Positions 1 through 41,184 of a stretch of DNA of 41,184 nucleotides are shown piece by piece. Position numbers and translations under genes: made by a program. Within the stretch, counting starts at the first letter, position 1; each line of letters begins with the position of its first letter. The stretch is from Alistipes sp. Lineage in GTDB: Bacteria > Bacteroidota > Bacteroidia > Bacteroidales > Rikenellaceae. Below the pieces are notes generated by a model. The model ran no database searches. It saw nothing but the letters and a program-made list of their open reading frames with translations, and was not told the DNA's origin. The stretch spans positions 1 to 41,184 of the forward strand of contig JAGAOZ010000012.1 of the NCBI GenBank assembly GCA_017623505.1, read 5' to 3'.

Positions 1-25
1 AATTTTGAATTTTGAATTTTGAATT
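1..25. repeat. Short 7-bp tandem repeat at the window edge
   Basis: At least three head-to-tail copies of the heptamer AATTTTG are visible immediately beyond the stop codon of the ccsA-like gene. The array is cut by the window edge, so its full length is unknown. It contains no open frame or hairpin that I can see. It is either a simple-sequence tract or the edge of a larger intergenic repeat. Confidence 0.6.
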
Positions 26-799
26 CTAATAGGTATGCATTCCACCCTGGGCAGCAGGGAGGAAATTGATGCCCCACCAGCACATCTGCAACAACAGAAA
101 GGCAAAGACAAGTAGTCCGAAAGCCCAATTATATGCTGTACGCTCGGCACTACGCAGGTGCATATATAAAAGGTAGGCGAGCCAGGTTGCGGCAGCCCAG
201 GTCTCCTTAGGGTCCCAACTCCAATAGTCACCCCACGCCTGCTTAGCCCACAAAGCACCCATAACCATACCCATAGTGAGGAACGACCACCCTACTCTGG
301 TAAGGTTATCACACATCGACATCTCGTCGGCTTGAGGCTCACGACGTCGAAACCACAGATACACAGCAAAGAGCGTCACAGCACCCAACAGTGCATAGGC
401 CATCATATAAACAACGACATGAGGCACAAACCACACACTTTGCAGGGCAGGCATAAGTTCCTTGGAATGGATTTCGGGCTTAAAGATATTGATACACAGA
501 AAGACAATGGTCATAACCGTAGTAAACGAAAGAATCCAACGGTAACGCCATCGTGCATAGACAAGGCAACCAGCAGAAGCTAAAAACAGAGAGTACCACA
601 GACGAGTCTCGCCCATAGTACGGAGCGGCGGACGCTCCATGATAACCCACATGCCGACAACGAACGAAAGCAACACCATAGCTCCCGCAACAGAGAGCGT
701 AAGGGCAGCGACACGCTTACCACGAAAGGCAACAACAGCTCCCGAAATAAGCAACAGCGAGGCTACAATAGCGTAAATATAGAGATAGTCCCAACCCAT
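26..799 (-). CDS. ccsA: Cytochrome c biogenesis protein CcsA (system II heme export/ligation)
   Basis: CcsA is the heme-handling membrane subunit of the system II (ResB-CcsA) cytochrome c synthetase. With ResB it delivers heme across the membrane and attaches it to CXXCH motifs. The tryptophan-rich WWD heme motif (WGDYWSWDPKE) is plainly present in the C-terminal half. Several hydrophobic helices surround it, with a candidate heme-ligand histidine in PHVVVYMMAY. I place the start at the ATG at 799 (MGWDYLYIY), which gives 257 aa. The longer reading to 919 overlaps resB and adds a non-membrane extension. The gene lies 5 bp after resB and is the last gene of the cytochrome operon. Its natural client is the multiheme cytochrome encoded at the head of that operon. 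Confidence 0.9.
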   Translation of the reverse strand: MGWDYLYIYAIVASLLLISGAVVAFRGKRVAALTLSVAGAMVLLSFVVGMWVIMERPPLRTMGETRLWYSLFLASAGCLVYARWRYRWILSFTTVMTIVFLCINIFKPEIHSKELMPALQSVWFVPHVVVYMMAYALLGAVTLFAVYLWFRRREPQADEMSMCDNLTRVGWSFLTMGMVMGALWAKQAWGDYWSWDPKETWAAATWLAYLLYMHLRSAERTAYNWAFGLLVFAFLLLQMCWWGINFLPAAQGGMHTY

Positions 800-804
800 A
801 GCAT

Positions 805-2004
805 CTAAGATTTTGTTTGTCGGCCACCTCGGCCCATCTGCAAGAACATCAATGCGCCAGCGAGAAGAATCGCCCACATAGAGTAGTGAATAATCGGATA
901 CCAGCCATCGCGCACACACTCAAAGATGGAGTATTTACTCCACTTACCCATATCGACGTCATAGCCCGACTGGTAGATATACCAATCGCCGACACGTGCC
1001 GGATGATTGACCTCGATATCGACAGAGGATGACTCTCCAGCCTCATTGACAATCTCCACACGTGAGAGATAGCGTTTAGGTTGTGGCGGCAACATCACAA
1101 CAGCATAATGCATATCCAACTGAAGAGGAAGGGCTCGATTTTGCGCTCCACCCGATGTTACCCAACCTTTGACAACATCTCCCGCAGGCGTCTTAACTGA
1201 AAGCAACACCGCAGGGGCAGCTCCCTGCTCCGCGCTTGTCAGGTAAACACCCTCGGCATTAGGTAGCGCAGAGTCCAAATAACGCTCAACAGTAAACTTA
1301 TAGCCCTCAATTTCGGCGGCATCAGCGTCGCCAAGCTGAAGTTGGTTCTCACTAACACTACGCTGAGCAAGGTCATAAAGAGCTAACTTAGGCGAATATG
1401 TCTCCATGGAAAACTCCTCAAGACAGAGGGTAAAAGGTAGCTGGTGGGCCTCATTATAGGCCGAATAACCAACGTGGACCGTATGATTCAGCGGGGCAAC
1501 GACCTTAACGCGCAGCTTACTGCCACTGCTAAACATAGCAGCACCCAACGCAACACACACCGACAGATGAAGCAACAGAGTCAGTTTACGACGAGAACGC
1601 CAATGGCGCACATCATCAATCGCACGCAGCCCCATACATGTCACAAAATGCAGAAGCGTCAGATTGAAAGGATATGACGAGGTCATATTCCTAAAGCCCA
1701 ACATACCCGACAAGCCCTCCGTAGAGGCATCTTGAGGTGTAAGGCCAAAGATGATACACAGCGTCATCATCGAGCATAGCGTCGCAATAGAGTTCTGCGG
1801 GCTATACAAAAAACGAAATAGCGATACCTTATTGGAGAATGAGTAGGCGACAATCAACAGATAGAGGTAGCAGACGGCAGCGACCACACCCCATGGTGCA
1901 GCCAAGAGATGTGATGGGACCTCCCCAAACAAAATTTGCAGCACCACTCCTGCAACAAGCAGGAGCAGTGACTGCAAAAAAGCTCTTTTATAGCCCGACT
2001 TCAT
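805..2004 (-). CDS. ResB/Ccs1-like cytochrome c biogenesis protein
   Basis: This 399-aa protein has three hydrophobic segments near the N-terminus (roughly residues 8-28, 33-55 and 70-90), a fourth around 145-160, a large soluble middle region and a final helix near residues 370-392. That topology is typical of ResB/Ccs1, which chaperones apocytochrome c and reduces or holds its CXXCH cysteines for CcsA. Sequence conservation in ResB is low, so the assignment rests on topology plus the adjacent CcsA with its unmistakable WWD motif. It starts 9 bp after the isomerase-like gene and ends 5 bp before ccsA, so the three are probably co-transcribed. Confidence 0.8.
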   Translation of the reverse strand: MKSGYKRAFLQSLLLLVAGVVLQILFGEVPSHLLAAPWGVVAAVCYLYLLIVAYSFSNKVSLFRFLYSPQNSIATLCSMMTLCIIFGLTPQDASTEGLSGMLGFRNMTSSYPFNLTLLHFVTCMGLRAIDDVRHWRSRRKLTLLLHLSVCVALGAAMFSSGSKLRVKVVAPLNHTVHVGYSAYNEAHQLPFTLCLEEFSMETYSPKLALYDLAQRSVSENQLQLGDADAAEIEGYKFTVERYLDSALPNAEGVYLTSAEQGAAPAVLLSVKTPAGDVVKGWVTSGGAQNRALPLQLDMHYAVVMLPPQPKRYLSRVEIVNEAGESSSVDIEVNHPARVGDWYIYQSGYDVDMGKWSKYSIFECVRDGWYPIIHYSMWAILLAGALMFLQMGRGGRQTKS

Positions 2005-2013
2005 AACCTCGGT

Positions 2014-2931
2014 TTATGCCTCAGACCACTGCTTACGCAACAACTCTACGGCAGCAGCGACACTCTCCGACCTCTCACCCTTACAACCACACTCGAAGCT
2101 GACATAATATGGGTAGTTCAGCTCCTTAAGAGCACGCAGGCCATCAACATAGTTATCTACGGCGCCATCCTCACCCGGCATATTGCGTGTAGCGCGACTC
2201 GCTACGTGAACATGCTGAAGGTACTTCTTGCCGGCAGCAAGGAATGCAGCATAATCCGAAGTCTCCTCCTGCATGTGCCAGAAGTCACCCATACACTTAA
2301 CGCCCTCACTCTTAGAATCACGGCAGATGGCAGCAGCATCAGCAACCTGACGCAGATAGTGAGCCTCCGCGCGATTCAATGGTTCAAGGATAACCGTAGT
2401 ATTGTGTTTCAAAGCGAACTCGCCCAACTCGTGCATCTGCTCACACAAGAACTCGCGCGTCTGAAGGGTGTGAGGCATACATGGCTGCTGACCATTAAAG
2501 GCAGGGACCATAATAACACCCGTAGAGCCAACAGCTCCGGCAGCCTCGATAATCTCGCGCATGGAGCTATCGAACTTAGCCTTCTCGGCAGCATCCTCAG
2601 CAAGGATAAAGCCATCGAAACCGGCACAGATAGCCGACACCTTAACTTTACGCGACGACAATGCTTGCTGAATCTCAGTCACACGCTCTGCTAAGCCACG
2701 ACCACTAAGCTCAAGACCAACGATGCCCATACTCTCCATAATATCGAGCTTCTCGGTCAAGGTCTGGCCATGGATAACCCACTCCTGGAATGAGAGCTTC
2801 AGCTCCGGAGCAGCATTAGCCACAACAGGCTTCTGCTCACAGCATGAAGTGAGGGTATTGACAACAGAGGTTGCGCCAACAATGCCTACGGCGCCAAGCA
2901 GTGAACGCTTTAAAAACTCTTTTCTATTCAT
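2014..2931 (-). CDS. Exported sugar phosphate isomerase/epimerase-like TIM barrel protein
   Basis: The 305-aa product has the AP-endonuclease-2/xylose-isomerase-like TIM barrel fold seen in hydroxypyruvate isomerase and ketose 3-epimerases. The metal site of that family is readable: Glu183 (LEPLNR), Asp216 (GDFWHM), His242 (HVHVA) and Glu280 (SFE). The N-terminus is an export signal with a Tat-like NRKEFLK motif, a hydrophobic stretch and a lipobox-like LTSC at residues 27-30. The protein is therefore probably a lipoprotein acting outside the cytoplasm, where sugar phosphates are unlikely; a free sugar or keto-glycoside is a better substrate guess. It sits between an exported Gfo/Idh/MocA oxidoreductase and resB. 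Gfo/isomerase pairs occur in 3-keto-glycoside metabolism, which makes that a reasonable but unproven role. Confidence 0.8.
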   Translation of the reverse strand: MNRKEFLKRSLLGAVGIVGATSVVNTLTSCCEQKPVVANAAPELKLSFQEWVIHGQTLTEKLDIMESMGIVGLELSGRGLAERVTEIQQALSSRKVKVSAICAGFDGFILAEDAAEKAKFDSSMREIIEAAGAVGSTGVIMVPAFNGQQPCMPHTLQTREFLCEQMHELGEFALKHNTTVILEPLNRAEAHYLRQVADAAAICRDSKSEGVKCMGDFWHMQEETSDYAAFLAAGKKYLQHVHVASRATRNMPGEDGAVDNYVDGLRALKELNYPYYVSFECGCKGERSESVAAAVELLRKQWSEA

Positions 2932-2988
2932 CTCTTAAACATCAGGGCAACGATGCTACGCCGCCCTATAATTCGTTAGTATCAAAAA

Positions 2989-4353
2989 TTATTTCTTACC
3001 AGGAACAGGCACCTTGTACTGTGACATATCGACATCACCAAGCTCAAGCTTCTCTGGAATGAAGTTCATCTGAGCACCGCTAATCTCGTCCCAAGTAACG
3101 GTAGCACCGGTATATGCAGCCTCACGGCCCATAATACCTGCCAAACATGAGATAGCACAATCCTCAGCCTCGACGTGTGAAGTACCCTTACGGATGTGGT
3201 TAATCAAATCGACATGCTCCAAGCAGTATGGGTTACGCTGCTTCCAGTTAGCCTCCTCAGCCTCAAAATCATACTTCCAAAGCACATTGCCCTGCAAGTC
3301 CTTAATAACATGCTCATTATTCATCGCAGACCAAGAGCCCTTAGTACCCTGGATGAACTCGCCGATGCAGTTGCTACAACCGTTAATCTGACGGCTAACA
3401 CTATGCAGACGAACGCCATTCTCGAACTCGAAATCTACGCTAAACTGGTCGAACTGGTCACCTGTAACGCGGTGGTTACGTGAGCCCTGAGCTGTTGCCT
3501 TGATAGGCTTCATACCTGTCATCCACAAGAATACGTCGATATTGTGAACGTGCTGCTCAACGATGTGGTCACCCGACAACCACTTCCAATTCACCCAGTC
3601 GCGAATCATCCACTCCATATCGCTCCAGCCTGCCTCACGGTTACGATACCAAAGCTGGCCCTGATTCCAATAAACTGCACCGCTGACGATATTACCAATC
3701 ATACCCTCTTGCACCTTTTTGAAACCCTCGACATATGAACGCTCGTGGTGACGCTGAGTACCGGTCACAACAACCAAACCATTAGCCACAGCCTGACGTG
3801 CTGAAGCAATCACCTTGCGGTAGCCCTCAGCATCAACTGCGATAGGCTTCTCCAAGAAGCTATTAACGCCCTGCTTGGTTGCATATTCAAACTCACGTGC
3901 ACGGAAAGTAGGAGGAGTAGTACAGATAACGTAATCGATACCTGCGTCGATAACCTTCTTATAAGCATCGAAACCAACGAAGCACTTATCGTCAGCAACC
4001 TCCTGACCATAGCTATCCTTCAACCAGCGACGTACGCCCTCAATCTTATCGGCAAAAACATCACCCAAAGCGACAACCTTAACGCCATCTGCTGCCTGCA
4101 AAGCATCGTTAAGAGCGCCCGTACCACGGCCACCACAGCCAATCAGACCGACCTTAATCTCGCGACCTGCAATAGCCTTATCGGGTAACTCAGGGATGTA
4201 ATATGTACCTGCCTGACGCAAAGCCTCACCACCTGCTGCCTGCTCGCTCTTACCGCATGAGCTCAAAACAGCTGATGAGCCCACAAGTGTAGAGACACCC
4301 AAAAGGGCTGAATACGAAAGGAAATCCTTTCTACTAATCTTTTTCTTCTCCAT
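2989..4353 (-). CDS. Exported Gfo/Idh/MocA family NAD(P)-dependent oxidoreductase
   Basis: This 454-aa protein begins with a Tat-like signal (SRKDFL at residues 7-12) and a lipobox-like LSSC at 30-33. A Rossmann domain follows, with the nucleotide-binding loop VGLIGCGGRGTG at about 68-79, the family EKP motif with catalytic-type Lys169, and the C-terminal substrate domain containing GDH (261-263) and EQHVHNID (266-273), where the family's catalytic histidine lies. Members oxidise or reduce hydroxyls of sugars, polyols and glycosides. Export of a nucleotide-dependent enzyme implies a tightly held cofactor, as in Tat-exported glucose-fructose oxidoreductase. It lies 26 bp downstream of the cytochrome-SUMF1 gene and 57 bp upstream of the isomerase-like gene. 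Substrate and electron partner are unknown; electron exchange with the cytochrome is my inference. Confidence 0.88.
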   Translation of the reverse strand: MEKKKISRKDFLSYSALLGVSTLVGSSAVLSSCGKSEQAAGGEALRQAGTYYIPELPDKAIAGREIKVGLIGCGGRGTGALNDALQAADGVKVVALGDVFADKIEGVRRWLKDSYGQEVADDKCFVGFDAYKKVIDAGIDYVICTTPPTFRAREFEYATKQGVNSFLEKPIAVDAEGYRKVIASARQAVANGLVVVTGTQRHHERSYVEGFKKVQEGMIGNIVSGAVYWNQGQLWYRNREAGWSDMEWMIRDWVNWKWLSGDHIVEQHVHNIDVFLWMTGMKPIKATAQGSRNHRVTGDQFDQFSVDFEFENGVRLHSVSRQINGCSNCIGEFIQGTKGSWSAMNNEHVIKDLQGNVLWKYDFEAEEANWKQRNPYCLEHVDLINHIRKGTSHVEAEDCAISCLAGIMGREAAYTGATVTWDEISGAQMNFIPEKLELGDVDMSQYKVPVPGKK

Positions 4354-4379
4354 AGCTAATAGTTTTATTTTGTTTTTAC

Positions 4380-5912
4380 TTATTTTGCTTCAACACCCTC
4401 AGGCAGCTCACACACAACGCGGAAACCGATACCCTTGATATTGGAATACCACCAGATACTCTTAGGGTTTTGTGGGTCGGTACGTAACCAATCGTCGTGG
4501 CGAGTGCTGGCACGGTAGGCACAGCGCAGATTAGAGGCATCATAGCTATAATCGCCACCTCTGATAACATGTTCCTTACCCGACGAAGGACCCTTAGGAT
4601 CAACCACTCCATTCTTGAGCTGAGCATAAGCCTTATCGTCATACCAATCCGAGCAATACTCCATAACGTTACCCAACATATTCTTCAAACCAAAAGGATT
4701 TGCCTTAACCTTAGATGGCTCGGCGGTACGATTCTTACTATTGTTGATGTAGATAACGTAGTCCTTAATAACATCGGTCTCGGCATCGAAGAAATTGCGC
4801 CAGAAGCCCTTATTTGAATAATCCTCAGGGTCACCGGCAAAGAAGTATGGTGTAGAGGTGCCTCCACGCGCTGCATACTCCCACTCCGCCTCGGTAGGCA
4901 GACGATACTTCTTACCCGTCTTAAGCGAAAGCCACTTACAGAAGGTCTCGGCAGCGTAGTGTGTCATAGTGATTGCAGGGCGGCTACCCATACCCCAACC
5001 CTGGTCAGGAGAGCCAAATGGTGCAGTAGGACCACTGACAGCATCCAAATCCTCACGTGAGTTATTAGCGTAGACCTCCTCCGGCGAAGTACGTCCCTCG
5101 CTCATAGTCTCCATATAGAAGGCCCAATATTGGTCCCATGTAATCTCTACCTCAGCCATAAAGAACGGAGAGATGGTAACCTTACGGCTTGGCATCTCAT
5201 TAGCACGAGAGAATGGCTCATCCATAGTGCTACCCATAGTAAAGCTGCCACCTGGGATAGCAATCATATTAATCGAAGCCGAAGTACCAGGGATAGTCTC
5301 CACGAAGTTCTCAAACTTGGTGACAACAGTCGAATCGGCATAAATCTCACCCTGCGTGGTCGTAGGCACACCCGCCAACTGGCCGTGAACGTAGTTCGGA
5401 TTATAGTGACCGGCGTCAAGGTGGCAGTCGATACACTGCAAGCCGAGCTTCTGCTTATTGTCCTCATAGTAGAGGTGGGCAATGATAGCCTCGTCACTCA
5501 CGCCCTTAGGCAACAGATTGACGTGACAAGCCTCGCAAGACTCGTTATAGACGATGCCGCGTGCATACTCCAACTCTCCCTTACTTTCCCAATCTATCTC
5601 ACTCTTCTCGTTGGTCCAATACGACCAAATATCTTTTACGCCCATTCGCATCTTAGCCCAAGCATAATCAAACGAGCCAGCAGGGGGCAAATGGCACTCG
5701 GCACAGCCTACGATAGTACCTGACTCGTTATTATAGTGAACAGACTTCTTCCACGCCTGGTCAGCCTCGGTGTGATAGTGACATGACATACAAGACTCAT
5801 TGGTCGAGCTATTAACCCAATACCAATTGAAGAGTATCATAGCCGAGATACCCAAAACGACACCACCAAGGAGTAAAAGGATTGTTTTCTTATTAGCTTT
5901 AGCTTTGAACAT
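4380..5912 (-). CDS. NrfH/NapC-like tetraheme cytochrome c fused to a SUMF1 (FGE-like) domain
   Basis: The 510-aa product has an N-terminal membrane anchor (about residues 9-31). Four heme c motifs follow, CMSCH (41-45), CAECH (70-74), CEACH (126-130) and CIDCH (160-164), in the arrangement of the small NrfH/NapC/NirT quinol-oxidising cytochromes. From about residue 214 to 505 comes a SUMF1/formylglycine-generating-like domain (IPGGSFTMGS, RLPTEAEWEYAARGG, GNVMEYCSDW, RGGDY, GFRVV). The usual enzyme has two active cysteines near the RGG motif. Only one nearby Cys is present here (464), so catalysis as an FGE is doubtful, and a structural role as in GldJ/GldK-type proteins is possible. The residue two after the heme-1 motif is His rather than the usual Met. 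It heads the operon ending in resB-ccsA. Confidence 0.9.
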   Translation of the reverse strand: MFKAKANKKTILLLLGGVVLGISAMILFNWYWVNSSTNESCMSCHYHTEADQAWKKSVHYNNESGTIVGCAECHLPPAGSFDYAWAKMRMGVKDIWSYWTNEKSEIDWESKGELEYARGIVYNESCEACHVNLLPKGVSDEAIIAHLYYEDNKQKLGLQCIDCHLDAGHYNPNYVHGQLAGVPTTTQGEIYADSTVVTKFENFVETIPGTSASINMIAIPGGSFTMGSTMDEPFSRANEMPSRKVTISPFFMAEVEITWDQYWAFYMETMSEGRTSPEEVYANNSREDLDAVSGPTAPFGSPDQGWGMGSRPAITMTHYAAETFCKWLSLKTGKKYRLPTEAEWEYAARGGTSTPYFFAGDPEDYSNKGFWRNFFDAETDVIKDYVIYINNSKNRTAEPSKVKANPFGLKNMLGNVMEYCSDWYDDKAYAQLKNGVVDPKGPSSGKEHVIRGGDYSYDASNLRCAYRASTRHDDWLRTDPQNPKSIWWYSNIKGIGFRVVCELPEGVEAK

Positions 5913-5973
5913 AAAAAATTAGATTTGCGGGCAGCATACGCTACCTCCATAGACTAAAACGCTATATCAGAGC

Positions 5974-5981
5974 CAAAGGTA
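5974..5981 (-). promoter_or_regulatory. Probable -7 element for the cytochrome-SUMF1 operon
   Basis: TACCTTTG on the minus strand matches the Bacteroidota -7 consensus TAnnTTTG and lies 62 bp upstream of the cytochrome ATG, just past the terminator of the RND operon. No well-spaced -33 TTTG is evident, so support is moderate. Confidence 0.5.
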
Positions 5982-6024
5982 GTGATTTTTTCTCTAAAGA
6001 GAAAACAAGAGAGCATATTTTTAG

Positions 6025-6062
6025 ACAAAAACAAAGGTCGGACCACAAATGTAGCCCGACCT
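6025..6062 (-). terminator. Rho-independent terminator of the RND efflux operon
   Basis: Reading the minus strand, a perfect 7-bp stem (AGGTCGG / CCGACCT; arms 6056-6062 and 6035-6041) is followed by TTTGTTTTTG. It lies 25 bp after the stop of the PG0541-family gene and separates that operon from the cytochrome operon. Confidence 0.8.
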
Positions 6063-6087
6063 GAGTCAAAATATGCGTAAGCAACTT

Positions 6088-6381
6088 CTAAATAGTCGCT
6101 GTAACATCCCATGCGAAAGCTCGCAAGCCCTGCTTAGGATTCTCCTCGTCGAGAGCCTTCAGCTTCAAGAGGAACTTCTCAGCCAAAGCATCATCGGCAA
6201 CAGAGATAAGTGCCGAGTTCATAGTTGGCCAAGCATGGTCGCCCAAATGAGGCTCACCATCCTTAGAACCTCGTCCCATAAGCTCCTCCCAGCCTGTATA
6301 GCCACGGAGGCCCAAATCGTCCATTATGTTGAGCACATCCTCAAACATAGACTGGTTACAAGATACAAATACTGCTTTCAT
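6088..6381 (-). CDS. PG0541-family transporter-associated PII-like protein
   Basis: This 97-aa soluble protein has no signal peptide. It resembles the small PII/CutA-like (ferredoxin-fold) proteins known in Porphyromonas as the PG0541 family: residues LGLRGYTGWEEL followed by GEPHLGDHAWPTMNSAL and the C-terminal GLRAFAWDV. In that genus too it lies next to an RND pump cluster. The gene starts 12 bp after the pump gene and is the final member of the operon. PII-fold proteins bind small ligands and control partner proteins, and the DUF3240 relatives next to heavy-metal RND pumps are a parallel case. A regulatory role on the pump is plausible, but no ligand or partner is shown by the sequence. 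Confidence 0.75.
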   Translation of the reverse strand: MKAVFVSCNQSMFEDVLNIMDDLGLRGYTGWEELMGRGSKDGEPHLGDHAWPTMNSALISVADDALAEKFLLKLKALDEENPKQGLRAFAWDVTATI

Positions 6382-6393
6382 AATTCTGCTTTT

Positions 6394-9300
6394 TTAGCTG
6401 TTTTGCTTCTCCGCTAATCTCTTCAAGCGACGCTTCTCGCCACGTGAAGAGAAGGCTGTGTAGAGTGTAGGAATAAATATCAAGGTAATAAGTGTAGAGA
6501 ATGACAATCCCCATGCAACAGACATACCCAATGAGTTCCACATCTCGGAACCGACACCGTTACCAACAGCCATAGGAATCATACCCAACACAGTGGTAAG
6601 TGTGGTCATCAAGATAGGACGCAGACGGCTTCGACCTGCGGTAACAACAGCCTCCACAAGGCCCATACCTCGCTCACGACAGAGAATTGTGTAGTCGATA
6701 AGCACGATACCGTTGTTTACCACAATACCAATAAGCATCAGAATACCCAACAATGACATAACGTTCAAAGGTACTCCCGTGATAACCAAACCGATAATTA
6801 CACCAATAACCGCAAATGGGATAGAGAACATAATCACGAATGGGTCCACCAAAGACTCAAACTGTGAAGCCATAATAACGTATACCAACACAATCATCAA
6901 AGCCATCAACATAAACAGGTCGCCGAAGGTCTCCTGCTGGTCCTCATAAGTACCACTAACCTGCCATACATAGCCCGCAGGGAACTCTATTTGCTGGTCA
7001 ATCTCAGACTCTACAAAGGCGATAACATCACTCATAGCATAGCCCGAAGCAACAACACCCGAAACGGTGATATAACGCTCACGGTCCTTACGCTCAATAG
7101 TCGGTGGTGAATATGACTCGACAACCTTACCCAAGTCACGAATCTTAACACCTACACCCTGTGCGTTATAGATGGTGATATTCTCAATATCGGCCAAAGA
7201 CTCACGGAAAGGCTTGTCATAGCGTACACGGATGTCGTACTCCTCACCATCCTCACGATAGTATGAAGTAACAGAACCGTTGATACGGTTACGCAAGTAA
7301 GCCGATGCAGTAGTGACGTCAATACCATTCTGAGCCAACTTCTCCAAGTCGAAATCGACGTGGTACTCAGGAGTGTACTGGTCACGCGAAATGGTAACCT
7401 CCGAGCAACCACCATAGCTGAGCATAAGCTGCTGTACCTTCTTAGCCAAGTCGTCGGTAATATCGAAATCATAACCATAAATCTCAATATCGACAGTACT
7501 CTGTCCCATACCGCCTCGCTGACCTGACTCGTTTACGTTATAGGTACGGATAATACTATACTCATCCAAAATACGACGCATACCGTCACCAATCTCCGAC
7601 AAAGTACGAGTACGCTCGGTCTTCTTCAGAAGCGACATATTCATCGTGATAATATGGGTACCGTTATCCTGCATCGAAGCAAAGAGGTTATCCGAATCGG
7701 CCTGTCCCTCACGTACTGAGAGGGTCTTAATCTCAGGGAACTGGTCACGGAAACGCTGCTGAATCTCCAACGCAAGCTCACGAGTAATATCCTGACGTGT
7801 ACCAACAGGCAGCTGGATATCAACACTCATCTGAGCGTTATCCTGCACAGGGAAGAACTCTGTCTTAACAATTGAGCCCAAGCCAAACAAGACACCAAAT
7901 AACAAGCCGGCAGAGAGCAACAAGGTGATAAACTTATGGGTAACACACCACTTCAACAAACCACCGTACAGATTGTTAAATGCGTTCATCACAGCATCAA
8001 TCTTTGCCTGGAACCACGCCTTCTTTGGGTTCTTCTTCATCATCAACGAGCACAATACCGGAGTAAGGGTAATAGCCGCGATGGTTGATACGGTCAAAGT
8101 GATGGTTACCATCCAACCCATAGAGTTGAAGAGGATACCCGCCATACCCGTAACCATAGTAAGTGGCAAGAACACGGCGATAGTGGTCAAAGTACCACCC
8201 ATAACCGAAATACCCACCTCCTTGGTTGCAAAGATAGCAGCCTGCTTAGGCATAGCTCCTCGGTCAATATGGGTAGTGATATTCTCCAATACCACAATGG
8301 CATTATCCACAACCATACCAATCGCTATGGAGAGCGACGACATGGTGATAATGTTGAGCGTCTCACCCGTAGCCAAGATGTAGATAATAGCCGCAAGCAA
8401 CGAAATCGGAATAGTCAAAACGACAACGATGGTTGCACGCCAACGGCCCAAGAAGAAGAATACAACCAACATAACCAAGATAAAGGTCGTCACGATAGTA
8501 TCACGCAACGAATTTACCGTGTTGGTAATATTCTCGGAAGTATCAACGATAGTAAAGAGCTGCACATCCGATGGAAGAGTCTTCTGAATCTCCGCCAAGT
8601 GCTCCTTAACCTCACCGGCAATCTCCACAGCGTTAGCACCAGACTTCTTCTGGATGATAATCATACCACCCTGCTGACCATTGGTAAAGGCCTCCTGTGT
8701 ACGCTCCTGGATAGTATCCTTAATCTCGGCAACATCACTCAGGTAGATAGGTGCGCCATTGCGATAGCCTACAACCAAGTGACGCAACTCCATAGGGTCC
8801 TCAAACTCGTGGTCCACACGCAAAGCATAGACATTAGAACCGATATCGAAGGTACCCGCAGGGGTGTTGCGGTTAGCTACGGCAATAGCATTCGAGATAG
8901 CCTCGATACTCAAACCGTAAGCCTCCAACTTATTAGGGTCGCAGTAGACCTGAATCTCACGCTCAGGAATACCTGCGATAGAGACCGTACCTACGCCACT
9001 AACACGCGCCAGAGGAGTAGCTACCTGGTCATCCAAAATCTTATACAATCCGCTCATACTCTCGTCTGCCGTAACACCGACCATCAAGACCGGAATCATA
9101 TCAGATGAGAACTTGAAGATTGTAGGCTGGCTCGCTCCGTCAGGAAGTGTAGTCAGCAGGTCGAGTTTATCTCGCACATCGTTAGCCAGAACATCGATAT
9201 CATAGCCATATTCGAACTCCAGCATAACAACGGAGATATTCTCCTTAGAGTTAGAGGTAATGTGCTTCAGGTGGTCCACACCATTCAGAACGTTCTCGAC

Positions 9301-9498
9301 AGGACGAGTAACGTTATTCTCAATATCCTCGGCACTCGCACCCGGATATGAGGTCATTACCATCATAGCATTTGACTCAATATCGGGGAAAAGGTCGATA
9401 CCCAATCGCGAGAGCGAGAACAGACCCATAATTCCAATCGCTACGAAGAGAATTATGGTCGTAATCGGGTTCTTAACCGACGTCTTATAAATATTCAT
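6394..9498 (-). CDS. RND-family efflux transporter, inner-membrane pump (AcrB/HAE-1-like)
   Basis: The 1034-aa length, the N-terminal helix (about 12-30) and the two repeats of large periplasmic loops and membrane bundles identify an RND drug/solute-proton antiporter. Visible family landmarks are PDIESNAMMV, YPGASAEDIE, the TM4 segment SIAIGMVVDNAIVVLEN and the TM10 segment GILMLIGIVVNNGIVLIDY. The AcrB proton relay uses two Asp in TM4 and a Lys in TM10; here TM4 has Asp398-Asn399 and TM10 has Asn-Asn. Coupling residues therefore differ, as in other Bacteroidota HAE-1-like pumps. The gene follows the fusion protein gene by 6 bp in a regulator-TolC-MFP-RND-PG0541 operon. Substrate cannot be read from the sequence. 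Confidence 0.95.
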   Translation of the reverse strand: MNIYKTSVKNPITTIILFVAIGIMGLFSLSRLGIDLFPDIESNAMMVMTSYPGASAEDIENNVTRPVENVLNGVDHLKHITSNSKENISVVMLEFEYGYDIDVLANDVRDKLDLLTTLPDGASQPTIFKFSSDMIPVLMVGVTADESMSGLYKILDDQVATPLARVSGVGTVSIAGIPEREIQVYCDPNKLEAYGLSIEAISNAIAVANRNTPAGTFDIGSNVYALRVDHEFEDPMELRHLVVGYRNGAPIYLSDVAEIKDTIQERTQEAFTNGQQGGMIIIQKKSGANAVEIAGEVKEHLAEIQKTLPSDVQLFTIVDTSENITNTVNSLRDTIVTTFILVMLVVFFFLGRWRATIVVVLTIPISLLAAIIYILATGETLNIITMSSLSIAIGMVVDNAIVVLENITTHIDRGAMPKQAAIFATKEVGISVMGGTLTTIAVFLPLTMVTGMAGILFNSMGWMVTITLTVSTIAAITLTPVLCSLMMKKNPKKAWFQAKIDAVMNAFNNLYGGLLKWCVTHKFITLLLSAGLLFGVLFGLGSIVKTEFFPVQDNAQMSVDIQLPVGTRQDITRELALEIQQRFRDQFPEIKTLSVREGQADSDNLFASMQDNGTHIITMNMSLLKKTERTRTLSEIGDGMRRILDEYSIIRTYNVNESGQRGGMGQSTVDIEIYGYDFDITDDLAKKVQQLMLSYGGCSEVTISRDQYTPEYHVDFDLEKLAQNGIDVTTASAYLRNRINGSVTSYYREDGEEYDIRVRYDKPFRESLADIENITIYNAQGVGVKIRDLGKVVESYSPPTIERKDRERYITVSGVVASGYAMSDVIAFVESEIDQQIEFPAGYVWQVSGTYEDQQETFGDLFMLMALMIVLVYVIMASQFESLVDPFVIMFSIPFAVIGVIIGLVITGVPLNVMSLLGILMLIGIVVNNGIVLIDYTILCRERGMGLVEAVVTAGRSRLRPILMTTLTTVLGMIPMAVGNGVGSEMWNSLGMSVAWGLSFSTLITLIFIPTLYTAFSSRGEKRRLKRLAEKQNS

Positions 9499-9504
9499 CG
9501 TCTA

Positions 9505-10533
9505 CTACTCATTAACAATTTCTACTTTCATACCATCCTTCAAAGCTGTATTACCGGTAACAACAATCTCGTCACCCTCTGTAATACCACTCAGAATCTC
9601 ATAAGTCGCGCCCTCACGAGCACCCAACTCAACCTTATGAATCTTAACTGTACCATCCTCCTGCAAAACGTAGATGTGACGGTCACCTGAGCCCAACAAC
9701 TTAACAACAGACTGGTCAGGAACAACAATGTTACGACGTGTACCATAGTTCATTGTAACACGAGCGTACATACCCGGCTTAAGAACCTCCTTAGGATTAT
9801 TAACGGTAATCTCAACCTCGAAAGTACGTGTTGTAGCGTCGATTGAAGGGGTGACGCGTGATACCTTACCTGTGAAAATCTCGCCCGGAACAGCATCAAA
9901 CTCAACACTAACCTCCATACCCTTCTTAACGTAAGGATAGAGGCTCTCAGATGCGCTGATGAAAATCTTTACGGGATTAATCTTCTGAACAACAAAGATT
10001 GGAAGTGAACCAACCATATCACCACTATCATAGTTACGTGCAGTAACGACACCTGCGATAGGAGTTGTCAAAGTAGTATTCTCCAAAAGGTTCTCATAGG
10101 TAAGCTTCGACACCTCATAAGCAGTCTTGACAGCCTCCCAATTAGCCTTTGACTCACCACCGAACTTATAGAGCTCGTCTGAACGCTCAAAAGCGGCCTT
10201 GTTATTCTCATACTGAGCCTTAGCCTGCGCCAAAGCAGACTCATCAAGGACAGCAACACGCTGACCTGCGTAGACCTTATCGCCTACATCAACCAACAGC
10301 TTCGAGATACGACGAGGCTGCTGTGGGAAGATGTTATTTACGGTATAACCCTCGACATTACCCGTAAAGGTGCTCTTCAATACTACATCCTGCATAGTAG
10401 CAATCTGGGTTGTTACCTTACGTACTGGCTCGGCCTTCTCTGTGGTCTCAGCCTTCTTTCCGCCTGAGCAAGCAACACTTGCCACGCATACACTTCCAAT
10501 GAGAAGTGCTTTAAAAAATCGATTCATCTTCAT
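9505..10533 (-). CDS. RND efflux periplasmic adaptor (membrane fusion protein) lipoprotein
   Basis: This 342-aa protein starts with a lipoprotein signal peptide whose lipobox is SVAC at about residues 20-23. The adaptor architecture is clear: a lipoyl/barrel-sandwich half (KLLVDVGDKVYAGQRVAVLD), an alpha-helical hairpin (ALAQAKAQYENNKAAFERSDELYK), the second lipoyl half (TTPIAGVVTARNYDSGDMV), a beta barrel (VKIFISASESLYPYVKKGM) and a membrane-proximal domain. It links the RND pump to the TolC-like channel. It lies 14 bp after the TolC gene and 6 bp before the pump gene. ATG codons at 10533 and 10527 are both possible starts; the signal peptide is intact with either. Confidence 0.93.
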   Translation of the reverse strand: MKMNRFFKALLIGSVCVASVACSGGKKAETTEKAEPVRKVTTQIATMQDVVLKSTFTGNVEGYTVNNIFPQQPRRISKLLVDVGDKVYAGQRVAVLDESALAQAKAQYENNKAAFERSDELYKFGGESKANWEAVKTAYEVSKLTYENLLENTTLTTPIAGVVTARNYDSGDMVGSLPIFVVQKINPVKIFISASESLYPYVKKGMEVSVEFDAVPGEIFTGKVSRVTPSIDATTRTFEVEITVNNPKEVLKPGMYARVTMNYGTRRNIVVPDQSVVKLLGSGDRHIYVLQEDGTVKIHKVELGAREGATYEILSGITEGDEIVVTGNTALKDGMKVEIVNE

Positions 10534-10547
10534 ATCTATATCTGTTT

Positions 10548-11897
10548 TTAGTTTTCTTGTGATAAAGTACCCTTAATCTTCTCCAACGACACCTGATTAA
10601 TCAGATAGTTGTATATCGCTGTACTACGTGAAAGCTCAGCCTGGGTGTAAGCCAGCTGTGAGTTGTCGATATCAACCAACGTTCCACCGCCGACCTCATA
10701 ACGCTTCACGGCAATCTCATAGCCTCGCTTTGCACTATCAATAGTCTGAGAAGAGGCGTTATATTGCTTTAAATTGGTCTGCATGGTTGTCGAATACTGC
10801 ATCATAGCGGTATGCAACTGACGCTCGGTATTCTCTCTCTGAAGCTGGATATTCGACAGATTAATCTTTGCCTGAGCCAACTCGGCACGACGCTTACCTC
10901 CTGAGAAGATAGGAATATTGAGGCTCAAGACAGCCACAGAGTATGGATTCCACTGATACTGACCGAACTTAAAGTCCTCAGCCATAGCTGTAATGTTATA
11001 ATTAACGCTCAACGCCAAAGTAGGGATATTGGTAGCCTTAACCATCTCGACAGACTTCTCCAACATACGCTCCTGGATATCCAACTGACGCATTGTTGTA
11101 TTGTTATCCAAATCCATATTCATATCAATATCGGCCTGCATAACAGCCTCGAAATCAGCCAAAGAGCCCTTACAGTCAATATCCTGCTCCAAATCCAAAC
11201 CAAGCAGAGCCTTCAACTGCCACAAAGCAACCACGATAGAGTTCTGAGCATTGAAAACGTTAGGCTCGGCATTTGCAACAGAGACCTGTGAGGTGATGAA
11301 GTCATACTCCGATACGTTACCAACCTTATACTTCTGCTCTACAATCTTATGGTTCTCAACAGCATTGTCGTAAACGCGCTTATAGACGTTGTATGAATCC
11401 TTCGCCAAAAGCACCTGATAAAAAGCCTTTGACACCTGCTCAACCATATCGACACGTGAGCCACGAGCCTGCTCTACGGCCAACTCAACATCCATAGCCG
11501 AGAGCTTGAGCGACTTCCACAACTGAGCATTGACAACAGGCAACGCAGCCTGAAGACCGCCACTGTAATTGTTAGCCGTTCCGACCTCAATGGTCTGACC
11601 AGAGAAGTGCAAACGCTGCTTCTTGATGTAACGCTGGTAAGTAGCCGAAGCACTGATATCTGGCCACAAAGCAGCATAAGTACCGCGCTTAGCATACTTC
11701 TTAGCCTCGATAGTCTTGTCGGCAATCTTAACCGTCGGATTCTCGCTCAATGCTATACGCAAAGCATCCTCCAAACTCAACATCAGCACCTGAGATTCCT
11801 GCTCCGTAGCACTCTCAGTGGCTGTCTCCTGTGCCGAAGATGGCACCGCTACCGAAACGCATACAAGCGTCAGCAACGTATAAAAGAGATTTTTCAT
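10548..11897 (-). CDS. TolC-family outer membrane efflux protein
   Basis: The 449-aa product has a Sec signal peptide (cleavage likely after SSAQ near residue 23). The duplicated outer membrane efflux protein domain follows: LEDALRIALSENPTV opens the first helical repeat and LSLNIPIFSGGKRRAELAQAKI starts the second. It forms the trimeric exit duct used by the RND pump and adaptor encoded next. It begins 20 bp after the TetR-type regulator gene, and the gene order outer membrane protein, adaptor, pump matches the xep-type clusters of Bacteroidales. Confidence 0.92.
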   Translation of the reverse strand: MKNLFYTLLTLVCVSVAVPSSAQETATESATEQESQVLMLSLEDALRIALSENPTVKIADKTIEAKKYAKRGTYAALWPDISASATYQRYIKKQRLHFSGQTIEVGTANNYSGGLQAALPVVNAQLWKSLKLSAMDVELAVEQARGSRVDMVEQVSKAFYQVLLAKDSYNVYKRVYDNAVENHKIVEQKYKVGNVSEYDFITSQVSVANAEPNVFNAQNSIVVALWQLKALLGLDLEQDIDCKGSLADFEAVMQADIDMNMDLDNNTTMRQLDIQERMLEKSVEMVKATNIPTLALSVNYNITAMAEDFKFGQYQWNPYSVAVLSLNIPIFSGGKRRAELAQAKINLSNIQLQRENTERQLHTAMMQYSTTMQTNLKQYNASSQTIDSAKRGYEIAVKRYEVGGGTLVDIDNSQLAYTQAELSRSTAIYNYLINQVSLEKIKGTLSQEN

Positions 11898-11917
11898 AAC
11901 CTTACTAAAATTTATAC

Positions 11918-12577
11918 CTAATTAATATTATTGTTTCTTCTCTCTTGCAAAGTTGCAGGGCGTGGCTCTCGAGCCAAAATCTCATCGATAACCTGCAAAC
12001 CCTTCTGTGAAGCTAAGCCTCTCAAGAAATTCACGACCATAGCACCAAAAGCCTCCTGACGTGAGATATTCTCCGGTAAGATGATATTCTTGTCGCTAAT
12101 CAACATACCCGCCGTGGTCAAAAATAGACGCGCCATAAGCTCAATATCAACGTGCTCGTCCAGATAGCCCTCCTCTCGGCACTTATCAAGAGCATATTGC
12201 AAGCCCTTCAATCCTCTATCGGAATGGTAACGTTGAACTCGCTCGTGGACAACAGGATAGAACTTCTTGAGGTTAGTTGTCAAACGACACTCAACGTCAC
12301 CCGACATACCATTATTGCACAAACTACGCACACTCTCCAGCAAAATCTCCAACATATTGTTGAACTGCTTAGCACGCATAGACAATTCCTCATAACGATT
12401 ATCCATATAACGGACAATTCCTTCGTAGAGCAACTCCTCCTTATCGCCAAACATCTCATAGAGCGTACGCTTCGACATTCCCAACTCGTTGGCAACATCA
12501 TCCATACGTACTGATTTGATGCCCAATGTGACGATTACATTGGATACGTGCTCAATTACTCTTTCTCGCTGTGTCAT
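11918..12577 (-). CDS. TetR/AcrR-family transcriptional regulator of the efflux operon
   Basis: The 219-aa protein has an N-terminal TetR helix-turn-helix (about residues 10-50), including VRMDDVANELGMSKRTLYEMFGDKEEL. The all-helical ligand-binding C-terminal domain diverges, as usual for the family. It is the first gene of the efflux operon, so it probably represses its own promoter and the pump genes until an effector binds. A good promoter and a perfect inverted repeat lie directly upstream. There is no divergent gene next to it, so autoregulation within the operon is the simplest model. Confidence 0.9.
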   Translation of the reverse strand: MTQRERVIEHVSNVIVTLGIKSVRMDDVANELGMSKRTLYEMFGDKEELLYEGIVRYMDNRYEELSMRAKQFNNMLEILLESVRSLCNNGMSGDVECRLTTNLKKFYPVVHERVQRYHSDRGLKGLQYALDKCREEGYLDEHVDIELMARLFLTTAGMLISDKNIILPENISRQEAFGAMVVNFLRGLASQKGLQVIDEILAREPRPATLQERRNNNIN

Positions 12578-12599
12578 ACTATTTACACTTTTACGACTG

Positions 12600-12630
12600 C
12601 AAAAATAATCACAGAAAACTCAAAAACAAA
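12600..12630 (-). promoter_or_regulatory. Promoter of the TetR-efflux operon
   Basis: The minus strand carries a -33 TTTG (12630-12627), a 19-bp spacer and a -7 TATTTTTG (12607-12600), 22 bp upstream of the TetR ATG. Spacing and both boxes fit the Bacteroidota consensus. Confidence 0.75.
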
Positions 12631-12643
12631 AAAAGTTTTCAAG

Positions 12644-12666
12644 TTTTTGCGTTTTCGGCGCAAAAA
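12644..12666. promoter_or_regulatory. Perfect inverted repeat, candidate TetR operator
   Basis: TTTTTGCG and CGCAAAAA form 8-bp arms around a 7-bp spacer (12652-12658), 14 bp upstream of the -33 box of the efflux operon. A dyad so close to a TetR-controlled promoter could be the operator. The T-rich end could instead be a weak plus-strand hairpin. Confidence 0.4.
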
Positions 12667-12810
12667 TGATACAATATGACCAATAAGAGTTATACTCTTA
12701 AAGCCGATAAAAGCGTAAATAGAGCCTTCAACATTCGCTGCGGCAGACAAAAATAGATATAAAATATTAGGTAAAGCTATCGTTAAAGTGCGTAAAATAA
12801 CCTATATGTA
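12667..12810. other. AT-rich intergenic stretch without recognised features
   Basis: Between the inverted repeat and the terminator of the gtrA-like gene I find no open frame with family resemblance, no tRNA-like fold and no strong hairpin. The sequence is AT-rich and probably simply separates two minus-strand transcription units. Confidence 0.5.
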
Positions 12811-12846
12811 CAAAAATTTTGAGGCCACACATCTGTAACCTCAAAA
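12811..12846 (-). terminator. Rho-independent terminator after the gtrA-like gene
   Basis: On the minus strand an 8-bp stem (TTTTGAGG / CCTCAAAA; arms 12839-12846 and 12817-12824) is followed by a TTTTTG tail. It lies about 30 bp after the gtrA-like stop. Confidence 0.7.
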
Positions 12847-12876
12847 TAGAATATATGATTGTACAAAATGGAGAAA

Positions 12877-13359
12877 TCAGCGAACTGTAAATGTAAAGTA
12901 TCGACCCAGAAGATAGCTGTAAGCCACGCAGACCAACGTAGTTAAAGCCTTAGCCGGTGTAGGCCATATAGCGCAGACCTCGACAAAGAACTTAATGCAG
13001 ACATAATTCAGAAGCAGAGAGCCTAAAACCGTAAGGGCATACTTAAAAATCTGCTTCACGCCACTATACTGCGATGCTTGAAAGACCACATATCTATTAA
13101 GCCAAAAACCCGTCAAAAAAGTAATCGGGAAGACGATAAGCAGGGCCGCCACGTGGGGCGAGATAACCAAGTCACATACATAGATAAATTGCTTAGCGAC
13201 AACGAAATGGTAGATAAGGAAATACCAGACCAAATCCATAACCATATTCGCACCTCCGCAGACAGCATAACGAAAAATCTGTTGCGAGAGCAGTTGCGAA
13301 AAGGGTTTAATGTAGAAAAAGTCTATCGCACTTCGTATTTTCGAGGCTATCTGCATCAT
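12877..13359 (-). CDS. GtrA-family small membrane protein
   Basis: This 160-aa protein has four predicted membrane helices and the GtrA signature features: FRYAVCGGANMVMDLVWY near the start, the central FLTGFWLNRYVVF segment and the final YLLGRYFTF. GtrA proteins act in cell-surface polysaccharide or lipid-linked sugar transfer, often as putative flippases of undecaprenyl-linked sugars. The ATG at 13359 overlaps the stop of the HU/SPOR gene (frames share 13356-13359), with a second ATG directly after it. It is the last gene of the minus-strand unit. Confidence 0.85.
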   Translation of the reverse strand: MMQIASKIRSAIDFFYIKPFSQLLSQQIFRYAVCGGANMVMDLVWYFLIYHFVVAKQFIYVCDLVISPHVAALLIVFPITFLTGFWLNRYVVFQASQYSGVKQIFKYALTVLGSLLLNYVCIKFFVEVCAIWPTPAKALTTLVCVAYSYLLGRYFTFTVR

Positions 13360-14303
13360 TTGGCATTATAAATCCAGAGGCCAGAGAGTTGAGAGCCATG
13401 ACGATTGATATATTGCTGACACTCAGCACGGTCATCACTACCGAAAACAGTAATCATCGACTTACCGCGATAAGGGAAAACCTGGCACTCAACATCAGCA
13501 ATCTTCTTCTCTACCTGTGAGATTGCACGAGGGACATTATTGCTATCGGCATAGATTCCGCAAACAACGTAATAGGCATATCGGAACTCTCCATTTTGGA
13601 CCTTTGCAACGTCCGTTTGTGGCTTTGTCGGCTCGGCATTATCCGATACATCACCCTTATTAGGCGCAACGTCCGCAGCAGCAGACTCAGATTCCACGGC
13701 AACGCCCTCCTTTGCTGAGGAAGCCGAAGCATCCTGCTCGGTTGGGATAGTATCATCAGAGGTATAGTCAGAATCGCTCACAGCGAAAGAACGATCATCC
13801 TCCAGAAGCTCGGTTTGCTCTCCCGAAGTGAAACCGTCAAAGAAATAGTAGTAACCCACAGCACCCAACGAGAGAAGAACACATAAGATAACAACTAAAT
13901 AAACCCACCAATGCGAGCTCTTCTTACGCAAAACCAGCGTCTTAACACCCTGAGGATTAATCGTTGAGGCGAACTCCTCCTCCATACGGAAACTCTTATC
14001 GACCAACACACCAATACCCTCGATAATCAGAGTATTCTCCACACGGGTCTGCTTCAACCAGCGATGGTAAATATCGGCAGCTTGCTGCTCGGAACATGAG
14101 GCAACAATCTCAATCTCTCGCACCAAAGATATAGCCTGCTCCTGAGAGCTGAATGCCACGACATTGCGAGGCGAAAGCAACTTCGTATTTGAAATTCTAC
14201 GTGCTGCCTGTCGCTCAATATAGAGTGTGCCAACCTCCGGGAGATAGATACCTCGTCCACCCACCAATGCGTTGAAAATGATTTTATTAACCTCGGTAAC
14301 CAT
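13356..14303 (-). CDS. HU-fold/CCDC81-like domain membrane protein with C-terminal SPOR domain
   Basis: The 315-aa protein has an N-terminal HU-like (bacterial CCDC81-type) region (about residues 1-125). It opens with VTEVNKIIFNALVGGRGIYLPEVGTLYIE and is followed by a second related segment with GIGVLV. One membrane helix (about 131-155) and an acidic, Ala/Ser-rich linker come next, then a SPOR-like domain (about 235-315) ending in QQYINRHG and LWIYNAK. SPOR domains bind denuded septal peptidoglycan, whereas HU folds usually contact DNA or act as oligomerising modules. The predicted topology puts the HU-like part in the cytoplasm and SPOR in the periplasm, so the protein could link chromosome or cytoplasmic partners to the division site. 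It follows lgt by 23 bp. Confidence 0.82.
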   Translation of the reverse strand: MVTEVNKIIFNALVGGRGIYLPEVGTLYIERQAARRISNTKLLSPRNVVAFSSQEQAISLVREIEIVASCSEQQAADIYHRWLKQTRVENTLIIEGIGVLVDKSFRMEEEFASTINPQGVKTLVLRKKSSHWWVYLVVILCVLLSLGAVGYYYFFDGFTSGEQTELLEDDRSFAVSDSDYTSDDTIPTEQDASASSAKEGVAVESESAAADVAPNKGDVSDNAEPTKPQTDVAKVQNGEFRYAYYVVCGIYADSNNVPRAISQVEKKIADVECQVFPYRGKSMITVFGSDDRAECQQYINRHGSQLSGLWIYNAK

Positions 14304-14326
14304 AACTATTTCATTTATTATATTCG

Positions 14327-15184
14327 CTATCGAACATTACCCCACTTATCGGCAACACTCGTCTCAAAGCCTCCGCGCAACGAGCGCCAGATAAACCACA
14401 AAGCCAAAGCAATAAATGGCAGGCTGAGAAGCTGGCCCATATTTATAAACATACCCGCCTCGAAATCCTCTTGATTGAGCTTAACAAACTCTATCACAAA
14501 ACGGCTGAGGAAGATACCCAAGACGCCTACACCGAACATTAAGCCGGGCTTACGCTGAGCGGCATTACCCTTGAAATAGAGCAACAAGAGAACGACGAAG
14601 GTCACTAAATAGCACAGAGCCTCATAGAGCTGTGTGGGATGTTGAACAGGGACCTGCTCAACGGGCAAACCAAGGTTATCTCTAAGTCGCATAAACTTAA
14701 AACCCCAAGGCATAGTAGTCTCAGAACCGATAATCTCGGAATTGAAAAGATTGCCAAGGCGAACAAACATACCACCGACAGCGACAGGTACCATAATACG
14801 GTCCAGCCACCACACGTACTTCATCTTGTACTTACGTGCCGTTATCCACATACCGAGCAACATACCTATCGCAGCACCGTGGCTCGCCATACCGCCATTA
14901 CGTATCTCGGTGAGCATAGCCCACGGCTTGGTGATGTAGTAGTCAAACTCATAGAACAAGCAGTGTCCAATGCGGGCACCGAGAATTGCACCCAAGACAA
15001 TCCAGATAAAGCCTGTCTCGATAATATTAGACTTGAAGCCCTCACGAGAGGCAAATTTGGTCATAATACGCTCACCCAGCAAAATAGCGACAACCCACAT
15101 CAAGCCGTAGTAGCGCAACTCAAAATCGCCTATGGTAAGCATAGCCGGATCCATATCCCAGACTATGTACATAAAATCACTCAT
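14327..15184 (-). CDS. lgt: Prolipoprotein diacylglyceryl transferase
   Basis: Lgt transfers diacylglycerol from phosphatidylglycerol to the lipobox cysteine of prelipoproteins in the inner membrane. The 285-aa protein has about seven membrane helices and the family landmarks RIGHCLFYE, GGMASHGAAIGMLLG (with the conserved His) and RLGNLFNSEIIG, which is the Lgt signature with its conserved Arg, Asn and Glu. Starts at residue 1, 5 or 11 (MDPAMLTIGD) are all possible. It follows the histidine kinase gene by 24 bp and precedes the HU/SPOR gene. It will modify the several lipoproteins in this window. Confidence 0.95.
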   Translation of the reverse strand: MSDFMYIVWDMDPAMLTIGDFELRYYGLMWVVAILLGERIMTKFASREGFKSNIIETGFIWIVLGAILGARIGHCLFYEFDYYITKPWAMLTEIRNGGMASHGAAIGMLLGMWITARKYKMKYVWWLDRIMVPVAVGGMFVRLGNLFNSEIIGSETTMPWGFKFMRLRDNLGLPVEQVPVQHPTQLYEALCYLVTFVVLLLLYFKGNAAQRKPGLMFGVGVLGIFLSRFVIEFVKLNQEDFEAGMFINMGQLLSLPFIALALWFIWRSLRGGFETSVADKWGNVR

Positions 15185-15208
15185 AGCAAAACTTACAAAA
15201 GAAAACCA

Positions 15209-16252
15209 TTAGTTAGCTGCAGACTCCTTCTTCTTCAAAGCAAAGGCAAATGTAGTACCCTCACCCAACTCGCTGCGAACGTTCATACGCTCACCGTGAG
15301 CCTCAACGATATGCTTCACGATAGCCAAGCCAAGACCTGTACCACCCTGCTCGCGTGAACGGCCCTTATCAACACGATAGAAACGCTCGAAGATACGTGG
15401 CAAATCCTCCTTAGAGATACCTACGCCATTATCCTCAACCTCAACCAAGACCTTATCCAACATATCACGGAACTTAACCTTCACAAAGCCACCCTCCTTA
15501 CCGTAGTGGATAGCATTGATGATAAGATTGACAAGAACCTGGCCCGAATAATGCTTATCGGCAACAACCCAGAACTTAGAAGGCAGAGAATCAGCACCCT
15601 TGACGATGAGTTGGATATTACGCTTCGAGGCCTCCATCTCCAGCTGCTCGACAATCTCCTTAGCCAAAGCGACAATATCGAAACGCTCCATCTTCAAGCG
15701 GTTCATATCGTTCTCCAACTTAGAGATAGTATCCAAATCATTGACGATATTAATCAAGCGGTCGATACTCTTCTCAGCACGCTCCAAATACTTGCGATTA
15801 ATCAATTCGTCCTCCAAACCGCCATCCAGCAGTGTAGAGATATAGCCCTGGATATTGAAAATCGGAGTCTTCAACTCGTGAGCAACGTTACCGAGATACT
15901 GCTTACGGAAGGCCTCGCTATCCTTCAAGCGGGAAATCTCCTTGTCATTATCGTTGGCCCAAGCTGTAAGCTCCTCAGAGATATTCTCCACGTGCTTATC
16001 CTTCATCTCATCGACAATCTCGGTAGTATGAACATCTCGCGAGAGAACCATCGAATAGATAGGCTTAAGTTTATAGGCCACATAAGCCTTCATCATCAAA
16101 AGGAAAAATAACGACAGAAGGGCAAAAACCACAACCGACACAATAAGAATCAGCCACCAAACCTTTCCACCCCAAAACATCGCTCCTGCAACCATCAGCG
16201 TAGGGACCAAAGCCATCAATAATGATGCATTCTCTTTTGTCTTAATTCTCAT
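15209..16252 (-). CDS. Orphan PhoR-like sensor histidine kinase
   Basis: The 347-aa kinase has two N-terminal membrane helices (about 11-30 and 32-54) with almost no periplasmic loop and no PAS domain visible. A dimerisation/HisKA domain follows with His125 in NVAHELKTPI. The ATPase domain carries the N box NLIINAIHYG, the G1 box DNGVGIS, the F box FERFYRVDKGRS and the G2 box GGTGLGLAIVKHI. The sequence resembles PhoR-type kinases. No response regulator is adjacent; the neighbours are an S24-type regulator upstream and lgt downstream. With almost no sensory loop it may sense membrane state or an accessory protein. Confidence 0.9.
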   Translation of the reverse strand: MRIKTKENASLLMALVPTLMVAGAMFWGGKVWWLILIVSVVVFALLSLFFLLMMKAYVAYKLKPIYSMVLSRDVHTTEIVDEMKDKHVENISEELTAWANDNDKEISRLKDSEAFRKQYLGNVAHELKTPIFNIQGYISTLLDGGLEDELINRKYLERAEKSIDRLINIVNDLDTISKLENDMNRLKMERFDIVALAKEIVEQLEMEASKRNIQLIVKGADSLPSKFWVVADKHYSGQVLVNLIINAIHYGKEGGFVKVKFRDMLDKVLVEVEDNGVGISKEDLPRIFERFYRVDKGRSREQGGTGLGLAIVKHIVEAHGERMNVRSELGEGTTFAFALKKKESAAN

Positions 16253-16279
16253 AGTATTTATTTGTTTTAATCTTCGCTA

Positions 16280-16888
16280 TTAATACATTTTCATCGCGCC
16301 CACAACCCTGTAAAGGCTCTTAACCGACGCTGTGGAGATATTTATCGGGTCGTAATTGGTATCTGTTGTCTCCAACCGAAGCTCACCACTCTCGCACAAG
16401 CGCACACGACGCAAAAGTACAAAAGTTGGGCTCTCAACAACGTATAACGCACCCGATATGAGCGACTCGGCGTCTATTTGTTCTACAAAAACGACTGCTC
16501 CCGATGTAACCTCCCCCGACATCGACACATCGCTACTGCGATAAGCATAGTCACAACGAGTAAAAAGCGGGAAATTAAGCATCATGGCAGGTGCTGCTTC
16601 ACGACTACACATCTCCTCAATACTCTCATAAAACGGAATCATACGGCTATTATCGCGACGACCAAACATATCGCCCTCGCCGGTGAGCAACCAGCCGATA
16701 CTAATCTCCGGAAAACACTCGACAATACGTTTTGCAAGATTATAGGAAATACCATTATTGCCGGATTTGATTTGATAGAGATTCTCGGCACGAGATAAAC
16801 CGATATGGCGCGCAAAATAGTTGGTACTCATATTAGCCCATCTAATCACGCTCTCAAGGCGGTTCCAGTTACTGTTATTACTTGCCAT
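16280..16888 (-). CDS. Helix-turn-helix regulator with S24 (LexA/CI-like) C-terminal domain
   Basis: I start this at the ATG at 16888 (MASNNSNWNRLES), because the longer frame from 16933 would run through the tRNA-Arg gene. The 202-aa protein has an XRE-like helix-turn-helix (about 10-68, with FARHIGLSRAENLYQIKSG and ISIGWLLTGEG). The C-terminal fold is S24-like, with Ser122 (DVSM) where the peptidase serine sits. The partner lysine usually found in a Y-V-V...V-K-R segment appears replaced (VLLRRV), so self-cleavage is doubtful. Such proteins in Bacteroidota are stray phage-repressor relatives or housekeeping regulators. It precedes the histidine kinase gene by 27 bp. Confidence 0.8.
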   Translation of the reverse strand: MASNNSNWNRLESVIRWANMSTNYFARHIGLSRAENLYQIKSGNNGISYNLAKRIVECFPEISIGWLLTGEGDMFGRRDNSRMIPFYESIEEMCSREAAPAMMLNFPLFTRCDYAYRSSDVSMSGEVTSGAVVFVEQIDAESLISGALYVVESPTFVLLRRVRLCESGELRLETTDTNYDPINISTASVKSLYRVVGAMKMY

Positions 16889-16912
16889 ATCGAAAAAAAT
16901 AGTATATCTTTG
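16882..16912 (+). promoter_or_regulatory. Promoter of tRNA-Arg
   Basis: TTG at 16882-16884, a 20-bp spacer and TATCTTTG at 16905-16912 fit the Bacteroidota promoter. The tRNA begins 7 bp after the -7 box. The -33 region lies inside the first codons of the divergent S24-type gene. Confidence 0.75.
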
Positions 16913-16918
16913 TGGCGA

Positions 16919-16990
16919 GGTCCCGTAGTTCAATGGATAGAATATAAGATTCCGGTTCTTACGATGAAGGTTCGAATCCTTTCGGGATCA
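16919..16990 (+). tRNA. tRNA-Arg (anticodon CCG)
   Basis: A full cloverleaf can be folded. The acceptor stem GGTCCCG pairs with CGGGATC (one G-U), followed by discriminator A. The D stem is GTTC/GAAT, with one weak pair. The anticodon stem TAAGA/TCTTA has loop TTCCGGT, giving anticodon CCG. The T stem is GAAGG/CCTTT with loop TTCGAAT. CCA is not encoded. It reads codon CGG. It is followed closely by a hairpin terminator. Confidence 0.93.
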
Positions 16991-16992
16991 CT

Positions 16993-17020
16993 TAGGGCGT
17001 ATCACTGCGCCCTATTTTCT
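16993..17020 (+). terminator. Terminator of tRNA-Arg
   Basis: TAGGGCG (16993-16999) pairs with CGCCCTA (17008-17014) and is followed by TTTTCTT. It lies 3 bp after the tRNA. Confidence 0.75.
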
Positions 17021-17208
17021 TGCACGTAACTCAATATTATATACCTACGTCACAAGCCCCGATTCTACCACACAACAAAACTCCCATTTTAATTATCAAA
17101 GGTAGATATTTTATTTGGATTAATAACAAAAAAAGTTGTATTAAATTCACAAAAGGGCAGATAATTTGTGATTTTTAGTAAAAACAGCGACCAAATTTGT
17201 TAAATATA
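17021..17208. other. AT-rich spacer without recognised features
   Basis: The stretch between the tRNA-Arg terminator and the terminator of the GH97 gene is very AT-rich and holds no recognisable gene, tRNA or strong hairpin. Confidence 0.5.
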
Positions 17209-17242
17209 ACAAAAAAATAGCGGAGTGACTCACCCCGCTATT
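17209..17242 (-). terminator. Terminator of the GH97 gene
   Basis: On the minus strand AATAGCGG (17242-17235) pairs with CCGCTATT (17223-17216), followed by TTTTTTTG. It lies about 22 bp after the GH97 stop codon. Confidence 0.82.
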
Positions 17243-17264
17243 GCTTTATATTCAGCCGCGCCGA

Positions 17265-19541
<2,277 letters not shown>

Positions 19542-19552
19542 TCAGGCACACT

Positions 19553-20566
19553 ATGGATAACAACAGAATAATCAAAAACATAGAGAGTGACGCCGATTTT
19601 GAGCAGAAGATTCGCCCACAAAAATTGGGAGCTTTTTCTGGTCAAGATAAGATTGTCGAGAACTTGAAGGTCTTTATCAAGGCGGCTCTTATGCGTGGCG
19701 ACTCACTCGACCACGTACTGCTGCACGGACCTCCGGGATTAGGCAAGACCACTTTGGCGAATATCATCGCCAATGAGATGGGGGCACAGCTAAAGGTTAC
19801 GTCGGGTCCTGTATTGGATAAGCCGGGTGACTTGGCAGGACTGCTTACTAACTTAGACGCAGGCGATGTGCTCTTTATAGATGAGATTCACCGCCTTAGC
19901 CCTATTGTCGAGGAGTATCTTTATTCGGCAATGGAGGATTATAAGATTGATATTGTACTCGACAAAGGTCCTTCGGCACGCTCGATTCAGATTGAGCTTG
20001 CTCCGTTTACATTGGTCGGTGCTACGACACGTAGCGGTTTGCTCACCTCACCCTTACGCGCCCGCTTCGGCATAAATTGCCATTTGGAGTATTACGACTC
20101 GAAGATACTCTCGCAGATTGTGAAGCGTTCGGCACGTATTATCGACATCTCGATTGACGACGATGCCGCCGTTGAGGTCGCTCTGCGTTCGCGCGGTACG
20201 CCACGTATTGCAAACGCTCTGCTGCGTCGTGTAAGAGATTTTGCAATGGTTAAAGGAGAGGGACATATCGACTTGGAAATCACACGCATAGCCCTCAATG
20301 CTTTGAATATAGATTCACGCGGTTTGGACCATATGGATAATAAGATTCTGGGTACTATAATCGAGAAGTTCAAGGGTGGCCCTGTCGGATTAAATACCAT
20401 TGCTACGGCAGTGGGAGAAGAGGCCGGAACTATCGAGGATGTATACGAGCCATTCCTCATAAAAGAGGGTTTCATAAAGCGCACTCCACGTGGTCGCGAA
20501 GCAACAGAGCTTGCATATCGACACTTAGGATTGATGCCTAAAAACGAGGAGGGAACACTATTCTAA
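19553..20566 (+). CDS. ruvB: Holliday junction branch migration helicase RuvB
   Basis: RuvB is the hexameric ATPase that drives branch migration with RuvA during homologous recombination and repair. The 337-aa protein has the standard length. It carries Walker [12 protein letters not shown], Walker [10 protein letters not shown], sensor 1 LVGATTR, the arginine-finger region LRARFG and the C-terminal winged helix with [15 protein letters not shown]. It has its own promoter, is not linked to ruvA, and is followed by a strong hairpin. Confidence 0.98.
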
Positions 20567-20571
20567 TAGTT

Positions 20572-20615
20572 AAGAGGCTGTCGCAATGTGTACGACAGCC
20601 TCTTGGTTTATTTTA
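20572..20615. terminator. Bidirectional hairpin between ruvB and the fRMsr pseudogene
   Basis: A perfect 12-bp stem (AAGAGGCTGTCG, 20572-20583; CGACAGCCTCTT, 20593-20604) lies between the two converging stop codons. On the plus strand it is followed by the T-rich GGTTTATTTTA. Confidence 0.78.
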
Positions 20616-21078
20616 CCAGCTTTACAATCTTCTCTAACCACGCTCTATCAACCTTATCGAAAGTGGAGAGGTACTGGCTGTCAATATCCAAGACTGCGAC
20701 AACTTTATCTTCCGCAAATACAGGTACAACTATCTCGCTGCGTGAGGCGGAACTACAAGCAATATGCCCCTCAAAGGTCTCAACATCCTTAACAACCACA
20801 CTCTCAGCTCACTGCCATGCCGTACCACACACTCCACGACCATATTTTATGCGGGTACAAGCCAGCGGACCTTGAAACGGGCCGAGAACCAACTCCTCGC
20901 CCACAACACGGTAGAAGCCCGTCCACCAAAAATCAAACGTAGAATGAATCATTGCAGCGATATTTGCCATCAGGGCTATTGTATCACGCTCACGAGATGC
21001 CAACGACTCGATTTGCTTGTATAGCAATGAATATTTTTCGGTTTTGCCGCCTTGTGAGATATAGAGTTCTTCTGCCAT
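20608..21078 (-). pseudogene. Free methionine-(R)-sulfoxide reductase (GAF domain), interrupted by one in-frame TGA
   Basis: From the ATG at 21078 (MAEELYISQ) the frame encodes a GAF-type free methionine-R-sulfoxide reductase. A single TGA (20809-20811) interrupts it and the same frame continues to 20608. All three functional cysteines of the family are kept with E. coli spacing: LACTR, GVCGTAW ten residues later, and HIACSS twenty-four residues after that, counting the TGA as one residue. The stop falls between the second and third cysteine, where E. coli has Arg, so a CGA-to-TGA change is an easy explanation. Termination there would remove the third cysteine and the C-terminal half. The gene is otherwise intact, with a promoter box upstream, so this is a recent nonsense mutation, a strain polymorphism or a sequencing error. 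Confidence 0.88.
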
Positions 21079-21097
21079 AACTAATTCGTTTACACCC

Positions 21098-21105
21098 CAA
21101 AGATA
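21098..21105 (-). promoter_or_regulatory. -7 element of the fRMsr gene
   Basis: TATCTTTG on the minus strand, 19 bp upstream of the ATG at 21078. The promoter of the interrupted gene still looks functional. Confidence 0.55.
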
Positions 21106-21141
21106 CATTATTTTTCACAAAACAGACTATTTTACGTTCTA

Positions 21142-21173
21142 TTTGCTTATTCGACCAAAAGATATTATCTTTG
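21142..21173 (+). promoter_or_regulatory. Promoter of the GH20 gene, placed for a leaderless or very short leader
   Basis: TTTG at 21142-21145, a 20-bp spacer and TATCTTTG at 21166-21173. The start codon at 21180 is only 6 bp beyond the -7 box, so transcription probably begins at or within a few bases of the ATG. Confidence 0.72.
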
Positions 21174-21179
21174 TGTGCG

Positions 21180-22757
21180 ATGAAAAAACTACTTATTTTA
21201 GCACTATTGGCGATACAAGGTATTGCGGGTGCAATAGCAGCCGAGGTTTCTATTATGCCTCAACCAGTTAAGTTTGAGATACAAGAAGGTGCGTTCGCTA
21301 TCGATGCAACAACACCTATCGTAATCGAGGGTAAAGAGTTGCAGACCACAGCAAAAGTATTTGCTGCGGATATGGCTGAGTTCTTTGGCTCTAAGGCAAT
21401 GAAGGTTTGCCGCAAGGGCAACGATGCGATTTCGCTCTCAACAGATGCAACACTTGCAGCAGAGGGTTACACAATGCAGGTTAATGCCGAGGGTGTGAAG
21501 ATTGTAGGTGGCTCAGCAGCAGGCGTATTCTACGGCTTGCAGTCATTGCGTCAGCTGATAATTCAGACCAATGGCGAGGTGCCATATTGCAAAATCGAAG
21601 ACGAGCCAACGTTTGTATATCGCGGCGTGCATCTTGACGTATGTCGTCACTTCTTTACCGTAGAGGAGGTCAAGGAGTACATCGACATCATTGCAGCACA
21701 TAAAATCAATCGTTTCCATTTCCACCTCACAGACGACCAGGGCTGGCGTATCGAGATTAAGCGTTACCCAGAATTGACAAAAGTAGGTTCGGTACGTACC
21801 GAGACTCTTATCGGTCACGGTGGCACATCAAACGAGTATGACGGCACGCCTTACGGTGGCTACTACACCCAAAAGCAGTTGCGCGACATCGTGAAGTATG
21901 CCGCAGAGCGTCACATCGTAGTAATTCCTGAGATTGAGATGCCGGGACACGCACGCGGAGCATTGGCAGCTCTTCCTTGGTTGGGTTGTACCGACGATTA
22001 TATACCGGTATGGACACGTTGGGGCGTAACTCAGGAGATTATGTGCGCAGGTAAGGAGACCACATACGAGTTCTTGGAGAATGTACTCGCCGAGGTTATT
22101 GAGATATTCCCATCGGAGTATATCCACATCGGAGGTGATGAGGCTCCACGTAACCGCTGGAAGGAGTGCCCTCACTGTCAGGAGCGCATGAAGGCTGAGG
22201 GTTTGTTGTCTGAGGCTGAGTTGCAGAGCTACTTGGTAGCACGCATAGAGAAGTATCTGCACGCACACGGTCGCAAGATGATTGGCTGGGATGAAATCTT
22301 AGAGGGAGGTGTAACACCTACTGCAACAATCATGTCTTGGCAGGGAGCGCGTGGCGGTATCAACGCAGCAAAGAAGGGTAACTACGTAGTGATGACTCCT
22401 AACTCACACCTCTACTTTGACTTCTACCAGACAGAGACAAAGGAGGGCGAGCCATTGGCTATCGGAGGCTACCTGCCTGTGGAGAAGGTTTATCAATACA
22501 ACCCATATCGCAAACTTAACGATGATGAGAAGAAGTATATCCTCGGCGTTCAGTGCAACCTTTGGACTGAGTATATCGGTGAGTTTGACCATCTGACCTC
22601 GATGCTTCTGCCTCGTTTGGCGGCACTCTCAGATGTGCAATGGGCCGAAAATCGTCGCAACGAGCAAACCTTGCGTCCACGAATGGAGCAGATGCGTAAG
22701 CTATACGACGCATACGGCTGGAACTATGCGAAGTTCTACTATGAGGGTAGGAAGTAA
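21180..22757 (+). CDS. Beta-N-acetylhexosaminidase, glycoside hydrolase family 20
   Basis: This enzyme removes terminal beta-linked GlcNAc or GalNAc by substrate-assisted catalysis. I start at the ATG at 21180 (MKKLLILAL); the TTG at 21171 lies inside the promoter. The 525-aa protein has a signal peptide (about 1-20), an N-terminal GH20b domain (about 23-142) and the catalytic barrel. HLDVCRHFFTVEEVKEYID opens the barrel, FHFHLTDDQGWRIEIKRYPEL follows, and the catalytic Asp320-Glu321 pair lies in HIGGDEAPR. It ends with the family's LPRLAALSDVQWA region and carries no extra binding module. It is monocistronic and likely acts on host or bacterial amino-sugar glycans in the periplasm or at the surface. 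Confidence 0.95.
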   Translation: MKKLLILALLAIQGIAGAIAAEVSIMPQPVKFEIQEGAFAIDATTPIVIEGKELQTTAKVFAADMAEFFGSKAMKVCRKGNDAISLSTDATLAAEGYTMQVNAEGVKIVGGSAAGVFYGLQSLRQLIIQTNGEVPYCKIEDEPTFVYRGVHLDVCRHFFTVEEVKEYIDIIAAHKINRFHFHLTDDQGWRIEIKRYPELTKVGSVRTETLIGHGGTSNEYDGTPYGGYYTQKQLRDIVKYAAERHIVVIPEIEMPGHARGALAALPWLGCTDDYIPVWTRWGVTQEIMCAGKETTYEFLENVLAEVIEIFPSEYIHIGGDEAPRNRWKECPHCQERMKAEGLLSEAELQSYLVARIEKYLHAHGRKMIGWDEILEGGVTPTATIMSWQGARGGINAAKKGNYVVMTPNSHLYFDFYQTETKEGEPLAIGGYLPVEKVYQYNPYRKLNDDEKKYILGVQCNLWTEYIGEFDHLTSMLLPRLAALSDVQWAENRRNEQTLRPRMEQMRKLYDAYGWNYAKFYYEGRK

Positions 22758-22778
22758 TCTACATTCACTGCTATAACG

Positions 22779-22817
22779 AATAACCGAGCCCTTTCGAGAG
22801 CTCGGTTATTCTATTTT
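22779..22817 (+). terminator. Terminator after the GH20 gene
   Basis: AATAACCGAGC (22779-22789) pairs with GCTCGGTTATT (22800-22810), followed by CTATTTTT. The stem overlaps the stop codon of the converging umuC gene. Confidence 0.82.
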
Positions 22818-24071
22818 TACGGTAGGAATATCGGACCACAGGGTTGTATAATGTGGCGACTGCCGCTCGTGAGCGGAGGCAACCTTACCGCTACCCTGCG
22901 ATGCAAAACGGACAGCGTCACGGCCAAAGCTATGTTTTATGTTATCAAGCATAGATGAGAGTTTGACCTCCTTTTCGCGTGCCCGACCATCCTCAAACAG
23001 AGAGTGCACCACTCCACTTTCAGGTATCAGCTTAGTGATGACAACACCCGCTTTTTTATAGCCGTAGCCACTGCGAAATATATCGCGCAGAGAGTGAACT
23101 GCCGAAGAGATGATTTTACGATGGTCAGATGTTGCAACATCAAAGAGCACAGCACGACTAAGAGCAGTTTGCGGTTCATCCTCACGAAAACGATTAGTCG
23201 AAGCAAAGACAACCATCTCAACGCAGGCAGAGTGTTGGGCACGCAACTTCTCAATGACCTGAGCGGCAAAGGTTGCAACCTGCTCGGAAAGCTCAGCACA
23301 GTCGGTTATCTCATGCGAAAAGCTCCTCGACACACATATAGATTGACGCCCCTCATCCCTATCGTCCAACTCCACACAACTCTCGCCACGCAGCTCTCGC
23401 CACGTACGTACGCCCGTCAAACCAAAGATACTGCGCACCAAACCCTCGCTAAGACGAGTAAAGTTCCACGCCGTATGAACACCCATATCCGTAAGTTTGG
23501 CAACTGACTTACGACCTATGCCCCACACATCACCGACAGGATACTTACGCAAGACCTTCTCGATATCCTGCTCACGAGCCATATAACATCCACCTCGTAG
23601 TTTGGGATATTTCTTACACAATGAAGCGGCTATTTTAGCCAATGTTTTGGTATGTGACACCCCAACCGACACAGGAATTGCTACATTACGCCAACAACGC
23701 GCCGATACCTCCTTAGCAAAGGCATCGTAGTCCGAAATATTCATACCGCGCAAATCCATAAAGGCCTCGTCTATGGAGTAGACCTCGATAAATGGAACAA
23801 ACTCCTCCAGAGTCCATCTGACACGTTTCGACATATCGCCATAAAGGGCCATATTGCCAGAAAAGACCTCAACGTTATGCTTGCGGACAATATCGCGAAT
23901 CTTGAACATAGGAGCACCCATCTTGATACCCAACGCCTTAGCCTCATTACTTCGAGCAATGGCACAGCCGTCATTATTCGAGAGAACGATGACAGGTCGG
24001 CCGTTGAGTTCGGGACGAAATACCCTCTCGCACGACACAAAAAAGTTATTACAGTCGGCAAGGGCAAACAT
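22806..24071 (-). CDS. umuC: Y-family DNA polymerase V catalytic subunit UmuC
   Basis: UmuC is the translesion polymerase subunit activated by cleaved UmuD. The 421-aa length matches UmuC (about 422) rather than DinB. The polymerase active site is visible in MFALADCNNFFVSCERVF (Asp6) and VYSIDEAFMDL. The helix-hairpin-helix region VGDVWGIGRKSVAKL and the little-finger region with CVSRSFSHEI follow. It starts 1 bp after umuD ends, so the two are translationally coupled. Expression should follow DNA damage if the unit has an SOS-type control, but I cannot identify an operator. Confidence 0.95.
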   Translation of the reverse strand: MFALADCNNFFVSCERVFRPELNGRPVIVLSNNDGCAIARSNEAKALGIKMGAPMFKIRDIVRKHNVEVFSGNMALYGDMSKRVRWTLEEFVPFIEVYSIDEAFMDLRGMNISDYDAFAKEVSARCWRNVAIPVSVGVSHTKTLAKIAASLCKKYPKLRGGCYMAREQDIEKVLRKYPVGDVWGIGRKSVAKLTDMGVHTAWNFTRLSEGLVRSIFGLTGVRTWRELRGESCVELDDRDEGRQSICVSRSFSHEITDCAELSEQVATFAAQVIEKLRAQHSACVEMVVFASTNRFREDEPQTALSRAVLFDVATSDHRKIISSAVHSLRDIFRSGYGYKKAGVVITKLIPESGVVHSLFEDGRAREKEVKLSSMLDNIKHSFGRDAVRFASQGSGKVASAHERQSPHYTTLWSDIPTVKIE

Positions 24072-24072
24072 A

Positions 24073-24501
24073 TTATGCTCGTTTGATTATATAGGTGACA
24101 ACGCCCCAGATAATGAGCGTATTATCGGGTGTAACAATGATAGGCTTATACTTTTTGACGCGCTCATTGGCGGGCATCAGACGTATCTCGTGGTCGGAGA
24201 TTTCAACTCTCTTGACGGTATACTCGCCATCGATAAAGCAGACTGCTTTGCAGTTATTGTAAGGCTCGATGCTGCGGTCTACAATCAGAATATCACCCTC
24301 GTCCATATCGGCCTCAACCATCGAGACGCCACTGACGCGGAAAAAGAAGGTCGAAGCGCGATGACGCACCAACAACTTTACCAAGTCTAATTTCTCACTA
24401 ATATCCTCGGCAGGCGAAGGAAAGCCAGCTTTAACCTCACCACAGAGGGTAAATTCTGCCGAACTTTCACTATCTATCATATAGGGTTGTAACTTCTCCA
24501 T
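24073..24501 (-). CDS. umuD: UmuD-like S24 peptidase, DNA polymerase V subunit
   Basis: This 142-aa protein is collinear with E. coli UmuD. AGFPSPAED marks the cleavage region, with Ala25-Gly26 in place of Cys24-Gly25. The catalytic serine is Ser60 (SGVSM) and the catalytic lysine Lys97 (TVKR), at the same numbers as in E. coli. RecA-stimulated self-cleavage would release UmuD' to form Pol V with UmuC. It lies 7 bp downstream of aroB and 1 bp upstream of umuC. Confidence 0.93.
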   Translation of the reverse strand: MEKLQPYMIDSESSAEFTLCGEVKAGFPSPAEDISEKLDLVKLLVRHRASTFFFRVSGVSMVEADMDEGDILIVDRSIEPYNNCKAVCFIDGEYTVKRVEISDHEIRLMPANERVKKYKPIIVTPDNTLIIWGVVTYIIKRA

Positions 24502-24508
24502 CGGCGCA

Positions 24509-25528
24509 TTATTTGAAGCACTTAATAAACTCTGCCTGAGGCATCTTCTCTACGCGACAACAACCGATTGACTCCGGCAAAACGATATGAATATCACGAC
24601 CCTCGCTCTTCTTGTCCTTAGAGACCGCAGCCAACATATCTCTCGCAGGAACAGGCGACTCCAAAACAAAGCCTGCACGTTGCAACAATGCATCTATGCG
24701 GTGAGCATCCTCCCATGCCAAAAGACTGCGTTCAACGGCAAGTTGAGTGATAAGATGCAGACCAACAGCCACCGCTTCACCGTGGTTGAGTTTCGAGGAG
24801 CACTTCTCGATAGCGTGCGCCAACGTATGGCCCAAATTTAGCTTACGACGCTCGCCCGACTCTCGCTCATCGCACTCAACGATAGCAGCTTTGATTTTAA
24901 TAGCACGAAACACTATCTCGCGCAGGAGTTTCGGCTCTCTTTTCAATCGTGAAAAATCACACGACTCCAGCATACAGAACAACTCCTCATCGGCAATGAT
25001 AGCGGCCTTGATAATCTCCGCCAAACCGGTACGAAACTCCCTGTCGGAGAGCGTTTTAAGCAGAGTAACATCGCACACCACAAAATCGGGCTGCGAGAAG
25101 CAACCGACCATATTCTTATACCCCTCTAAATTCACGCCGTTCTTACCTCCGATGCTTGCATCGACCTGACCAAGCAACGTAGTAGCGACAAAACCGAAAG
25201 GCAATCCACGCATATAAGTTGAAGCGGCAAAACCCGTAACATCGGTCACAATACCGCCACCAATACCCAACACAAACCACGAACGATCGACACCCAATTC
25301 GATAAAACGGTGGTAGATATTCTCAACGGTTTGGAGCGTCTTGCCACTCTCCCCTATCGGAAGCAGGATATGTGGATAGCGTTCTATGAGCGAGTGATAG
25401 TGGCGGTCTACATTTGTATCGGAGATGATGACAACAGACCTCGAAGGCAAGAGCTCTTCAAGCAAAGAATCAACCTCTCCAACCGCAACAACGCTCTTCT
25501 GTTTTATATTAAGGGTATAATTTGTCAT
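24509..25528 (-). CDS. aroB: 3-dehydroquinate synthase
   Basis: AroB converts DAHP to 3-dehydroquinate, the second step of the shikimate pathway, with NAD and a divalent metal. I start at the ATG at 25528 (MTNYTLNIK), giving 339 aa. The NAD-binding segment GIGGGIVTDVTGFAASTYMRG, the region TTLLGQVDASIGGKNGVN, the metal ligand Glu in GLAEIIKAA, and LNLGHTLAHAIE and LNHGEAVAVG with the metal-binding His residues are all present. It is the first gene of a unit with umuD and umuC, an unexpected partnership. Confidence 0.96.
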   Translation of the reverse strand: MTNYTLNIKQKSVVAVGEVDSLLEELLPSRSVVIISDTNVDRHYHSLIERYPHILLPIGESGKTLQTVENIYHRFIELGVDRSWFVLGIGGGIVTDVTGFAASTYMRGLPFGFVATTLLGQVDASIGGKNGVNLEGYKNMVGCFSQPDFVVCDVTLLKTLSDREFRTGLAEIIKAAIIADEELFCMLESCDFSRLKREPKLLREIVFRAIKIKAAIVECDERESGERRKLNLGHTLAHAIEKCSSKLNHGEAVAVGLHLITQLAVERSLLAWEDAHRIDALLQRAGFVLESPVPARDMLAAVSKDKKSEGRDIHIVLPESIGCCRVEKMPQAEFIKCFK

Positions 25529-25549
25529 AAAACTGTATTGAATAGTGAA

Positions 25550-25557
25550 CAAAAATA
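25550..25557 (-). promoter_or_regulatory. -7 element of the aroB-umuDC unit
   Basis: TATTTTTG on the minus strand, 21 bp upstream of the aroB ATG. The -33 box is not clear. The next gene on the plus strand has its own box 22 bp away. Confidence 0.5.
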
Positions 25558-25579
25558 GTCATTTTTCGTGATTATTTAT

Positions 25580-25587
25580 TAACTTTG
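25580..25587 (+). promoter_or_regulatory. -7 element of typA
   Basis: TAACTTTG matches TAnnTTTG and lies 23 bp upstream of the typA ATG. No good -33 TTTG at the expected spacing. Confidence 0.55.
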
Positions 25588-25610
25588 CGCGATTTATTTC
25601 TTCAACTATT

Positions 25611-27416
25611 ATGCAAAAACTTCGCAATATTGCAATTATCGCCCACGTAGACCACGGAAAAACAACTCTCGTCGATAAGATGATTGTTGCCGGTCATCTG
25701 TTGCGTGGCGACGCCAACAATGGCGACTTGATTATGGACAACAACGACTTGGAGCGCGAGCGCGGTATCACTATCCTCTCGAAAAACGTGTCGGTAATAT
25801 ACAAAGATTATAAAATCAACATCATCGATACCCCGGGCCACGCCGACTTTGGTGGCGAGGTGGAGCGAGTGCTGAATATGTGCGACGGAGTGCTTTTGTT
25901 GGTCGATGCATTTGAGGGCACAATGCCACAGACACGCTTCGTGTTGCAGAAAGCTCTCTCACTGGGCAAGAAGCCTATCGTGGTTGTCAATAAGGTTGAT
26001 AAGCCAAACTGCCGTCCTGAGGTTGTCAATGAGCAGGTCTTTGATTTGATGTTCTCGCTCAATGCTACCGAGGAGCAGTTGGACTACAAGACAATATATG
26101 GCTCGGCAAAGCAGGGCTGGATGTCGCACGTCTGGAACGAGCCAACCGACTCGATAGCACCTCTGCTGGAGGCCATCATCGACGAGATACCAGCACCAGA
26201 GGTAGCAGAAGGTACGCCACAGATGCTTATCACCTCGTTGGAGTACTCGCCTTACGTTGGCCGAATAGCTGTCGGAAAACTTACACGTGGCGAGTTGCGC
26301 GCAGGACAGAATGTAACGCTCGCAAAGCGTGATGGCGTAACAAAAATCAAGAGTAAGATTAAGGAGCTGATGGTCTTCGACGGACTCGGCAAGAGCAAGG
26401 TCGAGAAGGTTGAGTGTGGCGAGATATGTGCTTTGGTGGGTATCGAAGGTTTTGAGATTGGCGATACAATATGCGACTTTGAGAATCCTGAGCCACTGCC
26501 ACCAATCAAGATTGACGAGCCTACGATGTCGATGCTCTTCACTATCAACAACTCGCCTTTCTTCGGCAAGGATGGTAAATATGTAACTTCTCGACACATT
26601 AAGGAGCGTTTGGACAGAGAGTTGGAGCGTAACCTCGCTCTGCGCGTAGAGCCGGGACAGAATGCCGACTCGTTTGTGGTATATGGTCGCGGTGTGTTGC
26701 ACCTCTCGGTGCTTATCGAGACGATGCGTCGTGAGGGTTATGAGTTGCAGGTAGGTCAGCCAAAAGTTATCATCAAGGAGATTGATGGCGTGAAGTGCGA
26801 GCCTGTCGAGGAGATGACAGTAGATTGTCCTGATGAGTACGCAGGTACGGTTATTGAGATGGTAACAAAGCGTCGCGGAAATCTGGTTAATATGGAGTCT
26901 GATGGCGAGCGTACACGCTTGGAGTTCTTGGCCCCTTCGCGTGGTATCATTGGCTTGCGTTCCAATATGCTTACCGCCACTGCGGGCGAGGCAATTATGA
27001 CCCACCGACTCAAGGACTTTGAGCCTTGGATGGGCGATATTGAGATGCGTAGCAACGGCTCACTCATCGCATCGGAGACCGGAACAGCATACGCCTATTC
27101 GATTGACAAGCTGCAAGATAGAGGTCGTTTCTTTATCTCGCCGATGGAGGAGGTATATTGTGGTCAGGTAGTGGGCGAGAGCACTCGTGCAGGAGATATT
27201 ACAATCAACGTAACGAAGGCTAAGCAGCTGACAAATATGCGTGCTTCGGGAGCTGACGACAAAGCGGTTATCGTGCCACCGAAAATCTTTTCGTTGGAGG
27301 AGGCTTTGGAGTATATCAAGGCTGACGAGTATGTCGAGATAACACCTAAGAAGATGCGATTGCGCAAGATTTTGCTCAGCGAGATTGACCGCAAGCGTGC
27401 TGCAAAGCAGGAGTAA
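25611..27416 (+). CDS. typA: Ribosome-binding translational GTPase TypA/BipA
   Basis: TypA/BipA is an EF-G-like GTPase that binds the ribosome and helps large-subunit assembly under stress. The 601-aa length is standard. The G1 motif is AHVDHGKTT, the G2 region ERERGITI, G3 DTPGHADF and G4 NKVDKPNCRP. Domains II, III and V follow, with the TypA-specific C-terminal domain (RRGNLVNMESDGERTRLEF, APSRGIIGLR, IYFISPMEEVYCGQVVGE-like segment, TNMRASGADDK). It has a plausible promoter and a hairpin after the stop. Confidence 0.98.
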   Translation: MQKLRNIAIIAHVDHGKTTLVDKMIVAGHLLRGDANNGDLIMDNNDLERERGITILSKNVSVIYKDYKINIIDTPGHADFGGEVERVLNMCDGVLLLVDAFEGTMPQTRFVLQKALSLGKKPIVVVNKVDKPNCRPEVVNEQVFDLMFSLNATEEQLDYKTIYGSAKQGWMSHVWNEPTDSIAPLLEAIIDEIPAPEVAEGTPQMLITSLEYSPYVGRIAVGKLTRGELRAGQNVTLAKRDGVTKIKSKIKELMVFDGLGKSKVEKVECGEICALVGIEGFEIGDTICDFENPEPLPPIKIDEPTMSMLFTINNSPFFGKDGKYVTSRHIKERLDRELERNLALRVEPGQNADSFVVYGRGVLHLSVLIETMRREGYELQVGQPKVIIKEIDGVKCEPVEEMTVDCPDEYAGTVIEMVTKRRGNLVNMESDGERTRLEFLAPSRGIIGLRSNMLTATAGEAIMTHRLKDFEPWMGDIEMRSNGSLIASETGTAYAYSIDKLQDRGRFFISPMEEVYCGQVVGESTRAGDITINVTKAKQLTNMRASGADDKAVIVPPKIFSLEEALEYIKADEYVEITPKKMRLRKILLSEIDRKRAAKQE

Positions 27417-27427
27417 ACAACAAAGCA

Positions 27428-27469
27428 TAGGTGTCTGATGATAATGCAAGTCGGACACCTAAACTTTTT
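27428..27469 (+). terminator. Hairpin after typA
   Basis: TAGGTGTC (27428-27435) pairs with GACACCTA (27454-27461) around an 18-base loop, followed by AACTTTTT. Moderately convincing because of the long loop. Confidence 0.55.
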
Positions 27470-27501
27470 AATATAGAACACCTTAGTATAGAATACCGAG
27501 A

Positions 27502-27897
27502 GTGAAGATTTTTCTTACAATAGTAGGCATCATATCATTGGGACTGGCTATCGCGGGAGTATTTCTGCCGCTGTTGCCGACTACCCCACTGTTGCTGCTC
27601 TCGGCGTGGTGTTTCTTCCGTAGTTCGCCACGACTCTACGAGTGGCTGCTAAACCATCCGCGTTTGGGCGAGTACATCCGCAACTTCCGCGAATATAAGG
27701 CGATACCTCTGCGAGTGAAGATTGTCTCGGTGTCGCTCCTGTGGCTGACACTCGGCTACTGCACGATATTTATCGCTCAGCAGTGGTGGTTACGTTGTCT
27801 GCTTATGGGATTAGCCGTAGCCATAACGTGGCATATTCTTTCGTTTGCGACACTAAGAAAGCACAGCGAGGATTGTAATTCACAGAAAAAGGTGTAA
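27502..27897 (+). CDS. DUF454 (YbaN-like) small inner membrane protein
   Basis: This 131-aa protein starts with GTG. It has two or three membrane helices near the N-terminus (about 3-35) and a further pair at about 72-110. The DUF454 signature is present: GLAIAGVFLPLLPTTPLLLLSAWCFFRSSPRLYEWLLNHPRLG and the following YIRNFREYKAIPLRVKI. Members are widespread and uncharacterised (E. coli YbaN). It lies 85 bp after typA and 35 bp before rpiB, probably as part of the downstream unit. Confidence 0.88.
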   Translation: MKIFLTIVGIISLGLAIAGVFLPLLPTTPLLLLSAWCFFRSSPRLYEWLLNHPRLGEYIRNFREYKAIPLRVKIVSVSLLWLTLGYCTIFIAQQWWLRCLLMGLAVAITWHILSFATLRKHSEDCNSQKKV

Positions 27898-27932
27898 TTT
27901 TGTAGAGGAAATTAACTAAAACACACTATAAG

Positions 27933-28367
27933 ATGAAAAAGATTGGCATCGCTTGCGACCACGCAGGCTATCAAATGAAGGAGTTTTTGGTAGGTTATCT
28001 CTCGTCGAAGGGATACGAGGTAGTGGACTTCGGAACACACTCCGAGGAGAGTATCGACTATCCAGATTTCGGACACGCATTAGCCGAGGCTATCGAGGCA
28101 GGCGAGATTGAGCAGGGCGTAGGTCTTTGCGGCTCAGGCGAGGGAATGGCTATGACACTCAACAAGCACCAGGGCATACGTGCCGGTTTGTGTTGGTGTG
28201 AGGAGATTGCCGGCTTGATACGTCAGCACAACAACGCCAACGTGGTAGTTCTGCCCGCACGTTTCATCTCAAACGACGAGGCTATGGCTATCGTTGGTAA
28301 GTTCCTCACAACAGATTTTGAGGGAGGTCGCCACATCCGACGCGTAGAGAAGATTGCGTGTAAGTAA
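27933..28367 (+). CDS. rpiB: Ribose-5-phosphate isomerase B
   Basis: RpiB interconverts ribose 5-phosphate and ribulose 5-phosphate in the pentose phosphate pathway. The 144-aa protein has the LacAB/RpiB fold with the substrate-binding DHAG (His10), the catalytic Cys66 in GLCGSGEGMAM, the family segment KHQGIRAGLCW and the phosphate-binding RHIRRVEKI near the C-terminus. A strong terminator follows. The pathway partner rpe lies about 0.8 kb further on but in a different unit. Confidence 0.95.
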   Translation: MKKIGIACDHAGYQMKEFLVGYLSSKGYEVVDFGTHSEESIDYPDFGHALAEAIEAGEIEQGVGLCGSGEGMAMTLNKHQGIRAGLCWCEEIAGLIRQHNNANVVVLPARFISNDEAMAIVGKFLTTDFEGGRHIRRVEKIACK

Positions 28368-28385
28368 TCGCTCGATAACAGACAA

Positions 28386-28426
28386 AAAAAATAGCTGAGC
28401 ACGCATAATGCTCAGCTATTTTCTTT
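28386..28426. terminator. Bidirectional terminator between rpiB and the outer membrane protein gene
   Basis: AAATAGCTGAGCA (28389-28401) pairs perfectly with TGCTCAGCTATTT (28409-28421). T-rich tails occur on both strands, the plus tail being TTCTTT and the minus tail TTTTTTT. Confidence 0.9.
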
Positions 28427-28439
28427 AATCGCAAGTCCG

Positions 28440-29060
28440 TTAGAACATCAGCGCGGTGCCGATATAGAAGTTGTGAATACGGAGCTTACCATCACCGGCC
28501 TCGGTTGCTGCCTGATTCTTATATACATTAACCAAACTGTGCTCGAAGCCGATAAAGAACTGCCACTGCTTCCACAACTCAACACCCAAGTTGTAATTCA
28601 GACCAAAGTCAAAACGCTGATGAGTAACACCAAAGACGTCGGTCTTAACCTTCGCACCATCTATCTTAGCGACATTCTTACCCAAGATACCGAGTGCAAA
28701 ATATGGACCGACAGCACCCGTCAAAGAGACTGTCTGACTAACAGGGAAACGATAACCAAAATTCAAAGGTAACTCCAAATAACCCAAATTAAGGTGAGCA
28801 CTCTCACCATAGCCGCCCTTCAAAGAGTAGAGCAACTTAGCATCTGCGTAGAAGCCATCTGCAATAGCCGCAGAGAGGTCCTTCTCAGCTCTGATACCTA
28901 CGTTAAAACCAACATAAGAGTCTGAGGTACCATTACCAAGATCTGACTTATGCTTCTCCCATGCCAAATTCACACCACCAACAATACCATAACGAATATC
29001 CTGTGCAGATACGCCTGCGACAGTCATCAAGGCAACCAATGCCAAAACCAATCTTTTCAT
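28440..29060 (-). CDS. Porin-like outer membrane beta-barrel protein
   Basis: From the ATG at 29060 (MKRLVLALV) the protein is 206 aa with a signal peptide ending at SAQ (about residue 19). Alternating hydrophobic/aromatic strands fit an eight-stranded barrel of the PorT/OmpA-like beta-barrel class: GIVGGVNLAWEKH, GFNVGIRAEKDL, GFYADAKLLYSLKGG, LGYLELPLNFGYRF, GAVGPYFALGI, FDFGLNYNLGVELW, FFIGFEHSLVNVY. It ends in the aromatic NFYIGTALMF, the usual C-terminal barrel strand. No ligand or role can be read. It has its own well-formed promoter and terminator. Confidence 0.85.
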   Translation of the reverse strand: MKRLVLALVALMTVAGVSAQDIRYGIVGGVNLAWEKHKSDLGNGTSDSYVGFNVGIRAEKDLSAAIADGFYADAKLLYSLKGGYGESAHLNLGYLELPLNFGYRFPVSQTVSLTGAVGPYFALGILGKNVAKIDGAKVKTDVFGVTHQRFDFGLNYNLGVELWKQWQFFIGFEHSLVNVYKNQAATEAGDGKLRIHNFYIGTALMF

Positions 29061-29088
29061 AGACAACAAAAAATTAAATTTCACTCTA

Positions 29089-29120
29089 CAAATATAACAT
29101 TTTTTTCATAGAAAAACAAA
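29089..29120 (-). promoter_or_regulatory. Promoter of the outer membrane protein gene
   Basis: On the minus strand TTTG (29120-29117), a 20-bp spacer and TATATTTG (29096-29089), 28 bp upstream of the ATG at 29060, which supports that start over the one at 29084. Confidence 0.78.
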
Positions 29121-29168
29121 TCATTGCACATAAGTGATAATATTTTATAAAATACGGCATCTTTTTAC

Positions 29169-29176
29169 TATATTTG
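29169..29176 (+). promoter_or_regulatory. -7 element of the rpe operon
   Basis: TATATTTG, 28 bp upstream of the rpe ATG. No clear -33 box. Confidence 0.55.
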
Positions 29177-29204
29177 CATACGAAAAAACAAACACGATTA
29201 AAAG

Positions 29205-29858
29205 ATGAAACGTATAATATCCCCTTCAATGCTATCGGCAGACTTCGGCAATCTGGAGCGCGATACCCGAATGATTGACCGCAGCCAAGCCGAGTGGGTG
29301 CATATTGATGTAATGGATGGTGTATTTGTGCCAAATATATCTTTTGGTTTTCCGGTGATGAAGCCTATACGCCAAGCCACAAAAAAAGTGCTGGATGTGC
29401 ATTTGATGATTGTCGAGCCTGAGAAATATGTCGAGAGATTCGTCAAAGAGGGAGCAGACTATGTCACATTCCACGTTGAGGCAACCGAGCAGATAAGGCA
29501 CTGCATAGACCTAATTCACAATGCAGGCGCGAAGGCCGGCGTCTCGATTAAACCGGCAACACCGACACGCGTGCTAAGAGATCTTCTCTCGAAGATTGAC
29601 CTTGTATTGGTTATGAGTGTAGAGCCAGGTTTCGGCGGACAATCGTTTATGCCAAACGCAATAGATAAGGTTCGAGAGCTGGCAGCAATGCGTAAGGAGC
29701 AGGGGTTGGATTTTCTGATTGAGGTAGACGGCGGTATATCGTCAAAAAATGCAGCTCTACTATTCGACGCAGGGGCAGAGGCTTTGGTTGCAGGAAGTGC
29801 TGTATTTAAGGCCGAGAATCCCGAACAGGAGATTATAGATATGCTGGAGGCTAAATAG
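29205..29858 (+). CDS. rpe: Ribulose-phosphate 3-epimerase
   Basis: Rpe interconverts ribulose 5-phosphate and xylulose 5-phosphate. The 217-aa TIM barrel carries all family motifs: ISPSMLSADFGNL, VHIDVMDGVFVPN (metal His and catalytic Asp), DVHLMI (metal His), VSVEPGFGGQSF and EVDGGISSKNAALLFDAGA (catalytic Asp) with the phosphate loop AGSAVF. It is the first gene of a plus-strand unit with an ABC-F ATPase, rlmB and a YgjP-like gene. Confidence 0.97.
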   Translation: MKRIISPSMLSADFGNLERDTRMIDRSQAEWVHIDVMDGVFVPNISFGFPVMKPIRQATKKVLDVHLMIVEPEKYVERFVKEGADYVTFHVEATEQIRHCIDLIHNAGAKAGVSIKPATPTRVLRDLLSKIDLVLVMSVEPGFGGQSFMPNAIDKVRELAAMRKEQGLDFLIEVDGGISSKNAALLFDAGAEALVAGSAVFKAENPEQEIIDMLEAK

Positions 29859-29869
29859 ATTATTCTTCA

Positions 29870-31798
29870 ATGATTTCACTCGATAATTTAACAGTCAGTT
29901 TTGGTGGTTGGACCCTCTTCGACCAGATTTCATTCCTGATAAACGAGAAGGATAGAATCGGATTGGTCGGTAAGAATGGTGCCGGCAAGACTACCCTACT
30001 ACGCATCATTACAGGTGAGCAACAGCCCACCGAGGGGTGTGTAACTCTCAATGGCGAGTGCACCATTGGCTACCTGCCACAGCAGATGCGTGTCGCGGAC
30101 ACCACAACGCTGCGTGCCGAGACCGAGAAGGCCTTTGCCGAAGTATTGGCGTTAGAGGCTGAAATTGAGCAACTGACCAATCAAATAGCTTCACGCGAGG
30201 ATTATGAGTCGGAGGAGTACGCATCGTTGCTCCAACGTCTGAACCACGCCCAAGACCACTACCACATACTCGGAGGCGACACACGCGAGGCAGATATTGA
30301 GAAGACGCTACTCGGACTGGGATTCCGTCGCGAGGATTTTGCTCGCCCGACGAGTGAGTTTTCGGGAGGCTGGCGTATGCGTATAGAATTGGCAAAATTA
30401 CTTCTGCGTCGCCCCTCGATATTCCTGCTTGACGAGCCGACAAACCACCTCGATATAGAGAGTATACAATGGTTGGAGGAGTATCTGAAAAACTATAACG
30501 GAGCGGTGCTACTCATTTCGCACGATAGGGCTTTTCTGGATAATGTAACCACACGTACCATAGAGCTTTCGCTCGGCAAGGTTTACGATTACAAGGTGCC
30601 ATATTCGAAATTTGTGGAGCTGCGTCGCGAGCGTCGTGAGCAGCAGATGGCAGCATACGAGAACCAACAACGTCTAATCGAGAAGACCGAAGAGTTTATC
30701 GAGAAGTTCCGCTACAAGCCAACAAAGAGCAATCAGGTACAATCACGTATCAAACAGCTTGAGAAGTTGGAGCGTATAGAGGTCGAAGAGGAGGATTTAT
30801 CACGACTCAATATCAAATTCCCACCTGCCCCACGTTCGGGACAGATTGTAGCCGAAATTAAAGAGGCAGGAAAGGCTTTTGGGGCAAAACGGGTATTCTC
30901 TAATGCAACATTTACAATCGAAAAGGGGCAGAAGATAGCCTTAGTGGGTAGAAACGGCGAGGGTAAGACCACAATGGCGAGAATGATACTGGGCGAGTTG
31001 GAGCCAACAGAGGGCACGATTCGTTTGGGAGCAAATGTTAATATCGGTTATTTCGCTCAAAATCAGGACGATTTGATGGATGGCGAGTTTACCGTATACG
31101 ACACGCTCGATAGAGTTGCCGTGGGCGATATTCGTACTCGTCTGCGCGATATTTTGGGAGCTTTTCTGTTCCGAGGCGAGGATATAGACAAGAAGGTAAA
31201 GGTCCTCTCGGGAGGAGAACGCAGCCGTTTGGCTATGGCCCGATTGATGTTGGAGCCTTATAACCTGCTTATCCTCGATGAGCCGACCAACCATATGGAT
31301 ATGCGCTCAAAGGATATTTTGAAGAGTGCTTTGCAGAAGTACGACGGAACAGTCATCGTCGTATCACACGATAGAGAGTTTCTTGACGGATTGGTTGAAA
31401 AGGTCTACGAGTTTCGTAACGGAGGCGTCAAGGAGTATTTGGGAGGTATATACTACTTCCTTGAAAAGCGCAAATTGGAATCCTTGCAAGAGATTGAGCG
31501 CAAGGATACTCCACAGCAGAGCATCCCGAAGGAGAATTCTGCCGGTAAGCTGACATACGAGCAGAAAAAAGAGCAAGAGAAGTTACTGCGTAAGCTACGT
31601 AAAGCGGTGGAAAACATCGAAGCCGAGCTTGCCGAGGTGGAGGCGCAGATAGCTTCGTTCGATGCCAAGTTTGCAACAGCAACAGAATACGTGCAGGCTG
31701 ACTACGATGCTTATAACGCCCTGAAAGGTCGCTACGACCACCTAATGCACGAGTGGGAGAAGGCATCGTACGAGGTGGAGATAACAGAACAACAATAA
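29870..31798 (+). CDS. ABC-F family ATP-binding protein (ribosome-associated)
   Basis: The 642-aa protein contains two ABC ATPase domains and no membrane segment, the ABC-F arrangement. Domain 1 has Walker A GKNGAGKTT, signature FSGGWRMR and Walker B IFLLDEPTNHLD. Domain 2 has GRNGEGKTT, LSGGERSR and LLILDEPTNHMD. The linker (about 220-320) is rich in Arg, Gln and Glu, as in the P-site tRNA interaction motif. A charged coiled-coil C-terminus (about 555-640) resembles Uup and YdiF-type members. ABC-F proteins bind the ribosomal E site; some confer antibiotic protection, others are housekeeping. With rpe and rlmB as neighbours, a housekeeping translational role is more likely. It starts 11 bp after rpe. 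Confidence 0.92.
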   Translation: MISLDNLTVSFGGWTLFDQISFLINEKDRIGLVGKNGAGKTTLLRIITGEQQPTEGCVTLNGECTIGYLPQQMRVADTTTLRAETEKAFAEVLALEAEIEQLTNQIASREDYESEEYASLLQRLNHAQDHYHILGGDTREADIEKTLLGLGFRREDFARPTSEFSGGWRMRIELAKLLLRRPSIFLLDEPTNHLDIESIQWLEEYLKNYNGAVLLISHDRAFLDNVTTRTIELSLGKVYDYKVPYSKFVELRRERREQQMAAYENQQRLIEKTEEFIEKFRYKPTKSNQVQSRIKQLEKLERIEVEEEDLSRLNIKFPPAPRSGQIVAEIKEAGKAFGAKRVFSNATFTIEKGQKIALVGRNGEGKTTMARMILGELEPTEGTIRLGANVNIGYFAQNQDDLMDGEFTVYDTLDRVAVGDIRTRLRDILGAFLFRGEDIDKKVKVLSGGERSRLAMARLMLEPYNLLILDEPTNHMDMRSKDILKSALQKYDGTVIVVSHDREFLDGLVEKVYEFRNGGVKEYLGGIYYFLEKRKLESLQEIERKDTPQQSIPKENSAGKLTYEQKKEQEKLLRKLRKAVENIEAELAEVEAQIASFDAKFATATEYVQADYDAYNALKGRYDHLMHEWEKASYEVEITEQQ

Positions 31799-31808
31799 CA
31801 CTGATATA

Positions 31809-32549
31809 ATGGAGAAGGAGAAGAACATCGTCTTCGGCATACGTCCAGTAGCTGAGGCGATACAGTCGGGTAAGCAAATCGAGAAGCTCTACATCCGCAA
31901 GGGAGCTGAAGGTCAGCTGATGACAGAACTGAAGGATTTGGCATTTCGTCATCGCTTGCGCATCCAAGAGGTCCCTGTAGAGAAGCTAAATCGTCTGACT
32001 AAACTTAACCACCAAGGCGTGGTAGCGCAAATTTCGCCAATAGAATATGTCGAATTGAGCGATATTCTGGAGCGCGTACCGGAGGATGAAACACCTCTTA
32101 TCGTACTCTTTGACGGCGTAACTGACATACGTAACTTTGGCGGCATTGCCCGCTCGGCAGAGTGTGCAGGTGCTCACGGACTCATCACACCACTGAAAAA
32201 TTCCGCTCCGGTAAATTCAGATGCTATGCGCTCCTCAGCCGGAGCACTCAACCGCATCCCTGTTTGTCGTGTTGGCTCTATACGCAACACGCTCAAGGCT
32301 TTACAAGCTGAGGGTTTCCAGATTGTTGCTGCCACAGAGAAGAGCCGCAAGCTCATCTATGACGCCGACCTGCGTAAGCCTACGGTAATTGTAATGGGTG
32401 CAGAGGATACAGGCATCTCTAAGGAGGTGCTGAAACTTTGCGACGAGCAGTTGGCAATTCCTCTTATTGGAGCTATCGAATCACTCAACGTAGCAGCTGC
32501 CGCTGCTGTTATGCTATTTGAGGTGGTACGTCAAAGAATTGGCGACTAA
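31809..32549 (+). CDS. rlmB: 23S rRNA (guanosine-2'-O-)-methyltransferase RlmB (SpoU/TrmH family)
   Basis: RlmB methylates the ribose of G2251 in the 23S rRNA P loop. The 246-aa protein has the N-terminal SpoU substrate-binding domain (VFGIRPVAEAIQSG...VPVEKLNRLTKLNHQGVVA). The SPOUT domain carries motif 1 (NFGGIARSAECAG), motif 2 (VMGAEDTGIS) and motif 3 (IPLIGAIESLNVAAAAAVMLFE). TrmH-family paralogues exist, but the N-terminal domain favours RlmB. It lies 10 bp after the ABC-F gene, in keeping with a shared ribosome context. Confidence 0.92.
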   Translation: MEKEKNIVFGIRPVAEAIQSGKQIEKLYIRKGAEGQLMTELKDLAFRHRLRIQEVPVEKLNRLTKLNHQGVVAQISPIEYVELSDILERVPEDETPLIVLFDGVTDIRNFGGIARSAECAGAHGLITPLKNSAPVNSDAMRSSAGALNRIPVCRVGSIRNTLKALQAEGFQIVAATEKSRKLIYDADLRKPTVIVMGAEDTGISKEVLKLCDEQLAIPLIGAIESLNVAAAAAVMLFEVVRQRIGD

Positions 32550-32552
32550 ACA

Positions 32553-33113
32553 ATGAAGCAAACAATAGTACATCCTACCGTTGGCGAGGTGACAATATGT
32601 TCGACTCGCCGTAATAGGCATATATCTCTTGCAGTACGAGCCAACGGTCAGGTACGACTATCCTACCCTACATACGTCACAACAAAACGAGCATTAGAGT
32701 TTTTAGAAGAGAAAACAGAGTGGATACTCAAGGCTAAGGCACGAGCTGCGGCTAAGAATAGTACGCCACCAATAACGCCGACACAGCGCGAGTTATTACG
32801 CACAAAAGCCAAAGCATATCTTCCACAACGAGTAGCGCAAATAGCAGACTCATGCGGTTTGCGATATAACAAACTGACCATACGTGCTACACGCTCGAAA
32901 TGGGGTTCTTGTAGCGGAGAAAACAATCTATCGCTGAGTTTATACTTAATGCTTTTGCCGGCACATCTGATTGATTATGTGATAATTCACGAATTATGTC
33001 ACACAATTCATCACAACCACTCGCCCAGATTTCACGCACTTGTAAATTCGTTGGTTGGCGGTAAAGAAAAAGAGCTGGCGAAAGAGTTGCGCAGCTATCG
33101 AATCAATTTGTAA
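32553..33113 (+). CDS. YgjP-like zinc metalloprotease domain protein (DUF45/M48-like)
   Basis: The 186-aa protein has the YgjP-like arrangement: an N-terminal beta region (ISLAVRANGQVRLSYP), the conserved SKWGSC at about 115-120 and the gluzincin motif HELCH (146-150), with HSPRFH completing the zinc site. There is no signal peptide or membrane helix, so it is probably cytosolic. The family is uncharacterised; SprT-like proteases are distant relatives. It starts 3 bp after rlmB and ends the unit. No clear terminator follows. Confidence 0.9.
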   Translation: MKQTIVHPTVGEVTICSTRRNRHISLAVRANGQVRLSYPTYVTTKRALEFLEEKTEWILKAKARAAAKNSTPPITPTQRELLRTKAKAYLPQRVAQIADSCGLRYNKLTIRATRSKWGSCSGENNLSLSLYLMLLPAHLIDYVIIHELCHTIHHNHSPRFHALVNSLVGGKEKELAKELRSYRINL

Positions 33114-33144
33114 GACTCACTATTCGGCGCACAACACTCCACCT

Positions 33145-33636
33145 CTACTCCATCGCAGAGCTAATATCTGCCACCTGAGCTCCGACATACGAAATCAAAT
33201 CCGCAGGCGAGAGTTTGAGTTGCAGACCTCGGACACCCGCACTGATGTATATAGCGTCGAAATTAAGACATGTAGAGTGAATATAGGTCGGAAAACGCTT
33301 CTTCATACCTATCGGAGAACAGCCACCACGAATATATCCCGTCACCGCAAGCAGCTCCTTCATCGGTATCATCTCCACCTTTTTATTAGCCGAGATTTTA
33401 GCAACAGACTTAAGTTCAACTTCGTGATTACCCGGCACGACGCATACCAAATAGCCGACTTTATCGCCTTGAAGAACAAGTGTTTTAAAGACGCAGTTAA
33501 TATCCTCGCCCAAACTATCGGCAACATGTTGCGCCGCCAAATCATTCTCATCAACCTGATAAGGGATAAGCTCATAGCTAATCTTTGCCCTATCCAATAG
33601 GCGCGCTGCATTAGTCTTCTCTATCTTCTTAGCCAT
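33145..33636 (-). CDS. ybaK: Cys-tRNA(Pro)/Cys-tRNA(Cys) deacylase YbaK
   Basis: The 163-aa product belongs to the YbaK/EbsC family of aminoacyl-tRNA editing domains, which remove Cys mischarged onto tRNA-Pro in trans. Family landmarks are KTNAARLLDRAKISYEL, VFKTLVLQGDK (with the conserved lysine), VVPGNHEVELK, GYIRGGCSPIGMKK and the C-terminal SAGVRGLQLKLSPADL. It begins 3 bp downstream of the transporter gene, so it is the last gene of the SSS-BASS-ybaK unit. No functional link to those carriers is obvious. Confidence 0.93.
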   Translation of the reverse strand: MAKKIEKTNAARLLDRAKISYELIPYQVDENDLAAQHVADSLGEDINCVFKTLVLQGDKVGYLVCVVPGNHEVELKSVAKISANKKVEMIPMKELLAVTGYIRGGCSPIGMKKRFPTYIHSTCLNFDAIYISAGVRGLQLKLSPADLISYVGAQVADISSAME

Positions 33637-33639
33637 AAT

Positions 33640-34542
33640 CTATCGTTGGGATTTTGCTTTGTCATGATTATATATTTGGTACGAATTGGCGATATTCTGC
33701 CATACGATATATGCCGTAGGAGCTACCGAAGAGATAGGGTTGAGGAAGGTCTGCGACATCCATACGACCAATATCGTATTCTTCTGACCTAATAGCTGGC
33801 TGGCAGCCTCCGCCTGACCGTAACGACGACCAAGACGATAGCCAAGAACAAACTGCACAAAGCACAACAGCATTGATACCACGGCCAAGATAATCTCGAT
33901 ACGTCCACCCTGATTATTATCCAATAGATAGCTTGTCGTACGACCAATAATCACTGTCAAGGATAGCACCCACACGTAGAATGAAATCTGTCCATTGCGC
34001 GATACCCAACCCGCCACCTTCGGCATAAGAAGGCGACACAACTGACCGGCAATAAATGGCGAAAGCAACAAAGGAGCGACCTTCTGCAATATCTGCCAGA
34101 TAGTACACTCGCCATTGCCAAAAGCGTGGAGGTACAAAGGTGCTAAAAACGCCATAACGACATTGCACAGCAGACTATATGCTACCATAGACTCTACGTC
34201 GGCATCCAACATCGCACCAATAATCACCGCAGCCATAGCCACAGGAGCCAACACGCAAATCATAGCACCCTGAGCTACAACAATATCCCACCATGCAAAG
34301 GCGTAATATATTGCCAATGAGGCGACTATCTGGAATAATATCAACCACAGGTGCAACCAACTAAGACGAATCTTACGCACATCGACCTTACAGAAGGTAA
34401 AAAATAGCATAATGAAGATAAACGATGGTGTCATCCAGCCATCGGTTAGCTTATCAAACCAATCCACCGGACGACAAAATATTGCGCCCAGAATGATGGC
34501 GATAGGCATCGCTATACTGCGTATAGATTGTGAAATATGCAT
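33640..34542 (-). CDS. Bile acid:sodium symporter (BASS)-like transporter
   Basis: The 300-aa protein has nine or ten hydrophobic helices. Its pattern fits the BASS/arsenite-carrier-like fold: a long discontinuous helix region (APVAMAAVIIGAMLDADVESMVAYSLLCNVVMAFLAP split by Gly/Pro/Ala) and a second crossover (GQKNTILVVWMSQTFLNPISSVAPTAYIVWQNI). In this family the two crossovers bind sodium. Substrate cannot be predicted; bile acids, pantoate and keto acids are known in relatives. It lies 6 bp downstream of a sodium:solute symporter gene. Confidence 0.82.
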   Translation of the reverse strand: MHISQSIRSIAMPIAIILGAIFCRPVDWFDKLTDGWMTPSFIFIMLFFTFCKVDVRKIRLSWLHLWLILFQIVASLAIYYAFAWWDIVVAQGAMICVLAPVAMAAVIIGAMLDADVESMVAYSLLCNVVMAFLAPLYLHAFGNGECTIWQILQKVAPLLLSPFIAGQLCRLLMPKVAGWVSRNGQISFYVWVLSLTVIIGRTTSYLLDNNQGGRIEIILAVVSMLLCFVQFVLGYRLGRRYGQAEAASQLLGQKNTILVVWMSQTFLNPISSVAPTAYIVWQNIANSYQIYNHDKAKSQR

Positions 34543-34548
34543 CTTTCG

Positions 34549-35997
34549 TTATTTAGCTTTACGTGATACGATTGCGAGGCCAAAGATAACAAATAATGCG
34601 TTATAACCCAACAACTCAAAGCCAATATGGTAATCACAATAGCGAGCGAGCGTCCATTGCAAAGCATAACTCAGAAGTGGAGCAACGATTGAGATGATAG
34701 GGACAAAACGCTCATTAACACGTCGTTTGGTCGCCATACCGAAGACAAACAGACCTAAAATTGGGCCATAGGTATAACCTGCTATTCGGAAGATTAAATT
34801 TATCACACCGTCATTATTTATCACTTCGAAAAGCAGAATCGTAACGACCATTATAAGAGCCATAACGATATGCACCCTCTCACGCAGACGACGTAGTGCG
34901 CTCTCATCTCGCTGCACACTCTGTGGCATTATATCGAGTGTAAACGAGGTAGTAAGGGAGGTTAATGCTGAGCCCGCAGATGAAAAAGTCGAGGAGATAA
35001 GACCTGCAATAAACACTACCCCCACAATAAGCGGCAAACCACCCTGCGTTGCAACCAAGGCAAAGACTTTATCTCCACTATCGGGCAGCGACATCTGCGC
35101 AAAGTCAATATAGAGGTAAAGGAGCACGCCAAGTACCAAGAAAAGAGCAATAACAACAATCTGGCACAATGCCGTCAGCACTATATTGACCTGTGCCTCA
35201 CGAACGGACCGACAGCTCATATTGCGTTGCATCATATCTTGGTCCAAGCCAGTCATCGCAACCAAGCAGAGAGCTCCGCCAGCAACCATCTTCCAAAAGT
35301 AACGGGCAGAATTTGGGTCATCAAAAAACCATATTCGAGAATAGGATGAAGCCGTAACTTGGTCGTACGCCTCGCCCAAAGACCACCCCATAGCACTACA
35401 CAGCCAATAGATAGATATTACAACAGCTGCTACGAGGCATAATGATTGCAAGCTATCGGTAGGGATAAGGCTCTTAACACCACCCCACCGTGTATAAAGC
35501 CACACAATAAGCATCGTCGATAACACATTCACAAAAAAAGGAACCCCTATACCATCAAAAAGCAATAGCTGCATGACAGCACAGACGATATAGACCTTAA
35601 GCGATGCGGCCACAACCTTTGCAACCAAAAAACACCATGCACCCGTAAGATGTGTCGTGATGCCAAAACGTTGCTCTAAATACTGATACAGAGATACAAC
35701 TCCTCGACGGTAGAACAGAGGTATGAGGACAAAGGCAACGATAAATTGACCAATAGTAAAGCCCACAACCATCTGAAGATAGGAGAATGAATCTGTTGCA
35801 ACAGAACCAGGGACAGAAATGAACGTCACGCCCGACATTGCTGCGCCTATCATAGCAAAGGTCGCCATATACCACGAGGTCGCTCTGTTGGCGATAAAAA
35901 ACGAGTTATTATCGTCTCTTCTGCCTGAGCGGTACGAGATAAGCAACAGCAGCAAAAGATACCCAACAATGGTCAGTATAATAGCAAAAGACGACAT
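34549..35997 (-). CDS. Sodium:solute symporter (SSS family)
   Basis: The 482-aa protein has about thirteen membrane helices in the LeuT-like arrangement. The SSS landmarks are visible: the first-helix ending SYRSGRRDDNNSFFIANR, the broken second helix MIGAAMSGVTFISVPGSVA, TGLDQDMMQRNMSCRS and the sodium-site helix FIAGLISSTFSSAGSALTSLTTSF. It should import an organic solute (sugar, sialic acid, amino acid or similar) with sodium. The product class is clear, the substrate is not. It heads a tight minus-strand unit. Confidence 0.93.
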   Translation of the reverse strand: MSSFAIILTIVGYLLLLLLISYRSGRRDDNNSFFIANRATSWYMATFAMIGAAMSGVTFISVPGSVATDSFSYLQMVVGFTIGQFIVAFVLIPLFYRRGVVSLYQYLEQRFGITTHLTGAWCFLVAKVVAASLKVYIVCAVMQLLLFDGIGVPFFVNVLSTMLIVWLYTRWGGVKSLIPTDSLQSLCLVAAVVISIYWLCSAMGWSLGEAYDQVTASSYSRIWFFDDPNSARYFWKMVAGGALCLVAMTGLDQDMMQRNMSCRSVREAQVNIVLTALCQIVVIALFLVLGVLLYLYIDFAQMSLPDSGDKVFALVATQGGLPLIVGVVFIAGLISSTFSSAGSALTSLTTSFTLDIMPQSVQRDESALRRLRERVHIVMALIMVVTILLFEVINNDGVINLIFRIAGYTYGPILGLFVFGMATKRRVNERFVPIISIVAPLLSYALQWTLARYCDYHIGFELLGYNALFVIFGLAIVSRKAK

Positions 35998-36028
35998 TTA
36001 ATTACTATTTTCTAAAAAAATTAGTGCA

Positions 36029-36036
36029 CAAATATA
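36029..36036 (-). promoter_or_regulatory. -7 element of the SSS-BASS-ybaK unit
   Basis: TATATTTG on the minus strand, 31 bp upstream of the symporter ATG. The -33 box is weak. It lies just left of the plus-strand promoter of the carboxyltransferase gene. Confidence 0.5.
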
Positions 36037-36055
36037 ACAATTCATTATAAAAAAG

Positions 36056-36085
36056 TTGCAATATCGTATTATTTTATTATCTTTG
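36056..36085 (+). promoter_or_regulatory. Promoter of the biotin-dependent carboxyltransferase gene
   Basis: TTG at 36056-36058, a 19-bp spacer and TATCTTTG at 36078-36085. The ATG is at 36160, leaving a leader of roughly 70 bases with no obvious structure. Confidence 0.72.
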
Positions 36086-36159
36086 TGGATGGTTGGAGTG
36101 TTATCTAACTAACAAAACGAGATTTAATAGCAGAATTTAATAATAATAACAACAAAACT

Positions 36160-38019
36160 ATGGCAAGAGTATTAAAAATTAGAGATTTGACTCTTCGTGA
36201 TGGTCAGCAGTCATCATTCGCGACTCGTATGACGCAGGCTCAGGTAGACCGTTGCCTTCCTTACTATAAGGATGCCGGTTTCTTTGCTATGGAGGTTTGG
36301 GGCGGTGCAGTGCCCGACTCTGTGATGCGTTATTTGGGTGAGAATCCTTGGACTCGTTTAGAGACCATCCATAAGGCAGTAGGCGACGTTTCGAAGCTTA
36401 CAGCTCTTTCACGTGGCCGTAACCTCTTTGGTTATGCACCTTACACTGACGAAATTATCGACGGCTTCTGCCGCAACGCTATTGAGAGCGGTTTGGGCAT
36501 TATGCGTATCTTCGACGCACTGAACGACGTTGATAATGTGAAGTCTACAATCAAGTACGTTAAGCAGTATGGCGGTATCGCTGATTGCGCTATCTGCTAC
36601 ACCGTAGACCCTAAGTATCCACAGCCATCGTTCTTCCAGAAGCTCTTTGGCAAGAAGGCTCAGCAGCCTATCTTTACTGACGAGTACTTCATCGACAAGG
36701 CTAAGCAGATGGCAGCGTTGGGTGCCGATATGATTACTATCAAGGATATGTCGGGACTGATTCCTCCACAGCGCGTGAGCGGTCTGATTAAGCTTTTGAA
36801 GAAGAATGTGAATGTGCCTATCGACTTCCACACACACTGTACTCCTGGCTACGGCTTGGCATCGGTATATGCGGCTATCGCAGCAGGCGTAGATGTTGTT
36901 GATACCAACTGCTGGTGGTTTGGTGGCGGCACAGGTGCTCCTGCAATTGAGCTCGTTTACCTCTTCTGCAAGAAGATGGGTGTAGAGTTGCAGGCAAATA
37001 TGGAGGCTGTGGCTAAGATTAACGAGCAGTTGAAGGATATACGCAAGGAGTTGGAGATTTCGGTATTTGGCGCAGAGAAGCCTGCTCCAAAACCATTCAA
37101 CCCTATGACAGATGCTGTACCTGCGGAGGTGGATGCCCTCTTGGATAAGGCTGTGAAGGCTGCCGAGGCTGAGGACTTTGCTGCATTGCTCGACGCAAGT
37201 CAGAAGATTGAGGCTTACTTCGGCTTCCCAGCACCAAACGAGTTGGTACAGAAGGCTGAGATTCCTGGCGGTATGTACTCAAATATGGTGGCACAGCTCA
37301 AGCAGCTCAAGGCTGAGGATATCCTCCCACGAGCTATGGAGCTTATCCCATCGGTACGTATGGATGCAGGTTTGCCAGCACTCGTAACCCCTACATCGCA
37401 GATTGTAGGTGCTCAGGCTGTGAACTGTGCAATGGATGAGAAGGCAGGTCGTGCGATGTATACCAACAAGAGCTCGCAGTTTGTGAGCTTGGTGAAGGGT
37501 GAGTATGGTCACACTCCAAAGGCTGTAGACCCAGAGTTCCGTTTGAAGATTTGTGGTGTACGCGAGGAGACTCCATACGACACATCGAAGTATACAATGC
37601 AGCCTAACCCAGAGCTTCCAGAGGCTGGTGGCGTGAAGTTGGCGGCTAACGAGAAGGAGGTATTGCTGCTCGAGTTGTTCCCATTGGTAGCTAAGACATT
37701 CCTTACAAATGAGAAGAAGAAGGCTTACGAGGCTATGCCAAAGGCTGAGGTAAAGGCTGAGGAGGCTGCTCCAAAGGCTGAGGCAGCTGTCAAGGCTCCT
37801 ATCACAGGTAACACCGTAAATGCTCCGCTGCCAGGTCGCGTTATCGCTATCAAGGTGAAGGTGGGCGACACCGTTAAGGTGGGCGACTCGGTGCTGACAT
37901 TGGAGGCTATGAAGATGGAGAACGACATCACAACAGACTACGCAGGCACTGTGAAGCAGATTCTCGTTGCAGAGGGTGAGGCAGTAGCTGCGGATGCAAA
38001 GCTTATTGAGATACAGTAA
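36160..38019 (+). CDS. Biotin-carrying carboxyltransferase (pyruvate carboxylase subunit B / oxaloacetate decarboxylase alpha-like)
   Basis: The 619-aa protein has an N-terminal TIM barrel of the pyruvate/oxaloacetate carboxyltransferase class: RDLTLRDGQQS with metal ligand Asp14, MRIFDALND, IKDMSG with the carbamylatable-type Lys195, and DFHTHCTPG with metal His224 and His226. A conserved carboxylase domain follows (about 300-520). Next is an Ala/Lys/Glu/Pro linker (about 522-548), then a biotin carrier domain with EAMKMEND, biotinylated at Lys585. It moves carboxyl groups between biotin and pyruvate/oxaloacetate or methylmalonyl-CoA partners. No biotin carboxylase or membrane decarboxylase subunit lies nearby, so its partner must be encoded elsewhere. 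Confidence 0.93.
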   Translation: MARVLKIRDLTLRDGQQSSFATRMTQAQVDRCLPYYKDAGFFAMEVWGGAVPDSVMRYLGENPWTRLETIHKAVGDVSKLTALSRGRNLFGYAPYTDEIIDGFCRNAIESGLGIMRIFDALNDVDNVKSTIKYVKQYGGIADCAICYTVDPKYPQPSFFQKLFGKKAQQPIFTDEYFIDKAKQMAALGADMITIKDMSGLIPPQRVSGLIKLLKKNVNVPIDFHTHCTPGYGLASVYAAIAAGVDVVDTNCWWFGGGTGAPAIELVYLFCKKMGVELQANMEAVAKINEQLKDIRKELEISVFGAEKPAPKPFNPMTDAVPAEVDALLDKAVKAAEAEDFAALLDASQKIEAYFGFPAPNELVQKAEIPGGMYSNMVAQLKQLKAEDILPRAMELIPSVRMDAGLPALVTPTSQIVGAQAVNCAMDEKAGRAMYTNKSSQFVSLVKGEYGHTPKAVDPEFRLKICGVREETPYDTSKYTMQPNPELPEAGGVKLAANEKEVLLLELFPLVAKTFLTNEKKKAYEAMPKAEVKAEEAAPKAEAAVKAPITGNTVNAPLPGRVIAIKVKVGDTVKVGDSVLTLEAMKMENDITTDYAGTVKQILVAEGEAVAADAKLIEIQ

Positions 38020-38043
38020 GCATTAGAAATGATATTTGTTAAG

Positions 38044-38071
38044 GGCGTGTTCAAACGGACACGCCTTTTTT
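38044..38071 (+). terminator. Terminator of the carboxyltransferase gene
   Basis: GGCGTGT (38044-38050) pairs with ACACGCC (38059-38065), followed by six T. It also abuts the stop codon of the converging channel gene. Confidence 0.88.
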
Positions 38072-38711
38072 AGTCGGTGTGGTTGCGACGCGATAGTACT
38101 TTATATATATTTGTGACGTAGATAGTGAACACGGGGAAGAACATCATACCCACTGCCGGCAGGAGTGCTGCGAGGACCTTACCTATGGCGGTCACAGGGA
38201 AGAATGAGGCCCCGACGGTGGTAACATTCATACAAGCCCACCACACAGCATCGCCAAAGCCATGCAGGGAGTCATTAACCGCAGACTCATAGTCGTAGAA
38301 GATGAGTGCCGAGAGGTAGGTGAAGCCCAACGTCATAAAGATATAGAAGCTCAATATCTGCGCCACCTTGCTCTCGACAAGCCACTGAACGACCATAGCC
38401 ATAGCGACAAAACTGCGCAAAAGAGGTAGAGCCCCAAGGGTCACATCCACTGCCCTACCCAAATCCAGACCCAGCCACTCCAAAAGGTTGAGATAGGGAA
38501 TAGACATCAACAAAAAGACCCAACTGAGTGTAGGCATACGATTGAGCGAGTGCTTAAAGAGTGTGTAGATGAAATCGACGATATAGATTACGCACACCAC
38601 AAATTGCAACCGCATATACCACGTAGTATAGGTTTTGTGGTCGCCCGCCAATATCTCAACAGAGATTCCTACCAACAAAGCTATGCCGGCAATAAGATTA
38701 ATAATCTTCAT
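38070..38711 (-). CDS. Ion channel protein of the potassium-channel class with atypical selectivity filter
   Basis: The 213-aa membrane protein has hydrophobic segments at about 3-22, 33-53, 62-80, 90-112 and 118-138, then a pore loop and a last helix at about 176-205. This is the layout of a six-helix voltage-gated-like monomer. Residues 157-172 (VWWACMNVTTVGASFF) align with a K+ channel pore helix and filter. The canonical T-V-G-Y-G-D is T165-V-G-A-S-F here, and the downstream FPVTAIGKVLAALLPAVGMMFF matches the usual post-filter region. There is no cytosolic ligand domain. Ion selectivity is therefore uncertain: potassium, nonselective or other. Confidence 0.82.
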   Translation of the reverse strand: MKIINLIAGIALLVGISVEILAGDHKTYTTWYMRLQFVVCVIYIVDFIYTLFKHSLNRMPTLSWVFLLMSIPYLNLLEWLGLDLGRAVDVTLGALPLLRSFVAMAMVVQWLVESKVAQILSFYIFMTLGFTYLSALIFYDYESAVNDSLHGFGDAVWWACMNVTTVGASFFPVTAIGKVLAALLPAVGMMFFPVFTIYVTNIYKVLSRRNHTD

Positions 38712-38846
38712 ATCTGAAAAACATAGTATCTCACTTTCGCAAGGTACAAAAAGCGTACAAGCTTAACCGACGACCACAACATTGCGCCACGCACATCGTA
38801 TTTATTAGAGAAAATCGCCCACAAATGTAAATTTTCTTAAAAAGAT

Positions 38847-38877
38847 TTTGCATAGATAAAAAATTCGCTTATCTTTG
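38847..38877 (+). promoter_or_regulatory. Promoter of the tRNA-Met/tRNA-Pro unit
   Basis: TTTG at 38847-38850, a 19-bp spacer and TATCTTTG at 38870-38877, 18 bp upstream of the first tRNA. Confidence 0.82.
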
Positions 38878-38895
38878 CACTCGCATTTAAGCAAT

Positions 38896-38969
38896 GGCGA
38901 GATAGCTCAGCTGGTTAGAGCGCATGATTCATAATCATGAGGTCCCCAGTTCAATCCTGGGTCTCGCTA
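38896..38969 (+). tRNA. tRNA-Met (anticodon CAT, elongator type)
   Basis: The cloverleaf folds with acceptor GGCGAGA/TCTCGCT (first pair G-U), D arm GCTC/GAGC, anticodon stem CATGA/TCATG with loop TTCATAA, and T arm CCCAG/CTGGG with loop TTCAATC. The anticodon stem lacks the three G-C pairs of initiator tRNA, which argues against fMet. A lysidine-modified tRNA-Ile(CAT) cannot be fully excluded. It is 38 bp from tRNA-Pro and shares its promoter. Confidence 0.88.
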
Positions 38970-39007
38970 CTTTTTTTTAAGGGAGGGCAATTCGGCCTAA
39001 ACGACTA

Positions 39008-39082
39008 CGGGATGTAGCTCAGCCCGGTTAGAGTACACGTCTGGGGGGCGTGTTGTCGCTGGTTCGAATCCAGTCATCCCGA
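39008..39082 (+). tRNA. tRNA-Pro (anticodon GGG)
   Basis: Acceptor CGGGATG pairs with CATCCCG. The D arm is GCTC/GAGT. The anticodon loop is CTGGGGG on stem CACGT/GCGTG, giving anticodon GGG. The T arm is GCTGG/CCAGT with loop TTCGAAT. Its 3' end is the source of the partial copies that recur downstream at 39295, 39519 and 39736. Confidence 0.93.
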
Positions 39083-39083
39083 C

Positions 39084-39294
39084 TAAATAGAATAGGCCGC
39101 AGAGAGATTCTGCGGCTTTTTTTATTGATTGCCCGCATCGATGTAAATAGGATTTCCCCGCTGCGTTCATCAATAAAAGCCTCGCTTCGCTTGGCACTAT
39201 TCTATTATGTCAAGATGGTTGGTATTCTGTTGATAGGAGGTTGCCGAAATAAAAAGATATTTATTTTCAAAGGTATTTCGGCTTCGGCTTCGCC
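39084..39294 (+). repeat. First interval of the tRNA-Pro 3'-end array, unlike the later units
   Basis: Between the end of tRNA-Pro and the first displaced copy of its 3' end lie about 211 bp that do not resemble the two later units. They begin with a strong terminator and end in GGCTTCGGCTTCGCC directly before the tRNA-like sequence. I find no convincing gene. The interval has the position expected of a small sequence gained between duplicated tRNA ends. Confidence 0.5.
39096..39123 (+). terminator. Terminator of the tRNA-Met/tRNA-Pro unit
   Basis: GCCGCAGA (39096-39103) pairs with TCTGCGGC (39109-39116) and is followed by seven T. Confidence 0.9.
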
Positions 39295-39316
39295 GTTCGA
39301 ATCCAGTCATCCCGAC
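39295..39316 (+). repeat. First displaced copy of the tRNA-Pro 3' end (22 bp, identical)
   Basis: Identical over 22 bp to 39062-39083, that is the T-loop side, T stem and 3' acceptor strand of tRNA-Pro plus one base. It is in the same orientation and 233 bp downstream. No tRNA 5' part precedes it. It looks like an attachment-site (att) direct repeat or a duplication fragment. Confidence 0.85.
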
Positions 39317-39533
39317 AAAACCAATCAAAGCAAGAAGATGTCATAAGACATCTTTTTGTTTTTTATGCCTGGTGCAAGATTACTTGCAGACAAAGGCGTG
39401 GAAAACAAAAGGAGGTTGCGCAAGCAATCTTCGTGCGAAGAGTGGTTTTAAGTGCCCCCGCGGCAAGCGGAACTGGAAAGGCGTCAAGCGAAGCAGACCT
39501 TTTGTCTGCGTAGTAGCCAATCCTCATCCCGAC
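39317..39533 (+). repeat. Tandem unit A (217 bp) ending in a tRNA-Pro 3'-end fragment
   Basis: Unit A begins with a spacer and a hairpin terminator. It continues with a hairpin-rich stretch (CAAGATTACTTG, TCTTCGTGCGAAGA, GCAGACCTTTTGTCTGC) and ends in AATCCTCATCCCGAC, a tRNA-Pro 3' end shortened by two bases (39519-39533). It is nearly identical to unit B. GTG-initiated open frames cross both copies, but they run into the terminator hairpin and show no family resemblance. Confidence 0.85.
39335..39364 (+). terminator. Terminator in tandem unit A
   Basis: AAGATGTC (39335-39342), loop ATAA, GACATCTT (39347-39354), then TTTGTTTTTT. Confidence 0.85.
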
Positions 39534-39752
39534 AAAACCAATCAAAGCAAGAAGATGTCATAAGACATCTTTTTGTTTTTATGCCTTAGTGCAAGATTAC
39601 TTGCAGACAAAGGCGTGGAAAACAAAAGGAGGTTGCGCAAGCAATCTTCGTGCGAAGAGTGGTTTTAAGTGCCCCCGCGGCAAGTGGAACTGGAAAGGCG
39701 TCAAGCGAAGCAGACCCTTGGGCTGCGTAGTAGCCAATCCAGTCATCCCGAC
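39534..39752 (+). repeat. Tandem unit B (219 bp) ending in a tRNA-Pro 3'-end fragment
   Basis: Unit B repeats unit A with only a few changes. They fall mainly at the junction after the terminator, one base in CAAGTGGAAC and several in the hairpin GCAGACCCTTGGGCTGC. It ends in AATCCAGTCATCCCGAC (39736-39752), a 17-bp exact match to the tRNA-Pro 3' end. Confidence 0.85.
39552..39580 (+). terminator. Terminator in tandem unit B
   Basis: AAGATGTC (39552-39559), loop ATAA, GACATCTT (39564-39571), then TTTGTTTTT. Confidence 0.85.
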
Positions 39753-39811
39753 TAAACCAATCAAAGCAAGAAGATGTCATAAGACATCTTTTTGTTTTTT
39801 ATGCCTGGTTC
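39753..39811 (+). repeat. Partial third unit (C) of the tandem array
   Basis: It repeats the first roughly 60 bp of units A and B and then diverges just before the stop codon of the converging histidine kinase gene. It is joined to the preceding tRNA fragment by ACTAAACC, closer to the true tRNA-Pro 3' flank (ACTAAAT) than units A and B (ACAAAACC). It may be the original trailer and terminator of tRNA-Pro. Confidence 0.75.
39771..39800 (+). terminator. Terminator in the partial unit C
   Basis: AAGATGTC (39771-39778), loop ATAA, GACATCTT (39783-39790), then TTTGTTTTTT. It is the third identical hairpin of the array. Confidence 0.85.
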
Positions 39812-39818
39812 AAGTTTT

Positions 39819-41126
39819 TTACTCGATGACAACAGCAAATGTTACCTTGCCCTCCTCGTTGTGTTTGAGACGCAATGAGCCGCCGTGGAGGCGGATGATT
39901 TGGCGAGAGACGGCAAGGCCAATACCGGAGCCGTCGGTTTTGGTCGTAAAGAATGGCGTGAAGATATTTTCGGCGACCTCGGCAGGGATTGCCTTTCCGT
40001 TGTTAGTAATCTCTATTTGGATGCGCTCCTCCGCGTCAATGGTGGAGCGGATGGTTATCTTGCGGTCACAATCCTGCGTCAAGAGTGCTTCGGTGGCATT
40101 TTTCAGCAGATTGACCATCACCTGCGACATCAGCGCACGGTCGGCATAGAGCATAGTATCCGCTGGTTCGATGCCCACCTCAACCTCGATACCCTCGTGC
40201 GGAATGAGCGATAGCGACTCTGCCACCAACTCCGAGAGGTAGAACGGCGCTTTCTGCGGTGCGGGGATGCGTGTAACGGCACGGAATGAATCAACAAAGC
40301 GGAGCAGACGGTCCGAGGTCGCATGTATCGTTTCGAGTCCCTGACGCATAGTCTCGGCATCGCCCGACGACGAGAGGAGCGTATGGCTGATAGAGGTTAC
40401 GGGCGCAAGCGAGTTCATAATCTCGTGCGTAAGGATGCGCGTCAGTTTCTCCCACGACTCCACCTCCTTGCGGTCCAACTCTTCGTGGATATTGCCGATA
40501 GAGATAACACGCAAACGTTTGCCACCAAACTCCATTGCCGAGCAGCTCAACACCAAATTTTGGTCGCCAATCTCGGTGGCAACGCGAGCGGTCAGCTGTG
40601 CGCCCGGCTCGATGCGGTGCATCGCCTCGCAAAGCTCTTCGCTAAGGATTCGTAGCTGGTCGATATGGTTCAGTCGCTCCATACCCACGATACGGAGAGC
40701 CTTCGAGTTGGTCTGTGCCACAATACCATTCTCCATCACAGTAACGATACCGATAGCAGCACACTCCATAATCAGCTCAAAGTATTTTTCCCTTTCACGA
40801 AGCTGCATCTTGGCGTTATCCATAACCTCCTTGATGCGGTTGAGCGATTGATTAACCAAGACGTGGCGTGTGATATTGGGGTTTTCGGTAAAGCGGAATG
40901 AGTAGTCGTCGTTCTGCACAGCGTTGAATACAAACATTAGTCGCTCGACTAACTCGTTGTAGATATGGAATAGTCGAAAGAGGCAGAAGATGATAATCGG
41001 AATGGTGGCTATGAGGTGTGCGTGGCGGTTGGTCGCCCAGACATAGCCCGACAAGGCAGCCATCAGGATAATGACCGCCGCGTATGCACCGATTTTGCCG
41101 TAAGGTATGTTCTGCTGTCGTTTCAC
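39819..41126 (-). CDS. NtrB-like sensor histidine kinase with PAS domain
   Basis: The 435-aa kinase starts with GTG, overlapping the stop of the upstream response regulator (GTGA), so translation is coupled. Two N-terminal membrane helices (about 12-32 and 37-53) are separated by a very short loop. A linker follows, then a PAS-like domain (about 113-215), a HisKA-like dimerisation segment with phospho-acceptor His234 (LTHEIMNSLAPVTSISH), and an ATPase domain with NLLKNATEAL, an N-G-K variant of the G1 box (EITNNGKAIP), FTPFFTTKTDGSGIGLAVSRQI. The H-box with E-I-M-N is that of NtrB/AtoS-type kinases, which pair with sigma-54 activators. Confidence 0.92.
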   Translation of the reverse strand: MKRQQNIPYGKIGAYAAVIILMAALSGYVWATNRHAHLIATIPIIIFCLFRLFHIYNELVERLMFVFNAVQNDDYSFRFTENPNITRHVLVNQSLNRIKEVMDNAKMQLREREKYFELIMECAAIGIVTVMENGIVAQTNSKALRIVGMERLNHIDQLRILSEELCEAMHRIEPGAQLTARVATEIGDQNLVLSCSAMEFGGKRLRVISIGNIHEELDRKEVESWEKLTRILTHEIMNSLAPVTSISHTLLSSSGDAETMRQGLETIHATSDRLLRFVDSFRAVTRIPAPQKAPFYLSELVAESLSLIPHEGIEVEVGIEPADTMLYADRALMSQVMVNLLKNATEALLTQDCDRKITIRSTIDAEERIQIEITNNGKAIPAEVAENIFTPFFTTKTDGSGIGLAVSRQIIRLHGGSLRLKHNEEGKVTFAVVIE

Positions 41127-41184
41127 AAGCCGTAGCGTTTAATCTTGTTATAGAGTGTCTGGCGTGTAATGCCGAGCTGCTGCG
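41123..41184 (-). CDS. Sigma-54-type response regulator, C-terminal end only (partial)
   Basis: Only the last 19 codons plus stop lie in the window. They translate as QQLGITRQTLYNKIKRYGL, the second half of a Fis-type helix-turn-helix as found at the C-terminus of NtrC-family regulators. The stop TGA overlaps the GTG start of the NtrB-like kinase. The receiver and AAA+ domains should lie just beyond the right edge. The identification rests on this short motif and the kinase type. Confidence 0.85.
   Translation of the reverse strand, partial: QQLGITRQTLYNKIKRYGL

Follow-up and report, generated by a model that had tools for sequence, protein, structure and literature searches.

According to the accessible part of PMC11300592, BT2158 of Bacteroides thetaiotaomicron is a periplasmic glycoside 3-dehydrogenase, and periplasmic Gfo/Idh/MocA sugar dehydrogenases are important to gut Bacteroidales. 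In the available excerpts of PMC9007349 and PMC11300592, a periplasmic glycoside dehydrogenase, as we propose here, also belongs to the BT2156-2160 system of B. thetaiotaomicron and to Caulobacter LacABC with its 3-keto hydrolase, and sugar isomerases lie close by, as in the operon described below. Among the genes listed for the Escherichia coli ycj cluster in the portion of PMC11543891 at hand there is no cytochrome. E. coli YcjR, a 3-keto-D-glucoside 4-epimerase (6wn6), is related in sequence to the isomerase of our operon. Its cytochrome shares an N-terminal helix and four CXXCH hemes with the NrfH/NapC/NirT/TorC proteins, and by sequence its second domain is a member of the SUMF1 family, as are FGE, PvdO and GldK. 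Known NapC/NrfH-type proteins pass electrons outward from quinol. To our knowledge, no electron acceptor has been described for periplasmic Gfo/Idh/MocA sugar dehydrogenases.

The DNA analysed here, called the window, is a stretch of 41,184 nucleotides from Alistipes sp. (GCA_017623505.1, contig JAGAOZ010000012.1). Judged from sequence, a conserved Bacteroidales gene set that it carries is probably an undescribed route by which electrons reach or leave extracytoplasmic sugars. In open-licence PubMed Central, no title or abstract start described the fusion or the gene order, which does not in itself prove unpublished status. In contrast to the B. thetaiotaomicron and Caulobacter systems, the operon contains a tetraheme–SUMF1 fusion, and a 3-keto hydrolase is usually not adjacent. 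The window starts at contig base 1, the contig end thus falling just 3' of ccsA. Its features are as follows:

26..799, minus strand: CcsA/CcsB-type cytochrome c assembly protein (ORF and Pfam)
805..2004, minus strand: ResB, cytochrome c maturation, 399 aa (Pfam)
2014..2931, minus strand: exported-looking xylose-isomerase-like TIM barrel, 305 aa (ORF and Pfam)
2989..4353, minus strand: exported-looking Gfo/Idh/MocA oxidoreductase, 454 aa (ORF and Pfam)
4380..5912, minus strand: tetraheme NapC/NirT-type cytochrome–SUMF1 fusion, 510 aa (ORF and Pfam, conserved in relatives)
4497..5270, minus strand: SUMF1/FGE-like domain of the fusion, Pfam aa 215-472 (FGE-sulfatase, 2.6e-41)
5394..5897, minus strand: membrane anchor and four-heme domain of the fusion, Cytochrom_NNT aa 6-173 (Pfam)
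5974..5981, minus strand: TACCTTTG, Bacteroidota-type -7 promoter-like element 5' of the operon (pattern TAnnTTTG)
6035..6062, minus strand: terminator-like stem-loop of 12 pairs between the upstream gene (end 6088) and the operon

All five minus-strand ORFs are present in the first 5,912 nt of the window, separated by the gaps of 26, 57, 9 and 5 bp given in the original prediction, and the ORF listing together with Pfam bore out that observation as a whole, both the operon-like unit and its named domains. The longest ccsA frame (26-919) starts at a GTG inside resB, while the ATG at 799 yields the 5-bp gap. Outside the fusion, Pfam recognised GFO_IDH_MocA (3.8e-9), AP_endonuc_2 (3.1e-28), ResB (5.6e-11) and Cytochrom_C_asm (9.2e-31). 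The promoter-like element follows TAnnTTTG, which we take to be the Bacteroidota -7 consensus; this pattern, with 55 matches across the window for 25.8 expected, is weak evidence by itself. Terminator-like stem-loops number 11 in positions 1-6500, compared to 6.1 expected in shuffles.

Of 393 Bacteroidales genomes, 51 gave a match to the tetraheme–SUMF1 gene, and the record titles of many relatives name rumen or gut sources. Loci were read in two sets: a near set, the best 80 of 239 relatives, and an order set of 40 loci from 36 Bacteroidales genomes, of which four contribute two copies each. On the same strand, the fusion is followed by an exported-looking Gfo/Idh/MocA gene in 118 of the 120 loci read (median gap 40.5 bp, 106 ORF pairs measured). 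The full five-gene order is found in 44/80 near loci, and 15 of the other 36 have less than 6.5 kb downstream. Three near and three order-set loci were too short to judge for the isomerase, 12 and six for ResB. With such figures for the fusion–Gfo pair and the five-gene order, their recurrence exceeds chance, and the unit is widely conserved across relatives. The loci share a common descent. A TIM barrel (two types tested) was not seen on the same strand within 4.5 kb in 24/40 order-set loci.

The presence of a large SUMF1 domain on an NrfH-like protein, as predicted, was confirmed by Pfam, the Cytochrom_NNT match (2.7e-26) lying above the Pfam cut-off as well. The protein scores below the NCBIfam cut-offs for NrfH, TorC and NapC, and differs from the NrfH/NapC/NirT/TorC cytochromes in its fused SUMF1 domain, in that no reductase partner was seen, and in its heme 1. 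In the window the heme motifs read CMSCHYH, CAECH, CEACH and CIDCH. A script isolated 112 whole fusion ORFs from the 120 loci (74/80 near and 38/40 order loci); all 112 keep the four CXXCH, and all have CXXCHxH at heme 1, whereas the sole NrfH read (locus L193) has CXXCHxM, an NrfH feature. A low-confidence predicted model places an N-terminal helix at residues 8-34; with a mean pLDDT of 65, the predicted fold of the fusion was too poor for structure search.

The nrf order nrfH-nrfA-resB-ccsA, claimed for Bacteroidales, was seen in L193, which belongs to the only genome with NrfA among 42 fusion genomes searched (42 of the 80 near genomes, as for ResB). The genome of the window, 93.7% complete, likewise yielded no NrfA, as the claim that it is missing would have it. 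One could read the operon as a divergent form of nrf, acting on nitrite or some other nitrogen oxide, as its NapC/NrfH-type heme domain and its adjoining ResB/CcsA recall L193, whose CcsA is 55% identical to that of the window. The fusion, however, shares 28% identity over 131 aa with the L193 NrfH, from which it differs in the residue after heme 1. ResB is present, adjacent or not, in 41/42 genomes searched, but it adjoins the fusion in 47/68 assessable near loci and in 0/34 assessable order-set loci, where an HMM search also found no adjoining ResB; its adjacency is limited to the loci nearest the window. Heme-free SUMF1–Gfo pairs moreover occur elsewhere, as described below. Derivation from nrf was therefore rejected, on these pairs, the scarcity of NrfA, the uniform CXXCHxH and the low identity to NrfH, and we regard a nitrogen oxide function as barely credible. 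The earlier interpretation is upheld in part: the unit, the fusion, the absence of NrfA and the conservation stand, while the picture of an nrf operon in which NrfA was replaced is not supported, given the heme-free pairs, the confinement of ResB adjacency and the low identity to NrfH. The predicted coupling of heme electrons to sugar chemistry is still an inference.

C-terminal to the SUMF1 domain of the fusion lies a conserved DPQxPKSxWW stretch. The best sequence matches of the domain are FGEs (5.3e-22), with PvdO further down the list, and cytochrome bd genes are found upstream, on the same strand and one gene away, in 6/80 near loci (Pfam on L030). Both would suit an FGE-, EgtB- or PvdO-like oxygen-using oxidase to which the hemes bring quinol electrons. 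In formylglycine-generating enzyme a cysteine pair is catalytic, but the aligned residues of the fusion domain are not Cys, and FGE activity was rejected for that reason; rumen and gut sources in many record titles also speak against an oxidase, which we consider improbable.

The domain is further set apart from FGE, PvdO and GldK by its placement in a separate clade with Gfo-linked relatives: a Gfo neighbour is present in 19/24 rows of the stand-alone clade and in 0/16 other SUMF1 rows of the tree. The stand-alone set comprises the 29 best-scoring loci among the matches listed, from other Bacteroidota, 20 of them read at length. In 24 of the 29 a heme-free SUMF1 gene is followed by a Gfo homologue, and none of 19 scored homologues contains CXXCH. 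ApbE, which transfers flavin to redox proteins outside the cytosol, is encoded near 8/20 of these pairs, for 0.15 expected in a post hoc comparison. Since stand-alone relatives also precede Gfo, with ApbE enriched nearby, the SUMF1–Gfo pair appears to form the core, to which the cytochrome was added. Covalent flavin on Gfo or on the fusion, suggested by the nearby ApbE, was rejected because the target motif [ST]GA[ST]x[ST] is not conserved (1/112 fusions, 0/19 stand-alone SUMF1, 15/127 Gfo), and no flavin or iron-sulfur step was found between nicotinamide and heme.

The window Gfo has a Rossmann domain with a GxGxxG-like motif (GCGGRG), the EKP motif, an HVHNID motif and the C-terminal domain of the Gfo/Idh/MocA family. 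Its N-terminus bears an R-K Tat-like motif (not R-R) and a lipobox-like Cys. By pattern, the 127 Gfo ORFs divide into 78 RR, 28 RK (the window type) and 21 with none, and 124 are lipobox-like. Signal peptides were judged by sequence pattern alone, hence 'exported-looking', and to this extent the two signal-peptide-bearing sugar enzymes of the original prediction, Gfo and isomerase, are supported. TatC was found in 39/43 fusion genomes (the same 42 relatives and the window genome). The Gfo model shows the Gfo/Idh/MocA dehydrogenase fold, its matches including glucuronide-3-dehydrogenase and Zymomonas GFOR. GFOR recycles its own cofactor, and the sugar enzymes might similarly recycle nicotinamide in a redox-neutral manner, with SUMF1 as a binding or anchoring part and the hemes serving another task. 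The Treponema variable protein 2y3c, presumably with a binding role, is among the SUMF1-like fold matches, and stand-alone SUMF1 lacks heme, in agreement with such a scheme; it is nevertheless unlikely in view of complete heme motifs in every fusion isolated and the near-constant presence of ResB.

Glu, Asp, His and Glu are the metal ligands of YcjR-type 3-keto-sugar epimerases. In the window isomerase, which matches YcjR (6wn6) at 2.3e-25 and PDB 3kws at 1.9e-109, all four are aligned and present. At locus L167, a 3-keto-disaccharide hydrolase, Gfo, TIM barrel, Tat-Gfo, fusion, Gfo and isomerase follow one another on one strand, and in the window genome the genes that come after TatC encode a TIM barrel, a Tat-type Gfo and 3-keto-disaccharide hydrolase. 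As an operon marker this hydrolase proved weak when tested against genome density, with no enrichment among near loci (6 cases for 4.4 expected) and a weak one among order-set loci (6 cases for 1.9 expected, P 0.014). The analogy with BT2158 is loose, because BLAST gave no significant match between the window Gfo and the Tat-Gfo of 3-keto clusters (window genome and L018; best E 0.03).

We tentatively propose that the operon encodes a module for periplasmic redox chemistry on sugars or glycosides, linked to the quinone pool of the membrane. Gfo would be exported by Tat with nicotinamide already bound and would oxidise its sugar or glycoside substrate at a ring hydroxyl, perhaps that of C3, and the TIM-barrel isomerase would epimerise or isomerise the keto product. 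The SUMF1 domain would bind the substrate or Gfo and hand electrons to the tetraheme, which would deliver them to menaquinone, its hemes having been attached by ResB/CcsA. The direction is probably oxidative: the potentials of NADH (about -0.32 V) and menaquinone (about -0.07 V) favour flow from Gfo to quinone. Such a module is supported by the fusion–Gfo association, the heme-free pairs, the nearby ApbE and the invariant heme motifs, as well as by the YcjR match, the Gfo fold, TatC, the L167 cluster and, as far as the accessible part of its description goes, BT2158. It is weakened by the outward flow of known NapC/NrfH proteins and the failure to find an intermediate carrier, by the absence of a close 3-keto Tat-Gfo and the hardly enriched hydrolase, by the order-set loci where no TIM barrel was seen, by the R-K motif of the window Gfo, and by MenD, which is above the cut-off in 4/43 fusion genomes, split over two contigs in one further genome, divergent and below the cut-off in two, and without a match in the window's genome. 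With so few genomes above the MenD cut-off, the cells would need to obtain their menaquinone from outside.

Electrons could also run the other way, quinol reducing the tetraheme as in NrfH/NapC and SUMF1 acting as the terminal reductase. Gfo and the isomerase would either have made its external substrate ready or process it themselves. The heme domain belongs with the NapC/NirT proteins, known examples of which supply reductases with electrons, the fusion places SUMF1 where NrfA or TorA would act, and the cytochrome bd genes of six near loci point to quinol oxidase in those genomes. We know of no SUMF1 reductase, however, the scored stand-alone homologues lack CXXCH and the fusion domain lacks the FGE cysteines; quinol cannot readily reduce NAD, and Gfo would thus be a bystander. 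We hold this respiratory reductase to be doubtful, though with some weight behind it.

Applied to Bacteroidota at large, the proposed sugar oxidation suggests a bolder, rather unlikely reading, in which the SUMF1-like domain would be a new electron-accepting partner of exported nicotinamide-dependent sugar dehydrogenases, with an exit through ApbE-linked flavin carriers in one branch and through the fused tetraheme to menaquinone in Bacteroidales. If true, it would explain how periplasmic Gfo/Idh/MocA enzymes shed reducing power. For the operon itself, a quinone-type cytochrome fused to a steady SUMF1 neighbour of Gfo is a concrete, testable acceptor candidate, through which fermenting gut bacteria would, if the proposal holds, link outside sugar processing to respiration. 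The operon is also present in Parabacteroides distasonis, a cultured commensal whose operon isomerase is PDB 3kws (285/286 residues), a structure solved without assigned function and named only 'putative sugar isomerase'. The P. distasonis fusion carries the annotation 'nonheme iron enzyme', so that its four hemes are easily missed.

The original prediction proved correct as an observation: five minus-strand genes are present at 26-5912, with gaps of 26, 57, 9 and 5 bp. Pfam assigned to the first gene (4380-5912) a four-heme NapC/NirT-type domain joined to a FGE/SUMF1-type domain (hereafter the fusion), and to genes 2-5 a Gfo/Idh/MocA oxidoreductase (Gfo), a xylose-isomerase-like TIM barrel, ResB and a CcsA-type protein. 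Base 1 of the window is also the first base of its contig, which belongs to a genome of 2.0 Mb (93.7% complete). Two elements, each a weak signal alone, lie 5′ of the first gene:

5974-5981, TACCTTTG element
6035-6062, terminator-like hairpin

As predicted features, both would be compatible with a single operon transcript. Upstream, 6088-12577 encodes a PG0541-type protein, an RND pump, a membrane-fusion protein, an outer-membrane efflux protein and a TetR-type regulator; related ORFs also precede the operon in relatives' loci L002, L004 and L005.

A scan of genome contigs returned 239 relatives of the fusion. The best 80 were kept as the near set, the closest named one being a Rikenellaceae MAG (82% identity). 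In these loci, which share descent and are not independent trials, the Gfo gene follows the fusion in 80/80, the isomerase in all 77 loci of sufficient length, and ResB in 47/68 assessable ones. The predicted five-gene order recurs complete in 44/80, and 15 of the 36 others have <6.5 kb downstream. In the order, taken as Bacteroidales, the fusion was matched in 51 of 393 genomes (E 1e-60); the sole match in genome G705 reaches the contig edge and is incomplete, with the SUMF1 part visible. Among 40 of the matched places that were read (the order set), Gfo follows the fusion in 38 (exceptions L147 and L171). ResB is adjacent in 0/34 assessable loci, and an HMM of near-set and nrf ResB likewise finds no adjacent copy. 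The window's type of isomerase occurs in 8/40 and another Tat-type TIM barrel in 5/40; neither lies on the fusion's strand in 24, and 3 were not assessable. Although not always adjacent, ResB is present in 41/42 fusion genomes searched, and a heme protein needs such a gene. Since Gfo follows the fusion nearly always while the other genes vary, these two form the constant core, which the isomerase, ResB and CcsA regularly join in loci near the window.

Although FGEs are the nearest solved relatives of the SUMF1 domain, other residues occupy the positions of their cysteine pair; the domain retains YRLPTEAEWEYA. A distinctive DPQxPxSxWW stretch is common to the fusion and to stand-alone SUMF1 homologues of other Bacteroidota. 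In a first phylum search, SUMF1 and Gfo lay on one strand in 24/29 best stand-alone loci, and no CXXCH was found in the 19 stand-alone proteins scored. In a midpoint-rooted tree of 79 SUMF1 domains, the 39 sampled fusions form a single clade (support 100/99) whose sister, with weaker support (92/57), comprises 24 stand-alone proteins; 16 further rows fall outside both. Gfo is next on the same strand for 19 of the 24 (divergent for 1, absent for 4) and for 0/16 of the outside rows within the 5-7 kb read. The most parsimonious history puts the SUMF1–Gfo pair first, with the heme domain added later in Bacteroidales.

Given this occurrence of the pair without heme, the claim of an nrf operon with NrfA replaced is not supported. 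A search for nrfA elsewhere found it in 1/42 fusion genomes. All 112 fusions isolated whole (from 120 loci) have exactly four CXXCH, with His as second residue after the first, whereas the NrfH of the one fusion genome in which NrfA was found (L193) has Met there. In NrfH, this Met coincides with the heme-1 ligand or lies close to it. The NCBIfam NrfH, TorC and NapC models all scored under cut-off on the fusion.

The window's Gfo carries the family nicotinamide motif and EKP, and its confident structure model (pLDDT 85) has many Gfo/Idh/MocA dehydrogenases among its fold matches. By our pattern, 127 Gfo ORFs from the loci divide into RR (78), RK (28, including the window's) and neither (21); 124 have a lipobox-like Cys, and TatC is present in 39/43 fusion genomes. 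For the isomerase, the nearest match was 3kws and the next YcjR, described as a 3-keto-D-glucoside isomerase (PMC11543891). A Parabacteroides distasonis operon (L194) shares its first three genes with the window's, and 285/286 aligned residues of its isomerase agree with 3kws. The operon lies on a 278-kb record listed as plasmid (NZ_OY725790.1); after it come genes for two LuxR-type regulators and for a TonB-dependent receptor.

Elsewhere in the window's genome (L195, contig C12), 3292-7808 carries on one strand tatC and, after it, a TIM barrel, a Gfo/Idh/MocA of Tat type (69% identity with that of locus L018) and a 3-keto-disaccharide hydrolase; tatC there precedes a cluster of glycoside-oxidation type. 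BLAST of the window's Gfo against these two Tat-type proteins gave no significant match. The hydrolase shows no enrichment in the near set, with 6 found against 4.4 predicted by the own genome's density, and only weak enrichment in the order set (6 versus 1.9 expected, P 0.014). Loci L167 and L138, suggestive single cases, have such hydrolase genes within a single gene run. In B. theta, BT2158 is described as a periplasmic glycoside 3-dehydrogenase required for some disaccharides and glucosinolates (PMC11300592) and BT2157 as a 3-ketotrehalose hydrolase (PMC9007349); both are reported dispensable for raffinose-family sugars (PMC11501099).

ApbE, described as attaching flavin to extracytosolic redox proteins (PMC11334425), occurs within 8/20 stand-alone SUMF1–Gfo loci (L114, L118, L122, L123, L125, L129, L130, L132) against 0.15 expected from its density in the genomes (24 genomes of about 105 Mb in total contain 48 copies; Poisson P 7e-12, a post hoc test with some loci close kin). 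In L114, L118, L123, L129 and L130 it shares the pair's gene run; no copy turned up in any of the 120 fusion loci. Neither Gfo nor SUMF1 conserves the usual ApbE target motif, and no flavinylation target was recognised. This correlation is the best hint that an outside electron carrier serves the pair, one branch using flavin and the other heme.

By analogy with these B. theta enzymes, Gfo would oxidise a sugar and the isomerase would shift the keto group. Electrons would pass from bound NADH to menaquinone; redox potentials make this step feasible and the reverse hardly so, which is why we favour the oxidative direction. In known NapC-type proteins electrons flow opposite to this route, which keeps alive a respiratory reductase passing electrons outward from quinol. 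Against a menaquinone-linked reading counts the scarcity of MenD: above cut-off in 4/43 fusion genomes, split across contigs in one, divergent and sub-cut-off in two, and without a match in the window's genome. That most fusion genomes lack MenD above cut-off yet have the NapC-type cytochrome suggests quinone salvage or another electron partner; quinone uptake is described in gut bacteria (PMC5738691). The predicted sugar-acting extracytoplasmic redox system is plausible and better supported than before, but unproven. No published description of the fusion or operon was found in searches of open-licence papers.

In 17 loci, mostly titled Alistipes (L005 13076-13636 and 16 others), a small PF19480 (DUF6016) protein, by our reading a cupin, is encoded between Gfo and isomerase. 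Cytochrome bd genes lie upstream on the fusion's strand in L030, L033, L034, L036, L037 and L040, separated from it by one endonuclease/exonuclease/phosphatase-family gene (Pfam on L030 only).
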